Origin: Pseudomonas sp. PDM18
GTDB lineage: Bacteria > Pseudomonadota > Gammaproteobacteria > Pseudomonadales > Pseudomonadaceae
Length of the DNA stretch: 64,000 bases
Reading direction: 5' to 3'
NCBI RefSeq assembly: GCF_014852585.1
Contig: NZ_JACVBX010000003.1
Location: forward strand, 372,001-436,000
Below are positions 1-64,000 of this stretch, one piece after another (position 1 is the first letter of the stretch; each line of letters starts with the position of its first letter). Position numbers and translations under genes: made by a program. The notes below the pieces were generated by a model. That model saw only the letters and a program-made list of their open reading frames with translations, was not told the origin of the DNA and ran no database searches.

Positions 1-1
1 A

Positions 2-313
2 CAGCAGCGCGTGGCGATCGCCCGCGCGCTGGCCATGGACCCGATCGTCATGCTGTTCGACGAACCGACCTCGGCGCTCGACCCGGAGATGGTCAACGAG
101 GTGCTCGACGTGATGGTCCAGCTCGCCCACGAAGGCATGACCATGATGTGCGTGACCCACGAGATGGGCTTCGCGCGCAAGGTCGCCGACCGGGTGATCT
201 TCATGGACCGCGGGCAGATCGTCGAGGACTGCCCGAAGGAAGAATTCTTCGGCGACCTGCAGAACCGTGCGGAGCGCACCCAGCAGTTCCTCGCCAAGAT
301 CCTGCCGCACTGA
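2..313 (+). CDS. aatP: Amino-acid ABC transporter ATP-binding protein, C-terminal part (AatP-like)
   Basis: Only the last ~103 codons are in the window; the 5' end lies upstream. What remains starts at the end of the ABC signature ([10 protein letters not shown]), then Walker B with catalytic Glu ([12 protein letters not shown]), the D-loop and the H-loop (CVTHEMGFA). It ends in the short tail usual for polar amino-acid ATPases of the GlnQ/GltL type. The protein would power import of acidic amino acids from the cytoplasmic face of the membrane. Naming rests on context: in P. aeruginosa the Asp/Glu importer aatJQMP is followed by ggt and the AauS/AauR genes, as here. The family assignment is sure; the aatP name is an inference from synteny. 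Confidence 0.9.
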
Positions 314-332
314 TCCCGCTGTTGTTTTACCC

Positions 333-358
333 GAAGGCCCCGGTTCGCCGGGGCCTTC
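333..358 (+). terminator. Hairpin after aatP
   Basis: A perfect 11-bp stem (GAAGGCCCCGG / CCGGGGCCTTC) closes a TTCG tetraloop 20 bases after the aatP stop codon. No clear T-run follows, so it may terminate inefficiently and let some transcription into ggt. Confidence 0.65.
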
Positions 359-396
359 AACCTCACCGCAAGTACAAGAATAAATAAGGAAGTCCC

Positions 397-2070
397 ATGC
401 GCGTGTTCCACTTCAGCAAGCTGCCCCTGGGCGTCGCGATCCTCGCGGCGAGTTCTTCGGTGTTCGCCGTCACCCTCGACGGCGGCGCGGTCGCCTCCCC
501 CGACCAGTACGGCGCGAAAGTCGCCGCCGAGATCCTCAAGAAAGGCGGCAACGCCGTCGACGCCGCGGTCGCCACCGCCTTCACCCTCGCGGTCACCTAC
601 CCCGAAGCCGGCAACATCGGCGGCGGCGGTTTCATGACCCTGTACGTCGACGGCAAACCCTATTTCCTCGACTACCGCGAGATCGCCCCCAGAGCCGCGA
701 CCAAGAGAATGTACCTGAACGACAAGGGCGAGGTGATCGAGAACCTCAGCCTGGTCGGCGCCAAGGCCGCCGGCGTACCGGGTACCGTGATGGGCCTGTG
801 GGAAGCTCACAAGCGTTTCGGCAAACTGAAGTGGAGCGAACTGCTGACCCCGGCCATAGGCTACGCGCAGAGCGGCTTCCGGGTCGCCGACCAGCAGTAC
901 CAGTACCGTCAGGATGCCATCGCGCTGTTCAACGGCAAGACCAACTTCGGCGACTATTTCGGCACCATGAAACCGGGCGAGACCTTCAAGCAGCCCGAAC
1001 TGGCCAAGACCCTTGAGCGCATTGCCGACAAGGGCCCGAACGACTTCTACAAGGGCGAGACCGCCAAGCTGCTGATCGCGCAGATGAAGCAGGACGGCGG
1101 CCTGATCAGCGCCGACGACCTCTCCAGCTACGAAGCCAAGTGGCGCGAGCCGATGCGCATCGACTGGCAGGGCAACACCCTCTACACCGCGCCGCTGCCC
1201 AGCTCCGGCGGTATCGCCCTGGCCCAGCTGATCGGCATCAAGGAACAGCGCGCCGCCGACTTCAAGGGCGTGGAACTGAACTCCGCCAAGTACATCCACC
1301 TGCTCGCGGAAATCGAGAAGCGCGTGTTCGCCGACCGCGCTGACTACCTGGGCGACCCGCAGTTCTCCAAGGTGCCGGTGGCCCAGCTGACCGACCCGAA
1401 GTACATCGCCAAGCGCGCGAAGGAAGTGAACCCGGACGCCATCTCGGCCACCGAGAAAGTCCGCCCTGGTCTCGAACCGCACCAGACCACGCACTTCTCC
1501 ATCGTCGACAAGGACGGCAACGCCGTCAGCAACACCTACACCCTCAACTGGGACTTCGGCAGCGGCGTGGTGGTCAAGGGCGCCGGCTTCCTGCTCAACG
1601 ACGAGATGGATGACTTCAGCTCCAAGCCGGGCGTGGCCAACGCCTTCGGCGTAGTCGGCAGCGACGCCAACGCCATCGAGCCGGGCAAGCGCATGCTCTC
1701 CTCCATGAGCCCGAGCATCGTCACCCGCGACGGCCACGTCAGCCTGGTGCTGGGCACCCCCGGCGGCTCGCGGATCTTCACCTCGATCTTCCAGGTGCTG
1801 AACAACGTCTACGACTACAAGCTGCCCCTGGAGAAGGCCGTCGCCGCACAGCGTGTGCACCACCAGCTGCTGCCCAAGGACACCATCTACTACGACGCTT
1901 ACGCGCCGCTCAACGGCAAGGTTGCCGACGAGCTCAAAGCCATGGGCTACACCCTGGAAGACCAGGGTTGGAACATGGGTGACATCCAGGCCATCCGTGT
2001 CAACGGCAAGGCCCTGGAAACCGCCTCCGATCCGCGCGGCCGCGGCATCGGGATGGTGGTCAAACCCTAA
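397..2070 (+). CDS. ggt: Gamma-glutamyltransferase (glutathione hydrolase) precursor
   Basis: 557-residue periplasmic enzyme that cleaves gamma-glutamyl bonds (glutathione, gamma-glutamyl amino acids), releasing glutamate. A Sec signal peptide is visible at residues 1-24 (hydrophobic run ending SVFA). The proenzyme self-cleaves before the nucleophile: PHQ-TTHFSIVDKDGNAV places Thr364 at the start of the small subunit, matching Thr391 of the E. coli enzyme. Other family landmarks are GNAVDAAVA, the GGGGFM glycine cluster, LLNDEMDDFS and the SSMSPSIV segment. ATG at 397 follows an AAGGAAG ribosome site. Its place after an acidic amino-acid transporter and before AauSR fits glutamate scavenging. 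In PAO1, ansB (glutaminase/asparaginase) lies between ggt and aauS; it is missing here. Confidence 0.96.
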   Translation: MRVFHFSKLPLGVAILAASSSVFAVTLDGGAVASPDQYGAKVAAEILKKGGNAVDAAVATAFTLAVTYPEAGNIGGGGFMTLYVDGKPYFLDYREIAPRAATKRMYLNDKGEVIENLSLVGAKAAGVPGTVMGLWEAHKRFGKLKWSELLTPAIGYAQSGFRVADQQYQYRQDAIALFNGKTNFGDYFGTMKPGETFKQPELAKTLERIADKGPNDFYKGETAKLLIAQMKQDGGLISADDLSSYEAKWREPMRIDWQGNTLYTAPLPSSGGIALAQLIGIKEQRAADFKGVELNSAKYIHLLAEIEKRVFADRADYLGDPQFSKVPVAQLTDPKYIAKRAKEVNPDAISATEKVRPGLEPHQTTHFSIVDKDGNAVSNTYTLNWDFGSGVVVKGAGFLLNDEMDDFSSKPGVANAFGVVGSDANAIEPGKRMLSSMSPSIVTRDGHVSLVLGTPGGSRIFTSIFQVLNNVYDYKLPLEKAVAAQRVHHQLLPKDTIYYDAYAPLNGKVADELKAMGYTLEDQGWNMGDIQAIRVNGKALETASDPRGRGIGMVVKP

Positions 2071-2096
2071 GCCCCGGCAGACGCACCGTGTGGTAC

Positions 2097-2139
2097 CCGA
2101 GCCAGTCCATCGCCGCCCCCCGGCGTTGGGCTGGCTCGG
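2097..2139 (+). other. Inverted repeat between ggt and aauS
   Basis: CCGAGCCAG at 2097-2105 is perfectly complementary to CTGGCTCGG at 2131-2139 and starts 26 bases after the ggt stop. It could be a terminator or attenuator, but no T-run follows. Confidence 0.45.
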
Positions 2140-2192
2140 CCCCGGCGACTGTGCTGCAATGCGCTTCCAGCCCACTGCCGCCGCCGCTCACC

Positions 2193-4039
2193 GTGAAGCC
2201 ACGCCTCGTGCGCAACTACCTGTTGCCCTTCCTCCTGCTCCTGCTCACCCTGGGCTTCGGCTATGGCGGCTACCTGATCAGCGAAGGCGCCGGCACCCGC
2301 ACCCTGATCGAGACCGGCGAACGCCAGCTCGAACTGCACGCCCGTGGCGTGGAAAGCGAGATCAGCCGCTACACCTACCTGCCCAGCCTGCTGGAACTCG
2401 AAGGCAGCGTCAGCCGCCTGCTGGTGGACCCGACGCCGCTGCACCGCGACCGCGTCAACCATTACCTGGAAGGCCTCAACCGCCGCGCCGGCAGCCGCGC
2501 CGTGTACCTGCTGGACACCTCCGGCCGCGTGCTGGCCACCAGCAACTGGCAGGACGCCGACAGTTACCTGGGTGAAGACCTGTCCTTCCGCGCCTATTTC
2601 CAGGAAGCGGTGAACGGCCGCCCCGGACGCTTCTACGGCATCGGCAGCACCACCGGCGAGCCCGGTTACTACCTCGCCCACGGCCTCGTTCACGGCGGCA
2701 AGATCGTCGGCGTGGCGGTGGTCAAGGTGCGCATGGAATCCCTCGAAGAACGCTGGGAAAAGGCACGCCTGCAAGCCTTCGTCAGCGATGAGAACGGCAT
2801 CATCATCCTCTCCAGCGACCCGGCCCTGCGCCTGAAGGCCGTGCGCCCGCTCAGCGATCAGGACAAGGAACGCCTCGCGCGCAGCCTGCAATACTACTGG
2901 TGGGCGCTCAACGAATGGCAGCCGCTGTCGCGCAAACCATTGGGCGATGGCGTCGAAGAAATCAGCTTCCCGCCGGGCGAGCACGCCGACAGCCGCAAGC
3001 CGCTCAGCTACCTGATGCAGACGCGCAGCTTGAGCGACACGCCGTGGAACTTCACCCTGCTCACCCCGCTCGCCGACCTGCGCCGCGAAGCGCTGATGCA
3101 CGGCGTGCTGGCCGCCGTCGGCTTCGCCCTGTTCGCCTTCCTGCTGATCGCCTGGAACGAGCGGCGCAAGGTCATCGCCACCCGACTCGCCGCCCGTGAG
3201 GCGCTGGAGCAGGCCAACAACGCCCTGGAGCGGCGCATCGCCGAGCGCACCGCCGACCTGCGCGCCAGCAACCAGCACCTGCGCGAGCAGATCCGCGAAC
3301 GCCGACAGGCCGAAGACACCCTGCGCAAGGCCCAGGACCGGCTGGTCCAGGCCGGCAAGCTGGCGGTGATCGGGCAGATGTCCACTAGCATCGCCCACGA
3401 ACTCAACCAGCCGCTGGCGGCGCTGCGCACCCTGTCGAGCAACAGCGTGCGCTTCCTCGAACGCGGCAAGCTCGACGTCGCCAGCAGCAACCTCGAAGCC
3501 ATCGCCGAAATGGTCGACCGCATGGGCCGCATCACCGCCAGCCTGCGCGCCTTTGCCCGGCGCGCCGACGACCACGGCCAGGCCACCCTGAGCAAGGCTG
3601 TGGACGCCGCCGTGATGGTGCTCCAGGTGCGCCTCGCCGAAGTGCCGGTGACCCTGCACCGCGACTACCCCGACGCACAGCTGGCCATCGACCAGACGCG
3701 CCTGGAGCAGATTCTGGTCAACCTGATCGCCAACGCCCTCGACGCCATGCGCCCGCAGGACGACCGTCGCCTGTGGCTGGAAGGCCGCATCGAAAGCGAC
3801 GGCCACTACCGCCTGGTGGTCCGCGACAACGGCCCCGGCATCCCGCAGGATCAGCGCCAGCACCTGTTCGAACCCTTCTTCACCACCAAGCCCGGCGAAC
3901 TCGGCCTGGGCCTGGGCCTGACCCTTTCGGCCAGCCTCGCCACCGCCGCCGGCGGCAGCCTCGGCGTGGCCTACCCGGAGGCCGGCGGCACCGCCTTCGA
4001 GCTGCACCTGCCGCTGCTGCCCGCCATGGAGACCCCCGC

Positions 4040-4043
<4 letters not shown>
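2193..4043 (+). CDS. aauS: Sensor histidine kinase of the DctB/AauS type
   Basis: Membrane kinase that senses acidic amino acids outside the cell and phosphorylates AauR. GTG at 2193 is preferred because it places the first hydrophobic segment (NYLLPFLLLLLTLGFGYGGYL) at residues 8-28; an in-frame GTG at 2088 would add a proline-rich tail before it. Next come a periplasmic cache-like domain (about 30-300), a second membrane segment (around MHGVLAAVGFALFAFLLIAW), a coiled-coil linker rich in E, R and Q, the H-box IAHELNQPL with His402, and the N-box (LIANALDAM), G1 (DNGPGIP) and G2 (GLGLGL) ATP-binding motifs. The length (616 residues) is normal for DctB-like kinases. It overlaps the response regulator by 4 bases. 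The aauS name comes from the neighbouring aatP and ggt; DctB or MifS paralogues are similar. Confidence 0.85.
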
Positions 4044-5365
<1,322 letters not shown>

Positions 5366-5412
5366 CGACGGGCCCCGCATACAACTGACAGTCACTCGGA
5401 AAAGGATTGGCC

Positions 5413-5952
5413 ATGACTGAAGAAGCCCTGCTGCAAGACCTCTGGAAGATCCTCGAACCCATCGAGATCGAATACTTCGAGGTGGTGGCCGGCAAAGCCG
5501 AGGCCGCCGCCCTGGAGCGCTATGAAGCGGACCTGGGCTTCGCCCTCCCGGAAGTCTTCCGCCTGCTGACGCTCTCCAAGCTCGGCGGCCTGTATATCAC
5601 CGCACGGGAAGAGTCCTGGCCGGCCGCCAAGGCCTTCGACGTCGGCCCGGCCTGGACCTTCTGGCGCGGCCTGCTGGTGTTCGGGCTAGCCGAGGACATC
5701 CCCGAGTGGCTGAGCCTGAGCGTGCAGCTGGCCGAAATCCGTAGCCAGGGCATCGAAGACTTCGCGCCGGTGCTCAAGGTCGAGAGCGATCCGCGTTACT
5801 ACGGCTTCCGCGCCGATGGCAGCCTGACGCTGTACGACGGCTACGAAGTGGAAAGCTGCGAGCAGAGCGATTTCCTCGACCTGCTCAAGCAGGAAGTCGA
5901 CAGCCTGATCGAACGCATGGAACAGATGCGCGCCCGCATCAGCGCGCGCTGA
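5413..5952 (+). CDS. SMI1/KNR4-like (SUKH) domain protein
   Basis: 179-residue soluble protein with no signal peptide or membrane segment. The pattern LERYEADLGFALPEVFRLL followed by GG, then a Trp/Gly-rich middle (WRGLLVFG, WLSL) and PVLKV...YYGFRADGSL, resembles the SUKH/SMI1-KNR4 fold. That fold is used by many contact-toxin immunity proteins and by housekeeping proteins. No toxin gene is next to it, so an immunity role is not supported. ATG at 5413 follows AAAGGA; an in-frame TTG at 5407 is less likely. The C-terminal 35 residues are strongly helical and acidic. Function unknown. Confidence 0.75.
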   Translation: MTEEALLQDLWKILEPIEIEYFEVVAGKAEAAALERYEADLGFALPEVFRLLTLSKLGGLYITAREESWPAAKAFDVGPAWTFWRGLLVFGLAEDIPEWLSLSVQLAEIRSQGIEDFAPVLKVESDPRYYGFRADGSLTLYDGYEVESCEQSDFLDLLKQEVDSLIERMEQMRARISAR

Positions 5953-6066
5953 GCGAATCATGATACGTCAGCGCGGCCTCGGTCGGGCTGACGCTGGGCG
6001 TTGATCTCTGCCCCGCCGTCCCGGACACTATCGGCCTTTGAACCGGCCGCACGAGCGGGAGCCATC

Positions 6067-6516
6067 ATGTCCACCCAAGCCGAAACCCTCTGGAACCAGC
6101 TCTGCGCCGACGCCGGCGTCGACCCGCAGCAGCGCATGGCCGCACGTCAGGCCATCCTCGCCGACAGCAGCGCGCTCGACGCGACCGTCTACCGCCCGGA
6201 CGACAACGACCCGGACGCCGAAGAACTGGACATGGGCGATGCCAAGGTGCTGTTCCTCGGCCCTTTCGAAGCCCCCGTCGAGTGGGACGCCGCCGAGCGC
6301 GAGGACTTCTTCGACGACGCCGACCCGGCGCTGTTCTTCAGCGTCCGCATCGAATGCGAAGCCCAACCGGGCAGCTCGGGCTTCTTCGTCCCCGAAGTGG
6401 GCGACTACCTGGCGGTGATGGACGGCGGCAAGATCCAGATGTACTTCCTCCACGACTGGCGAGAAGACGACGACGGCTGCACCTGCGTGTTGATCCGCGA
6501 CGACATCCAGCTCTGA
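6067..6516 (+). CDS. Acidic protein of unknown function
   Basis: 149-residue protein with a very acidic composition: many Asp/Glu runs, for example DDNDPDAEELDMGD and WREDDDG. There is no signal peptide, membrane segment or recognisable domain. ATG at 6067 is preceded by GGGAGCC, a usable ribosome site; a longer frame from 6001 lacks one. The third-codon-position GC is as high as in neighbouring genes, which supports a real gene. The end of the protein alternates charged and beta-prone stretches (KIQMYFLHDW, CTCVLIRDDIQL), suggesting a small compact fold. I do not recognise it. Confidence 0.7.
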   Translation: MSTQAETLWNQLCADAGVDPQQRMAARQAILADSSALDATVYRPDDNDPDAEELDMGDAKVLFLGPFEAPVEWDAAEREDFFDDADPALFFSVRIECEAQPGSSGFFVPEVGDYLAVMDGGKIQMYFLHDWREDDDGCTCVLIRDDIQL

Positions 6517-6555
6517 CCCCTTCCTGCCGCCGGCAGAAACGGAGATCTGGAACAA

Positions 6556-6606
6556 GTTATCCGCCGAAGCCTCGAGGCGGATAACGCTGACGCGTTATGC
6601 GCCCTA
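6556..6606. repeat. GGCGGATAACG-type intergenic palindrome (copy 1)
   Basis: GTTATCCGCC at 6556-6565 pairs with GGCGGATAAC at 6576-6585, and the second arm starts another hairpin with CGCGTTATGCGCCCTA. The same GGCGGATAACG...CGTTATnCGCCCTA element recurs at 12226, 51272 and 52122. Confidence 0.75.
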
Positions 6607-6622
6607 GGGGGCTCAGCACAAC

Positions 6623-7588
6623 CTAGCTGCGCCGCACGCTACCGGGCGATACGCCAATAAACCGCTTGAACGCCCGGCTGAACGCCGCCTCCGACTTATA
6701 GCCCAGCCGCTCCGCCAGGTCCGCCACGGCAATCTCCCGCTCCTGCAGCCAGCTCAGCGCCACGTGCATGCGCCAGCGGGTGACGTAATGCATCGCTGGC
6801 ATGCCGACCTTTTCGGCGAAGCGCGCAGCGAAGGCGGAGCGCGACATCGCCGCCACGCCGGCTAGCGACGCGAGGTTCCAGTCACGCGCCGGGTCGCGGT
6901 GGATCAGGCTCAACGCGCGACCCAACTGGCGATCCTGCAGGGCGCCGAGCCAGCCGGTCTGGGCGGCCGGGTCCTGCTCGATCCAGGCGCGGATGGCCTG
7001 GATCACCAGGATGTCGGCCAGCCGGGTGATCACCGTTTCGCCGCCGGGGCGCATGGCCCGCGCTTCGTTCTCCATCAGTTGCAGGGTGCTCATCAGCCAA
7101 TCGCGCTGACCGGGGTCGCGCACCTGCGCCTCCAGCACGCGCGGCAGCAGGCGCACCAGTTGCAGCGCGGCGGGATGGTCGAAGCGCACGGCGCCGCAGA
7201 TCATCGCCGTCGGCTCCCCGCCGCCGCCCTGACGCAGCACTTCGTAGCGGTCGCTGGCGTAGGCGCGTGGCAGGTCGAACAAGCTGGCCGCCGTCTCGCC
7301 CGGCGCGCTCACCAGCCGGTGGCCCTCACCATGGGGCACCAGCACCAGGTCGCCTGGCGCCAGCCTGCGCGGCTCGTCGCCCTCGGCTTCCAGCCAGCAC
7401 TCGCCGACGGTCAGCACATGGAACATCAGGCACTGCGGCATAGCCGGCAGGTCCAGCCCCCAGGGCGCGCTGAACTCGGAGCGGCAATAGAAGGTGCCGC
7501 TCATGCGCAGGAAATGCAGCGCCTCCCCCAGGGGATCGGTGGAGGCCCAGGCGTCGGTCAGGTCCGGAATGGCGGTAGGAGCGTTCAT
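6623..7588 (-). CDS. AraC-family regulator with N-terminal cupin domain
   Basis: 321-residue regulator. The first ~180 residues form a cupin-type effector domain of the AraC_binding/Cupin_6 kind (FYCRSEFSAPWGLDLP, FHVLTVGECWLEAEG, LAPGDLVLVPHGEGHRL). The C-terminal 100 residues carry the double helix-turn-helix of AraC/XylS proteins (ASLAGVAAMSRSAFAARFAEKVG, then VADLAERLGYKSEAAFSRAFKRFIGVSPGSVRR). It is divergent from the NAD(P)-binding protein at 7757 with a 168-bp shared control region. This AraC/NmrA-oxidoreductase pairing is common in proteobacteria, so it probably controls that gene. The ligand is unknown. Confidence 0.9.
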   Translation of the reverse strand: MNAPTAIPDLTDAWASTDPLGEALHFLRMSGTFYCRSEFSAPWGLDLPAMPQCLMFHVLTVGECWLEAEGDEPRRLAPGDLVLVPHGEGHRLVSAPGETAASLFDLPRAYASDRYEVLRQGGGGEPTAMICGAVRFDHPAALQLVRLLPRVLEAQVRDPGQRDWLMSTLQLMENEARAMRPGGETVITRLADILVIQAIRAWIEQDPAAQTGWLGALQDRQLGRALSLIHRDPARDWNLASLAGVAAMSRSAFAARFAEKVGMPAMHYVTRWRMHVALSWLQEREIAVADLAERLGYKSEAAFSRAFKRFIGVSPGSVRRS

Positions 7589-7756
7589 GGCCTTGAGACT
7601 GGTCCGGCCGTCTGGCGACGTCCAGCACTTCTGGACGAAAGAGCATGAACCGGCGACTCCCAGGCATTAACCGTCCAGCGATCTGACAGGAGACTGAACC
7701 CAGGCCAACGAACCCACGGCGGGCGCCGCGGGACGGCCAGCAGCGAGGACACCGCC

Positions 7757-8650
7757 ATGATCACTGTAATGGGAGCCACCGGCCGCACCGGTTCGAGAAT
7801 CTGCCAGACCCTGCTGGAGGCCGGCGTGGCCGTCTGTGCCCTGGGCCGCAATGCCGAGCGCCTTGCATCGCTGGCTGCCGCCGGCGCGCGGATCGCCGTG
7901 GGCGAATCGCACGACGCCGCGTTTCTCACCGAGGCGTTCCGCGGCTCGGAAGCGGTCTACACCCTGCTCGCCTACGGCCCGGACACCGAGGACTACCGCG
8001 AACAGCAGGCCGCCCAGGGCGAGGCGATTCTCACCGCGATCCGCGACAGCGGCGTGCGCCGGGTGGTTTTCCTGAGCAGCGTGGGCGCCGAGGTGCCATC
8101 CGGCACCGGACCGATCATCAGCATGCACGACCATGAGCAGCGCTTGCGCCAGTTGCCGCCGGAGATGGACGTGCTGATGCTGCGTTCCGGCGCGCTGTTC
8201 GAAAACCTCTATGGCGCGCTGGAGATTGTCCGCGCCTATGACTGCTACAGCGACGCGGTGGCGCCGGATGTGCCGGTGCCGATGGTCGCCACCCGGGATG
8301 TTGCCGACGCCGCCAGCCGTGCCCTGCTGGAGCACGACTGGCAGGGCGTGGTAATCCGCGAAGTGCTCGGCCAGCGCGACATCAGCTATGCCCAGGCCAC
8401 CCGGCTGCTGGGTGCAGCCATCGGCCGACCGGACCTGCCCTACGTGCCGGTATCGCCGCAGGAACTGGAGGGCGCGCTGCGGGACGCGGGCTGCTCCGCC
8501 AGCGTCGCCGCGTGTTACGCCGAACTGGGCGAGGCGATCAGCAGCGGACGGGTTCGGGCGCAGGAGGCGCGCTCACCGGCCAATACCACGGCGACTCCCT
8601 TCGAGGACTTCGCCCAGGACTGGGCCAAGGCCTACCGCGCTTTGCCTTAG
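7757..8650 (+). CDS. NmrA-like NAD(P)-binding protein (atypical SDR)
   Basis: 297 residues. It starts with the dinucleotide-binding motif ITVMGATGRTGSRI, i.e. GxxGxxG at residues 6-12. It continues like atypical short-chain dehydrogenases of the NmrA/QOR2 kind: loss of the YxxxK catalytic pair, VVFLSSVGAEVPSGTG after the third strand, and a C-terminal half with VATRDVADAASRALLEH. Such proteins either reduce quinones/ketones or sense NADP(H) redox state. It is divergent from the AraC regulator at 6623 and is probably its target. No operon partner follows closely. Substrate unknown. Confidence 0.85.
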   Translation: MITVMGATGRTGSRICQTLLEAGVAVCALGRNAERLASLAAAGARIAVGESHDAAFLTEAFRGSEAVYTLLAYGPDTEDYREQQAAQGEAILTAIRDSGVRRVVFLSSVGAEVPSGTGPIISMHDHEQRLRQLPPEMDVLMLRSGALFENLYGALEIVRAYDCYSDAVAPDVPVPMVATRDVADAASRALLEHDWQGVVIREVLGQRDISYAQATRLLGAAIGRPDLPYVPVSPQELEGALRDAGCSASVAACYAELGEAISSGRVRAQEARSPANTTATPFEDFAQDWAKAYRALP

Positions 8651-8770
8651 GACGGCACCGCCAGTCAGGCCAACATAATTTCCTACAAATATCTCAGAGG
8701 GTCCTGATGAATTTGGCGCTGGTCCGCTGTCTAGAGTACTCGCCCCTTTACCAACGGCCGGACCACCGCC

Positions 8771-9013
8771 ATGAACCACGCTCCCGACAGTCTCTGGGTC
8801 GATGTGGAGACCTGGTCTCCCTACCGCCCCCAACGCATTCTCCACGGCCGCATCAGTCGCGAGGATTACCTTGCCTTGCGCGACGGCCGCACTCCCTTCG
8901 AGGTGCGCCTGGGCGATTGCCAGAGCCGCCACTGCCCCACCGGCCCGGTGCAGGACCTGTTCCTCAGCGGCACGCATATCCTCAATGTCACCCCGGCCGA
9001 GCGGGTGGCCTGA
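8771..9013 (+). CDS. Small protein of unknown function, first of a tandem pair
   Basis: 80 residues. The core HGRISREDYLALRDGRTPF followed by EVRLGDCQS is clearly homologous to GWISRGDYSALCDGAAPF / VVRMNDCQS in the next gene (9138-9395). Both proteins end with a matching segment (DLFLSGTHILNV against DIYVRSTYILSI). Cysteines shared by the pair fall in DCQS; this copy adds Cys-Pro in RHCPTG. There is no signal peptide or membrane segment. The ribosome site before ATG 8771 is weak. Conservation between the two copies is the main evidence that both are translated. I do not recognise the family. Confidence 0.7.
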   Translation: MNHAPDSLWVDVETWSPYRPQRILHGRISREDYLALRDGRTPFEVRLGDCQSRHCPTGPVQDLFLSGTHILNVTPAERVA

Positions 9014-9137
9014 AGTACGAGGGTCGGACACTTGGGGGGATAGTCCCACAGGCCAATCAGAGGAACCTGACAGAGGCCACACGGGACGGACGTTAAGGTT
9101 TGCCACCTCTACTCACCTTCCGTCGAGCGACGTGGCA

Positions 9138-9395
9138 ATGAACGAACATCTCAAGGTCGAAGTCGTGGTTCGCGCGCACAACCGCGAGTCCTCTGTGCTC
9201 CAGGGTTGGATCAGCCGTGGGGACTACTCGGCGTTGTGCGACGGCGCCGCACCTTTCGTGGTGCGCATGAATGACTGCCAGTCCGACATGGGACTGCTCG
9301 AACGCCCAGAGGACATCTACGTGCGTAGCACCTACATCCTCAGCATCGAGGTGCTCGACCGCCTGCCCGCTCGTCAGTCGGCCATGCCACGGTAG
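9138..9395 (+). CDS. Small protein of unknown function, second of a tandem pair
   Basis: 85 residues and paralogous to the preceding gene: about 40 percent identical over the central 45 residues, with the invariant pattern G-ISR-DY-AL-DG--PF-VR--DCQS. It starts with strand-like MNEHLKVEVVVRAHN. ATG at 9138 has only a weak ribosome site. Its last 22 bases overlap the 3' end of the convergent methyltransferase gene. The 5' flanks of the two copies also look alike (TCAGAGG-CCTGA blocks about 80 bases before each start), so the duplication seems to include the leader. Function unknown. Confidence 0.7.
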   Translation: MNEHLKVEVVVRAHNRESSVLQGWISRGDYSALCDGAAPFVVRMNDCQSDMGLLERPEDIYVRSTYILSIEVLDRLPARQSAMPR

Positions 9396-9991
9396 ACGTA
9401 GGTCATCGGCCGCGGACCGGGCAGGTAGTCCTGGATCAGTTCGCGCAATTGGAAGCCGCCGGATTCGATCAGCGCCGGCATGTCCCGGTCCAGGTGGCAG
9501 CCGCCGGCCAGCGGCTTCCATACCGGGGTCAGCCGGTGTTGCCAGGCCCGCACGCCGGCATCCGGCGCCAGGCCATGCTCGCAGAAGAGGAGCTCGCCCC
9601 CGGGCTTGAGTACCCGGCGCATTTCCTTCAGCGCCGCCACCGCATCGGGGATGCTGCACAAGGTGAAAGTGCAGACGATGCTGTCGAAACTGCCGGCGTC
9701 GGCACGGATCTGCCCCAGCTCCAGCGCCACCATGTCCACCGGGATGCCAATCGCCTCGGCACGGCTGCGGGCGAGCTTCTGCATCTGCGCCGCCGGGTCG
9801 ACTCCGACGATTGTCGACACTTTCGCCGGATCGTAGAACGACAGGTTCAGGCCGGTGCCCATGCCGATCTCCAGCACGCGGCCGCGCGCGCGGGGCACCA
9901 GCAGCGAGCGCTGCTTCATCACATCACCCATGCCGCAGGCGAAGTCGATCAGCCGGGGCAACGCATGACGGTCATACCAGCTTCGGATCAT
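9374..9991 (-). CDS. Class I SAM-dependent methyltransferase
   Basis: 205 residues with a Rossmann methyltransferase core: motif I VLEIGMGTGLNLSFY, motif II acidic end VGVDPAAQM, DSIVCTFTLCSIPD as motif IV region, and EMRRVLKPGGELLFCEHG as motif VI. This resembles UbiE-like and phospholipid/menaquinone methyltransferases, but the substrate cannot be read from sequence. ATG at 9991 is chosen because MIRSWYDRHALPRLIDFACG is the conserved start of this family. It overlaps the upstream membrane-protein gene by 20 bases, so the two are cotranscribed and may act on a common membrane substrate. Confidence 0.88.
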   Translation of the reverse strand: MIRSWYDRHALPRLIDFACGMGDVMKQRSLLVPRARGRVLEIGMGTGLNLSFYDPAKVSTIVGVDPAAQMQKLARSRAEAIGIPVDMVALELGQIRADAGSFDSIVCTFTLCSIPDAVAALKEMRRVLKPGGELLFCEHGLAPDAGVRAWQHRLTPVWKPLAGGCHLDRDMPALIESGGFQLRELIQDYLPGPRPMTYVYRGMAD

Positions 9992-10394
9992 CGATCTTCC
10001 TCCGGGCCACCAGGGCCCAGCCTCCACCATAGGCCAGAACGGCGAGCAGCAGCGGCCAACCACAGACCTGGGCCACCTCCGCCGCCAGCTCGGCAAGGGA
10101 ATAGGTGCTCCAGCTCGCCACCCGGCTGTCATAGAGGCAAAGATCCACCCAGAACCAGCCCAGCAGGGCAACTCCCGACGAAAGCGCCACTTGCCAGCAA
10201 GCCGCTGCTCGATTCGGCCAGGCCGCCAGCGCGACCCACAGCGCCCAGAACAGCAGCAGCGGCGTCATTTCTCGCCACAGACCGATCGACTGTACGTCTG
10301 CCGTCAGGTTCTCCCGATACGGATGCAAGGCCCACAGCCCTTGTCCCCAGCCCAGCAGGAGAAATCCCACCACGCTGGCCAGCATTCGTTTCAT
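9972..10394 (-). CDS. Inner-membrane protein of unknown function
   Basis: 140 residues with four hydrophobic stretches: MKRMLASVVGFLLLGWGQGL near the N-terminus, TPLLLFWALWVALAAW, ACWQVALSSGVALLGWFWVDL, and VCGWPLLLAVLAYGGGWALVA near the end. It ends in a basic tail. ATG at 10394 follows a good GGAAGGGAG ribosome site. It overlaps the methyltransferase start by 20 bases. I know no assigned function; the arrangement suggests a membrane partner for the methyltransferase. Confidence 0.75.
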   Translation of the reverse strand: MKRMLASVVGFLLLGWGQGLWALHPYRENLTADVQSIGLWREMTPLLLFWALWVALAAWPNRAAACWQVALSSGVALLGWFWVDLCLYDSRVASWSTYSLAELAAEVAQVCGWPLLLAVLAYGGGWALVARRKIDDPKLV

Positions 10395-10513
10395 CCGCTC
10401 CCTTCCTCGCACGGCAAACTCCCTGATCGTTCTGGCGGGCATCTTCTCACGTCTGCGGCCCTGCTCCCCGGAGTGCGTCGCAGCCCGGTATAAGAAAACC
10501 GGACCATTAGACG

Positions 10514-10525
10514 ATTGTCGACAAT
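10514..10525. promoter_or_regulatory. Operator 1 for the prp GntR regulator
   Basis: A perfect 12-bp palindrome ATTGTCGACAAT, the shape expected for FCD-type GntR regulators. Its first 10 bases recur 73 bp downstream, just before the GntR start codon. Confidence 0.7.
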
Positions 10526-10586
10526 TCATCAGAACTTGATTGACCCAGAGGGTTTCCGGGGGTAGCTTTCGCCGCACACCAAGAAG

Positions 10587-10596
10587 ATTGTCGACA
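10587..10596. promoter_or_regulatory. Operator 2 for the prp GntR regulator
   Basis: ATTGTCGACA ends 2 bases before the GntR ATG and sits where the ribosome site should be. It copies operator 1 (10514). Binding here would block both transcription and leader clearance, so it fits autoregulation. Confidence 0.65.
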
Positions 10597-10598
10597 CC

Positions 10599-11321
10599 AT
10601 GAGCGATAGCCTGATTCTGCCCACCCCCGCCAGCGACGACGGCGAGACCCTGTCGGAACACGTGTTCCGCAAGATCCAGTCGGCCATCGTCAAGGGCGAG
10701 ATCGCCCCCGGCAGCAAGATTTCCGAGCCGGAGCTGGCGCGCACCTACGGCATCAGCCGGGGCCCGCTGCGCGAGGCGATCCATCGCCTGGAAGGCCAGA
10801 AGCTGCTGGTGCGCGTACCGCACGTCGGGGCGCGGGTCGTTTCGCTCAGCCACGAGGAGCTGCTGGAGCTCTATGAGATCCGCGAATCCCTCGAAGGCAT
10901 GGCCTGCCGCCTGGCCGCCGAGCGCATGAGCCAGGCCGAGATCGACGAGCTGCGTCGGGTGCTCGACACCCACGAGCGCGACGAAGCCTTCCAGGCCGGC
11001 CGTGGCTACTACCAGCAGGAAGGCGACTACGACTTCCACTACCGGATCATCCAGGGCAGCGGCAACCGCACCCTCACCCGCATGCTCTGCGGCGAGCTGT
11101 ACCAGCTCGTGCGCATGTACCGCCTGCAGTTCTCGGCGACGCCCAACCGCCCGCGCCAGGCCTTCTCCGAGCACCACCGGATTCTCGATGCCATCGCCGA
11201 TCGTGACGGCGAGCTGGCCGAGTTGCTGATGCGCCGTCACATCGGCGCCTCGAAACGCAATATGGAGCGTCACTACCTGGACGCCCAAGCCAAGACCGCC
11301 AACGAACGAGGTGAACAATGA
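10599..11321 (+). CDS. GntR/FCD-family regulator of the methylcitrate operon
   Basis: 240 residues. A winged helix-turn-helix at about 20-85 ([48 protein letters not shown], split here by families as GntR) is followed by an FCD ligand domain with metal-binding-type Asp and His ([24 protein letters not shown]). The stop codon overlaps the prpB start (ATGA). It is equivalent to the GntR gene before prpB in P. aeruginosa and should sense a methylcitrate-cycle intermediate such as 2-methylcitrate; the effector is an inference. Palindromes ATTGTCGACA at 10514 and 10587 are its probable binding sites. Confidence 0.9.
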
Positions 11322-12205
11322 GCTACAAGACCGCCGGCCAACGTTTCCGTGATGCCCTCGCCGAAGAAAAGCCGCTGCAGGTGATCGGCGCGATCAACGC
11401 CAACCACGCCCTGCTGGCCAAGCGCGCCGGCTTCAAGGCCATCTACCTCTCCGGTGGCGGCGTGGCGGCGGGTTCCCTCGGCCTGCCGGACCTGGGCATC
11501 AATACCCTGGATGACGTGCTCACCGACGTGCGCCGCATCACCGACGTCTGCGACCTGCCGCTGCTGGTGGACATCGACACCGGCTTCGGCCCCAGCGCTT
11601 TCAACATCGAGCGCACCGTGAAGAGCCTGATCAAGGCCGGTGCCGCCGCTGCCCACATCGAAGACCAGGTCGGCGCCAAGCGTTGCGGCCACCGTCCGGG
11701 CAAGGAAATCGTCTCCACCCAGGAGATGGTCGATCGCGTGAAGTCGGCCGCCAATGCCAAGACCGACCCGAACTTCTTCCTGATCGCCCGCACCGACGCC
11801 ATCCAGGCCGAAGGCGTGGACGCCGCCATCGAGCGCTGCCAGCGCTACGTCGAGGCCGGCGCCGATGCGATCTTCGCCGAAGCCGCCTACGACCTGCCGA
11901 CCTACAAGCGCTTCGTCGATGCGCTGAACGTGCCGATCCTGGCCAACATCACCGAGTTCGGCGCCACCCCGCTGTTCACCCGCGACGAGCTGGCCTCGGT
12001 CGGCGTGGCCATCCAGCTGTACCCGCTGTCCGCCTTCCGCGCCGCCAACAAGGCCGCTGAAGCCGTGTACACCGCGATCCGCGAGGAAGGTCACCAGCAG
12101 AATGTGATCGAGCTGATGCAAACCCGTGCCGAGCTGTATGACCGCATCGGCTACCACGCCTTCGAGCAGAAACTCGACGCGCTGTTCGCCGCCGGCAAGA
12201 AGTAA
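11318..12205 (+). CDS. prpB: 2-methylisocitrate lyase
   Basis: Cleaves 2-methylisocitrate to pyruvate and succinate, the last step of the methylcitrate cycle, in the cytoplasm. 295 residues, the usual length. The PEP mutase/isocitrate lyase barrel is clear: LSGGGVA, metal-binding DIDTGFG (Asp85, Asp87) and the catalytic loop KRCGH with Cys123. The Mg-binding AHIEDQ precedes the loop, as in E. coli PrpB. Translation is coupled to the GntR gene by a 4-base overlap. Confidence 0.97.
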
Positions 12206-12225
12206 GCGAACGAGCCCGAAAGAAC

Positions 12226-12302
12226 CGTAGGGTGCATAACGCCCCAGGCGTTATCCACCATTGGCTGTGACGGCGGATAACGCTTCGCGTTATTCGCCCT
12301 AC
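12226..12302. repeat. GGCGGATAACG-type intergenic palindromes (copy 2, paired)
   Basis: Two hairpins stand head to tail between prpB and prpC: GTAGGGTGCATAACGCCCCAGGCGTTATCC and GGCGGATAACGCTTCGCGTTATTCGCCCTAC. Each arm carries the CGTTATnCGCCCTAC end seen in the copies at 6556, 51272 and 52122. The element may differentially set prpB and prpC mRNA levels. Confidence 0.75.
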
Positions 12303-12411
12303 GCCAGGGCCGACCTCCCGCGCGGGGGTCAGCCAACCAGATTCGAACCGACCGCACGGCCTCCGCTGGCGGAACAAGAACAAGCAACCGGATTTGATGA
12401 GGAGACACGCG

Positions 12412-13572
12412 ATGAGCGCTACCGCAGAAACCACCACCGGCTTCAAGCCGAAGAAGTCCGTGGCCCTGAGTGGCACCGCCGCTGGCAACACCGCCCTGTG
12501 CACCGTCGGCCGTACCGGCAACGACCTGCACTACCGTGGCTATGACGTGCTGGATTTCGCCAACCGCTGCGACTTCGAGGAAATCGCCCACCTGCTGGTC
12601 CACGGCAAGCTGCCCAACGTCGCCGAGCTGGCCGGCTACAAGGCCAAGCTGAAAGCCCTGCGCGGCCTGCCGGCCGGTGTGAAGACCGCCCTGGAAACCC
12701 TGCCACCGTCGGCCCACCCGATGGACGTGATGCGCACCGCCGTGTCGGTGCTCGGCTGCCTGTCGCCGGAGAAGGATGACCACAACCATCCTGGCGCCCG
12801 CGACATCGCCGACAAGCTGATGGCTTCCCTGGGCTCCGCGCTGCTCTACTGGTATCACTTCAGCCACAACGGCAAGCGCATCGACGTCGAGACCGACGAC
12901 GACTCCATCGGCGGCCACTTCCTGCACCTGCTGCACGGTCAGAAGCCGCGCGAGTCCTGGGTGCGCGCCATGCACACCTCGCTGAACCTGTACGCCGAGC
13001 ACGAATTCAACGCCTCGACCTTCACCTCCCGCGTGATCGCCGGCACCGGTTCGGACATCTACTCCTGCGTTGCCGGCGCCATCGGCGCGCTGCGCGGCCC
13101 GAAACACGGCGGCGCCAACGAGGTGGCCTTCGAGATCCAGAAGCGCTACGACAATCCGGACGAAGCCGAGGCTGACATCCGCGCCCGCGTCGAGAGGAAG
13201 GAAGTCGTGATCGGTTTCGGCCACCCGGTCTACACCGTGTCCGACCCGCGCAACAAGGTGATCAAGGAAGTCGCTCACCAGCTGTCGAACGAGCAGTCCA
13301 ACACCAAGATGTATGACATCGCCGAGCGCCTGGAAAGCGTGATGTGGGAAATCAAGAAGATGTTCCCCAACCTCGATTGGTTCAGCGCCGTGAGCTACCA
13401 CATGATGGGCGTGCCCACCGCGATGTTCACCCCGCTGTTCGTCATCGCCCGCACCGCTGGCTGGTCCGCCCACGTCATCGAGCAACGCATCGACGGCAAG
13501 ATCATCCGCCCGAGCGCCAACTACACAGGCCCTGAAGACCTGAAGTTCGTGCCGCTCAAGGACCGTAAATAA
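12412..13572 (+). CDS. prpC: 2-methylcitrate synthase
   Basis: Condenses propionyl-CoA with oxaloacetate to 2-methylcitrate. 386 residues, typical of bacterial type-I short citrate synthases and PrpC rather than the longer GltA. Active-site blocks are visible: [12 protein letters not shown] with the catalytic His, [14 protein letters not shown] with the second His, and the Asp/Ser region [14 protein letters not shown]. Start ATG 12412 follows ATGAGGAGA. It is separated from prpB by a 206-bp spacer with repeat hairpins, and from acnD by only two bases. Confidence 0.96.
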
Positions 13573-13574
13573 CT

Positions 13575-16196
<2,622 letters not shown>

Positions 16197-16239
16197 CGTA
16201 ACGGCTCCGGCACGCCTCTCGGCGTGTCGGATCGAACCC

Positions 16240-16308
16240 TGTAGGAGCGGGCCATGCCCGCGATCGGCCTCCGCGCGGGGATGTCGCGGGCATGGCCCGC
16301 TCCTACAA
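16240..16308. repeat. REP-type paired palindrome (GTAGGAGCGGGCC family)
   Basis: Two inverted copies, GTAGGAGCGGGCCATGCCCGCG and CGCGGGCATGGCCCGCTCCTAC, face each other between acnD and prpF. This is the CATG-centre variant of the Pseudomonas REP that elsewhere in the window reads GAGCGAGCTTGCTCGC. Confidence 0.85.
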
Positions 16309-16330
16309 CTGATCTGTCAGGACGTACCCC

Positions 16331-17518
16331 ATGCCCCACGTACCCCAAGTGAAGATCCCCGCCACCTACATCCGCGGCGGCACCAGCAAGGGCGTGTTCT
16401 TCCGCCTGCAGGACCTGCCCGAGCGCTGCCAGGTGCCGGGCGAAGCGCGCGACAAGCTGTTCATGCGCGTGATCGGCAGCCCCGATCCGTACAGCGCGCA
16501 CATCGACGGCATGGGCGGCGCGACCTCCAGCACAAGCAAGTGCGTGATCCTGTCGAAAAGCACCCAGCCGGACCACGACGTCGACTACCTCTACGGGCAG
16601 ATTTCCATCGACAAGGCCTTCGTCGACTGGAGCGGCAACTGCGGCAACCTCTCCACCGCCGCCGGCTCCTTCGCCATCCACGCAGGTCTCGTCGATCCGT
16701 CGCGCATCCCGGACAACGGCACCTGCGTGGTGCGTATCTGGCAGGCCAATATCCAGAAGACCATCATTGCCCACGTGCCGGTCACCAACGGCCAGGTGCA
16801 GGAAACCGGCGACTTCGAACTGGACGGCGTGACCTTCCCCGCCGCCGAGATCGTGCTGGAGTTCCTCGACCCGTCCGACGACGGTGAAGACGGCGGCGCC
16901 ATGTTCCCCACCGGCAACCTGGTGGACGACCTGGAAGTCCCCGGCATCGGCACCTTCAAGGCGACCATGATCACCGCCGGCATCCCGACCATCTTCGTCA
17001 ACGCCCAGGACATCGGCTACACCGGCGCCGAGCTGCGCGAAGCGATCAATGGCGACCCCGAGCAACTGGCGCGCTTCGAGAAATTCCGCATCGCCGGCGC
17101 CCTGCGCATGGGCCTGATCAAGACCCCGGAAGAAGCCGCGACCCGCCAGCACACGCCGAAGATCGCCTTCGTCGCGCCGGCCAAGGACTACGTGACCTCC
17201 AGCGGCAAGCAGGTGAAAGCCGGCGACGTCGACCTGCTGGTACGCGCGCTGTCCATGGGCAAGCTGCACCACGCCATGATGGGCACCGCCGCCGTGGCCA
17301 TCGGCACCGCCGCTGCCATCCCCGGCACCCTGGTGAACCTTGCCGCCGGCGGTGGCGAGCGTAGCGCGGTGCGCTTCGGCCACCCCTCCGGCACCCTGCG
17401 CGTAGGCGCCGAGGCGAAACAGGTGAACGGCGAATGGACCGTGACCAAGGCCATCATGAGCCGCAGCTCGCGCATCCTCATGGAAGGCTGGGTTCGGGTG
17501 CCGGGCGATTCGTTCTAA
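16331..17518 (+). CDS. prpF: 2-methylaconitate cis-trans isomerase PrpF
   Basis: 395 residues. Converts the 2-methyl-trans-aconitate made by AcnD to the cis isomer, allowing AcnD-dependent propionate use. Family signatures are the start PATYIRGGTSKGVFF (with the conserved Lys in the active site), GSPDPYSAHIDGMGGATSSTSK, and SGNCGNLSTAAGSFA, which holds the Cys that corresponds to the DapF-fold active site. The end is VRFGHPSGTLRVGAE. It follows acnD after a REP pair and closes the operon with a strong terminator at 17538. Confidence 0.95.
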   Translation: MPHVPQVKIPATYIRGGTSKGVFFRLQDLPERCQVPGEARDKLFMRVIGSPDPYSAHIDGMGGATSSTSKCVILSKSTQPDHDVDYLYGQISIDKAFVDWSGNCGNLSTAAGSFAIHAGLVDPSRIPDNGTCVVRIWQANIQKTIIAHVPVTNGQVQETGDFELDGVTFPAAEIVLEFLDPSDDGEDGGAMFPTGNLVDDLEVPGIGTFKATMITAGIPTIFVNAQDIGYTGAELREAINGDPEQLARFEKFRIAGALRMGLIKTPEEAATRQHTPKIAFVAPAKDYVTSSGKQVKAGDVDLLVRALSMGKLHHAMMGTAAVAIGTAAAIPGTLVNLAAGGGERSAVRFGHPSGTLRVGAEAKQVNGEWTVTKAIMSRSSRILMEGWVRVPGDSF

Positions 17519-17537
17519 GCGCTCGCTCTGCCCGTAA

Positions 17538-17571
17538 AAGCACAAGGCCCGCATTCGCGGGCCTTGTGCTT
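17538..17571. terminator. Terminator after prpF, probably bidirectional
   Basis: AAGCACAAGGCCCGC and its exact complement GCGGGCCTTGTGCTT close an ATTC loop. It lies between prpF and the convergent LON-domain gene and has A-rich and T-rich edges on both sides. Confidence 0.85.
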
Positions 17572-17634
17572 CTGCGGACCAATCGGCGCGCCGATGTATC
17601 CCTGTAGGAGCGGAGTGCAGGGTGAGCCGACGTG

Positions 17635-18225
17635 TCAGGCAACGAAGTCGCCCTGCAACTGCTCCAGCAGTACCTGGATGCGCGCCAGGCGCACGGTGGG
17701 GTCGTCCATCTCCAGCAGCACCTGCTTCTGGTCGCGCTCGAAGGGCAGCAGGTAGGCGATCTGGCAGGCCAGTGCCTGCTGGCCGTTGACCTCCCCGCCC
17801 ATCTCCAGCGCGGAAACCATCGGGTGCATGGACAGCGCCTCGAGCAGCGCGGCAAGGTCGTCGTGCTCCTTGGTCAGCGGCTGATCGGGTTGCTCGTCCA
17901 GCCACTCCACTTCGGCCACCGTCAACTGGTCCGTCTGCACGTTGGCGGAGAGCACGCGGAAGCGCCGCCCACCTTCGACACGGATGCCCAGCAGGCCGTT
18001 GGGGCGTTGCTGCCAGTCACGGATATGCGCTTCGCAGCCGACCAGGCTGTAACGCTCCGGCGCATCGCCGACCTCCTCACCCTCGACGATGGCCACCACG
18101 CCGAATCCGCCGTTCTGCTTCATGCAACGGCCGATCATGTCCAGGTAACGCGCCTCGAAGATCTGCAGGTCGAGGCGGCAGCCGGGAAACAGCACGGTGT
18201 TGAGGGGGAACAGCGGGAAACTCAT
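17635..18225 (-). CDS. LON peptidase N-terminal (substrate-binding) domain protein
   Basis: 196 residues consisting only of the LAN/LON substrate-binding domain, with no AAA+ or protease part. It opens with FPLFPLNTVLFPGCRLDLQIFEARYLDMI, which is diagnostic. GRRFRVLSANVQTDQLTVAEVEWLDE follows, then a helical half ending VRLARIQVLLEQLQGDFVA. ATG at 18225 is favoured by GGAG five bases upstream; GTG 18231 is possible. Such stand-alone domains are common in Pseudomonas and plants. A role in substrate binding or in sensing damaged protein is only inferred from the family. Confidence 0.9.
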   Translation of the reverse strand: MSFPLFPLNTVLFPGCRLDLQIFEARYLDMIGRCMKQNGGFGVVAIVEGEEVGDAPERYSLVGCEAHIRDWQQRPNGLLGIRVEGGRRFRVLSANVQTDQLTVAEVEWLDEQPDQPLTKEHDDLAALLEALSMHPMVSALEMGGEVNGQQALACQIAYLLPFERDQKQVLLEMDDPTVRLARIQVLLEQLQGDFVA

Positions 18226-18243
18226 GGACACTCCGTCGATTCG

Positions 18244-18957
18244 TCAGGCGATCAGCGCTACCGCCAACGGTAGCAGCACAGCGGTGGCCACGCCCATCAG
18301 GCTCATGGCCAGGGCGGCGAAGGCTCCGCATTCCTCGCCCTCCTGCAGGGCGCGGGAGGTGCCCACGGCGTGGGCAGTCATGCCCAGCGCCATACCCTGC
18401 GCAGCCGGGTGATGCACACCGCAGCGGCGCAGCAGCTCCGGGCCGAGGATGGCGCCGAGCACGCCGGTGATCAGCACGAACACCGCCGCCAGGGCCGCCA
18501 CGCCGCCGATCTGGCTGGCCACCAGCATGGCGATCGGTGAGGTCACCGACTTGGGCGCCAGGCTCATCAGCAGCTCGTGGTCGACGCCGAACAGCCAGCC
18601 CAGGCCGATGCCCAGTGCGGTGGCGAACAGGCCGCCGACCAGCAGGGTGATCAGGGTCGGCCAGAACAGCTGGCGGATGCGCTTGAGGTTGAGGAACAGC
18701 GGCACCGCCAGCGCGACGGTAGCGGGACCGAGCAGGATGGTCAGCACCTTGGCGCTGTTGCTGTATTCCGCGTAGTCGATGCCGCAGGCCAGCAGTACCG
18801 CGATGACCATCAGCATCGACACCAGCACCGGCTGCAGGAACACCCAGCGCGTGCGCTCGTAGGCGGCCAGGGCCAGCTGGTAGGCACCCAGGGTGACGCC
18901 GACGCAGAACAGCGGATGGTGGATGACGGAGTTCAGCGCGCCTTGCCAGTCGAACAT
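18244..18957 (-). CDS. LrgB/CidB-family membrane protein
   Basis: 237 residues with about six to seven membrane segments and the LrgB core SLAPKSVTSPIAMLVASQIGG and GMTAHAVGTSRALQEGEECGAFAALAMSLMGV. The LrgAB/CidAB pairs act as holin-like or pyruvate/glycolate transport modules affecting murein hydrolase export and survival at stationary phase. ATG at 18957 overlaps the stop codon of the LrgA gene by one base. In PAO1 the equivalent pair also sits next to phaJ4. Confidence 0.92.
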   Translation of the reverse strand: MFDWQGALNSVIHHPLFCVGVTLGAYQLALAAYERTRWVFLQPVLVSMLMVIAVLLACGIDYAEYSNSAKVLTILLGPATVALAVPLFLNLKRIRQLFWPTLITLLVGGLFATALGIGLGWLFGVDHELLMSLAPKSVTSPIAMLVASQIGGVAALAAVFVLITGVLGAILGPELLRRCGVHHPAAQGMALGMTAHAVGTSRALQEGEECGAFAALAMSLMGVATAVLLPLAVALIA

Positions 18958-19319
18958 CACGCGCCCTCCTTCTGCTTGCGCTGGCGGTCGATGAGCTTCT
19001 GCATCAGCCAGCCGGCGAACACGAAGGACACCAGCAGCGACAGCGCCAGGGCGCCGGCGATGGCCCAGAAGTCCGCGGCGATCTGCTTCGCGTAGGCCAT
19101 CACGCCCACCGCCGCCGGCACCAGCAGCAACGGCAGGTAGCGCAGCAGCGAGGCGGCCGCCTCGTTCACCGGCTTGCTCACCTCGCCGTTCCACACCAGG
19201 AAGGCGAACAGCAGCACCAGCCCAATGATGGGGCCGGGAATCATGTGCAGGATGAGAGCATTCAGGCCCGTGCCGAGCAGTTGGAACAGCACCAGCCAGG
19301 TCAGGCCGCGTAGCAACAT
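18957..19319 (-). CDS. LrgA/CidA-family holin-like membrane protein
   Basis: 120 residues with four hydrophobic helices and a basic C-terminus (IDRQRKQKEGA), the normal shape of LrgA/CidA. The conserved block GLNALILHMIPGPIIGLVLLF corresponds to the family's P-G-P-I-x-G motif, and LRYLPLLLVPAAVGVM is the second signature. Start ATG 19319 has GGAG ten bases upstream; longer frames lack a ribosome site. It is the first gene of a two-gene operon with LrgB and is divergent from phaJ4. Confidence 0.9.
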   Translation of the reverse strand: MLLRGLTWLVLFQLLGTGLNALILHMIPGPIIGLVLLFAFLVWNGEVSKPVNEAAASLLRYLPLLLVPAAVGVMAYAKQIAADFWAIAGALALSLLVSFVFAGWLMQKLIDRQRKQKEGA

Positions 19320-19498
19320 CAGGGAACATCTCCAGCGCAAGGAGCCGCCATTATGCCCGCCCGGCGACCGCTATGGCTCGGCATTCGCCCAAAGCATGAA
19401 TGCCGCTGCGGCTTGACCGGCCGCGGACCCCATGCTGATCTGTTGTCGGACTCTTACGCAGGCCGCATTAGAAGAACAACGATATCCCCGGAGGAAAC

Positions 19499-19954
19499 AT
19501 GGCATTCGTACCCGTAAGCGCACTGAAGGACTACATCGGCAAGGACCTGGGCCATTCGCAGTGGATCACCGTCGATCAACAGCGCATCAACCAGTTCGCC
19601 GAGTGCACCGAGGACCACCAGTTCATCCACGTCGACCCGGAGAAGGCAAAGAAGACGCCCTTCGGCGGCACCATTGCCCACGGTTTCCTGTCGCTGTCGC
19701 TGATCCCCAAACTCTGCGAGGGCCTGCTGGTCCTGCCGGAGAACCCCAAGATGGTGGTCAACTACGGTCTCGACAGCGTGCGCTTCATCCAGCCGGTACC
19801 GGTGGATTCGCGCGTGCGCCTGCAGGTGACCATCACCGACATCACCGAGAAGAACCCCGGCCAGTGGCTGATCAAGGCCCGCTGCACCCTGGAGATCGAA
19901 GGCCTGCCCAAGCCGGCCTACATCGCCGAATCGCTGAGCCTGTGCTTCGTCTGA
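19499..19954 (+). CDS. phaJ4: (R)-specific enoyl-CoA hydratase, MaoC family (PhaJ4-like)
   Basis: 151 residues. Hydrates trans-2-enoyl-CoA to (R)-3-hydroxyacyl-CoA, linking beta-oxidation to polyhydroxyalkanoate synthesis. The single hot-dog domain carries the catalytic dyad in TEDHQFIHVD, Asp39 and His44. The substrate loop FGGTIAHGFLSLSLIP and VNYGLDSVRFIQPVP are conserved. It strongly resembles what I recall of PhaJ4 (PA4015) of P. aeruginosa, a medium-chain-specific enzyme, and has the same neighbours. ATG 19499 follows an excellent GGAGGAAAC site. Confidence 0.92.
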   Translation: MAFVPVSALKDYIGKDLGHSQWITVDQQRINQFAECTEDHQFIHVDPEKAKKTPFGGTIAHGFLSLSLIPKLCEGLLVLPENPKMVVNYGLDSVRFIQPVPVDSRVRLQVTITDITEKNPGQWLIKARCTLEIEGLPKPAYIAESLSLCFV

Positions 19955-19975
19955 CGGCTCTGGCACAGCGCTGAG

Positions 19976-20003
19976 AAAAAAGCCCGCGTCCGCGGGCTTT
20001 TTT
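19976..20003 (+). terminator. Terminator after phaJ4
   Basis: AAAAAAGCCCGCG / CGCGGGCTTTTTT: a GC stem flanked by A and T runs, with a 2-base loop as drawn. It starts about 20 bases after the stop and would work in both directions. Confidence 0.88.
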
Positions 20004-20047
20004 ACGTCACACTCACTCTGCGCCCCACCGTCGATTCGAGAGTCCCG

Positions 20048-21778
20048 ATGCCACGCCAACTCCTGCCCTTGAGCCTTGCCCTGCTCCTGACTGCCTGCGG
20101 CGAAGGCGAACCGCTGACGCCCCCGGACGCCCGCCTGCCCGACGGCGCGCGCTACCGTGGCGAGCTGGTGAACGGCCAGTTGCAAGGGCCCGGGCGGCTG
20201 GATTACAGCAACGGCGCCTGGTACGAGGGCGGCTTCGACAAGGGCCTGCAGAGCGGCCAGGGCAAGTGGAACGACGGCAACGGCACGAGCTATGAAGGCG
20301 AGTTCCGCGACGGCCTGTTCGAAGGGCGTGGCCGCCTGCAGTACGCCGACGGCAGCTTCTACGAGGGCCAGTTCAAGCGCGGCGAGTTCGACGGCGAAGG
20401 GCGGATTTCCCAGGGCGGCACCACCTACAGCGGCGGCTTCCGCAAGGGGCGCTACGAGGGCCTGGGCAGCCTCGAACAAGCCGATGGCACCCGCCACCAG
20501 GGCGCCTTCTCCCGTGGCGAAGCCAACGGTGAAGGGGCCCGCCGCGACAGCCTCGGCAACCAGTACAGCGGCCCGTTCAAGAACGGCGTGCTCGAAGGCA
20601 AGGGCATCTTCCGCGACGACGCGGGCGACCAGTACGCCGGCGAGTTCCGCAACGACCAGTTCGACGGCACCGGACGTTTCCAGAACGCTGACGGCGATGT
20701 CTGGTTCGGCCGCTTCAAGGCCGGCGCGCTGAGCGGGCCGGGCGAGTTCATCGGCGCCGATGGCAGCCGCTACAAGGGCGACTTCCGTTTCTGGCGCTTC
20801 GACGGCCAGGGCACCCTGACCAGGGCCGACGGCCAGACCTACAGCGGCGGCTTCGCCCGTGGCGAGTACTCCGGCGCCGGCACCCTCACCCGCCATGACG
20901 GCAGCGTGCAGAAAGGCACCTGGAGCGCCGGCCAGTTGCGCCAGGACGCCGCCGGCAAAACACTGCCCAATCCGCTGGAAGTCGGCTTGCTGGAACAGGG
21001 CGCCATGCTGGAGAAAGCCCTGGCCGCCGTCCCGCAGTCCACCCCGGCAATCGAGCTCTACGGCGTCAGCCTGGGCGGCGACGGCAAGCAGAGCGTGTTC
21101 CTGCGCGAGGCCGATTACGTCGCCAACCTGCTCGGTGACCGCTTTGGTGCGCGCGGCGTGGTGCGCCTGGTGAACCACCGCGATCACCTCGCCGACCGTC
21201 CCATGGCCACCCGCGAAACCCTCGCCCGCACCCTGCGCACCATCGCGCAGCGCAGCGGCCCGGAAGACCTGGTGTTCATCTACCTGACCAGCCACGGCTC
21301 CCATGACCACCAACTGGTGCTGGACATGCCCGGCCTGAAACTCGACGACCTGCCAGCCAGCGAACTGGCCACGCTGCTCGCTCCGCTCAAGGACCGCACC
21401 AAGGTGCTGGTGATCTCCGCCTGCTACAGCGGCGGCTTCATCCCCGCGCTCAAGGACGACAAGACCCTGATCATGACCGCCGCACGCAGCGACCGGGTGT
21501 CCTTCGGTTGCTCCGAGGAGGCCGACTTCACCTACTTCGGCGATGCGCTCTTTGCCAAGGCCTTCCAGCAGACCGACGACCTCAGGCAGGCGTTCAAGCT
21601 GGCCAGCGCCACCGTGGCCAAGCGCGAGAAGGAGGAAGAGTTCGAGCCATCGGAGCCGCAACTCTGGGCGCCGGATGCGGTCATTACTCGCTGGCAGGCC
21701 CTGCGTGCGCAACAGACGCACGGAGCCCTGGCGCTCGGCAGCAACGATGCGCAGGCAAAAGGACAGGGCGAGAACTAA
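20048..21778 (+). CDS. Lipoprotein with MORN repeats and a C13-type caspase-like peptidase domain
   Basis: 576 residues. The signal peptide ends in the lipobox LTAC (Cys17), so it should be lipidated and membrane-anchored. Residues ~33-300 hold about twelve 22-23-residue MORN repeats (Y-x-G-x-F-x-x-G-x-x-x-G-x-G), with the pattern decaying in the last one. Residues ~330-550 form a caspase-like/legumain (C13) fold: strand plus His416 in TSHGSHDH and Cys459 in ISACYSGGF, spaced as in legumains. The end is helical. Homologues occur at this site in P. aeruginosa (PA4016, as I recall), without a known substrate. Lipid anchor, membrane-associating repeats and a cysteine protease in one chain suggest an envelope-localised protease or GPI-transamidase-like enzyme; this is inference. 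Confidence 0.88.
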   Translation: MPRQLLPLSLALLLTACGEGEPLTPPDARLPDGARYRGELVNGQLQGPGRLDYSNGAWYEGGFDKGLQSGQGKWNDGNGTSYEGEFRDGLFEGRGRLQYADGSFYEGQFKRGEFDGEGRISQGGTTYSGGFRKGRYEGLGSLEQADGTRHQGAFSRGEANGEGARRDSLGNQYSGPFKNGVLEGKGIFRDDAGDQYAGEFRNDQFDGTGRFQNADGDVWFGRFKAGALSGPGEFIGADGSRYKGDFRFWRFDGQGTLTRADGQTYSGGFARGEYSGAGTLTRHDGSVQKGTWSAGQLRQDAAGKTLPNPLEVGLLEQGAMLEKALAAVPQSTPAIELYGVSLGGDGKQSVFLREADYVANLLGDRFGARGVVRLVNHRDHLADRPMATRETLARTLRTIAQRSGPEDLVFIYLTSHGSHDHQLVLDMPGLKLDDLPASELATLLAPLKDRTKVLVISACYSGGFIPALKDDKTLIMTAARSDRVSFGCSEEADFTYFGDALFAKAFQQTDDLRQAFKLASATVAKREKEEEFEPSEPQLWAPDAVITRWQALRAQQTHGALALGSNDAQAKGQGEN

Positions 21779-21808
21779 GCTGGAAGGTGTGTCAGAGGGG
21801 AAACACAG

Positions 21809-22450
21809 ATGTACTCGAAACCGACGAATATCCTGCTAGCTGGCGCCACCGGCCTGACCGGTGAGCATCTGCTCGACCGCATGCTCAACGAGCCCACGGT
21901 CAAGCGCGTCATCGCCCCGGCCCGAAGGAAGCTGGCGGAGCACCCACGCCTGGAAAACCCGGTCGGTCCGCTGGCCGAACTCATCCCGCACCTGCTCCAG
22001 CCGGTAGACACGGTGTTCTGCTGCCTGGGTACCACGCTCAAGGAGGCCGGCTCGGAGGAGGCGTTTCGCAGCGTCGATTTCGACCTGCCGCTAGCCCTGG
22101 GCGAGCGCGGCCTGGCCCTCGGCGCGCGGCACTACATAGTGGTCAGCGCGCTGGGAGCGGACAGCAAATCGTCAATTTTCTACAGCCGGACCAAGGGTGA
22201 GCTGGAAGACGCCCTGCGCCAACAGGGCTGGCAGCAACTGACCATTGCTCGGCCGTCGCTGCTGCTGGGCCAGCGGGAGGAAGTCCGCCTGGCCGAACTG
22301 CTCGCCGCACCCTTCTCGCGCATCCTGCCGGGCAAGCTGCACGGCATCGAAGCCATCGCCCTGGCCCGCGCGCTCTGGCGCTTGGCCCTGGAAACCGGCA
22401 AGGGCACCCGCATCGTCGAGTCGGACGAACTGCGCAAGCTGGGTAAATAA
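21809..22450 (+). CDS. NAD(P)-binding epimerase-like protein (TIP30/HTATIP2-like)
   Basis: 213 residues. The N-terminal nucleotide-binding motif [19 protein letters not shown] is typical of atypical SDRs. [26 protein letters not shown] and [28 protein letters not shown] match the TIP30-like oxidoreductases, with the YxxxK pair present as Tyr-Ser-Arg-Thr-Lys. It begins 30 bases after the MORN/C13 gene and is probably cotranscribed. Substrate unknown. The PAO1 equivalent sits at the same place. Confidence 0.88.
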
Positions 22451-22509
22451 CCTCCCGCAGACGCAGGGCGTACAACCGCCCGCGGTTGTGCGCCGATGCG
22501 CCTGCTTTT

Positions 22510-22601
22510 CGTAGGAGCGAGCTTGCTCGCGAACCTCCCAAGCCCCTGGATGTGCAGCTGTTCAGCGACGCGCCAGTTCGCGAGCAAGCTCGCTCCTACA
22601 G
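22510..22601. repeat. REP-type paired palindrome
   Basis: GTAGGAGCGAGCTTGCTCGCGAAC and its inverted partner GTTCGCGAGCAAGCTCGCTCCTAC (split by families) flank a 40-bp centre between two convergent genes. Confidence 0.9.
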
Positions 22602-22624
22602 GGGAAGGTCCAGCGTGAGGCAGT

Positions 22625-22912
22625 TCACTTGCCGCCCCACACCTGCAAACCGACGCCCAGCTCTGCAGCAATCGACAGCGGCAGCAGCAAGGTGTCCAGC
22701 AGCGCACTGCCGGGCAGGTCGAGGCCAGGGTAGGCCGGCGCGTCGGTGCCGAAGTGGTCCTTCGGGCAGCAGCCGCCATTGAGCGAATACCAGTCCAGCC
22801 GGGTGCCGGCATAGATCAGCGGGTCGCCGGGGCGGCTGTCGTTGAGGGTCTTCACGGTGGCGCAACCGCCCAGTTGCAACAGCAGCAGGGCGGCGAGGAG
22901 CTTATTCGTCAC
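22625..22912 (-). CDS. YceK/YidQ-family lipoprotein
   Basis: About 95 residues: hydrophobic signal [13 protein letters not shown] with lipobox Cys, then [24 protein letters not shown], the YceK motif (P-x-x-Y-x-G-x-R-x-D). [22 protein letters not shown] is the second conserved block. The start is uncertain: GTG at 22912 is used, TTG at 22918 would add two residues. Either overlaps the 3' end of ubiX, so translation is probably coupled. Function of the family is unknown. Confidence 0.85.
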
Positions 22913-23531
22913 TGACAAGATGGTGTTCGCCCCAGCGCGGCAGCATGTCCTGGGGAATGCCCAGTTGATTGAGGATGCGCGCGACGACGAAGTCGATCAG
23001 GTCATCGACTGTCTGCGGCTGGTGATAGAAGCCCGGAGCGGCCGGCAGGATTACCGCGCCCAGGTTGGACAGCTTGAGCATGTTCTCCAGGTGGATGCTG
23101 GAGAATGGCGCTTCGCGCGGCACCAGGATCAATTGGCGGCGCTCCTTCAGCGCCACGTCGGCGGCGCGTTCGATGAGGTTGTTGCAGGCGCCGGTGGCGA
23201 TGGCCGAGAGCGTCCCCGTCGAGCAGGGCACCACCACCATCGCACTCGGCGCGCCGGAACCGGAGGCCACCGGGGCCATCCAGTCTTCCTTGCCGTAGAC
23301 GCGAATCTGACCCGGCGCGGCGCCGGTGTATTCGCTCAGGAAAGCCTGCATCGCCTGCGGTTTGCTCGGCAGGGTCACGTCCGTCTCGGTAGCCACCACC
23401 AGTTGCGCGGCCTTGGAGATCAGGAAGTGTACCTCGCGGTCTTCCTGTACCAGGCAGTCGAGCAGGCGCAGGCCGTACTGGGCGCCCGAGGCGCCGGTCA
23501 TGGCAAGGGTGACGCGTTCGGCTCCGGCCAT
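22902..23531 (-). CDS. ubiX: Flavin prenyltransferase UbiX
   Basis: 209 residues. Makes prenylated FMN, the cofactor that UbiD needs for decarboxylation in ubiquinone synthesis. FMN-binding starts with [72 protein letters not shown] contains the phosphate and prenyl-binding residues (given here as the conserved central region). ATG 23531 is two bases after the mpl stop (minus strand), so ubiX is cotranscribed with mpl, as in PAO1. Confidence 0.95.
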
Positions 23532-23533
23532 AT

Positions 23534-24886
23534 TCAGCCCTCCAGCGCCTGGGCCAGCTTGCCGTGCAGGCCGCCGAATCCGCCGTTGCTCATGACCACT
23601 ACCTGGGTGCCCGGCGCAGCGATCGCCTTCACGCCCGCGATGATGGCTTCCAGCGAATCGCACACTTGCGTGGGCACGGTGGAACTGGCCACGGTGGCGG
23701 CCAGGTCCCAGCCGAGGTTCGGCGGCGCGTACCAGAACACGTTGTCGGCCTGCACCACGGACTCCGGCAGGCCATCGCGGTGAGCGCCGAGCTTCATGGA
23801 GTTGGAGCGCGGCTCGACCACGGCGATCACCTTGGCAGCGCCGACACGCTTGCGCAGGCCGTCGAGGGTGGTGGCGATGGCGGTCGGGTGGTGGGCGAAG
23901 TCGTCATAGATGGTCACACCTTTGACCTCGGCGACCTTCTCCATGCGCCGCTTGACGCTCTTGAAGGCCGACAGCGCGGCGCAGCCCAGCTCAGGCACTA
24001 CGCCGACATGGCGGGCCGCCGCGAGGCAAGCCAGGGCGTTGGCGACGTTGTGCTGGCCGGTCAGTTCCCAGTCCACGATGCCCTGGGCCTTGCCGTCGAA
24101 CAGCACCTCGAAGTGCGAGCCGTCCTCGCTGAGCAGGCGCGCCTGCCACTGGCCGCCTTCGCCGGTGGTCTGCACCGGCGTCCAGCAGCCCATGTCGATC
24201 ACGCGCTTGAGTGCGGTCTCGGAGGTCGGATGGATGACCAGGCCTTCGCCGGGGATGGTCCGCACCAGGTGGTGGAACTGCCGCTCGATGGCCGCGAGGT
24301 CGGGGAAGATGTCCGCGTGGTCGAACTCCAGGTTGTTCAGGATCGCCGTGCGCGGATGGTAGTGGACGAACTTGGAGCGCTTGTCGAAGAAGGCGCTGTC
24401 GTACTCGTCGGCCTCGACCACGAAGAACGGGGTGCCGCCCAGGCGCGCGGAGACCCCGAAGTTCTGCGGCACGCCGCCGATCAGGAAGCCCGGGCTCATG
24501 CCGGCGTGCTCCAGTACCCAGGCCAGCATGCTGCTGGTGGTGGTCTTGCCGTGGGTGCCGGCGGCCGCCAGGACCCAGCGGCCCTGCAGCACGTGGTCGG
24601 CCAACCACTGCGGGCCGGAGACGTAGGGCAGGCCCTTGTTCAGCACGTATTCCACTGCCGGGTTGCCGCGCGACAGCGCGTTGCCGACCACTACCAGGTC
24701 CGGTGCCGGCTCCAGGTGCGCGGGATCGTAGCCCTGCATCAGCTCGATGCCCTGGGCTTGCAGCTGGGTGCTCATGGGCGGGTAGACGTTGGCATCGGAG
24801 CCGGTCACGCGGTGGCCCAGTTCCTTGGCCAGGACGGCCAGCGACCCCATGAAGGTGCCGCAGATGCCGAGGATGTGGATATGCAT
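23534..24886 (-). CDS. mpl: UDP-MurNAc:tripeptide ligase Mpl
   Basis: 450 residues. Attaches recycled murein tripeptide to UDP-MurNAc in the cytoplasm. It opens with the MurC-like nucleotide fold [17 protein letters not shown]. The ATP loop is [17 protein letters not shown], followed by [18 protein letters not shown] and [14 protein letters not shown], which match Mpl rather than Mur[14 protein letters not shown] and [12 protein letters not shown] lie in the C-terminal domain. ATG 24886 is chosen over an upstream start because of GCAGGAG before it. Loss of Mpl in P. aeruginosa raises AmpC beta-lactamase; this is known of the family. Confidence 0.96.
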
Positions 24887-25088
24887 GCAGACTCCTGCAA
24901 TCAAGCCTTTGAAGGCGCTTCGAATGGGCGGCAGAGTAGCACAGCGCGCCCCCGCGCGGCCCGCCGCCGGGGCATCAGACGACGAGGTGGGGAGGCGGTT
25001 CCCGGTGGAGGGGGAAGGCGTTCACTTTTCCATCATCGTCATGCGTTTCAAGTCGGCGGTGATCGATGGGGATCTCCGTGCTTGCACG

Positions 25089-25129
25089 TCCCCCTCACCC
25101 CAGCCCTCTCCCTCAGGGAGAGGGGGCGG
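25089..25129. repeat. CCCTCTCCC-type palindrome (copy 1)
   Basis: CCCCCTCACCCCAGCCCTCTCCC faces GGGAGAGGGGGC (families shown split) across a TCA centre. The same element occurs at 57211-57330 and 59425-59555. Confidence 0.8.
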
Positions 25130-25165
25130 AGTCAATCGAAGCGCCTGCCCAACGCCCAAGCACCG

Positions 25166-25234
25166 TTCGCGGGCAAGCTCGCTCCTACAGGCCCGGCGAA
25201 TGCGCTTTTCGTAGGAGCGAGCTTGCTCGCGAAC
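25166..25234. repeat. REP-type paired palindrome
   Basis: TTCGCGGGCAAGCTCGCTCCTAC is followed 23 bp later by GTAGGAGCGAGCTTGCTCGCGAA, a tail-to-tail pair, in the gap between eatR and mpl. Confidence 0.88.
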
Positions 25235-25276
25235 CGCATGGCATGGCACCGGGCCAATGGCGGACGGAGTGCGCCC

Positions 25277-27193
25277 CTACGACAGCTGCTTCCTGCTCAA
25301 CCCATGGCGGTTGAGCTTGCGGTACAGCGTATTGCGGCTGATGCCCAGCTGCTGCGCCGCGCGGCTGATGTGCCAGCGCTGCGCTTCGAGCACCTCCAGC
25401 AGCGCATTGCGCTCGGCCACACCGAGGGTGTCACCACCCTCCTCGGCCAAGGCGACCGGAGCCGCAGCGGCAGCCGGCGCACGGCGCAGGTCCGGCGGCA
25501 GGTCGGCCATCTGGATGCGGCCGCCGTCGCACAGCGCACAGAGCGTGCGCAGCACGTTGCGCAACTGGCGCACATTGCCCGGCCAGGGGAAGTCCAGCAG
25601 GTGCCGGCGTACGTCGTCATCCAGGCGCACGCTGCGGCCCTTGCTCTCCTCGGCCAGCAAGTGGTCGAGCAATGCGCCGCGGTCTTCGCGCTCGCGCAGT
25701 GGCGGCAGCGCCACCACCAGGCCGTTGAGGCGGTAGTAGAGGTCTTCGCGGAACTGCCCGGCGGCTACCAGTGCTTCCAGGTCACGGTGGCTGGCGCTGA
25801 TCAGGCGGATATCCACATCCTGCGGCTCACCACCGATGGGCACCACCTGGCGCTCTTCCAGCACACGCAGCAGGCGGGTCTGCAGCGCCAGCGGCATGTC
25901 GCCGATTTCGTCGAGGAACAGCGTGCCGCCGTCGGCCTGCTGCAGCTTGCCGCGCATGCCTTCCTTGCGCGCGCCGGTGAAGCTGCCGCCGCGATAGCCG
26001 AACAGCTCGCTCTCGATCAGGGTTTCGGGAATTGCCGCGCAGTTCAGCGCGACGAAGCTCTTGCCGGCGCGCTCGCCGCCCAGGTGCACGGCGCGGGCGA
26101 AAGCCTCCTTGCCGGTGCCGGTCTCGCCCTGCAGCAGCAACGGCACGTCGTGGGCGTAGACCTTCAGCGCACGGCGGAAATCGTGGGCCAGTTGCGGGTC
26201 GTCGATGCACAGGCCTTTCGCCAGGGGCGCGCGCGGCAGGACCGGCGCGGCGGCGATGGGTCGCTTGCCGCGCAGCAGCGCATACAGGGTGCGCCCGGCG
26301 TGGGTGCGCAGCGGCCAGCTGGCGTTGGGATGCGGGTCGGCGCGGCTGAACAGGTCGTCCAGCCGGCAATCGAAGCACTGCTCCAGCGAGCGGCCGATCA
26401 GGCTTTCCCGGCGGCTGCCGAGCAGGTTGATGGCGCTCTGGTTCGCCGCGCGGATGCGCCCGTCGCCGCCGAAGGCCAGCATGCCTTCGCTGAACAGCCC
26501 GAGGCCGTCGGGTTGCAGGTGGAAGCGCAGCAGCCACTGGTCCTCGAAATGGCGCAGGAAGTAGCAGCTCTCGATGGCCTTGGCCGACAGGTTGACCAGC
26601 GCCATGGTGTGGAACTGGCTCTGCCGCGACACGTCGCGGCGCGCCGAGGAAACGTCGAGCACCGCCAGCAGTTCGCCCTGCGGGTCGAATACCGGGCTGG
26701 CCGAGCAGGTCAGCCCGGTATGGCGGCTGCGGAAATGTTCGTCCTGGTGAATGGTCAGCGCCTGGCGCTCCACCAGGCAGGTGCCGATGCCGTTGGTGCC
26801 TTCGCGTGCCTCGCTCCAGTCGGCGCCGAGCCACAACCCGGCCTGCTCGAAGGTGCGCCGCTCGGCGGCTTCGCTGACGCAGTTGAGGATCACCCCACGG
26901 GAATCGGTGAGCAGCACCGCATGGCCGGCGCCGGACAGTTGCTGGTGCAGGCTGTTCATCTCGTCGCTGGCGATCTCCAGCACCTGCCGGTGGCGCTCGC
27001 GGACTTCGAGCATGCGCGCGTGTTCCAACACGGCCGGCGCCATGGGCTGCGCCGGGTCGAGGTGGTACTGCTCCAGGCAGCGCATCCAGGAGCGGGCGAT
27101 CGACGGGTCCGCACCGGGGGCACCGGCGGGGGCCTTGCCCTCGGCCACGGTCATGACCTGGCGGGCGTGGCGGCTCAAATCGTTGGCGCGCAT
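25277..27193 (-). CDS. eatR: Sigma-54 enhancer-binding regulator of ethanolamine use (EatR, AcoR-like)
   Basis: 638 residues. N-terminal GAF-type sensor (about 90-240, including [23 protein letters not shown] and [21 protein letters not shown]), then a PAS-like segment ([23 protein letters not shown]), the AAA+ domain with Walker [11 protein letters not shown], sigma-54 loop [10 protein letters not shown] and [15 protein letters not shown], and a Fis-type helix-turn-helix ([19 protein letters not shown]). This is the AcoR architecture. No receiver domain, so it probably binds a small inducer directly. ATG 27193 follows GGAGAA. It is divergent from exaC, whose leader carries a sigma-54 promoter at 27448 and TGTCACG repeats. 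The PAO1 equivalent (PA4021) controls ethanolamine catabolism with RpoN. Confidence 0.92.
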
Positions 27194-27324
27194 TCTTGTT
27201 GTTCTCCGCTTGGGGGACGGGGAGGCAGCCCCGGGTTCCAGCGAATGTTTGTAGGACAATTCGCAAGAACGCAGGACAGCATCCCCCACGCGCCCGCCCA
27301 ATGCAACGCTTGGCCGACCGTCAG

Positions 27325-27384
27325 GTCACGACTGTCACGTTTACGGGACAAAGTGTCACGAGGCACTGCGCCAGGGGCGTGACA
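27325..27384. promoter_or_regulatory. Probable EatR enhancer sites
   Basis: Four hexamer-like blocks: GTCACGA 27326, TGTCACG at 27333 and 27354, and inverted CGTGACA at 27378. TGTCACG-TTTA-CGGGACA (27333-27350) is a near-perfect palindrome. They lie 65-120 bp upstream of the -24 element, the usual distance for enhancer-binding proteins. Confidence 0.65.
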
Positions 27385-27447
27385 GCGCACTTTCCAGCGC
27401 ACCGCGGAAATCCGCCCAGCCCACGGGCGGCGCGCCTTTCACTGGCA

Positions 27448-27463
27448 TGGCCCGGCCCTTGCT
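27448..27463 (+). promoter_or_regulatory. Sigma-54 (-24/-12) promoter of exaC
   Basis: TGGCCCGGCCCTTGCT matches the consensus TGGCACGnnnnTTGCW at all but one informative base, with GG and GC exactly 10 bp apart. The predicted start is about 40 bases before the exaC ATG. Confidence 0.8.
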
Positions 27464-27516
27464 CTACGCTGAATCAACGTCCTCCCCAACAAGCACAAGA
27501 CCCAGGAGATCCGACC

Positions 27517-29037
<1,521 letters not shown>

Positions 29038-29093
29038 GTTTGTTCTGAGCCACCCGCCCGGCGCGAGCCGGGCACCTCCTCACATCGATCTTT

Positions 29094-29119
29094 GCGCGGC
29101 CTGCGGGCCGCGCTTTTTT
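29094..29119 (+). terminator. Terminator after exaC
   Basis: GCGCGGCC / GGCCGCGC with a TGCG loop, followed by six T residues; begins 57 bases after the exaC stop codon. Confidence 0.92.
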
Positions 29120-29152
29120 ATGTCCGGGAAAACGCTACCGGCGGTTGGATTT

Positions 29153-29266
29153 CGTAGGAGCGGACTCGAGCACGGAGCGAAGCCTGTAGGAGCGAGCCTG
29201 CTCGCGAACCCGCCCAGCTCCGGATCTGCCAGGAAATCAGTTCGCGAGCAAGCTCGCTCCTACGAA
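29153..29266. repeat. REP cluster (one degenerate and two intact arms)
   Basis: CGTAGGAGCGGACTCGAG (degenerate), TGTAGGAGCGAGCCTGCTCGCGAA, and the inverted TTCGCGAGCAAGCTCGCTCCTACG follow one another between exaC and the convergent AraC gene. Confidence 0.88.
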
Positions 29267-29273
29267 AAGCAGC

Positions 29274-30326
29274 TCAGCTGGCGTCGCTGCGCCACTGCCG
29301 CGGGCTCACCCCGAACCACCGGCGGAAGGCGCGGGAGAACGCACTGGTCTCGGAATATCCCAGCAGCGGCGCCAACTCGGAGATCGGCCGCTGCGGCTGG
29401 CGCAGGTAGTGCAGCGCCAGCTCACGGCGGGTGTTTTCCACGAGTTGGCTGAAACTCAGCCCCGCCTCGCGCAAGCGCCGTTGCAGCCCGGCGGTGGTGA
29501 GTTCCAGCTGCTCGGCGATGATCTCCAGCGACGGCTCGCCGTCCGCCAGCGCGAGGCGAATCTGCGTACCGGCGTCCTCCACCAGATTGGGCGCGCCGCC
29601 CTGTTCGCCCAGGCGACGGATCACGTCCTGTACCAGGAACAGCAGGTTGGCGTCGCGCTCGGGCATCTGCCGGCCGTAGAGGTCGCGCTTGGGAATCAAC
29701 ATTGAATTGCAGCCGCGCTGGAACAGCACCGGCGCGTCGAACACCCGGCCATGCTCCTGCCAGCCCTCAGGCCGCGCGTGCTCGAAGCTCACCGCGCGCG
29801 GCGCCCACTCGGGACCGAGCGCGTGGCGCATCAGGTTCAGCGCCATGCCCAGGGTCAGCTCGGCATCCTGGCGGCGGTCGAGGATGGCGCCATGGCGAAC
29901 CTGATAGTCGAAGCGATAGCACTCGCCGCAATCCACCAGTCGGATCAGAGTGTCGTGCTGGTGATAGGGAAAGGCGGCGGCGAAGTTCTTCAGCGCCTCT
30001 TCCAGCGTCTCCGAGCACAACCCGACGTAGCCCAGAAGGCCGAGCTCACGGGGGCGGAACTGCTCGCCGTAGCGCAGCCCGAAGTTGTCGCACCCCGACT
30101 GTCGCGCAGCCTCTTCCAGCACCTGGCAGTAGTTGGTCAGCGCCAGGCTCAGGGTGGGATGCAGCAGGCGCTCCGGGTCGATGCCGGCGCGGCCGAAGAC
30201 GCGGTCGATGTCGCCGCCCTGGTCGCCGATGAAGCGACCCAGGCCGCTGGCGGCGGCGGACAGCACGCCGATGTTGCTGGCCAGGGGCAGGCTCAGGCCG
30301 GACGGGGAAAACAGAGGCTGGCTCAT
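29274..30326 (-). CDS. AraC-family regulator with Arabinose_bd-type effector domain
   Basis: 350 residues. Residues 15-220 resemble the OruR/ArgR-type effector domain (PF12625-like): LGLLGYVGLCSETLEEALKNFAAAFPYHQHDT and AELTLGMALNLMRHALGPEWAPRAVSFEHARP. The last 100 residues are a classic AraC double helix-turn-helix (LEIIAEQLELTTAGLQRRLREAGLSF; ISELAPLLGYSETSAFSRAFRRWFGVSPRQWR). ATG 30326 is divergent from the ethanolamine permease at 30688. PAO1 has no regulator at this point. It is a good candidate for local control of eat-eutBC, replacing the read-through that the exaC terminator now blocks. Confidence 0.9.
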   Translation of the reverse strand: MSQPLFSPSGLSLPLASNIGVLSAAASGLGRFIGDQGGDIDRVFGRAGIDPERLLHPTLSLALTNYCQVLEEAARQSGCDNFGLRYGEQFRPRELGLLGYVGLCSETLEEALKNFAAAFPYHQHDTLIRLVDCGECYRFDYQVRHGAILDRRQDAELTLGMALNLMRHALGPEWAPRAVSFEHARPEGWQEHGRVFDAPVLFQRGCNSMLIPKRDLYGRQMPERDANLLFLVQDVIRRLGEQGGAPNLVEDAGTQIRLALADGEPSLEIIAEQLELTTAGLQRRLREAGLSFSQLVENTRRELALHYLRQPQRPISELAPLLGYSETSAFSRAFRRWFGVSPRQWRSDAS

Positions 30327-30687
30327 GTCGGTTACCGATCTTGTTATGAGGCGCTCGAGGCACGTCGCACGCAGGAACAGAGGACGAAAAAACAAAGCAA
30401 ATCCCGTGCCTCGCCGGTCCGTTACCAACAACCCCGACACGGCGCCGCGCCTGGCCTGCAGCTGCCACAGCACGGGGCAGAGAGGCGATTTCCGGCACCA
30501 GAAGCGGGCACCGTGCGCGCGGTGGGGCGATGGGTAACAACCAGTTGACCCTGCACGGCGAAAGCCGGTTCCAGCGGTCAAGTCTTGCGCGGCAGTACGC
30601 CACTACCATCGGGTCTCAGGTATCCGTCCACGCCCTGCGGCCCGCCCTAGTTGCGGCCTATCCCTTGCGGAGAGAGGAATAACAACA
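30327..30687. other. Divergent control region between AraC regulator and ethanolamine permease
   Basis: 361 bp, no gene. Near-direct repeats GTTACCAACAACC (30421) and GGTAACAACC (30533) stand 110 bp apart and could be regulator sites. I found no acceptable -24/-12 or -35/-10 pair for the permease gene. Confidence 0.5.
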
Positions 30688-32052
30688 ATGAGCGCATCAC
30701 AACTCAAACCAACGCTTGGCACCCTGCACCTGTGGGGCCTCGCCGTGGGACTGGTGATCTCCGGCGAGTACTTCGGCTGGAGCTATGGCTGGGCCGCCGC
30801 CGGTACCCTGGGCTTCCTCGTCACCACGCTGATCGTGGCGGTGATGTACACCTGCTTCATCTTCAGCTACACCGAGTTGACCACCGCCATCCCCCACGCC
30901 GGTGGCCCCTTCGCCTACAGCCTGCGGGCCTTCGGCAAGACCGGCGGGATGATCGCCGGCATCGCCACCCTGATCGAATTCGTCTTCGCCCCGCCGGCCA
31001 TCGCCATGGCCATCGGCGCCTACCTCAACGTGCAGTTCCCCGGCCTCGATCCGAAGTGGGCGGCCACCGGCGCCTACTTCATCTTCATGACCCTGAATAT
31101 CCTCGGTGTAAGCATCGCCGCCACCTTCGAACTGGTGGTGACCGTGCTGGCGGTAGCCGAGTTGCTGGTGTTCATGGGTGTGGTCGCACCGGGCTTCAGC
31201 TTCAGCAACTTCGTGCTCAACGGCTGGGCCGGCTCGGATGTATTCGGTTCCACCGCCATGGCCGGCATCTTCGCCGCGATCCCGTTCGCCATCTGGTTCT
31301 TCCTCGCCATCGAGGGCGCTGCCATGGCGGCCGAGGAGGCGAAAGACCCGAAACGCACCATCCCGCGCGCCTACATCGCCGGCATCCTGACCCTGGTGAC
31401 CCTGGCCATCGGCGTGATGATCTTCGCCGGCGGCGTGGGCGACTGGCGCGCCCTGTCGAACATCAACGACCCGCTGCCGCAGGCCATGAAAGCGGTGGTG
31501 GGCAACAACTCGACCTGGATGCACATGCTGGTGTGGATCGGCCTGTTCGGCCTGGTGGCGAGCTTCCACGGCATCATCCTGGGTTACTCGCGGCAGTTCT
31601 TCGCCCTGGCCCGCGCCGGCTTCCTGCCGCGCAGCCTGGCCAAGCTGTCGCGCTTCCAGACCCCGCACCGCGCCATCCTCGCCGGTGGCGCCGTGGGCAT
31701 CGCGGCGATCTTCAGCGACGGCCTGATCAGCCTGCAGGGCATGACCCTGACCGCGGCGATGATCACCATGAGCGTGTTCGGCGCCATCGTCATGTACATC
31801 ATGAGCATGTTCAGCCTGTTCAAACTGCGCCGCAGCGAGCCGGACCTGGAGCGCAGCTTCCGTGCGCCGGGCTACCCGGTGGTGCCGGCCATCGCGCTGG
31901 TCCTGGCGCTGGTCTGCCTGGCTGCGATGCTATGGTTCAATAGCGTGATCGCCTCGGTGTTCCTGGTGCTGATGATCGGCGGCTGCTCCGTCTGCAGCAT
32001 CGTCATCAGCCTCAATCGCGGCACCGACGCATCGTTCGCCAGTCAGGGTTGA
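30688..32052 (+). CDS. eat: Ethanolamine permease (APC superfamily)
   Basis: 454 residues with twelve predicted membrane helices. The N-terminal LWGLAVGLVISGEYFGWSYGW is the APC substrate-binding helix 1, in the variant found in ethanolamine permeases. TELTTAIPHAGGPFAYSLRAFGKTGGMIAG and the EEAKDPKRTIPRAYIAGI loop (the APC consensus between helices 6 and 7) follow. It begins with ATG 30688 after GAGAGAGGAATAAC. Twelve bases separate it from eutB, so permease and lyase are made together. Ethanolamine substrate is supported by eutBC and exaC next to it. Confidence 0.93.
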   Translation: MSASQLKPTLGTLHLWGLAVGLVISGEYFGWSYGWAAAGTLGFLVTTLIVAVMYTCFIFSYTELTTAIPHAGGPFAYSLRAFGKTGGMIAGIATLIEFVFAPPAIAMAIGAYLNVQFPGLDPKWAATGAYFIFMTLNILGVSIAATFELVVTVLAVAELLVFMGVVAPGFSFSNFVLNGWAGSDVFGSTAMAGIFAAIPFAIWFFLAIEGAAMAAEEAKDPKRTIPRAYIAGILTLVTLAIGVMIFAGGVGDWRALSNINDPLPQAMKAVVGNNSTWMHMLVWIGLFGLVASFHGIILGYSRQFFALARAGFLPRSLAKLSRFQTPHRAILAGGAVGIAAIFSDGLISLQGMTLTAAMITMSVFGAIVMYIMSMFSLFKLRRSEPDLERSFRAPGYPVVPAIALVLALVCLAAMLWFNSVIASVFLVLMIGGCSVCSIVISLNRGTDASFASQG

Positions 32053-32063
32053 GGAGAAGCGCC

Positions 32064-33458
32064 ATGTCCGGATTCGTCCACAGTGTCGGTGGCCAGACCT
32101 GGCGCTTCGACAGCCTGCGCGAGGTGATGGCCAAGGCCAGCCCGGCGCGCTCCGGCGACCGCCTCGCCGGGGTCGCCGCAGGCAGCGACGCCGAGCGCGT
32201 CGCCGCGCAGATGGCGCTGGCCGACATCCCGCTCAAGCACTTCCTCGACGAGGCGCTGATCCCCTACGAGAGCGATGAAGTCACCCGACTGATCATCGAC
32301 AGCCACGACCGCCAGGCCTTCGCGCCGGTCAGCCACCTCACGGTGGGCGGCCTGCGCGACTGGCTGCTCGGCGATGCCGCCGACGAAGCCAGCCTGCGCG
32401 CCCTGGCGCCTGGACTGACGCCGGAAATGGCAGCCGCAGTGTCGAAGATCATGCGCGTGCAGGACCTGGTGCTGGTCGCGCAGAAGATCCGCGTGGTCAC
32501 CCGCTTCCGCAACACCCTGGGGCTGCGCGGGCGCATGTCCACGCGGCTGCAACCCAACCACCCGACGGACGACCCCGCCGGCATCGCCGCCAGCGTGCTC
32601 GACGGCCTGCTCTACGGCAACGGCGACGCCATGCTCGGCATCAACCCGGCCACCGACAGCCTGCAGTCGATCTGCACCCTGCTGGAGATGCTCGACGCGA
32701 TCATCCAGCGCTACGAGATTCCCACCCAGTCCTGCGTGCTCACCCACGTCACCAGCTCCATCGAGGCGATCAACCGGGGCGCGCCGCTGGACCTGGTGTT
32801 CCAGTCCATTGCCGGCACCGAAGCGGCCAACGCCAGCTTCGGCGTGAGCCTGTCGATCCTCCAGGAAGGCTACGAAGCCGGGCTGTCGCAGAAACGCGGC
32901 ACGCTGGGCGACAACCTCATGTACTTCGAGACCGGCCAGGGCAGCGCGCTGTCGGCCAACGCCCACCACGGCGTTGACCAGCAGACCTGCGAGGCCCGCG
33001 CCTATGCAGTGGCACGGCACTTCAAGCCATTCCTGGTGAACACCGTGGTCGGCTTCATCGGCCCGGAGTACCTGTACAACGGCAAGCAGATCATCCGCGC
33101 CGGCCTGGAAGACCACTTCTGCGCCAAGCTGCTCGGCGTGCCCATGGGTTGCGACATCTGCTACACCAACCACGCCGAGGCCGACCAGGACGACATGGAC
33201 ATGCTCCTGACCCTGCTCGGCGTGGCCGGCATCAACTTCATCATGGGCATCCCCGGCTCCGACGACGTGATGCTCAATTACCAGACCACCTCCTTCCACG
33301 ACGCGCTCTACGTGCGACAGACGCTGGGCCTGCGCCCGGCGCCGGAATTCGAGGCGTGGCTAGCGCGCATGGAAATCCTCCGCCAGCAGGACGGCCGGAT
33401 ACACATGGCCAGCCAGTTGCCCGGCGCCTTCCGCCATGCGCTCGCGCAACTGTCCTAA
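32064..33458 (+). CDS. eutB: Ethanolamine ammonia-lyase large subunit
   Basis: 464 residues. With EutC and adenosylcobalamin it converts ethanolamine to acetaldehyde and ammonia. The TIM-barrel sequence is well conserved: RVQDLVLVAQKIRVVTRFRNTLGLRGRMSTRLQPNHPTDDP, GNGDAMLGINPATDS, FQSIAGTEAANASFGVSL, the substrate-binding LMYFETGQGSALSANAHHGVDQQTCEARAY, and the end CDICYTNHAEADQDDMD. ATG 32064 follows GAGGAGA. No carboxysome (eut microcompartment) genes are nearby, so this is the short, non-compartment pathway usual in Pseudomonas. Confidence 0.96.
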   Translation: MSGFVHSVGGQTWRFDSLREVMAKASPARSGDRLAGVAAGSDAERVAAQMALADIPLKHFLDEALIPYESDEVTRLIIDSHDRQAFAPVSHLTVGGLRDWLLGDAADEASLRALAPGLTPEMAAAVSKIMRVQDLVLVAQKIRVVTRFRNTLGLRGRMSTRLQPNHPTDDPAGIAASVLDGLLYGNGDAMLGINPATDSLQSICTLLEMLDAIIQRYEIPTQSCVLTHVTSSIEAINRGAPLDLVFQSIAGTEAANASFGVSLSILQEGYEAGLSQKRGTLGDNLMYFETGQGSALSANAHHGVDQQTCEARAYAVARHFKPFLVNTVVGFIGPEYLYNGKQIIRAGLEDHFCAKLLGVPMGCDICYTNHAEADQDDMDMLLTLLGVAGINFIMGIPGSDDVMLNYQTTSFHDALYVRQTLGLRPAPEFEAWLARMEILRQQDGRIHMASQLPGAFRHALAQLS

Positions 33459-33473
33459 GTTGAGGAGTCTTCG

Positions 33474-34280
33474 ATGAGCGACAGCTTCACCCCCAACCCC
33501 TGGCAGGAATTGCGTCGACTGACCGCCGCGCGCATCGCCCTCGGCCGCGCCGGCACCAGCCTGCCGACCGGCGCGCAGCTGGACTTCCAGTTCGCCCACG
33601 CCCAGGCGCGCGATGCCGTGCACCTGCCCTTCGACCGCGACGGCCTCGCCGCGCAACTGGCCGAGCGCGGCCGCGAAACCTTGCTGCTGCACAGCGCCGC
33701 CGCCGACCGCGACACCTACCTGCAACGCCCGGACCTGGGCCGCCGGCTGAACGAAGAATCGGCGGACATCCTGCGACGCCACGCCGACCGCCACCCGCAG
33801 GGCTACGACCTGGCCGTGGTGATTGCCGACGGTCTTTCGTCACTGGCCGTGCAACGTCACAGCCTGCCCTTCCTCGAACGCATGGAAGAACAGGCGCGCA
33901 ACGAAGGCTGGAGCCTGTCGCCGGTGGCGCTGGTGCAACAGGGCCGGGTCGCGGTAGCCGACGAAGTCGCCGAGCTGCTGCGGGCGAAGATGGTGGTGAT
34001 CCTGATCGGCGAACGCCCCGGCCTGTCCTCGCCCGACAGCCTGGGCCTGTATTTCACCTGGGCGCCGAAGGTCGGCCTGAACGACGCCTACCGCAACTGC
34101 ATCTCCAACGTGCGCCTGGAAGGCCTGAGCTATGGCCTTGCCACACACCGCCTGCTCTACCTGATGCGCGAAGCCTGTCGCCGGCAGCTGTCGGGGGTGA
34201 ACCTGAAGGACGAGGCGGAGCTCCCGGCACTGGAGGGCGAGAACCTCGGCACACCGGGCAACTTCCTCATCAGCGGCTGA
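33474..34280 (+). CDS. eutC: Ethanolamine ammonia-lyase small subunit
   Basis: 268 residues. It completes the cobalamin-binding lyase. Conserved stretches are [56 protein letters not shown] and [42 protein letters not shown], of which the last forms the contact to the cofactor nucleotide in known structures. Starts 15 bases after eutB with GAGGAG. It is the last gene of the eat operon; no clear terminator follows. Confidence 0.96.
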
Positions 34281-34344
34281 GCCCGGCCGCCCCGCAACGC
34301 CCGCAGCGTGAACGCGACCACATGCCGCGCAGCGGGTCGCCGTC

Positions 34345-34362
34345 TTTAAGAATCGTCTTAAA
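34345..34362. promoter_or_regulatory. Inverted repeat before the minor-pilin operon
   Basis: TTTAAGA-ATCG-TCTTAAA, a perfect 7-bp palindrome in an otherwise GC-rich gap, 76 bases before fimU. Its place and AT content suggest a regulator site. It resembles the PmrA/BasR type of box but with spacing one base too long. Confidence 0.55.
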
Positions 34363-34438
34363 TCACCCCCGCCACCCGTCGCGATAAAAACCAGGCCATC
34401 AAGGACCGTGCCTGGCGCACGAAAGGAAGCGCCAGCGC

Positions 34439-34984
34439 ATGGCGTTTCATGACGATGGCGAGACGATGGACTCACCCAAGACTCAGTTGCATGCTCGTGT
34501 CAGCCCCCAACCTGTTCAGCGTGGCTTCACCCTGATCGAAGCGATGGTGACCATCGCGATCCTGGCGATCCTGCTGGGCATCGCGGTGCCCTCCTTCGAC
34601 CTGCTGATCAATCGCAACCGCGCGCAGAGTACCGGTAAGCAATTGGTCGCGGTGCTTCAGTACGCCCGCGCCCAGGCGCAGATCGGGCACCAGCCGGTGC
34701 GGGTGACGCCGCAGAGCAGCGGCGACTGGACTTCGGAGCTGAGCGTCGGTCGACTGCGCGGCGGCGACCTGCAGGGCCATCGAGAGATAGAGTTGCGCAG
34801 GACCCGACTCGACGAATCCGCAAAGGTGCTCATTACCCAGAAGCCGACCGTTGCGCTGGAGTTCGACGGCAACGGCATCGCTACCGGCGGCGGCAACTTC
34901 CCGCGGGTCTTCACCCTCACTGCCGGCAGCTACTCGAGCAAGGTCTGCCTGCAACGCGGCGGAGCGGTGGGGCCATGCGACTGA
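34439..34984 (+). CDS. fimU: Minor type IV pilin, GspH/FimT domain (FimU)
   Basis: Up to 181 residues. The prepilin site is RG-FTLIEAMV: cleavage before Phe and Glu at +5, then hydrophobic VTIAILAILLGIAVPSFDLLI. The remainder is a GspH/FimT globular domain (LVAVLQYARAQAQIGHQPVRVTP ... CLQRGGAVGPCD). The start is uncertain: ATG 34439 has the better ribosome site (GAAAGGAAG) but gives a 29-residue leader; ATG 34466 gives a more usual 20. First gene of fimU-pilV-pilW-pilX-pilY1-pilE, whose products prime and cap type IV pili. The stop overlaps pilV by 10 bases. Confidence 0.88.
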   Translation: MAFHDDGETMDSPKTQLHARVSPQPVQRGFTLIEAMVTIAILAILLGIAVPSFDLLINRNRAQSTGKQLVAVLQYARAQAQIGHQPVRVTPQSSGDWTSELSVGRLRGGDLQGHREIELRRTRLDESAKVLITQKPTVALEFDGNGIATGGGNFPRVFTLTAGSYSSKVCLQRGGAVGPCD

Positions 34985-35580
34985 CGCGCCGATCCCATGC
35001 CGCCCAGCGGGGCTTCTATCTGATCGAGGTCATGGTGGCAGTGATGCTCACCAGCGTCGCCCTGCTCGGCCTGCTGGCCCTGCAGAGCCGCAGCATCGCC
35101 TATGGCCACGACAGCCAGCAGCGGCAGAACGCCCTGCTGCTGGCCGCCGACCTCGCCCGCAGCATCCAGGCCAATCGCGAGGCGCTGGTCAGCAAGGGCA
35201 AGCTCAGTACCGACGCGGCCTACCTGGTCCCGGCCGGCAGCAGCTTCCCCAGCCTCGGCAGCGGCCAGAGCTGCGCCACCAGCGGCCTGGGCAAGGCGGA
35301 CCGGGCCAAGCGCGAACTGGCCTGCTGGGTCGAACAGTTACGCCTGAAGCTCAACACCGACGATGCGCTGTTGGGTGATGCCACCTTCATCTGCCCCAGC
35401 CGCGACGGCAAGGCCTGCGACGCCGGTTCGCGCCAGCCGCTGCTGCTGATCCAGCTGGCCTGGCACAGCCGCAACTGCCAGGCCGGCAGCCCGACCACCG
35501 CTGACGATGACGACGCGGCCTGCCTTTCCGGCAGCGATGCCGGCGGCGTCGAACGCTACCGACTGAGCTTCCAGCCATGA
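34975..35580 (+). CDS. pilV: Minor type IV pilin PilV
   Basis: 201 residues. Leader MRLTRRSHAAQRG, then FYLIEVMVAVMLTSVALLGLLALQSRSIAYG. Glu is at +5, and Leu at +3 with Tyr at +2 is a slight change from FTLIE. The globular part has three to four Cys (CATS, CWVEQL, CPSRDGKACDAG, RNCQAG), enough for two disulfides. The order between FimU and PilW and the short overlaps (10 and 4 bases) identify it. PilV joins FimU, PilW, PilX and PilY1 in the pilus-tip priming complex. Confidence 0.88.
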   Translation: MRLTRRSHAAQRGFYLIEVMVAVMLTSVALLGLLALQSRSIAYGHDSQQRQNALLLAADLARSIQANREALVSKGKLSTDAAYLVPAGSSFPSLGSGQSCATSGLGKADRAKRELACWVEQLRLKLNTDDALLGDATFICPSRDGKACDAGSRQPLLLIQLAWHSRNCQAGSPTTADDDDAACLSGSDAGGVERYRLSFQP

Positions 35581-36323
35581 CCCTGCATCGCCAGAGCGGC
35601 CTGTCCCTGATCGAGCTGATGGTCGCCATTGCGCTGGGCGTGATGGTGCTGCTGGGCGTGCTGCAGATCTACCTGTCGGGCAGCGACCACGCCGCCTTCA
35701 ACCATGCCCAGCAGCAGAACCAGGCCAATGCCCGCTTCATCCTCGACCTGCTGCAGCGCGAGAGCGGGCAGGCCGGCTACAGCGCCTGGGTGCGCCACGC
35801 CACCGATGCCGATGCGCAGCAGTACGACTTCGTCATCGACCGCGAGGGGCCCTTCCCCGCCCTGACCGACACGGCCACCGGCTGCATCTTCGGCGCCGGC
35901 AAGGTCGCCAGCCTGGATGCCGGCGGACGCGGCCTGTGCCTGCGCTACCAGCGCCCCCAGCGCAGCGATGCGCAGGTCCACCAGGATTGCACCGGCGCCT
36001 CGCTCTACAGCGATGACGACGCGGGCAATCCGCAGGTATTGGTCAGCCATCTGCGCCTGGTCGACGGCGAGCTGCTGTGCAAGACCAACAACGCCTTGTC
36101 CGCCGGCGAGGTCGCCCTTGCCAACGGCATCCACGACCTCATGTTCGCAGTCGGCTCGACCAACCAGCTCCGCGCCGGCCTGGTGCTCACCTCGACCCGT
36201 GCATTGCTGCCCGAAATCTGCACCTACCAGGACCCGCTGAACCCCGCGACGACGAAGAGCACCGGCGCGCGCGGCCTGTGCAGCGCCTTCACGCAGACGC
36301 TCTACCTGAGGAATCAGCCATGA
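35577..36323 (+). CDS. pilW: Minor type IV pilin PilW
   Basis: 248 residues with a short leader MTLHRQSG and helix LSLIELMVAIALGVMVLLGVLQIYLSG (cleavage Gly8/Leu9, Glu at +5). Residues 60-240 match PilW: ARFILDLLQRESGQAGYSAWVRH after the helix, then strands with Cys pairs (TGCIFG, GLCLRY, DCTGAS, LLCKT). It overlaps pilV and pilX by 4 bases each (ATGA). Size and order agree with the P. aeruginosa operon. Confidence 0.9.
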   Translation: MTLHRQSGLSLIELMVAIALGVMVLLGVLQIYLSGSDHAAFNHAQQQNQANARFILDLLQRESGQAGYSAWVRHATDADAQQYDFVIDREGPFPALTDTATGCIFGAGKVASLDAGGRGLCLRYQRPQRSDAQVHQDCTGASLYSDDDAGNPQVLVSHLRLVDGELLCKTNNALSAGEVALANGIHDLMFAVGSTNQLRAGLVLTSTRALLPEICTYQDPLNPATTKSTGARGLCSAFTQTLYLRNQP

Positions 36324-36865
36324 ACCGGCAACGCGGCCAGACTCTGCTGATCGCCCTGCTCATGCTACTGGCGCTGAGCATCCTGACCCTGGGCAACCTG
36401 CGCAGCGGCTTGCTGCTGGACAACAGCCTGGCCGAGTCAAGGGACTACCAGGCGGCGCTGGGCGGCGCCGATTCGGCGATCAGCGAAGCCCTGGACCGGA
36501 CCCGCTACAGCCCGACGATGGCCGTGGGCGAGGCCGACACCTGCATCAGCACCGCGCAGAGCCAGCAACAGATACTGCTGTGCGACCGACTCTGGCTCGA
36601 ACCAGACAATGCCGCCAGCAGCGCACTGCTGACACGGGCGCGCACCTACCGAGGCAACGACCTGGCCAATCCCGACCAATTGGCGGAACTGAGCAGCGCG
36701 CCGCGCTGGTACGTCGCCGCGCAATGCGAGAGCCGCTCCTCAAGCGCCATGGCCGACTGCCTGGCGGGCAACGGCACCTTGCTGCTGCAGATGAATGCCC
36801 TGTCCACCGGCATCACCGACCAGGCCCTGGTCCGACTACAGGAGTACGCCCGTGTCCAGCGCTGA
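36320..36865 (+). CDS. pilX: Minor type IV pilin PilX
   Basis: 181 residues, start MNRQRG then QTLLIALLMLLALSILTLGNLRSGLL. Like other PilX proteins it lacks Glu at +5 and has a pilin-like but more hydrophobic helix. The globular part holds paired Cys (TCISTAQ, LLCDRLW, QCESRS, DCLAG). The gene overlaps pilW (ATGA), and its last 14 bases overlap the GTG start of pilY1. In P. aeruginosa PilX is the contact between the pilin core complex and PilY1. Confidence 0.85.
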   Translation: MNRQRGQTLLIALLMLLALSILTLGNLRSGLLLDNSLAESRDYQAALGGADSAISEALDRTRYSPTMAVGEADTCISTAQSQQQILLCDRLWLEPDNAASSALLTRARTYRGNDLANPDQLAELSSAPRWYVAAQCESRSSSAMADCLAGNGTLLLQMNALSTGITDQALVRLQEYARVQR

Positions 36866-39800
36866 CCCGTTCCGCTCGCCGCCCCGTCTCGCCGCGCTGG
36901 CCGGCCTGGCGATGCTGCTCACTGGCGCGGGGGCGCAAGCCGCAGCCCCGAGCCAGGCGCCGCTGTTCCTGGTGGAAGGCGTCTCGCCCAACCTGATCGT
37001 CACCCTCGACGACTCCGGCAGCATGACCAGCGCCTACACCCCGGATGGCATGAGCTCCTACAGCATCGCCAACCGTTCCACCGCCTACAACCCGATGTAC
37101 TACAACCCCGACATCACCTACGAGGCACCGTGGAAGGTCACCTTCAGCGGCGGCCGGATCGTCAGCGAGCGCTACGTCACCAGTTTCGATAAGGCCTACT
37201 ACGATGGCTTTCTCACCAACCAGACCGGCACCGTCGACCTGAACCGCAATACCGGCAACGGCTACAGCCAGAACGCAACCCAGGCGGTCAACAGCACCGA
37301 CAGCTACCAGCGCTACGCCCACTACTACCAGTTCAACGCGTCCTGCACGCATGCGCGCAATGTGGCCACCAGCAGCCTCAGTGCCGTGCAGAACTGCGCG
37401 GCGGACTCGTCGTTCACCAGTGCCAACGCCTGCACCCGCACCTGCTTCACCCCGCACTGGGTCAGCACGGCGGAAGAAAAGCAGAACTACGCCAACTGGT
37501 TTTCCTTCTACCGTACCCGCCAGCTCGCCACGCGCACCGCCGCCAACCTGGCGCTATTCGACCTGCCCGAGCACATCCGGGTGACCTGGCAGGCGCTGAA
37601 CAGCTGCTACAACACCAACTTCAACATGAGCTCCACGGCCTGCGGCAACCAGACCCTTGCGACCTTCGCCGGCCAGCACAAGGCGGACTTCTTCAACTTC
37701 ACCAGCCGCCTCGCAGCCAGTGGCGGCACGCCCCTGGGAACGGCGCAGAATCGGGTCAACAACTACCTGAGCAACACCACCGCCTATAACCCCTATGCCC
37801 GCGCGCCGGGCAGCCCCCGCGACGTTAAGACCGAATACGCCTGCCGGCCCAGCTACCACCTGCTGATGACCGATGGCTTCGGCGACGGCTCCGGCGGCAG
37901 CAACGCCGACGGCACAGCGCGAACCCTGCCCGACGGCACCGCCTTCGCCGCAACGGCGCCCTATCAGGACAAATGGTCGAACACCCTTGCCGACAATATC
38001 TTCCTCGGCTGGGCCACCGATGCCCGTCCCGACCTGGAAAACAAGGTTCCGCCGCGCTTTCGCGACGGCAACGACTACTGGAACCCGAAGAATGACCCGG
38101 CCACCTGGCAGCACATCACCACCTACACCGTGGGCCTGGGGCTCGGCCCGACGCTGAAGTACCTGCAGTGGGACGGCGACACCTACTCCGGTTCCTATCC
38201 GCAACTGCTCGACGGCACCCGGAGCTGGCCAAACCCGAGCGCCAGCACCAGCCTCGACGGCATGACCGTCACCGCCAACGAAGGCAAGGTGGCTGCACTC
38301 TGGCACGGAGCCCTCAACTCCCGCGGCGAGTTCTTCAGCGCCGACTCCACCAGCGAACTGGTGAAGGCCTTCCAGGCCATCGTCAGCAGCATCTCCAGCA
38401 ACCAGCTAGCGGTGGCCGCTGCCGGCGCCAGCTCCACCTCGCTGAGCACCGACACCCATCTCTATCGCGCCAGCTACCAACCCACCGATTGGAGCGGCGA
38501 CATCCTGCAATACCGCCTGGACGCCAAGGGCAATGCCCAGGCGAACTCCGCGCTGTCGTTCCGCAACCAGCTCAACCAGCGCTCACCGACCAGCCGCAGC
38601 ATCTACACCAATACCGCGTCGGACAGTGCCAAGGGCCACCTGCAGGCGTTTACCTGGGGCAACCTGGCGGCCCAGCAACAACAGTTGCTCAACCGCGCTC
38701 CGGGTACCCAGCGTGAAGACCATCTGGGAGAGAAGCGCGTCGCCTGGCTGCGCGGCGACCGCAGTGACGAAGGCGACACCTTCCGCGCTCGCAACCATCT
38801 GCTGGGCGACATCATCTACTCCTCGCCCGTGGTCGTCGGCCCGCCGTCCGCCGTCACCTACTACCTGGAGAAGGCCTCCGGTGCGACCGGCTACGACGCC
38901 TTCCGACAGGCCAGCGCCAATCGCGAGAGTCGCCTCTACGTCGGCGCCAACGACGGCATGCTGCACGCCTTCGACGAGACCGGCCGGGAACGCTGGGCCT
39001 TCATTCCCGCCGCCGTGTTCGGGCAGCTCAACTACCTCTCCGACACCCGCTACGCCGCGCGCTCGGAAGAGGAAAACACCAACAGCCTGCACCGCTTCTA
39101 TGTCGACGGCAGCGCGGTCACCCGCGACGTGCATTTCGATGGCAGCTGGCACACCGTGCTGGTCATGGCGCCCGGGCGCGGCGGGCGCGGCCTGTTCGCC
39201 CTGGACATCACCAACGCCGACCAACCCCGCCTGCTCTGGGAATACGCAGGCAGCGCCAGCAGCGAGAACGGCAAGGACATCGAATTCGGCTACATACTCG
39301 ATCGGCCGGTGATCACCATCTCCGACGGCGTTGCCTATGTGCTCACCGGCAATGGATACGACACCGCCAAGGGCTACTCGCTGTCGATCCGCCTGGAGGA
39401 TGGGCGCATCAGCGCTGCCAGCCAGTCCGCCGCCGGCGATGGCGAGGTGGGCAGCACGGTCACCTGGACCCGCGCCGACAGTCCCGGCGAACTCGCCCAG
39501 CGCTACTACGGCAGCCTGCAGGGCCAGCTCTACCGGCAAACCGGCCTCGACCGCGCTTCCAGCCTGCTCGCCAGCATTCCCGCCAGCCGCAACCAGCCGC
39601 TGAGCGCCGCCGCGGAAGTCACCCAGCATCCACGCGGCGGGCAACTGGTGATCGCCGGCACCGGCAAGTACTTCGAGGGAGGCGACAAGGAAGGCGCCGT
39701 CAGCCGCCAGTCCCTCTATGGCTTCTGGGACCAGACCGACTACCTCGCCCACGTCGACGGAGCCGGCGCGCCTACCGCACTGAGCAAACTTTCTGATCTG

Positions 39801-40289
39801 CAGGCCCAGACGCTGACCCTGGAAACCGTCACCCACAGCGCCGGCACCAGCGAGGTCCGCCAGTTGAGCAGCATCCCTGTGGCCTGGGACAGCAGTGGCA
39901 AACGCGGCGTTGGAATCCGTGGCTGGTACTTCGACCTGGCCGATGGCGAGCGAGTCCTCGACCAGCCCTTCATGCTCGGCGACGTGCTGTTCGTCACCGT
40001 CGGCCAACCCAACGCCGACCCCTGCAGCGCCGGCATCACCTACTGGCTGCTGGCAGTGAACCCGAAGACCGGCGGCGCGCTGGACTTCAACGTGTTCGAC
40101 CTGGTGGGCGACGGTTCCTTCAGCGAGACCGCCAGCGGCATGCGCATCGACGGACCGGTGACCCGCATCGGCGACAGCCTCTACACACCGGATGGAAGCC
40201 GCCTCCCCGTGCAACTGTTCAACCCGGTGAATCAGGGTCGCTTCAACTGGCGGATCATGAACTACAACCTGCCCGTGAGTTACCCATGA
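36852..40289 (+). CDS. pilY1: Type IV pilus tip adhesin PilY1
   Basis: 1145 residues. GTG 36852 is chosen because AGGAG lies 7 bases upstream; the signal peptide then runs to about residue 31 (RLAALAGLAMLLTGAGAQA). The N-terminal half contains a von Willebrand A-like MIDAS segment (TLDDSGSM, Asp53-Ser57). The C-terminal half is the PilY1 beta-propeller (SPVVVGPPS, LYVGANDGMLHAFDETGRERWAFIPAAVF, GGRGLFALDITNAD). An RGD tripeptide is at 634-636, near the RGD I recall at 619 in PAO1. The calcium loop that normally precedes YAGDLxGNLW is replaced: the region reads VTWTRADSPGELAQRYYGSLQGQLY. It is needed for pilus assembly, surface sensing and attachment in relatives. Confidence 0.92.
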   Translation: MSSADPFRSPPRLAALAGLAMLLTGAGAQAAAPSQAPLFLVEGVSPNLIVTLDDSGSMTSAYTPDGMSSYSIANRSTAYNPMYYNPDITYEAPWKVTFSGGRIVSERYVTSFDKAYYDGFLTNQTGTVDLNRNTGNGYSQNATQAVNSTDSYQRYAHYYQFNASCTHARNVATSSLSAVQNCAADSSFTSANACTRTCFTPHWVSTAEEKQNYANWFSFYRTRQLATRTAANLALFDLPEHIRVTWQALNSCYNTNFNMSSTACGNQTLATFAGQHKADFFNFTSRLAASGGTPLGTAQNRVNNYLSNTTAYNPYARAPGSPRDVKTEYACRPSYHLLMTDGFGDGSGGSNADGTARTLPDGTAFAATAPYQDKWSNTLADNIFLGWATDARPDLENKVPPRFRDGNDYWNPKNDPATWQHITTYTVGLGLGPTLKYLQWDGDTYSGSYPQLLDGTRSWPNPSASTSLDGMTVTANEGKVAALWHGALNSRGEFFSADSTSELVKAFQAIVSSISSNQLAVAAAGASSTSLSTDTHLYRASYQPTDWSGDILQYRLDAKGNAQANSALSFRNQLNQRSPTSRSIYTNTASDSAKGHLQAFTWGNLAAQQQQLLNRAPGTQREDHLGEKRVAWLRGDRSDEGDTFRARNHLLGDIIYSSPVVVGPPSAVTYYLEKASGATGYDAFRQASANRESRLYVGANDGMLHAFDETGRERWAFIPAAVFGQLNYLSDTRYAARSEEENTNSLHRFYVDGSAVTRDVHFDGSWHTVLVMAPGRGGRGLFALDITNADQPRLLWEYAGSASSENGKDIEFGYILDRPVITISDGVAYVLTGNGYDTAKGYSLSIRLEDGRISAASQSAAGDGEVGSTVTWTRADSPGELAQRYYGSLQGQLYRQTGLDRASSLLASIPASRNQPLSAAAEVTQHPRGGQLVIAGTGKYFEGGDKEGAVSRQSLYGFWDQTDYLAHVDGAGAPTALSKLSDLQAQTLTLETVTHSAGTSEVRQLSSIPVAWDSSGKRGVGIRGWYFDLADGERVLDQPFMLGDVLFVTVGQPNADPCSAGITYWLLAVNPKTGGALDFNVFDLVGDGSFSETASGMRIDGPVTRIGDSLYTPDGSRLPVQLFNPVNQGRFNWRIMNYNLPVSYP

Positions 40290-40747
40290 GAACCCTGCCT
40301 TCGGTACCCGCGCCACACACCCTGAAAGCTGGCGGATTCACTCTGATCGAACTGATGGTGGTGGTTTCCATCCTGGCCCTGCTCGCCGGTATCGCCATTC
40401 CCAGCTACCGCCAGTTCATCCTGCGCGCCAACCGCAGCGAGGCGCAGACCCTGCTGCGCGATGCCGCCGCCCAGCAGGAGCGCTACCTGGCGCAATACAG
40501 CAAGTACACCGACGATCCCGCGAAGCTGGCGTTCACCTACCCGCTCACGGCCGACGGCAAGCGACTCTCGACGCACCAGCTGTACGAACTGGCCGCCGAA
40601 CATCCCGACGGCGATACACGCCGCTACCGGCTGACTGCCCGACGCCGGGGCGCCCAGTTGCGCGACCCGGACTGCGGCGACTTCACCCTGGACGAGCGCG
40701 GCACCCGCGGCGTCAGCGTGGGCAGCGTCGACAGCTGCTGGCGCTGA
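40286..40747 (+). CDS. pilE: Minor type IV pilin PilE
   Basis: 153 residues. Leader of 17 residues ending KAGG, then FTLIELMVVVSILALLAGIAIPSYRQFI, a perfect type IV prepilin motif (cleavage Gly17/Phe18, Glu22 at +5). The rest fits PilE/PilA-like minor pilins: NRSEAQTLLRDAAAQQERYLAQYSKYTDDPAKL, and a C-terminal disulfide loop (DPDCGDFTLDERGTRGVSVGSVDSCW). It overlaps pilY1 by 4 bases and closes the operon. No PilY2 is present between them. Confidence 0.92.
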   Translation: MRTLPSVPAPHTLKAGGFTLIELMVVVSILALLAGIAIPSYRQFILRANRSEAQTLLRDAAAQQERYLAQYSKYTDDPAKLAFTYPLTADGKRLSTHQLYELAAEHPDGDTRRYRLTARRRGAQLRDPDCGDFTLDERGTRGVSVGSVDSCWR

Positions 40748-40868
40748 TCAAACGCTCGCTTGGATTGCGCTTTCCACAATTTCTGGTGCAGCATCGGACC
40801 AATGGCTATCCGCTGGCATAGCCCCTGCATTGCCATACCAGCCCATCCACCTCCGCCGAGGCCCGCTT

Positions 40869-41333
40869 ATGCGCATCGTGCAAGCCACGCTCGACCACCT
40901 CGATCTGCTCGCGCCGCTGTTCGTCAAATACCGCGAGTTCTACGGCATGCTCCCCTACCCCGAATCCTCGCGGAAATTCCTCGAGAAGCGCCTGCGCCGC
41001 AAGGAATCGGTGATCTACCTGGCCCTGCCGGATGACGACGACAGCAAGCTGCTGGGTTTCTGCCAGCTCTACCCGAGCTACTCCTCGCTGTCGCTCAAGC
41101 GCGTGTGGATCCTCAACGACATCTACGTCGCCGAAGAGGCGCGCCGCCAACTGGTCGCCGACCACCTGCTGCAGACCGCCCGGCAGATGGCCCGCGAGAC
41201 CCAGGCCGTGCGCATGCGCGTGTCCACCAGCGTCAACAACGAGGTGGCGCAGAAGGTCTACGAGTCCATCGGTTTCCGCGAGGACAGCGAGTTCAAGAAC
41301 TACATCCTGCCGATCAGCGACGACCTCAACTGA
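40869..41333 (+). CDS. GNAT-family N-acetyltransferase
   Basis: 154 residues. A single GNAT fold: VIYLALPDDDDSKLLGFCQLYPSYSSLSLKRVWILNDIYV as strands 3-4, then EEARRQLVADHLLQTARQMA, where the acetyl-CoA loop (usually Q/RxxGxG/A) is degenerate, and VNNEVAQKVYESIGFREDSEF as the final signature. ATG 40869 follows GAGG with seven-base spacing. In PAO1 an acetyltransferase gene (PA4026) directly follows eutC, so this gene marks the far side of the pilin-operon insertion. Substrate unknown. Confidence 0.9.
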   Translation: MRIVQATLDHLDLLAPLFVKYREFYGMLPYPESSRKFLEKRLRRKESVIYLALPDDDDSKLLGFCQLYPSYSSLSLKRVWILNDIYVAEEARRQLVADHLLQTARQMARETQAVRMRVSTSVNNEVAQKVYESIGFREDSEFKNYILPISDDLN

Positions 41334-41434
41334 GGCCCAGCTCCAAGGTGCGGGGCGGCCCGCTGGCATCGGCGGGCCGGGCGCATTAAAGTGCCATCAG
41401 TGCACTTGTTGCGGCCTCCGCTTGAAGGGATCAC

Positions 41435-42319
41435 ATGCGTATTTCCCTGCTTGTTCTGCGCACCGCCTGTCTCTGTTTCGCCATCCTGGGCGCCAACGCC
41501 CAGGCCCAGACCCTGCGCGTCGCCACCCTGGAGTGGGCCCCTTACGTCGGTAGCGACCTGCCGGGCAACGGGCTGGCCAGCCGCATACTCAGCGAAGCCC
41601 TGGCGCTCAATGGCGACAAAGCCGAACTGGTCTTCCTGCCCTGGCAACGAGCCCTCAACGAAACCCGCGAAGGCCGTTTCGACGCACTGATGCCGGCTTA
41701 TTTGTCGCCGGACCGCAGCCAGGACTTCTACACCTCGATGCCGTTGCTGGACTCCCAGCTCGGCTTCTTCCGCCGTCGCGACCGCGCCCTGCCGATCAAC
41801 CCGCGCGACCTCGACACCTTGCGCCCCTACCGCATCGGCGTGGTACGCGGTTACGTCAATCAGGAAAGCTTCGACGACGCCGACTTCCTCAACAAGGACG
41901 TGGTCAGCAGCGACTGGCAGAACCTGGAGAAACTGCTGCGCGGGCGCATCGACCTGGCCGTGGTGGACCGCTACACCGGCTACCAGTTGCTCAGCCAGAA
42001 CGCCCCGGCGCTGCGTGAGCAACTGGAGTTCGTCGAACCGCCGCTGGAGGTCAAGCCGCTCTACGTGCTGGTGCCGAAGAAGCGCGCAGAAGGCGAAGCC
42101 CTGGCCGCCAGCCTCGACCGCGGCCTGCGCACCCTGCGCCGCAGTGGCCGCCTTCAGCAACTGATTGCCGAGGCCCGCCTGGAAAACGCAATGAACACCC
42201 GAGAAGTCGCCGCGCATCCGCTGGCCGAGCAGTTGCCAGCGACCAGCAACCAACACGGCGCCGCACTTTCGCCTCGGACCCAGACGAGCCTGCTGAGCTG
42301 GCAGGCAAGCCTGCTCTGA
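41435..42319 (+). CDS. Periplasmic substrate-binding (SBP_bac_3) protein
   Basis: 294 residues. Signal peptide to about residue 25 (LRTACLCFAILGANAQAQ). The binding domain begins TLRVATLEWAPYVGSDLPGNGLASRILSEAL and has the family's EGRFDALMPAYLSPDR and GVVRGYVNQ hinge patterns. A poorly conserved 45-residue tail follows after the domain ends near AEARLENAM. No permease or ATPase gene is adjacent, so it may be an orphan binding protein or signalling subunit. Typical of polar amino acids, but the ligand is unknown. Confidence 0.85.
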   Translation: MRISLLVLRTACLCFAILGANAQAQTLRVATLEWAPYVGSDLPGNGLASRILSEALALNGDKAELVFLPWQRALNETREGRFDALMPAYLSPDRSQDFYTSMPLLDSQLGFFRRRDRALPINPRDLDTLRPYRIGVVRGYVNQESFDDADFLNKDVVSSDWQNLEKLLRGRIDLAVVDRYTGYQLLSQNAPALREQLEFVEPPLEVKPLYVLVPKKRAEGEALAASLDRGLRTLRRSGRLQQLIAEARLENAMNTREVAAHPLAEQLPATSNQHGAALSPRTQTSLLSWQASLL

Positions 42320-42513
42320 CGTCCCAGAAGGCGCTGCGCCGGCATTTGTCACAAGGCGTTGCCGCGCTCACAGCGACAGGATTTTCACGCAGAAGCTGTA
42401 ATATCCTCCCGCGGACCTCCCTCGCAGGATACGACGGAGCGCGCCCCCGGCAGCCTGGCCGAGCCTTATAATAGGCGGCCCGGCCGTTCACCTTGTTGTC
42501 AGACAGGCTTCTC

Positions 42514-43173
42514 ATGGAATTCAACCCGATCGACCTGATTCTCCACCTCGACTCCTACCTGTCGCTGGCGGTAGCCAACTATGGCACCTGGATCTACGCC
42601 ATCCTCTTCCTGGTGATCTTCTGCGAAACCGGCCTGGTGGTGACGCCCTTCCTGCCGGGCGACTCCCTGCTCTTCATCGCCGGCGCCATCTGCGCCACCG
42701 GCGGCATGGACCCGTGGATGCTCGGCGGCCTGCTGCTGCTCGCGGCGATCAGCGGCGACAGCACCAACTACGTGATCGGCCGAACCCTGGGAAAGCGCCT
42801 GTTCAGCAACCCGAACTCCAAGGTCTTCCGCCGCGACTACCTGGACCAGACCCACGCCTTCTACGAACGCCACGGTGGCAAGACCGTGACCCTGGCGCGC
42901 TTCCTGCCCATCGTGCGGACCTTCGCCCCCTTCGTCGCCGGCATGGCCTACATGCCCTACGCACGCTTCCTGTTCTTCAGCGTGGCCGGCAGCATCGCCT
43001 GGGTCGGCGGCCTGGTGACCCTGGGCTTCTTCTTCGGCAACGTGCCGTTCATCAAACAGAACCTCTCGGTGATGATCGTCGCCATCATCGCCTTCTCCCT
43101 GGTGCCCATGCTGATCGGCTTCATCCGCCACAAGCTGCGCCCCTCGGCCAAGGCCCAGCCCGGCGAGCACTGA
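42514..43173 (+). CDS. DedA-family membrane protein
   Basis: 219 residues with four to five membrane segments. The DedA core is plain: VIFCETGLVVTPFLPGDSLLFIAGAI (family E and PGD motif), GDSTNYVIGRTLGKRLF, and FYERHGGKTVTLARFLPIVRTFAPFVAGMAYM with the two functional Arg residues. DedA proteins are lipid-flippase-like (undecaprenyl phosphate or phospholipid) and support envelope integrity and colistin/alkali tolerance in relatives. ATG 42514; a TATAAT at 42467 may be its -10 box, but no good -35 is visible. Confidence 0.92.
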   Translation: MEFNPIDLILHLDSYLSLAVANYGTWIYAILFLVIFCETGLVVTPFLPGDSLLFIAGAICATGGMDPWMLGGLLLLAAISGDSTNYVIGRTLGKRLFSNPNSKVFRRDYLDQTHAFYERHGGKTVTLARFLPIVRTFAPFVAGMAYMPYARFLFFSVAGSIAWVGGLVTLGFFFGNVPFIKQNLSVMIVAIIAFSLVPMLIGFIRHKLRPSAKAQPGEH

Positions 43174-43179
43174 TCCCCC

Positions 43180-43998
43180 ATGTGGTCCTTCAGCGCCTGG
43201 CACCGCCGGCGCTTCCTCGCCCGCTATCCGCTCGATGCACAGCTATGGGCGCAGGTGCGCCGGCACCTGCCAATCCTCGACGGTCTGAGCGAAGAGGAGC
43301 TGCGCCGGCTCGGCGAGCGGGCGCTGCTGTTCCTGCGCGACAAGCGCCTCTCGCCGCTGCCGGGCATCGAACTGGATGACTACCGCCGCCTGCTGCTGGC
43401 TACGCAGGCCGAGCTTCCGCTGCTGCACCTGCCGGACCTGAACTGGTACGGCGGTTTCCATGAGCTGGTGCTCTACCCCGACGACTTCGTCAGCCCGCAG
43501 AAGCACCGCGACCCCGCGGGCGTCATGCACGAATTCGACGACGAGCGCGCCGGTGAAACCTCGCTGCAGGGCCCGGTGATCCTCGCCTGGCCTGGCGTGG
43601 AAAGCGGCGGCGGCTGGGAAGCCTACAACCTGGTGATCCACGAACTGGCGCACAAGCTCGACATGCTCAATGGCGATGCCAACGGGATGCCACCGCTGCA
43701 CCGCGACATGCGCGTCGCCGACTGGGCCACCGCGATGCAGGCCGCCTACGACGACCTGAACCGCCAGCTCGACCACAACCCGCAGGCGCACACCGCCATC
43801 GACCCGTACGCGGCGGAGAATCCGGCAGAGTTCTTCGCCGTCACCAGCGAATACTTCTTTACCGCTCCGGACCTCCTTCAGGCGGCCTATCCCAAAGTCT
43901 ATGAACAGCTTTCGCTGTTCTACCGGCAAGATCCCCTCGCGCGCCTGCACAGGCTGCAGGCCGAGCACCCCGAATATCAGGAAACTCAGGCCCACTAG
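43180..43998 (+). CDS. mtfA: MtfA-type zinc peptidase
   Basis: 272 residues. A gluzincin-like domain with HELAH (His154, Glu155, His158) in YNLVIHELAHKLDMLNGDANG, and a downstream glutamate in ENPAEFFAVTSEYFF. The start WHRRRFLARYPLDAQLWAQVRRHLPILDGLS is family-typical. E. coli MtfA binds the repressor Mlc and has weak aminopeptidase activity. Starts 6 bases after the DedA stop, so it is cotranscribed. Confidence 0.88.
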   Translation: MWSFSAWHRRRFLARYPLDAQLWAQVRRHLPILDGLSEEELRRLGERALLFLRDKRLSPLPGIELDDYRRLLLATQAELPLLHLPDLNWYGGFHELVLYPDDFVSPQKHRDPAGVMHEFDDERAGETSLQGPVILAWPGVESGGGWEAYNLVIHELAHKLDMLNGDANGMPPLHRDMRVADWATAMQAAYDDLNRQLDHNPQAHTAIDPYAAENPAEFFAVTSEYFFTAPDLLQAAYPKVYEQLSLFYRQDPLARLHRLQAEHPEYQETQAH

Positions 43999-44008
43999 GC
44001 GATGTCTG

Positions 44009-44037
44009 TGGCTTGGACACGGCAATCTGCCTATAAT
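44009..44037 (+). promoter_or_regulatory. Sigma-70 promoter of ppa
   Basis: A perfect -10 box TATAAT (44032) has TGGCTT 17 bp upstream as a weak -35. The start would fall about 34 bases before the ppa ATG. Confidence 0.6.
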
Positions 44038-44078
44038 CCGCCGCACTTTTTCGGCCCGACCACTATCTGGAGTCGTCC

Positions 44079-44609
44079 ATGAGCTACAGCAGCATCCCGG
44101 CTGGCAAAGACCTGCCGAACGACATTTACGTCGCCATCGAGATCCCGGCCAACCACGCGCCGATCAAGTACGAAATCGACAAGGACACCGACTGCCTGTT
44201 CGTCGACCGTTTCATGGCCACCCCGATGTTCTACCCGGCCAACTACGGCTTCATCCCGAACACCCTGGCCGACGACGGTGACCCCCTGGACGTGCTGGTC
44301 GTGACCCCGTACCCGGTCGCTCCGGGCTCCGTGATCCGCGCCCGTCCGGTTGGCGTGCTGAACATGAGCGACGAAGCCGGCGGCGACGCCAAGCTGATCG
44401 CCGTACCGCACGACAAGCTGACCGTCCTGTACAAGGACGTGAAGGAATACACCGACCTGCCGGCCCTGCTGCTGGAGCAGATCAAGCACTTCTTCGAGAA
44501 CTACAAGGATCTCGAGAAGGGCAAGTGGGTGAAGGTCGAAGGCTGGGGCGACGCCGCCCAGGCTCACGACTACATCACCAAGGCCGTCGCCGCCTTCCAG
44601 GCCAAGTGA
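44079..44609 (+). CDS. ppa: Inorganic pyrophosphatase
   Basis: 176 residues, the usual bacterial length for family I. Hydrolyses PPi to phosphate, pulling biosynthetic reactions forward. The signature [11 protein letters not shown] carries the metal-binding aspartates. [23 protein letters not shown] and [16 protein letters not shown] are conserved active-site regions. Codon use is strongly biased to C-ending codons, as expected for a highly expressed gene. Preceded by a TATAAT promoter and followed by a terminator. Confidence 0.97.
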
Positions 44610-44638
44610 TGGTGGCGCGGGTGACCGCGCCGTGAAGA

Positions 44639-44661
44639 GCCCCGCCCTGGCGGGGCCTTTT
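44639..44661 (+). terminator. Terminator after ppa
   Basis: GCCCCGCC / GGCGGGGC with a tiny loop and a C-TTTT tail, 30 bases after the ppa stop codon. Confidence 0.85.
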
Positions 44662-44703
44662 CATGACCGGGATTAGGCTTTTCGTCCCGACTTTGCTACC
44701 ATC

Positions 44704-44811
44704 TGCGCCCCCGCACGCAGCCCGCTGCGCTGCCACAGAATCAAGGCGGTCCGCCCTACCAGAAGTAAGGTTGGACCACCCCCTGAAAGCCGGCCACAAG
44801 CCGGCTTTTTT
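44704..44811 (+). ncRNA. Candidate small RNA ending in an intrinsic terminator
   Basis: A stretch of about 100 bases lies between a promoter-like TACCAT (44697) and a strong terminator (AAAGCCGGC, CACAA loop, GCCGGCTTTTTT, 44786-44811), with no start codon and ribosome site. It includes a second stem CGCAGCCCGCTGCG and an exposed GGTTGGACC. Two terminators in a row after ppa argue for a separate transcript. The 5' end is a guess. Confidence 0.4.
44786..44811 (+). terminator. Second terminator downstream of ppa
   Basis: AAAGCCGGC / GCCGGCTTT around CACAA, followed by T residues. It is 127 bases beyond the first terminator and ends the candidate sRNA. Confidence 0.88.
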
Positions 44812-44929
44812 AATGCCTGCGATTTGGCCCGCGCAGCCTGCGCGATTCCCCGCCAGACCGCTCGCCGGCCAATGCGCTGCTGTCACCGGCCAGGCATAAG
44901 ATCGAATTATTCCCCCCCGGTCCGCTGTC

Positions 44930-45565
44930 ATGAAACGCTCTCCATCCCTGCTGCTTGCCCTGCTGCTGACTTCCCCCGCGCTTGCCCAGGCGCAGGCGCA
45001 GGCGGCGGAGTGGACGCTGGCCAAGAACCAGGACGGCGTGCAGGTTTACCTGAGCGAGGTGCCCGGCTCGCGCTACAAGAGCTTTCGCGGCGTCACCCTG
45101 GTGAAGGCCGACGTCGCCACCCTCGGCCACCTGCAGGAAAACCTGCGCGTCTCCTGTGCCTGGCTGTACTCCTGTGCTCAGATGCGCCTGCTCAAGTACA
45201 GCGACGAAGCCATCTGGGTCTACCTCGATACCAAGCTACCCTGGCCCGCCGCCCCGCGCGACCTGGTGCTGAAGGTGCGCACCGAGGAAACCCCGGACGG
45301 CGGCATGATCCGCCACCTGCAGGCCGCGCCAGACTACCTCCCGCCGGTGAAGGACCGCATCCGCGTGCCCAGCGTCTCGGGCACTTGGCAGATGGTTCCC
45401 AAGGGCCCGAAGCTCACCGAAGTCACCTACGAAATGCGCGGCGAACCGGGCGGCAGCGTGCCGTCGTGGCTGGCGAACCAGTTCGTGGTGGATGCGCCGT
45501 TCGAGTCGCTGCGCATGTTGAAAGTGGTGGCGGAACACCAGGGCGTGCGCGACGGCGGCTACTAG
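44930..45565 (+). CDS. Secreted START-domain lipid-binding-like protein
   Basis: 211 residues. Signal peptide MKRSPSLLLALLLTSPALAQAQAQA, then a START/SRPBCC fold: WTLAKNQDGVQVYLSEVPGSRYKSFRGVTLVKADVATLG, with conserved W-x-Y-x-x-K-L-P-W-P-A-A-P-R-D around WVYLDTKLPWPAAPRDLVL and the C-terminal helix ANQFVVDAPFESLRMLKVVAE. Such periplasmic START proteins occur throughout Pseudomonas, probably carrying a hydrophobic ligand between membranes; the ligand is not known. Confidence 0.88.
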   Translation: MKRSPSLLLALLLTSPALAQAQAQAAEWTLAKNQDGVQVYLSEVPGSRYKSFRGVTLVKADVATLGHLQENLRVSCAWLYSCAQMRLLKYSDEAIWVYLDTKLPWPAAPRDLVLKVRTEETPDGGMIRHLQAAPDYLPPVKDRIRVPSVSGTWQMVPKGPKLTEVTYEMRGEPGGSVPSWLANQFVVDAPFESLRMLKVVAEHQGVRDGGY

Positions 45566-45692
45566 CAAGTTGGTCCGACAGTAGTGCGGGCAAGGCTGGC
45601 GGCGGAGCTCGCTGCGTGCCCGAAGATTTGCCCGCAAAGCCCGTCTCTGCTAGTGTCGCGAGGTTTCCGAATACCCCCGCCGAGATGTCCGC

Positions 45693-45938
45693 ATGGCCCG
45701 CAAGAAAGCTTCCCTCGACTTCGAACAGTCCCTCGCCGAGCTGCAAACGCTGGTGGAGCGCCTGGAAAGCGGCGAGCTGTCGCTGGAGGATTCGCTGGGT
45801 GCCTTCGAGCAGGGCATCCGCCTGACCCGCGACTGCCAGGCAGCGCTGACCCAGGCGGAGCAGAAGGTGCAGATCCTTCTGGAACGCGACGGCGAGCTGA
45901 GCGAAGCGTCCTTCGATCCGGAAGGCGAAGACGCATGA
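45693..45938 (+). CDS. xseB: Exodeoxyribonuclease VII small subunit
   Basis: 81 residues. The whole protein is the XseB helical hairpin: [53 protein letters not shown] (diagnostic). It binds XseA (encoded elsewhere) in single-strand DNA degradation. The stop overlaps the ispA start (ATGA). It keeps its usual place before ispA. Confidence 0.96.
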
Positions 45939-46822
45939 TCGCCGCGTACCAAGCGCGCTGTACGGCGCGTGTCGATGCTGCGCTGGAAAAACTCTTCGTC
46001 GCCCCCCGTGAAGAACTCACGCGTATCTACGCCGCCATGCGCTATAGCGTGGTCAACGGTGGCAAGCGCGTGCGTCCACTGCTGGCCTACGCGGCCTGCG
46101 AAGCCCTGGGTGGCGAGGCCGAACGCGCCGATGGCGCGGCCTGCGCGGTAGAGCTGATCCACGCCTACTCCCTGGTGCACGACGACCTGCCGGCCATGGA
46201 CGACGACGACCTGCGCCGCGGCCAGCCGACCACCCACATCGCCTTCGACGAAGCCTGCGCGATCCTCGCCGGCGACGGCCTGCAGGCGCTGGCATTCGAG
46301 GTGATCGGTAACGCCCGGCTCAATCCGCAGGATGCCCAGACCCGTCTGGACATGCTGCTGGCCCTGACCCGCGCCGCCGGTTCCGCCGGCATGGTCGGCG
46401 GCCAGGCCATCGACCTCGAATCCGTGGGCCGCAGGATCGACCAGGCGGCGCTGGAAACCATGCACCGGCACAAGACCGGCGCGCTGATCGAAGCCAGCGT
46501 GCAGCTTGGCGCCCTGGCCAGCGGCCGCGCCGACGCCACGTCCCTGGAAGCCCTGCGCCGTTATGCCGAGGCCGTGGGCCTGGCGTTCCAGGTGCAGGAC
46601 GACATCCTCGACGTGGAAAGCGATACCGCCACCCTCGGCAAGACCCAAGGCAAGGATCAGGCCCATGACAAGCCGACCTACCCCGCTCTGCTCGGTCTCG
46701 ACGCCGCCAAGGCCTACGCCCTGGCCCTGCGCGACCAGGCGCTGGCCGCACTGGAAGGTTTCGGCGACAGCGCCGAGCCGCTGCGCGCGCTCGCCCGCTA
46801 TATAGTCGAACGCCGCAACTGA
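45935..46822 (+). CDS. ispA: (2E,6E)-farnesyl diphosphate synthase
   Basis: 295 residues. Condenses DMAPP/GPP with IPP to farnesyl diphosphate. First aspartate-rich motif [14 protein letters not shown], second [12 protein letters not shown], plus GGKRVRPLL and the GQAIDLES region. Coupled to xseB by a 4-base overlap. In P. aeruginosa dxs follows within the same operon; here 15.7 kb of hydroxyproline genes lie between them. Confidence 0.97.
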
Positions 46823-46908
46823 TCTCCTCGGCACGCGCATTGCGTGTGCAAATCCCGTGAATCGCCCATTGCGATGACCGCTCGCCGGTGCTTCACTGCA
46901 TTAGCGGG

Positions 46909-46924
46909 ATTTCGTATACCATAT
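46909..46924. promoter_or_regulatory. GntR operator before the hydroxyproline GntR gene (site 1)
   Basis: ATTTCGTATACCATAT, two to three mismatches from the perfect palindrome ATTTCGTATACGAAAT found at 58466. It lies 31 bases before the GntR start codon, fitting autoregulation. Confidence 0.75.
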
Positions 46925-46954
46925 CCGACAAAATCCACCTGACCGGACTGCATC

Positions 46955-47629
46955 GTGCCGCTACGCAACGCCCCCAACCTGGGTATCGTCCCCTCCGCCT
47001 CGGAGACCATTGCCAAGCACCTGCGCGAGGCGATCATTTCTGGCCAGATGGCGGAAAACGAGCCAATTCGCCAGGACGACATCGCGCAGATCTTCAACGT
47101 CAGCAAGATCCCCGTGCGCGAAGCGCTCAAGCGCCTGGAAGCCGAAGGCCTGGTGGAGTTCCAGCGCAACAAGGGCGCGCTGGTGACGAAGATTTCCGAG
47201 CCGGAACTAGCGCAGATGTTCGAGGTGCGTGTCGTCCTCGAAGCACAGGCAATCCGCCTCGCGGTGCCCAACATGACCGCCGAGACGTTCGAGCGCGCCG
47301 AGCGTATCTGTGCCGAGTTCGTCGGCGAGGACGATGTCGGCCGCTGGGCAGAACTGAACTGGGAACTGCATGCCTGCCTCTATGAGCCGGCGCAGCGTCC
47401 CTACCTGGTTGGCCTGATCCGCTCGATCCACGACAAGCTGGAGCGCTACCTGCGCATGCAGATGAGCCTGTCCTCCGGCAAGGAACGCGCCGACCACGAG
47501 CACCATGACATCCTCGACGCCTGCCGTGCCGGCGATGGCGAGCTGGCAGCGCGCCTGCTGGAAGAGCACATCAACGGCGTCTGCCGCACGCTCTACGAGC
47601 ACCTGCCGAACCGGCCGACGCCGAGTTAG
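46955..47629 (+). CDS. GntR/FCD-family regulator, probable repressor of the hydroxyproline locus
   Basis: 224 residues, GTG start. The winged helix-turn-helix IAKHLREAIISGQMAENEPIRQDDIAQIFNVSKIPVREALKRLEAEGLVEFQ is followed by an FCD domain (ARLLEEHIN at the end, with ELNWELHACLYEPAQRPYL and DHEHHDILDACRAGD supplying the metal-binding residues). The repeated 16-bp palindrome at 46909, 52487 and 58466 is the expected shape of its binding site. HypR, a GntR protein, represses hydroxyproline genes in Sinorhizobium; a similar role here is inferred. The ligand might be hydroxyproline itself or a pathway intermediate. Confidence 0.88.
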   Translation: MPLRNAPNLGIVPSASETIAKHLREAIISGQMAENEPIRQDDIAQIFNVSKIPVREALKRLEAEGLVEFQRNKGALVTKISEPELAQMFEVRVVLEAQAIRLAVPNMTAETFERAERICAEFVGEDDVGRWAELNWELHACLYEPAQRPYLVGLIRSIHDKLERYLRMQMSLSSGKERADHEHHDILDACRAGDGELAARLLEEHINGVCRTLYEHLPNRPTPS

Positions 47630-47638
47630 ACAAAACTG

Positions 47639-47672
47639 TCCGCTGTGCCGATTTCATCATCGGCCCAGCGGA
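47639..47672. promoter_or_regulatory. Long hairpin between GntR gene and lhpA
   Basis: TCCGCTG-T-GCCGAT and ATCGGC-C-CAGCGGA form a 13-bp stem, interrupted by one mismatch, around TTCATC. No T-run follows on the plus strand, so a leader structure or regulator site is as likely as a terminator. Confidence 0.6.
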
Positions 47673-47741
47673 AAACCCTCAAGCTGCAATCCCCTCCTCG
47701 CGCCACCCTAGGGTCAACAACAAGACACCCCAGGTGGCAGC

Positions 47742-48686
47742 ATGAAACGCATCCAGGTTCTCGATTCCCACACCGGCGGCGAACCCACTCGCCTGGTGCT
47801 CGACGGCTTTCCCGACCTGGGCAAGGGCAGCATGGCCGAACGCCGCGCGCTGCTGGCCGAACAGCACGACAGCTGGCGCGCCGCGACCGTGCTGGAGCCA
47901 CGCGGCAGCGACGTACTGGTCGGCGCGCTGCTCTGCGAGCCGGTGGACCCGAGCGCCTGCGCCGGCGTGATCTTCTTCAACAATACAGGCTACCTGGGCA
48001 TGTGCGGCCACGGCACCATCGGCCTGGTGGTCTCGCTGGCGCACCTGGGACGCATCGGCCCCGGCACGCACAAGATCGAGACGCCGGTCGGCACCGTCGA
48101 AGCGACCCTGCACGACGACCGCTCGGTGAGCGTGCGCAACGTCCCCTCCTACCGCTACCGCAAGCAAGTGCCGGTGCAAGTGCCTGGCCATGGGCTGGTG
48201 CACGGCGACATCGCCTGGGGCGGCAACTGGTTCTTCCTGATCTCCGATCACGGCCTGCGCGTCGCCGGCGACAACCTCGACGAGCTGACTGCCTACACGG
48301 TCGCCGTGCAGAAGGCGCTGGAAGACCAGGGTATCCGTGGCGAAGACGGCGGGCTGATCGACCACATCGAACTGTTCGCCGACGACCCCGAAGCGGACAG
48401 CCGCAACTACGTGCTCTGCCCCGGCAAGGCCTACGACCGCTCGCCCTGCGGCACCGGCACCAGCGCCAAGCTGGCCTGCCTGGCCGCCGACGGCAAGCTC
48501 GCCGCCGGCGCCGCCTGGCGCCAGGCCAGCGTGATCGGCAGCCAGTTCGAGGGCCGCTTCGAGTGGCTCGGTGAGCCGGCCGAAGGGCGCATCATCCCGA
48601 CCATCCGTGGTCGCGCCAACGTCAGCGCCGAGGCCACCCTGCTGCTGGAAGAGGACGATCCCTTCGCCTGGGGCATCCGCCCGTGA
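47742..48686 (+). CDS. lhpA: 4-hydroxyproline 2-epimerase
   Basis: 314 residues. Interconverts trans-4-hydroxy-L-proline and cis-4-hydroxy-D-proline, the first pathway step. Proline-racemase fold with both catalytic cysteines: Cys88 in GMCGHGTIG and Cys236 in [12 protein letters not shown]. It opens [12 protein letters not shown], as in all family members. The GTGA overlap with lhpB indicates coupled translation. It differs clearly from the second proline-racemase-like gene at 57362, which has Ser90 in the first catalytic position. Confidence 0.94.
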
Positions 48687-49795
48687 GCGATGCGGACATC
48701 ATCGTCATCGGCGCCGGCATAGTCGGCGCCGCCTGCGCCCACGCCCTGGCCCGCCGCGGGCTGGACGTGCTGGTGCTGGACGCGCGCCTGCCCGGCGCCA
48801 CTGCCGTCGGCATGGGCCACCTGCTGGTGCTCGACGACAACGCCGCCGAACTGGCACTGAGCAACTACTCGCTGCAACGCTGGCGCGAGTGGGGCCACGA
48901 CATGCCCGCCGAGTGCGCCTACCGCAGCAACGGCACGATGTGGCTGGCCGCCAATGACGAAGAGATGGCCGAAGCCGAGCGCAAGTTCGCCGTGCTGCGC
49001 GAGCACGGCGTCGCTGCGAAACTGCTGAACAGCGCCGAGCTGCAGCAGGAGGAACCCGAGCTGCGCAAGGACCTGCACGGCGGGCTGGAGATCACCGGCG
49101 ACGGTATTCTCTATGCACCGCGCGCCGCCGCCTGGCTGCTGGAATCGGCGCTGAAGCCGATCCGTCAGCGCCAGGCGAAAGTGGTGGAAATCGACGAGCC
49201 CAGTGTGCGCCTCGACAACGGCCAGTGGCTGAGCGCCAAGGCCGTGGTCCTGGCCAACGGCATCCAGGCCGGCGAGCTGTGCCCCGGCCTGCCCATCGAG
49301 CCGAAGAAGGGCCACCTGCTGATCACCGACCGCTACCCCGGCAAGGTGCGCCGCACCCTGGTCGAGCTGGGCTACGTGACCAGCGCACACAACGCCAGCG
49401 GCCCCTCGGTGGCCTGCAACATCCAGCCGCGCCCCACCGGGCAGTTGTTCATCGGCGCGTCGCGGCAGTTCGGCACCACCGACCCGCAGGTGGAAGGCTG
49501 GATGCTGGCGAAGATGCTGCGCCGCGCCGTGGACTACATGCCCGGCCTGGCCAACCTCAACGTGATCCGCAGCTGGGCCGGATTCCGCGCCGCCAGCCCC
49601 GACGGCATGCCGCTGGTGGGCGAACATCCGCAGCGCCCCGGCCTGTGGCTGGCGGTCGGCCACGAAGGCCTCGGCGTGACCACCGCGCCCGGCACCGCCG
49701 ACCTGCTCGCCGCGCAGCTGTGCGATGAGCCGCTGCCGCTGCCGGCCGAACCCTATTCCCCGCGCCGCTTCCTCGGAGCCAACGTCCATGCCTGA
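48683..49795 (+). CDS. lhpB: D-hydroxyproline dehydrogenase, FAD subunit (DAO-like)
   Basis: 370 residues. A DadA/glycine-oxidase-like flavoprotein: [30 protein letters not shown] (FAD-binding GxGxxG) and, near the C-terminus, [22 protein letters not shown] with [18 protein letters not shown]. Oxidizes cis-4-hydroxy-D-proline to a pyrroline carboxylate. GTG 48683 overlaps lhpA; the end overlaps lhpF by 8 bases. In P. aeruginosa LhpB works in a complex with LhpF and LhpE, and the same three genes follow here. Confidence 0.9.
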
Positions 49796-50024
49796 GCTGA
49801 TCCTCGACGGCCGCCCGCTGCGCGTCGCTGCCGGCACCACGGTCGCCGCCGCGCTCGCCCTGGGCGGTGACGGCACCACGCGCACCTCGGTCAGCGGCCA
49901 GCGTCGCGCGCCGCTGTGCGGCATGGGCGTCTGCCAGGAATGCCGGGTGAACATCGACGGCCAGCGCCGCCTGGCCTGCCAGACCCTTTGCCGCGACGGC
50001 ATGCAGGTGGAGACCCGCCCATGA
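49788..50024 (+). CDS. lhpF: D-hydroxyproline dehydrogenase, [2Fe-2S] small subunit
   Basis: 78 residues, a mini-ferredoxin of the sarcosine/hydroxyproline dehydrogenase type. Cysteines are spaced C-x4-C-x2-C in PLCGMGVCQECRVN and then two more in LACQTLC, the plant-type cluster. ATG 49788 overlaps lhpB by 8 bases; the stop overlaps lhpE (ATGA). It would transfer electrons between the two flavin subunits. Confidence 0.9.
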   Translation: MPELILDGRPLRVAAGTTVAAALALGGDGTTRTSVSGQRRAPLCGMGVCQECRVNIDGQRRLACQTLCRDGMQVETRP

Positions 50025-51268
50025 ACGCTGCGGCCGATATCGTCATCATCGGCGCCGGCCCGGCCGGGCTGTCCGCCGCCCTCGCTGCCGCGCCGAGCGG
50101 CGCCAGTATCGTCATCCTCGACGATAACCCGCTGCCCGGCGGGCAGATCTGGCGCGACGGGCCCAATGCACACCTGCCGCGCGCCGCCACCGAGCTACGC
50201 GAGCAAGTGGCCGCCTGCGCCAACATCAGGATTCACAACGGCACGCGCGTGGTCGCGCTGGCCGGCGAGCGCGGCCTGCTGCTGGAAGAGTTCGAGCGCG
50301 GCTGGCGCCTGGACTACCGCAAGCTGATCCTCAGCACCGGCGCCCGCGAACTGCTGCTGCCCTTCCCCGGCTGGACACTGCCCGGCGTCACCGGCGCGGG
50401 CGGCCTGCAGGCGCTGGTCAAAGGCGGCGTGCCGGTCGATGGGCTGCGCGTGGTGATTGCCGGCAGCGGCCCGCTGTTGCTCGCCAGCGCCGCCACTGCC
50501 CGCGCCAACGGCGCAAAAATCCTGCGCATTTCCGAACAGGCGTCCTGGCCTGCGCTCGCGCGTTTCGCCATGAAGCTGCCGCGCTGGCCGAACAAGCTGC
50601 TGCAGTCCTTCGGTCTGTATGACCCGGCCTACCGCGCCGACAGCCATGTGGTCGCCGCCCTGGGTAGCGATCACCTGGAAGCCGTACGAATCAGCCAGGG
50701 CGGCAAGCTGACGGAAATCGCCTGCGACCGGCTGGCCTGCGGCTTTGGCCTGATCCCCAACGTGCAACTCGGCCAGGCGCTGGGCTGCACGGTGGACGAC
50801 GGCGCGATCCGTGTGGATGCCTGGCAGGCGAGCAGTCGCGATGGCATCTACGCGGCGGGCGAATGCACCGGCTTCGGCGGGTCGGAAAAATCCCTGGTGG
50901 AAGGCCGCATCGCCGGCCACGCGGCGGTCGGTGAGCACGACCGCGCCCGCGAGCTCTGGTCGCAGCGCCAGCGCTGGCAGGGCTTCGCCGACGCCCTGAA
51001 GCGCGATTTCGCCCTCGACCCACGCCTGAACCAACTGGCCCAGCCGGACACCCTGGTCTGCCGCTGCGAAGACGTGCCCTACTCGGCGCTGGCCGGCAAA
51101 CCGGACTGGACCGCCGCCAAACTCGCCAGCCGCTGCGGCATGGGCGCCTGCCAGGGCCGCGTGTGCGGCGCGGCGGCGAAGCAGCTGTTCGGCTGGCAAC
51201 CACCGGCGCCGCGCCCGCCGTTCAGCCCGGCACGGGTCGAGACCTTGTTGCAGCTGGCTGAAGACTGA
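50021..51268 (+). CDS. lhpE: D-hydroxyproline dehydrogenase, second flavoprotein subunit
   Basis: 415 residues. Two nucleotide-binding motifs: IVIIGAGPAGLSAALAAAP at the start (FAD) and VVIAGSGPLLLASAATARANG in the middle (NAD-type fold). A third block, GIYAAGECTGFGGSEKSLVEGRIAGHAAV, closes the flavin site. The C-terminus has a BFD-like cysteine cluster (CRCEDVPYSAL ... CGMGACQGRVCG). This matches the beta subunit of heteromeric D-amino-acid dehydrogenases such as P. aeruginosa LhpE and HcnB. Starts within the lhpF stop codon. Confidence 0.9.
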   Translation: MNAAADIVIIGAGPAGLSAALAAAPSGASIVILDDNPLPGGQIWRDGPNAHLPRAATELREQVAACANIRIHNGTRVVALAGERGLLLEEFERGWRLDYRKLILSTGARELLLPFPGWTLPGVTGAGGLQALVKGGVPVDGLRVVIAGSGPLLLASAATARANGAKILRISEQASWPALARFAMKLPRWPNKLLQSFGLYDPAYRADSHVVAALGSDHLEAVRISQGGKLTEIACDRLACGFGLIPNVQLGQALGCTVDDGAIRVDAWQASSRDGIYAAGECTGFGGSEKSLVEGRIAGHAAVGEHDRARELWSQRQRWQGFADALKRDFALDPRLNQLAQPDTLVCRCEDVPYSALAGKPDWTAAKLASRCGMGACQGRVCGAAAKQLFGWQPPAPRPPFSPARVETLLQLAED

Positions 51269-51271
51269 AAG

Positions 51272-51306
51272 ACGGCGGATAACGCCCGGGGCGTTATTCG
51301 CCCTAC
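51272..51306. repeat. GGCGGATAACG-type intergenic palindrome (copy 3)
   Basis: GGCGGATAACGCCCGGGGCGTTATTCGCCCTAC follows the lhpE stop within 5 bases. Given here in parts: left arm GGCGGATAACGCC, right arm GGCGTTATTCGCC. It could protect the lhpABFE mRNA 3' end. Confidence 0.8.
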
Positions 51307-51334
51307 CACGAAGGCCCTTCGCCCCGTATTCTCC

Positions 51335-52114
51335 ATGTTCCGACAGCCAACCCGCTTCCCGATGCACGACCTGATCCCCCAGGGCGCCCGCGACCTGGAC
51401 AGCCTGCTGCAGACTTTCCGGCAGATAGCCCCGCTGCTCGATGCCATGCCCGGCGTGGTGTTCTTCATCAAGGACACCGCGGCGCGCTACGTGCTGGTCA
51501 ACCAGACCCTGGCACGGCGCTGTGGCGTGAAGGACGCCAGCGAACTGCTCGGACGCACCGCCGAGGACGTCTTCCCCTCGCGCTTCGGCCCGATCTACAC
51601 CGAGCAAGACCGCCGCGTGCTGGAAACCGGCGGCCAGCTCAGCGACCAGTTGGAGTTGCACCTCTACCCCGGCCGCCAGCCCGGCTGGTGCCTGACCCAC
51701 AAGCTGGCGCTGCGCGATGCGGACGGCGCAGTGATCGGCATGGCGGGGATTTCCAGCGACCTGCAGGCGGCGCAGTCCACGCACCCGGCGTACCAGCGCC
51801 TGGCGGCGGTGGATGCCTACATCCGCGAGCATTTCGACAAGCCGATCAACCTCGGCGAGTTGACCGAGCTGGCGGGGCTGTCCGTCGCCCAGCTGGAGCG
51901 CCACTGCAAGCGCATCTTCCAGCTCACCCCACGGCAGATGATCCACAAGGCGCGCCTGGGCGCGGCCACCCGCCTGCTGGGTGAAGACCTGCCAATCACC
52001 GAGATCGCCCTGCGCTGCGGCTACACCGACCACAGCGCCTTCAGCCGGCAGTTCCGCGCGCTAACCGGGCTGTCGCCGACGCAGTATCGCGAGTCCCAAT
52101 CCGCTACCAACTGA
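51335..52114 (+). CDS. lhpR: PAS-AraC regulator of hydroxyproline genes
   Basis: 259 residues. An N-terminal PAS domain (AMPGVVFFIKDTAARYVLVNQTLARRCGVKDASELLGRTAEDVFPS) and a C-terminal AraC domain (INLGELTELAGLSVAQLERHCKRIFQLTPRQMI; ITEIALRCGYTDHSAFSRQFRALTGLSPTQYR). This is the architecture I recall for LhpR of P. aeruginosa (PA1261), required for hydroxyproline catabolism. Its place between lhpE and the transport operon agrees. Start ATG 51335, or 51362. CCGAGTG repeats upstream of the transporter operon are possible binding sites. Confidence 0.88.
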   Translation: MFRQPTRFPMHDLIPQGARDLDSLLQTFRQIAPLLDAMPGVVFFIKDTAARYVLVNQTLARRCGVKDASELLGRTAEDVFPSRFGPIYTEQDRRVLETGGQLSDQLELHLYPGRQPGWCLTHKLALRDADGAVIGMAGISSDLQAAQSTHPAYQRLAAVDAYIREHFDKPINLGELTELAGLSVAQLERHCKRIFQLTPRQMIHKARLGAATRLLGEDLPITEIALRCGYTDHSAFSRQFRALTGLSPTQYRESQSATN

Positions 52115-52121
52115 CTGGACA

Positions 52122-52162
52122 CCGTAGGGCGGATAAAGCGTGCCGCTTTATGCGCCCTACGG
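52122..52162. repeat. GGCGGATAACG-type intergenic palindrome (copy 4, AAAGC variant)
   Basis: CCGTAGGGCGGATAAAGCG pairs with CGCTTTATGCGCCCTACGG across GTGC. It shares the GGCGGATAA-CGCCCTAC ends with copies at 6556, 12226 and 51272, but the stem core changed in a compensating way (ACGC to AAGC). Confidence 0.8.
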
Positions 52163-52201
52163 AGGCGATGCGGCGAACGCCCTGCGCACGTGCCTGGGCG
52201 C

Positions 52202-52283
52202 TTCGCGAGCAAGCTCGCTCCTACAGGTTTGCACCGGCGCTCTTCGTAGGACCGAGGGGGGCGCCTAGCCCTTGCTCGCGAAC
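52202..52283. repeat. REP-type pair with an insertion in the second arm
   Basis: The left unit TTCGCGAGCAAGCTCGCTCCTAC is intact. The right unit reads GTAGGACCGAG, then about 15 extra bases rich in G and C, then TTGCTCGCGAAC, so it is interrupted. Confidence 0.75.
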
Positions 52284-52312
52284 GCTTTTCCTCCCCACTC
52301 AGCGAAAGCTCG

Positions 52313-52458
52313 CCGAGTGCTCCCATAAGGGGCAGCGAAACACGCTGGTGCTTCATTCGGTAACAGCACTCGGAACTCGCCTACGACCTCTTGGGAACGC
52401 TCTCGCTGACCAATCCCTTCAAACACCGGGCTTTGCGACCCACGGGTCACGCCGAGTG
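52313..52458. promoter_or_regulatory. CCGAGTG repeats upstream of the transport operon
   Basis: CCGAGTGCT at 52313-52321, its exact inverse AGCACTCGG at 52365-52373, and CCGAGTG at 52452-52458 just before the -24 element. These might be LhpR or enhancer-protein sites; assignment is a guess. Confidence 0.4.
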
Positions 52459-52463
52459 ATTTC

Positions 52464-52479
52464 TGGCACATGCCTTGCT
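52464..52479 (+). promoter_or_regulatory. Perfect sigma-54 (-24/-12) promoter of the hydroxyproline transport operon
   Basis: TGGCACATGCCTTGCT has all consensus bases (TGGCAC, five bases, TTGCT) and the required GG-N10-GC spacing. The expected start point, about 12 bases after the GC, falls inside the GntR operator at 52487. Confidence 0.87.
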
Positions 52480-52486
52480 CTAAAAA

Positions 52487-52502
52487 ATATCGTATACGAA
52501 AT
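52487..52502. promoter_or_regulatory. GntR operator at the sigma-54 start point (site 2)
   Basis: ATATCGTATACGAAAT differs from the perfect palindrome at 58466 by one base (ATAT for ATTT). It covers the predicted transcription start of the transport operon. Confidence 0.8.
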
Positions 52503-52547
52503 CCATAATACAAAACTGCTGCACAACACTGACTCAGAGAGGCCCCA

Positions 52548-53354
52548 ATGAAATTCTCCCGAATTGCTCTAGCCCTCACCGCTGTGTTCATCGTCGGTCA
52601 GGCCCAGGCTGACAAACTCGACGACATCATCGAATCGGGCAAGCTGCGCTGTGCCGTGACCCTGGACTTCCCGCCGATGGGCTCGCGCGATGCGCAGAAC
52701 AACCCGGTCGGCTTCGACGTGGACTACTGCAACGATCTGGCGAAAGTGCTGGGCGTGACCGCCGAAGTCGTCGAGACGCCCTTCCCCGATCGTATCCCCG
52801 CGCTGGTTTCCGGCCGCGCCGACGTGATCGTCGCCTCCACCTCCGACACCCTGGAGCGCGCCAAGACGGTCGCCATGACCATCCCCTACTTCGCCTTCCA
52901 GATGGTGGTGCTGACCCGCGAAGACACCGGCATCACCAAGTACGAGGACATCAAGGATCGCCCGGTAGGAAATACCAGCGGCACCTACGAAGCCATCGCT
53001 CTGGAGAAGGACGTGAAGAAGTGGGGCGGCAAGGGCAGCTTCCGCGCCTACCAGAGCCAGAACGACACCATCCTCGCCGTCGCCCAGGGGCACATCGACG
53101 CCACCGTGGTGACCAACACCGTCGCCGCTTCCACGCTCAAGTCCGGTAAGTACAAGGGCCTGAAGGTCGTCGGTAACGCGCCCTACGTGATCGACTACGT
53201 CTCGCTGGCCGCCGCGCGCAACGAGTACGGCCTGATCCATTACCTCAACCTCTTCGTCAACCAACAGGTCCGCACCGGCCGCTACGCCGAGCTGTACGAG
53301 AAGTGGGTCGGCGGCGCCCCGGTCGATCTCACCGTTCCCCACGTGTACTACTGA
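52548..53354 (+). CDS. Periplasmic substrate-binding protein of the hydroxyproline ABC transporter
   Basis: 268 residues. Signal peptide ending VGQAQA at about residue 21. SBP_bac_3 signatures: KLRCAVTLDFPPMGSRDAQNNPVGFDVDYCNDLAKVLG (family start), VETPFPDRIPALVSGRADVIVAS and GNTSGTYEAIALEKD. First gene of the transport operon, followed 26 bases later by the AcnX gene and then two permeases and an ATPase. The position copies PA1260 of P. aeruginosa as I recall it. Likely ligand hydroxyproline, by context. Confidence 0.92.
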   Translation: MKFSRIALALTAVFIVGQAQADKLDDIIESGKLRCAVTLDFPPMGSRDAQNNPVGFDVDYCNDLAKVLGVTAEVVETPFPDRIPALVSGRADVIVASTSDTLERAKTVAMTIPYFAFQMVVLTREDTGITKYEDIKDRPVGNTSGTYEAIALEKDVKKWGGKGSFRAYQSQNDTILAVAQGHIDATVVTNTVAASTLKSGKYKGLKVVGNAPYVIDYVSLAAARNEYGLIHYLNLFVNQQVRTGRYAELYEKWVGGAPVDLTVPHVYY

Positions 53355-53367
53355 CAGCGGGTGCGAC

Positions 53368-55143
53368 ATGTCTTCGATGCAGGCTTCAAGGGTGCAGGAC
53401 TCACGCCTTACCGGGCGGGTCCTGATGGGGGGTAGCGCCGAAGGGGCGCTACTGTCCGCCGACACCGGGCTGAGCTTCTGGGGAGGCGTCGAGCCTTTCA
53501 CGGGCGAGGTCATCGACCGCCACCATCCGCTGTCGGGCAGCTTCCTGCCCGGCCGGGTGCTGGCGATTCCCAGCGGACGCGGCTCCTGTACCGGCAGCAG
53601 CGTGATGCTGGAGATACTGCTCAACGGCCACGCGCCGGCAGCGCTGCTGCTGGCCGAGCCGGACGAGATCCTCACCCTCGGCGTGCTGGTGGCTCAGGTG
53701 TTGTTCGGCCGCTCTATCCCGGTGCTGTGCCTGGGTCGCGAAGGTTTCAAGCAGTTGTCCGCGGGTGGCTGGGCCCGTGTCGAAGACGGTCAGGTAATAC
53801 TCAGCGCCGAGCGTCCTGCCGATGATTGGCAGGGCGTGATGGCCAGCGATGCCGGCCCGATACCGGAAGGCCTGGCGTTGAATGCAGGCGACCACGAGCT
53901 GCTGGACGGCAAGCACGGCAAGGCCGCCCAGGCCGCCATGCAGATCGTCCTGCGCATGGCCGCGCTACAAGGCGCGAAGGATTTGCTCGATGTCGCCCAG
54001 GCGCACATCGACGGCTGCATCTATACCGGCCCCGCGAGCCTGCGCTTCGCCCGCCAGTTGGCGGACTGGGGCGGCAAAGTGAAAGTGCCGACCACCCTCA
54101 ATTCCATCTCCGTGGATCACCGCCGCTGGCGCGAGTTAGGCGTCGACAAGGCCTTCGGCGAACCCGCCGCTGCGCTGGGCGATGCCTACATGGAGATGGG
54201 CGCGCAGATGAGCTACACCTGCGCGCCCTACCTGCTGGACAGCAAGCCGAGCCTTGGCGAACAGGTGGTCTGGGCCGAGTCCAACGCCGTGGTGTACGCC
54301 AACAGCGTGCTTGGCGCGCGGACCCTGAAGTACCCGGATTACCTCGATATCTGCATCGCCCTCACCGGCCGCGCGCCGAACGTCGGCAGCCACCGCGACG
54401 AAGGCCGGCTGGCGACGCTGCAGATTGATGTCGAACTGCCGGCCGCACACGACGAATCGATCTTCCCACTGCTCGGCTACCACATCGGCGAGCTGTGCGG
54501 CTCGCGCATCCCGGTGGTCGACGGCCTGCAGCCGCTGGCGCCGGACAGCGATGCACTGAAAGCCTTCGGCGCGGCCTTCGCCACCACCTCCGCCGCGCCG
54601 ATGTTCCATATTGCCGGGGTCACCCCGGAAGCGCCGGACGCCGCCACCGCCCTGGGCAACAAGGCGCCGCTGCAGCACCTGCGCGTCACCCCGGCAGACC
54701 TGGTCGCCTCCTGGCGTGAACTGGACCACGCCAGCGAACCGACCGTGCAACTGGTCTCGCTGGGCAACCCGCACTTCTCCGCCAGCGAATGCGCGGACCT
54801 GGCGAAACTGGTCGCCGGGCGCCGCAAGCATCCGGGCGTCGCGCTGGTCATCACGCTGGGCCGCGCCGTGCAGGAGAATGCCCGCGCCGCCGGTGACGTG
54901 AAGGTGCTGGAAGACTTCGGCGCGCAACTGCTCAACGACACCTGCTGGTGCATGATCGGCGAACCGGTGATCCCGCCGGCCTGCACCACGCTGATGACCA
55001 ACTCGGCGAAGTACGCCCACTACGGTCCGGGCCTGGCCGGGCGCCAGGTGCATTTCGGCAGCCTTGCCGCGTGCGTCGAGGCGGCCTGCAGCGCTCGCGC
55101 CGATGGCGGCGTGCCCAGCTGGCTGAGCGAGGGGGTACGCTGA
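53368..55143 (+). CDS. Aconitase X fusion (DUF126-DUF521), probable cis-3-hydroxy-L-proline dehydratase
   Basis: 591 residues. The first ~140 residues are the swivel-like small domain (DUF126: TGRVLMGGSAEGALLSADTGLSFWGGVEP, HPLSGSFLPGRVLAIPSGRGSCTGSSVMLE). Residues ~165-575 are the large AcnX domain (DUF521: QIVLRMAALQGAKDLLDVAQAHIDGCIYTGPASLRFA, GAQMSYTCAPYLLDSKPSLGEQVVWAESNAVVYANSVLGART). Archaeal and some bacterial homologues are two separate proteins. Single-chain AcnX proteins of this sort have been shown to dehydrate cis-3-hydroxy-L-proline to pyrroline-2-carboxylate, using a metal/cluster site with the Cys and Asn of these blocks. The next gene overlaps by one base. The role in 3-hydroxyproline use is inferred from family and context. 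Confidence 0.9.
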   Translation: MSSMQASRVQDSRLTGRVLMGGSAEGALLSADTGLSFWGGVEPFTGEVIDRHHPLSGSFLPGRVLAIPSGRGSCTGSSVMLEILLNGHAPAALLLAEPDEILTLGVLVAQVLFGRSIPVLCLGREGFKQLSAGGWARVEDGQVILSAERPADDWQGVMASDAGPIPEGLALNAGDHELLDGKHGKAAQAAMQIVLRMAALQGAKDLLDVAQAHIDGCIYTGPASLRFARQLADWGGKVKVPTTLNSISVDHRRWRELGVDKAFGEPAAALGDAYMEMGAQMSYTCAPYLLDSKPSLGEQVVWAESNAVVYANSVLGARTLKYPDYLDICIALTGRAPNVGSHRDEGRLATLQIDVELPAAHDESIFPLLGYHIGELCGSRIPVVDGLQPLAPDSDALKAFGAAFATTSAAPMFHIAGVTPEAPDAATALGNKAPLQHLRVTPADLVASWRELDHASEPTVQLVSLGNPHFSASECADLAKLVAGRRKHPGVALVITLGRAVQENARAAGDVKVLEDFGAQLLNDTCWCMIGEPVIPPACTTLMTNSAKYAHYGPGLAGRQVHFGSLAACVEAACSARADGGVPSWLSEGVR

Positions 55144-55808
55144 TGTTCAACTACAGCTTCCACTGGCGTTCCGCCTTCAAGGCCCTGCCGGACATGCTCG
55201 GCGGCGCCTGGGTGACCCTGGAGACAGCCGCGCTGTCGATGATCCTGGGCGTGCTCATCGCGCTGCTGCTGACCGTCATGCGGCAGATGAAGAACCCGCT
55301 GCTCAAGGGCTTCGCCGATACCTGGGTGTCCATCGCGCGCAACACCCCGTCGCTGTTCCAGATCTACATCCTCTACTTCGGCCTGGGTTCCTTCGGCCTG
55401 CACGTCAGCTCCTGGGTGGCGCTGCTGGCGGGGATCACCTTCAACAACGCCGGCTACCTCGCGGAGAACTTCCGCGGCGGCCTCAAGGCCGTGCCGGACA
55501 CCCAGATGCGCGCCGCGCGCTCGCTGGGCATGAGCGCCTTCCAGGCGTACCGGATGATCATCGTTCCGCAGCTGCTGCGCATCGTCTATTACCCGCTGAC
55601 GAACCAGATGGTCTGGGCGGTGCTGATGACCTCGCTGGGCGTGGTGGTGGGCCTGAACAACGACCTCACCGGCGTGACCCAGGACTTCAACGTGCGCACC
55701 TTCCGCACCTTCGAGTACTTCGCCCTGGCCGCGGTGCTCTATTACATCATCGCCAAGGTCATCGTGGCGGTCGCCCGCCTGTTGAGCTGGCGGTTGTTCC
55801 GCTACTAG
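55143..55808 (+). CDS. Polar amino-acid ABC transporter permease 1
   Basis: 221 residues with five membrane helices in the HisMQ fold. ALPDMLGGAWVTLETAALSMILG is the usual opening. EAA-loop region: FRGGLKAVPDTQMRAARSLGMSAFQAYRMIIVPQLLR, which contacts the ATPase. ATG 55143 overlaps the AcnX stop (TGATG). Forms the membrane channel with the next gene. Confidence 0.94.
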   Translation: MFNYSFHWRSAFKALPDMLGGAWVTLETAALSMILGVLIALLLTVMRQMKNPLLKGFADTWVSIARNTPSLFQIYILYFGLGSFGLHVSSWVALLAGITFNNAGYLAENFRGGLKAVPDTQMRAARSLGMSAFQAYRMIIVPQLLRIVYYPLTNQMVWAVLMTSLGVVVGLNNDLTGVTQDFNVRTFRTFEYFALAAVLYYIIAKVIVAVARLLSWRLFRY

Positions 55809-55819
55809 GAGAAGCACGC

Positions 55820-56470
55820 ATGTTTTCCACGAGCTTCACCGTCAATGACCTTATGTTCCTGCTGCAAGGGGCCTGGGTCACCGTCAAGCTGACCCTCGGC
55901 GCCATGCTCATCGGCACCCTCGCCGGCCTCGTGCTGGGCTGGCTGCGCGCCGCCCTGCCACGGGCCACGATGCCGGTCGGCTGGTTCCTCGACATCTTCA
56001 GAAGCGTGCCGCTGCTGATCCAGTTCGTGCTGTTCAACTCGCTCAAGAGCATCGTCGGCCTGAACTGGAGCGCCTTCACCGTCGGCTGCCTGGTACTGGG
56101 CGTCTACGCGGCGGCGTTCTGCACCGAGATCATCCGCAGCGGCATCCTCGCCGTCGGCCCGAACATCCGCCGCGCCAGCCGCTCGCTGGGCCTGACCTAC
56201 TGGCAGGACCTGCGCTACATCGTGCTACCGCTGGCGGCGCGGGTGGCCTTCCCCGGCTGGCTGAACCTGGTGCTGGGGGTGATGAAGGACACCGCGCTGG
56301 TCATGTGGATCGGCATCGTCGAACTGCTCCGCGCCTCGCAGACCATCGTGACGCGCATCCAGGAACCCCTGCTGGTGCTGTGCATCGCCGGGGTCATCTA
56401 TTACCTCATGAGTTGGGTCGTGGCGCGCCTCGGCGCCCGGCTGGAACAAAGGTGGCAGGAAAATGATTGA
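55820..56470 (+). CDS. Polar amino-acid ABC transporter permease 2
   Basis: 216 residues, HisMQ type. DLMFLLQGAWVTVKLTLGAMLIGTLAGLVLGWLR near the start, and the EAA loop IRSGILAVGPNIRRASRSLGLTYWQDLRYIVLPLAARVAFPGW (family-typical). It starts after GGAG 11 bases beyond permease 1 and overlaps the ATPase gene by 8 bases. Confidence 0.94.
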   Translation: MFSTSFTVNDLMFLLQGAWVTVKLTLGAMLIGTLAGLVLGWLRAALPRATMPVGWFLDIFRSVPLLIQFVLFNSLKSIVGLNWSAFTVGCLVLGVYAAAFCTEIIRSGILAVGPNIRRASRSLGLTYWQDLRYIVLPLAARVAFPGWLNLVLGVMKDTALVMWIGIVELLRASQTIVTRIQEPLLVLCIAGVIYYLMSWVVARLGARLEQRWQEND

Positions 56471-57185
56471 AATCGACAACGTGCACAAAGCCTATGGCGA
56501 CCTGGAAGTGGTCAAGGGCGTGAGCCTGACCGTGAAGAAGGGCGAAGTGGTCTCGATCATCGGCGGTTCGGGGTCGGGCAAGTCCACCCTGCTGATGTGC
56601 ATCAACGGCCTGGAGCCGATCCAGCGCGGCAAGATCCGCGTCGACGGCATCGAGGTCCACGCCAAGACCACCGACCTGAACAAGCTGCGACAGAAGATCG
56701 GCATCGTCTTCCAGCAGTGGAACGCCTTCCCGCACCTCACCGTGCTGGAGAACGTCATGCTCGCCCCGCGCAAGGTACTCGGTCTCTCCAAGGAAGAAGC
56801 CGAGGCGATGGCGGTGAAGCAGCTCAGGCACGTAGGCCTGGGCGACAAGCTCAAGGTGTTCCCGCAGAAGCTCTCCGGCGGCCAGCAGCAGCGCATGGCG
56901 ATTGCCCGAGCGCTGGCCATGTCGCCGGACTACATGCTGTTCGACGAAGCCACCTCGGCGCTCGATCCGCAGCTGGTGGGCGAGGTGCTCGACACCATGC
57001 GCCTGCTCGCCGAAGAGGGCATGACCATGGTCCTGGTGACCCACGAGATCCGCTTCGCCCGCGACGTGTCCGACCGCGTGGCGTTCTTCCGCGAAGGGTT
57101 GGTGCACGAGATCGGCACGCCGGAGCAGGTGATCGGCAACCCGCAGCGGGCGGAGACGGCGGAGTTCCTGAGGTCGGTGAACTAG
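56463..57185 (+). CDS. Polar amino-acid ABC transporter ATPase
   Basis: 240 residues. Walker A GGSGSGKST, Q-loop VFQQWNAFPHLTVLENV, signature LSGGQQQRMAIARALA, Walker B YMLFDEATSALDP, H-loop LVTHEIRFARD. The Walker B glutamate is followed by ATSALD rather than PTSALD, a common variant. It powers the hydroxyproline importer and overlaps permease 2 by 8 bases. Last gene before a repeat cluster. Confidence 0.95.
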   Translation: MIEIDNVHKAYGDLEVVKGVSLTVKKGEVVSIIGGSGSGKSTLLMCINGLEPIQRGKIRVDGIEVHAKTTDLNKLRQKIGIVFQQWNAFPHLTVLENVMLAPRKVLGLSKEEAEAMAVKQLRHVGLGDKLKVFPQKLSGGQQQRMAIARALAMSPDYMLFDEATSALDPQLVGEVLDTMRLLAEEGMTMVLVTHEIRFARDVSDRVAFFREGLVHEIGTPEQVIGNPQRAETAEFLRSVN

Positions 57186-57210
57186 GCAGTCGATAGACAA
57201 GAGACCGGAG

Positions 57211-57330
57211 CCCCCCTCCCTAGCCCTCTCCCGCACGCGGGAGAGGGGTTCGAGCGGTGCAGGATAAAACCACAGCGTCAGCCGGCACGACCTGCCCCCC
57301 TCTCCCTCTGGGAGAGGGCTGGGGTGAGGG
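57211..57330. repeat. CCCTCTCCC-type palindromes (copy 2, pair)
   Basis: Two hairpins (57211-57249 and 57289-57330) of the CCCTCTCCC/GGGAGAGGG type flank GCGTCAGCCGGCACGA. The same GTCAGCCGGCACG core recurs between the two hairpins at 59425-59555. Confidence 0.85.
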
Positions 57331-57361
57331 AAGGCAGGCGGCACAGATCGAGGAGACAGCA

Positions 57362-58393
57362 ATGCGTTCGAGCAAGATCATCCATGTGGTCAGTTGCCAT
57401 GCCGAGGGCGAGGTCGGCGACGTCATCGTCGGCGGCGTCGCCCCGCCGCCGGGCGACACCGTGTGGGCGCAGTCGCGCTTCATCGCCAGCGACAACGTGC
57501 TGCGCAACTTCGTCCTCAATGAACCGCGCGGCGGCGTGTTCCGCCACGTAAACCTGCTGGTGCCGCCGAAAGACCCGCGCGCGCAGATGGCCTGGATCAT
57601 CATGGAGCCGGCCGACGTGCCGCCCATGTCCGGCTCCAACTCGCTGTGCGTCAGCACCGTGCTGCTCGACAGCGGCATCCTGCCGATGCAGGAGCCGCAA
57701 ACGCGCCTGACCCTGGAAGCCCCCGGCGGGCTGATCGAGGCCGTGGCCGACTGCAAGGACGGCAAGGTCCAGCGCGTGGAAGTACGCAACCTGCCCTCCT
57801 TCGCCGACAAGCTCGACGCCTGGATCGAAGTGGAAGGTCTGGGCTCTCTGCAAGTGGATACCGCCTACGGCGGCGACAGCTTCGTGCTCGCCGACGCCCA
57901 TTCTCTCGGTTTCACCCTGCATGCCTCGGAGGCTGCCGACCTGGTCGCCACCGGCCTGAAGATCACCCAGGCGGCGAACCAGCAGCTGGGCTTCCAGCAC
58001 CCGGAAAACCACGACTGGGCGCACATCTCCTTCTGCCAGCTGACCGCGCCGGTGGAACGCATCGACGGCGTACTGCACGGCCGCAACGCGGTGGTCATTC
58101 GCCCCGGCAAGATCGACCGTTCGCCCTGCGGCACCGGCTGCTCGGCACGCATGGCAGTGCTGCACGCCAAGGGCCAGTTGAAGGACGGCGAACGCTTCGT
58201 CGGCCACTCGATCATCGATTCCAAGTTCCACTGCCGCATCGACGGCCTCACCAGCGTCGGCGGCAAACCGGCGATCCATCCCTGCATTTCCGGTCGTGCC
58301 TGGATCACCGGCACCCACCAGCACCTGCTCGACCCGTCCGATCCGTGGCCAGAAGGCTACCGGCTCTCGGACACCTGGCCGAACGGTTACTGA
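57362..58393 (+). CDS. Proline-racemase-superfamily enzyme with Ser/Cys active site
   Basis: 343 residues. The fold is clear from [17 protein letters not shown] at the start, [11 protein letters not shown] (substrate/loop residues) and [14 protein letters not shown] with Cys256. The first catalytic Cys is replaced by Ser90 in MSGSNSLCV. In this superfamily Cys/Cys enzymes are racemases/epimerases, Cys/Thr enzymes are trans-3-hydroxy-L-proline dehydratases, and Ser/Cys members are epimerase-like but less studied. So 3- or 4-hydroxyproline 2-epimerase or proline racemase activity is possible; dehydratase is less likely. It has the position of PA1255 in P. aeruginosa. ATG 57362 follows GAGGAGA. 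Confidence 0.88.
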
Positions 58394-58465
58394 TTACCCC
58401 CTTTCCACCCTGATTCGCCGCGTAGCGGCACCCGACGACGAAATGCTGCGGGATTTCCTTCAGAC

Positions 58466-58481
58466 ATTTCGTATACGAAAT
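58466..58481. promoter_or_regulatory. GntR operator before lhpC (site 3, perfect palindrome)
   Basis: ATTTCGTATACGAAAT is a perfect 16-bp palindrome 20 bases before the lhpC start codon. Related copies precede the GntR gene (46909) and the transport operon (52487). Confidence 0.82.
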
Positions 58482-58500
58482 ACGACAATTGGAGACAAAC

Positions 58501-59418
58501 ATGAGCAAGAAGGTCAATTGGAGTGGCGTGTTCCCCGCGGTGACCACTCAGTTCAACGACGATTTCTCGGTCAACCTGGAAGCCACCCACAAGGTGATCT
58601 CCAACCTGGTGCGCGACGGCGTCTCGGGCCTGGTGGTGTGCGGCAGCGTCGGTGAGAACACCTCGCTGTCCATCGAAGAGAAGATGGCCGTCACCGAAGT
58701 CGCCAAGGACGCCTCCGGTGGCCGCGTGCCGGTGATCTGCGGCATCGCCGAGTTCACCAGCCATGGCGCCTCCCAGGTGGCCAAGGCGGTGCAGAAGGTC
58801 GGCGTCGACGGCATCATGGTGATGCCCGCGCTGGTCTACTCCTCCAAGCCCCACGAGACCGCCGCGCACTTCCGCAGCGTGGCCACCAGCACCGACCTGC
58901 CGGTGATGGTCTACAACAACCCGCCGATCTATAAGAACGACGTCACCCCGGACATCCTCATCTCCCTGGCCGACTGCGAGAACATCGTCTGCTTCAAGGA
59001 CAGCTCCGGCGACACCCGCCGCTTCATCGACGTGCGCAATGAAGTGGGCAACCGCTTCATCCTCTTCGCCGGCCTCGACGACGTGGTCCTGGAGAGCATC
59101 GCGGTGGGCGCCGAAGGCTGGATCTCCGGCATGTCCAACGTCTTCCCGCAGGAAGGCGAGACCATCTTCCGCCTGTGCAAGGCCGGCCGCTATGAAGAAG
59201 CCATGCCGATCTACGAATGGCTGATGCCGATCCTCCACCTCGACGCCCGCCCGGACCTGGTGCAGTGCATCAAGCTCTGCGAAGAGATCGCCGGTCGCGG
59301 CACCGCCCTCACCCGCCCGCCGCGCCTGGCGCTGCAGGGCTCCGACCGCGAGCACGTGGAGACGATCATGGCCAAGGCCCTGGCGAACCGGCCGAAGCTG
59401 CCGGATGTGGGTCTTTAA
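58501..59418 (+). CDS. lhpC: 1-pyrroline-4-hydroxy-2-carboxylate deaminase (DapA family)
   Basis: 305 residues. A DHDPS-type barrel: WSGVFPAVTTQFNDDFSVN, VCGSVGENTSLSIEEK (the phosphate/carboxylate loop), VYNNPPIYKNDV with the catalytic Tyr region, and NIVCFKDSSGDTRRF with the Schiff-base Lys. Deaminates the pyrroline product of LhpBFE to alpha-ketoglutarate semialdehyde. ATG 58501 follows GGAG. It is the first gene after the perfect GntR palindrome, so repression there would also silence lhpG. Confidence 0.92.
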   Translation: MSKKVNWSGVFPAVTTQFNDDFSVNLEATHKVISNLVRDGVSGLVVCGSVGENTSLSIEEKMAVTEVAKDASGGRVPVICGIAEFTSHGASQVAKAVQKVGVDGIMVMPALVYSSKPHETAAHFRSVATSTDLPVMVYNNPPIYKNDVTPDILISLADCENIVCFKDSSGDTRRFIDVRNEVGNRFILFAGLDDVVLESIAVGAEGWISGMSNVFPQEGETIFRLCKAGRYEEAMPIYEWLMPILHLDARPDLVQCIKLCEEIAGRGTALTRPPRLALQGSDREHVETIMAKALANRPKLPDVGL

Positions 59419-59424
59419 CTGGAC

Positions 59425-59555
59425 CACCCTCACCCCCGCCCTGGCTGCGCGCCCCGCTCCTGAGGGAGAGGGAGTAGATCGTGCCGGCTGACGCCCAGGT
59501 TTCAGCCGGCACGGACGGTCCCCTCTCCCTCCGGGAGAGGGTTAGGGTGAGGGGC
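59425..59555. repeat. CCCTCTCCC-type palindromes (copy 3, pair)
   Basis: CACCCTCACCCCCGCC... (degenerate left unit) and CCCTCTCCCTCCGGGAGAGGG (right unit, shown in arms CCCTCTCCC and GGGAGAGGG) flank GTGCCGGCTGACG and TCAGCCGGCACG, which are themselves an inverted pair. Confidence 0.83.
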
Positions 59556-59596
59556 TCTTTCGCAATCGCACCGATCGACGATCAGAGACGCCCAAC

Positions 59597-61174
59597 ATGA
59601 CCGCCCAGAACTTCATCGCCGGCCAACGCATCGGCGCCGGCACTGTCCGCCTGCAGAGTCTCGACGCCAGCACCGGCGAAGCCCTGCCCCAGGAATTCCT
59701 CCAGGCGACCGAGGCCGAAGTCGACGCTGCCGCCCGCGCCGCCGAAGCCGCGTTCCCGGCCTACAACACCCTGTCGCCGGAACGCCGCGCGCAGTTCCTC
59801 GACGCCATTGCCAGCGAACTCGAAGCCCTCGGCGACGACTTCATCGCCACTGTCTGCCGCGAGACCGCGCTGCCCGCCGCGCGCATCCAGGGCGAGCGTG
59901 GTCGCACCGCCAATCAAATGCGCCTGTTCGCCAAGGTCCTGCGTCGTGGCGATTTCCTCGGCGCACGCATCGACCGCGCACTGCCCGAGCGCCAGCCGCT
60001 GCCACGCCCGGACCTGCGCCAGTACCGCACCGGCGTCGGCCCGGTGGCCGTGTTCGGCGCCAGCAACTTCCCGCTGGCGTTCTCCACCGCCGGTGGCGAT
60101 ACCGCCGCCGCACTGGCCGCCGGCTGCCCGGTGGTAGTGAAAGCCCACAGCGGCCACATGGCCACCGCCGAGCTAGTCGGCGAGGCGATCACCCACGCGG
60201 CCGAAGCCACCGGCATGCCGGCCGGCGTGTTCAACATGATCTACGGCGCCGGCGTCGGCGAGCCGCTGGTGAAGCACCCGGCTATCCAGGCAGTCGGCTT
60301 CACCGGCTCGCTCAAGGGCGGTCGCGCGCTGTGCGACCTCGCTGCCGCGCGCCCGCAGCCGATCCCGGTATTTGCCGAGATGAGCAGCATCAACCCAGTC
60401 CTGGTGCTGCCCGCCGCCCTGGAAGCCCGCGGCGAGAAAATCGCCTGCGAGCTGATCGATTCGGTGGTCATGGGTTGCGGCCAGTTCTGCACCAACCCCG
60501 GCCTGGTCATCGGCATCGCCTCGCCGGCGTTCAGCCTGTTCGTCGCCAACCTGATCGCCGAGATCGGCCAGCGCCCGGCGCAGACCATGCTCAACGCCGG
60601 CACCCTGAAGAGCTACGAAAAGGGCATTGCCCGCCTGCTCACCCATCCCGCCATCCGCCACCTCGCCGGCCAGCCGCAGGAGGGCAAGCAGGCGTTGCCG
60701 CAGCTGTTCCAGGCCAAGGCCGAACTGCTGCTGGCCGGCGAGGAGCTGCTGCAGGAAGAAGTCTTCGGCCCGACCACAATCGTCGTCGAAGTGGCCGACG
60801 AAGCCGAACTGCGCCACGCGCTGGACGGCCTGCACGGCCAGCTCACCGCCACGCTGATCGCCGAATCCGAGGACCTGTCGCGCTTCGCCGCGCTGGTGCC
60901 GGTGCTCGAGCGCAAGGCCGGGCGCCTGCTGATCAACGGCTACCCGACCGGTGTGGAAGTCTGCGATGCGATGGTCCATGGCGGCCCTTATCCGGCGACC
61001 TCGGATGCACGCGGCACCTCGGTCGGCAGCCTGGCCATCGACCGCTTCCTGCGCCCGGTGTGCTACCAGAACTACCCCGACGCGCTGTTGCCCGAAGCGC
61101 TGAAGGACGCCAACCCGCTGGGTATCGCGCGCCTGGTGGATGGGGAGACGACTCGCGGCGCGGTGACTCGCTGA
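59597..61174 (+). CDS. lhpG: Alpha-ketoglutarate semialdehyde dehydrogenase
   Basis: 525 residues, the size of KGSA dehydrogenases. Oxidizes 2,5-dioxovalerate to alpha-ketoglutarate for the TCA cycle. Active-site residues: Asn157 in GASNFPL, Glu261 in VFAEMSSINP, Cys298 in GCGQFCTNPGLV. The GQFCTNPG context is typical of 2,5-dioxovalerate dehydrogenases and not of ordinary aldehyde dehydrogenases. Follows lhpC across a repeat cluster and ends at a strong terminator. Confidence 0.93.
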   Translation: MTAQNFIAGQRIGAGTVRLQSLDASTGEALPQEFLQATEAEVDAAARAAEAAFPAYNTLSPERRAQFLDAIASELEALGDDFIATVCRETALPAARIQGERGRTANQMRLFAKVLRRGDFLGARIDRALPERQPLPRPDLRQYRTGVGPVAVFGASNFPLAFSTAGGDTAAALAAGCPVVVKAHSGHMATAELVGEAITHAAEATGMPAGVFNMIYGAGVGEPLVKHPAIQAVGFTGSLKGGRALCDLAAARPQPIPVFAEMSSINPVLVLPAALEARGEKIACELIDSVVMGCGQFCTNPGLVIGIASPAFSLFVANLIAEIGQRPAQTMLNAGTLKSYEKGIARLLTHPAIRHLAGQPQEGKQALPQLFQAKAELLLAGEELLQEEVFGPTTIVVEVADEAELRHALDGLHGQLTATLIAESEDLSRFAALVPVLERKAGRLLINGYPTGVEVCDAMVHGGPYPATSDARGTSVGSLAIDRFLRPVCYQNYPDALLPEALKDANPLGIARLVDGETTRGAVTR

Positions 61175-61224
61175 AGGTTCGTCGGCGCGGGAGTGAACTG
61201 TCGGCCAGTCCCGCGCCGATGCTC

Positions 61225-61252
61225 AGCCCCGGCCTTGCGCCGGGGCTTTTTT
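61225..61252. terminator. Terminator between lhpG and convergent lhpD
   Basis: AGCCCCGGC / GCCGGGGCT around CTTGC, followed by six T residues. It ends lhpG transcripts. Confidence 0.92.
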
Positions 61253-61300
61253 ATGCCCGCTCATTGTTGAGCCCAGGCACCGCTCCTACAGGGATTTGCG

Positions 61301-62305
61301 TTATTCCAGCAGCTTGCTCAAATCGGCATACAGCGAATCGCTGATCGCCACGCCCTCGGCGAGGCTGCGCTTTCGCGCCGCGAAACGCCGCTGCGACGGC
61401 AACCGCGCGCCCATGTCGACGATGGATTCGAACAGCGTCTCCGCCCGCGCCAGGTGCTGCGCGGCATCCGCACCCAGGAAGCGCGCCGGGTCCAGCGCGA
61501 TCAGCAGCTCGCCGTGGTGCGGCGAGGACTTGGTGCCCTCGTCGAACACCGTGGACTCCGCGCTGGTCAGGTCGCCGATCAGCGGGCCGGCAATCAGCTC
61601 GACCATGGTCGCCAGAGCCGAGCCCTTGTGCCCGCCGAAGGTCAGCATGGCGCCATCGAGCACGGCGCTCGGGTCGGTGCTGGGGTTGCCCTGGGCATCG
61701 ATCCCCCAACCCAGCGGAATCGCCTTGCCCTCGCGCTCGTGCAGTTGGATTTCCCCCCGCGCCACCACCGTGGTGGCGAAATCGAAGACATAAGGATCGT
61801 TTTCGCCACGCGGCCAGCCGAAGGCAATGGGGTTGGTGCCGAACAAAGGCCGCGTGCCGCCAGCCGGTGCCACATAGGCCTGCGCCGGCGTGACCGCCAG
61901 CGCGACCAGGCCCTGGGCGGTTATCCGCTCGATCTCCACCCACAGCGCCGAAAAGTGCACACAATGATTGATCGCCAGCGCCGCCAAGCCCTGGCTGCGC
62001 GCCTTCTCCACCAGTTTCGGCAGGCCCAGGTCGAAGGCGCATTGCGAGAAGCCCCCCTTGGCGTCCACCCGCACAATCGCCGGCGCAGGGTCGAAAAGTT
62101 CCGGCACGGCATCGGCCACCACCTTGCCGGCACGCACGGTATGGATGCAGCCCAGCAACCGCCAGACGCCGTGGGATGTGCAGCCATCGCGTTCGCCGGC
62201 CAGCACGGTGTCGGTCACCGCCTGCACGTGGGGTTCGCTGAAGCCGTTGTGGCGCAGGATCGCCACCGACAATTCGCGCAGTTCATCCAGGGTCAGTCGG
62301 GCCAC
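61301..62305 (-). CDS. lhpD: Pyrroline-2-carboxylate / piperideine-2-carboxylate reductase (malate/lactate dehydrogenase family)
   Basis: 334 residues. Family signs: [19 protein letters not shown] (catalytic His), [51 protein letters not shown], and [18 protein letters not shown], which binds NADPH. Such DpkA/LhpD enzymes reduce pyrroline-2-carboxylate to L-proline, the step needed after the AcnX dehydratase. GTG 62305 is chosen because GAGGAG lies six bases upstream; upstream TTG codons would extend into it. It is on the strand opposite to the rest of the locus and is divergent from dxs. Confidence 0.9.
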
Positions 62306-62470
62306 GCCATTCTCCTCAGATTGCAACAAAAGCCTGCGGCAAACCGCCGCCGGTCGGTGATCGGTCTACCATGGAGTCTCGCGCCCGGCCCCGCTTGCGC
62401 GCAATCGCCGGCAGCGACGACGATTTCGGCACAGCCTGACGACCGCATCCCGACCATCCGGTCGTCCGAA

Positions 62471-62500
62471 GGATTGGCCCCACGTTGCTTGGGCCAATCC
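62471..62500. promoter_or_regulatory. Perfect 10-bp inverted repeat before dxs
   Basis: GGATTGGCCC (62471-62480) is the exact complement of GGGCCAATCC (62491-62500). Its right arm overlaps a -35-like TTGGGC. Confidence 0.65.
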
Positions 62501-62517
62501 AGAGCTTCGGGTAAACT
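62489..62517 (+). promoter_or_regulatory. Probable sigma-70 promoter of dxs
   Basis: TTGGGC (62489-62494), 17 bp, TAAACT (62512-62517). It is the only reasonable hexamer pair in the gap. dxs may need its own promoter here because ispA is far away. Confidence 0.55.
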
Positions 62518-62551
62518 TCCACATCTTTGCCTTCTCATAACGATCAGCCTG

Positions 62552-64000
62552 ATGCCCACGACGTTCCACGAGATTCCCCGCGCGCGCCCTGCCACGCCCC
62601 TGCTCGACCGCGCCAGCACGCCGGTCGAGCTGCGTCGCCTGGGCGAAGCGGAGCTGCTGCCCCTCGCTGACGAACTGCGCCAGTACCTGCTGTACAGCGT
62701 CGGCCAGACCGGCGGCCACTTCGGCGCGGGCCTGGGCGTCATCGAACTGACGATTGCCCTGCACTACGTCTTCGACACCCCGGATGACCGTCTGGTATGG
62801 GACGTCGGCCACCAGGCCTACCCGCACAAGATCCTCACCGGGCGCCGCGAGCGCATGGGCAGCCTGCGCCAGAAGGACGGCCTGGCCGCCTTCCCGCGCC
62901 GCTCGGAGAGCGAGTACGACACCTTTGGCGTCGGCCACTCCAGCACCTCCATCAGCGCCGCCCTCGGCATGGCCATCGCCGCTCGCATGCAGGGTTCGGG
63001 GCGCAAGTCGGTGGCGGTGATCGGCGACGGCGCACTGACCGCCGGCATGGCCTTCGAGGCGCTCAACCACGCGTCGGAAGTGAAGGCCGACATGCTGGTG
63101 ATCCTCAACGACAACGACATGTCGATCTCCAACAACGTTGGCGGCCTGTCCAACTACCTGGCCAAGATCCTCTCCAGCCGCACCTACAGCAGCATGCGCG
63201 AAGGCAGCAAGAAGGTGCTCTCGCGCCTGCCCGGTGCCTGGGAGATCGCCCGCCGCACCGAGGAATACGCCAAGGGCATGCTGGTGCCCGGCACGCTCTT
63301 CGAGGAGCTGGGCTGGAACTACATCGGCCCCATCGACGGCCACGACCTGCCGACCCTGATCGCCACCCTGCGCAACATGCGTGACCTCAAGGGCCCGCAG
63401 TTCCTCCATGTGGTGACCAAGAAGGGCAAGGGCTTCGGCCCGGCCGAGATCGACCCGATCGGCTACCACGCCATCACCAAGCTGGAGCCCGAGGGCGCCC
63501 CCGCCCACGCCGTGCCGAAGAAGGCCGGCGGGCCGAAATACTCCAGCGTGTTCGGCCAGTGGCTGTGCGACATGGCTGCGCAAGACCCACGCCTGGTCGG
63601 CATCACCCCGGCCATGAAGGAAGGCTCCGACCTGGTGGCCTTCGCCGACAAGTTCCCGGACCGCTACTTCGACGTCGCCATCGCCGAGCAGCACGCCGTG
63701 ACCCTGGCGGCCGGCATGGCCTGCGACGGCGCCAAGCCGGTGGTGGCGATCTACTCCACCTTCCTGCAACGCGGCTACGACCAGCTGATCCATGACGTCG
63801 CGGTGCAGAACCTCGACGTCTTGTTCGCCATCGACCGCGCCGGTCTGGTGGGCGAAGACGGCCCGACCCACGCCGGCAGCTTCGACCTCTCCTACCTGCG
63901 CTGCATCCCCGGCATGCTGGTGATGACTCCCAGCGACGAGAACGAACTGCGCAAGCTGCTCACCACCGGCCATCATTTCGAAGGCCCGGCGGCGGTACGC
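62552..64000 (+). CDS. dxs: 1-deoxy-D-xylulose-5-phosphate synthase, N-terminal part
   Basis: First 483 codons; the gene runs off the window and usual length is ~627. Condenses pyruvate and glyceraldehyde-3-phosphate, first step of the MEP isoprenoid pathway. Visible motifs: [24 protein letters not shown] with the catalytic His, thiamine site [19 protein letters not shown]...NDND, and [28 protein letters not shown] with the Glu that activates thiamine. ATG 62552 is preceded only by a weak ribosome site. In most Pseudomonas it lies just after ispA. Confidence 0.97.

Follow-up and report, generated by a model that had tools for sequence, protein, structure and literature searches.

The nearest described counterpart of the promoter reported here is that of hutU in Pseudomonas, where a sigma-54 promoter serves an operon for amino-acid catabolism and is controlled by activators bound far upstream and by an overlapping GntR-family repressor. 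It is activated by NtrC and CbrB, and in P. aeruginosa the HutC footprint overlaps the sigma-54 site (PMC12977541, PMC8871633). A second related group is formed by the HypR regulons. For many groups of Proteobacteria, hydroxyproline genes are predicted targets of the GntR regulator HypR, which is predicted to regulate its own gene as well in 32 of 46 genomes, and its role was shown genetically in S. meliloti (PMC5343134); in P. aeruginosa, a hydroxyproline iModulon bears the label HypR (PMC9023270).

In this study, we analysed a 64,000-nucleotide window of the Pseudomonas sp. PDM18 genome, in which the promoter of an ABC transporter substrate-binding protein gene (sbp) appears to share with hutU the combination of sigma-54 element, putative far-upstream activator sites and overlapping GntR-family operator. 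It differs from hutU in its putative repressor, which has an FCD domain and is not of the HutC type, in its operator (TCGTATACGA versus TGTA-N2-TACA), in its enhancer sequence and in its substrate, hydroxyproline. The sbp promoter would be a second example of the hutU-type arrangement, with a repressor from another GntR subfamily. A search of the same genome for urocanase (PF01175) gave no match, so hutU seems to be absent from this Pseudomonas assembly. Like the HypR regulons, the window has a GntR regulator of hydroxyproline genes, apparent autoregulation and hyp targets; sigma-54 is unmentioned in the available text of PMC5343134, whereas here the operator lies on a predicted sigma-54 start. 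A search of literature passages returned no description of the sbp promoter; one may be given in the principal publication on LhpR (Li and Lu 2016), which lay outside that search. It also returned no paper on PA1260 together with RpoN, and the terms sought were not found in the available main text of the transcription-factor atlas PMC8041468.

The promoter region comprises the following elements:

52318..52334, no strand assigned: box A, putative enhancer, TGCTCCCATAAGGGGCA (comparative)
52349..52365, no strand assigned: box B, putative enhancer, TGCTTCATTCGGTAACA (comparative)
52464..52479, + strand: sigma-54 -24/-12 element TGGCACATGCCTTGCT (pattern match and conservation)
52486..52502, no strand assigned: putative GntR (HypR-type) operator AATATCGTATACGAAAT, with the perfect palindrome core TCGTATACGA at 52490-52499
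52489..52492, + strand: predicted transcription start, placed from the -12 position (about 12 bases past the GC)

The -24/-12 element matches TGGCAC-N5-TTGCW with zero mismatches, in agreement with the sequence-only reading, which had called it consensus-perfect. The -24 GG lies at 52465-52466 and the -12 GC at 52477-52478. With up to one mismatch allowed, the window contained three matches against 2.56 expected, of which only 52464-52479 was perfect. Across the 6.4 Mb genome, 18 perfect matches were found versus 3 for a reversed control pattern, which makes the motif alone moderate evidence. Two other perfect sigma-54 sites of this genome (L081 and L096) have NtrC-like dyads with one mismatch at 213 and 89 bp upstream, respectively. 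Counting twelve bases on from the C of the GC leads to position 52490, where TCGTATACGA begins, so the predicted start does fall inside the palindrome, as had been proposed. At the sequence level, the earlier observation of a predicted sigma-54 promoter with a start-overlapping palindrome was confirmed.

The decisive evidence came from comparison. The locus set consisted of the best 80 of the 503 SBP relatives found, plus the window; the closest SBP orthologs among these 80, with 97–99% identity, belonged to P. nicosulfuronedens, P. nitroreducens and their relatives. GG-N10-GC was located 8–10 bases before the operator in all 74 operator-bearing sequences from Pseudomonas, Stutzerimonas or kin (73 of the best 80 loci and the window), whereas 86 control offsets averaged 0.5% and never exceeded 4%, and the pairing is therefore more than chance. 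Information content over 44 nonredundant sequences was near 2 bits in the columns of GGCAC, TGC and AATATCGTATACGAAAT, and 36 upstream columns averaged 0.29. The gap from -12 to the operator was almost fixed: 8 bases in 62 of 92 distinct sequences, 9 in 29 and 10 in one. Of 298 genomes sampled from the family, 44 carried the composite pattern, one copy each; the reversed pattern gave 7 matches, all in one genus. Within the genus of the window, 19 of 25 sampled genomes carried the composite, and the other six had no SBP ortholog at E 1e-60.

The regulator gene and two further operator copies were located on either side of the operon:

46912..46921, no strand assigned: TCGTATACCA, copy of the operator with one mismatch, upstream of gntR (motif search)
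46955..47629, + strand: gntR, GntR + FCD regulator, probable HypR (Pfam; name from PMC5343134 and PMC9023270)
58469..58478, no strand assigned: copy of the operator with a perfect core, upstream of the DapA-like gene, whose ATG is at 58501 (motif search)

The decamer TCGTATACGA is present at three places in the 6.4 Mb: at the sbp promoter, before the DapA-like gene and on another contig; the last was rejected as a further target because it sits inside a 211-aa ORF. The gntR gene was found within 65 of the 81 sequences, the window included. For 13 of the remaining 16, the genomes were searched (L025, L071 and L079, at contig ends, were left out); 11 had an ortholog elsewhere, 73–80% identical, and two had none. 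All 76 sequences with a gntR ortholog, in the locus (65) or elsewhere in the genome (11), had the operator, and both sequences without the gene lacked it. With up to two mismatches, the operator also preceded gntR in 61 of 65 cases, suggesting that gntR is autoregulated, and the DapA-like gene in 65 of 67, but lhpA in only 6 of 69. This co-occurrence and the copies before gntR and the DapA-like gene support the palindrome as a GntR operator, as the sequence-only reading had suggested. The locus also shows the features of a HypR regulon, namely a GntR regulator with an FCD domain whose gene lies among hydroxyproline genes and is itself preceded by an operator, and the GntR protein of the window is probably HypR.

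The two sequences without gntR (L009 and L010) come from related strains whose genomes hold no ortholog (best match 32% identity). They lack the operator, the -24/-12 element and boxes A and B alike; as these are close relatives, the co-loss was probably a single event. Five Halomonas/Vreelandella loci have a gntR ortholog (77–79%) and a ATCGTATCCGAA operator without an adjacent -24/-12 element. In L067, GG-N10-GC is not adjacent to the operator and stands about 130 bases before it.

Boxes A and B form an element absent from the sequence-only reading, about 146 and 115 bp upstream of -24, respectively. Box B was identified with the relaxed pattern TGCTCC-N5-GTAACA, which it therefore fits in all 65 nonredundant loci. 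Box A was taken as the best dyad-like 17-mer ahead of box B; in most loci it reads TGYTCC-N5-GGGGCR, and in 55 of the 65 its start is 30–32 bp before that of box B, with ties broken towards 31; an unbiased count placed TGYWYC at 30–32 bp in 42 of the 65 and at 28 bp in 7. The P. graminis sub-group carries GTGCATCNATGAAGCAC instead. Box B was present in 87 of 92 distinct upstream sequences, 83–172 bp from the -24 GG. Its distances to -24 in 61 nonredundant loci fell into classes of approximately 93, 105, 115.5, 127, 137, 159, 168.5 and 172 bp, giving a vector strength of 0.81 at a period of 11.0 bp and 0.74 at 10.5 bp. None of 5000 uniform simulations reached 0.81, and the same held with each distance counted once, although the 61 loci are related, so that the simulation overstates their independence and gives no strict probability. 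Seven further loci (five with a degenerate box B and two new) had phases of 3.5, 1.5, -0.5, 0.5, 0.5, -0.5 and 0.5 bp; six were within 1.5 bp of phase, and L011 was 3.5 bp out. IHF-like matches in the spacer were found in 24 of 65 loci, versus a mean of 13 and a maximum of 19 in shuffled sequences.

Helical phasing is expected of an enhancer that acts by looping and thus provides independent support for the sigma-54 promoter. Boxes A and B are accordingly described as a putative enhancer, the likely activator site. Tandem NtrC sites of glnAp2 lie about three turns apart, and the sbp boxes resemble a glnAp2-type NtrC enhancer in this spacing, in their dyad-like 17-bp form and in lying more than 100 bp upstream. 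They differ in sequence: the glnAp2-type half-sites are TGCACC/GGTGCA and those of sbp TGYTCC/GTAACA. The only perfect copy of box B in the PDM18 genome is the lhp one; at two mismatches or fewer, 12 copies were found versus 29 for the reversed control, giving no sign of a wider box B regulon.

The operon downstream consists of the following genes:

52548..53354, + strand: sbp, ABC transporter substrate-binding protein, first operon gene, ATG 52548 (domain match)
53368..55143, + strand: lhpI, cis-3-hydroxy-L-proline dehydratase (aconitase X; NF051439, 865.7 bits, cut-off 700)
55143..55808, + strand: ABC transporter permease 1 (context and ORF)
55820..56470, + strand: ABC transporter permease 2 (context)
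56463..57185, + strand: ABC transporter ATPase (translation)
57257..58393, + strand: operon gene, listed ORF start, family match from residue 36 (NF047722, 647.8 bits, cut-off 550)

According to the family profiles, it encodes a transporter with cis-3- and trans-3-hydroxy-L-proline dehydratases, which corrects the assignment to 4-hydroxyproline alone. Upstream of sbp lies lhpR; gntR is 5.6 kb away and is followed by the 4-hydroxyproline epimerase gene lhpA.

The sequences themselves show the promoter elements and how well they are conserved, the nearly constant gap from -12 to the operator, the phasing of box B and the operator–gntR co-occurrence; binding, repression, looping and a ligand at the sbp promoter are our inference. 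We consider it probable that the operon serves hydroxyproline transport and 3-hydroxyproline dehydration under a two-input switch, with an enhancer-binding protein as one input and GntR release as the other. Sigma-54 polymerase would bind the -24/-12 element, and an enhancer-binding protein would dock on the tandem 17-bp boxes and be brought into contact with it by DNA looping. The HypR-type GntR/FCD repressor, bound over approximately +1 to +10, would block polymerase binding or melting. A metabolite of the hydroxyproline pathway would release HypR, after which the enhancer-bound activator could trigger melting, so that expression would require both nutrient status and substrate. HypR may also act at its own gene and at the DapA-like gene through the operator copies. 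Among the points counted against this switch is the operator sequence: FadR-subfamily operators follow GTM-N0-1-KAC, with TKGT/ACMA boxes being commoner (PMC4494728), and TCGTATACGA conforms to this GntR/FadR-type palindrome with a TCGT/ACGA core, unlike the commoner outer boxes.

Of the double lock in the sequence-only reading, the sigma-54 promoter, the predicted start within the palindrome and the GntR operator stand on sequence and comparison. Its premise that sigma-54 promoters are controlled only by activators was too strong, given that HutC, a GntR-family protein, overlaps the sigma-54 site of hutU (PMC12977541, PMC8871633). The sbp promoter is a widely conserved case of a metabolite-sensing repressor apparently placed on the start point of an activator-controlled promoter class. 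If the two-input switch is true, hydroxyproline use in Pseudomonas is tied to nitrogen or carbon status.

As to the activator, PF00158 was matched 31 times in the genome, with 23 strong matches. None is among the lhp genes, for which the earlier statement that the locus encodes no enhancer-binding protein holds, but the 64-kb window contains two:

2088-5365, + strand: two-component pair judged by eye to be DctB/DctD-like, a sensor kinase plus a response regulator that carries a sigma-54 activation domain (PF00158 protein at about 4040-5365; 46 kb from the promoter)
25277-27301, - strand: 674-aa enhancer-binding protein judged by eye to be AcoR-like (PF00158)

NtrC is our tentative first choice. 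Box A has the GC-N11-GC form described for NtrC sites of P. stutzeri (PMC8443478), and the tandem spacing shared with glnAp2 also speaks for NtrC. Compared with the NtrC consensus GCACCA-N3-TGGTGC (PMC12977541), with 12 fixed positions, box A of the window has 2 mismatches and box B 5, the latter counting against NtrC; over the 65 loci the ranges were 2–7 for box A (best of five offsets) and 3–6 for box B. The Ldh_2-family gene, which we take to be lhpH, is convergent and lies outside the sbp operon. Expression of lhpH was 16.9- and 9.7-fold lower in ntrB and ntrC mutants of PA14 (PMC8264665), a result in favour of NtrC that is indirect for sbp because of that position. That the activator is some other enhancer-binding protein is a real possibility, and CbrB, alone or with NtrC, is a more doubtful candidate. 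CbrB is described as exclusive to pseudomonads, with GTAACA as its subsite (PMC6296734); box B contains one such subsite, and the sbp sigma-54 promoter is likewise confined to pseudomonads in the sample examined, which counts for CbrB. The three-subsite pattern TGTTAC-N12-14-GTAACA-N15-19-GTAACA (PMC8871633) was not found: within 220 bp upstream of the promoter of the window there is one GTAACA and no TGTTAC. The crcZ promoter of the same genome resembles sbp in having a sigma-54 element downstream of GTAACA subsites, but carries three subsites at set spacing (TGTTAC, GTAACA, GTAACG), whereas sbp has a single GTAACA in a 17-bp dyad-like box. Of these two candidates NtrC is the likelier, and by analogy with hutU the two may overlap.

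Beyond the single locus, we regard as speculative, and rather unlikely in its full form, a portable two-key cassette of phased tandem enhancer, sigma-54 promoter and HypR operator 8–10 bases from -12. Its layout would have stayed rigid across Pseudomonas and its kin, and it would have been placed ahead of either sbp or lhpC, with Halomonas-type loci keeping the operator without adjacent sigma-54 and two strains having exchanged the cassette for an lhpA-type element. In two genomes of another genus (G003 and G020; loci L181 and L182), the composite lies directly before lhpC (DapA-like), with lhpR upstream and gntR next downstream; box B is 115–116 bp from -24 and the -12-to-operator gap is 10. 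This occurrence also counts in favour of the two-input switch itself. No SBP ortholog was found in G003 at E 1e-60. Such natural variants (enhancer distance in helical steps, repressor-gene loss, operator without sigma-54, cassette before another gene) make the logic testable.

A role for LhpR concerns two further features:

47643..47684, + strand: a further conserved element, upstream of lhpA, and a candidate promoter region under LhpR control (comparative; assignment to LhpR tentative)
51335..52114, + strand: lhpR, PAS + AraC-type regulator (Pfam; name by context)

The possibility that LhpR binds boxes A and B as the specific activator, either alongside an enhancer-binding protein or in its place, agrees with its activation of lhp genes in P. 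aeruginosa (PMC6608401) and with gene distribution: lhpR adjoins in most loci, six Pseudomonas loci without a nearby copy have an ortholog elsewhere (62–64% identical), and in Halomonas-type genomes the boxes are missing together with any lhpR ortholog. We nevertheless consider it unlikely. LhpR has no AAA+ domain, and the boxes track the sigma-54 promoter rather than lhpR, which L009 and L010 retain (81%) without boxes or sigma-54 promoter. A search upstream of lhpA in 69 loci found neither box; a different conserved element, CTGTGCCGATTTCRTCAT...AAANCCNTCAAGC (CTGTGCCGATTTCATCATCGG... in the window, about 97 bp upstream of the gene), occurs there in 42 of 81 sequences under a strict pattern. 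We infer that this element belongs to LhpR. In L009 and L010 it stands upstream of sbp, where other loci have the sigma-54 promoter. In L057 it lies 308 bp before sbp with the sigma-54 cassette also present, so the two are not mutually exclusive. LhpR as a direct activator at sbp is disfavoured accordingly; the sequence-only reading had listed some role for LhpR among its suggestions.

It is similarly improbable that the GntR protein activates or holds the sigma-54 closed complex ready rather than simply blocking. Plain blocking would not demand so nearly fixed a gap of 8, 9 or 10 bases, and such rigidity may reflect trapping of the closed complex by HypR at the melting site, beyond excluding polymerase. 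However, HypR of S. meliloti and S. coelicolor is described as a repressor (PMC5343134 among the sources), and Halomonas-type loci hold a near-identical operator without an adjacent -24/-12 element.

Blocking at a sigma-54 promoter is also preferred over an unused -24/-12 element with a sigma-70-type promoter driving the operon under GntR control. GntR operators usually occur at sigma-70 promoters and Halomonas-type loci manage without an adjacent -24/-12, but this alternative is very improbable given the strict conservation of GG-N10-GC and its spacing, the enhancer-like phasing relative to -24/-12 and a scan of 52110-52560 that found no sigma-70-like site. A sigma-70 scan of two Halomonas-type promoters gave no coding-strand match.

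The lhpH promoter was compared in only four sequences, and the best -24/-12 match of the window has three mismatches there. In three close relatives (L055, L058 and L076), a two-mismatch GG-N10-GC was observed at the same position upstream of the Ldh_2-family gene, where a second sigma-54 promoter of the pathway is possible.
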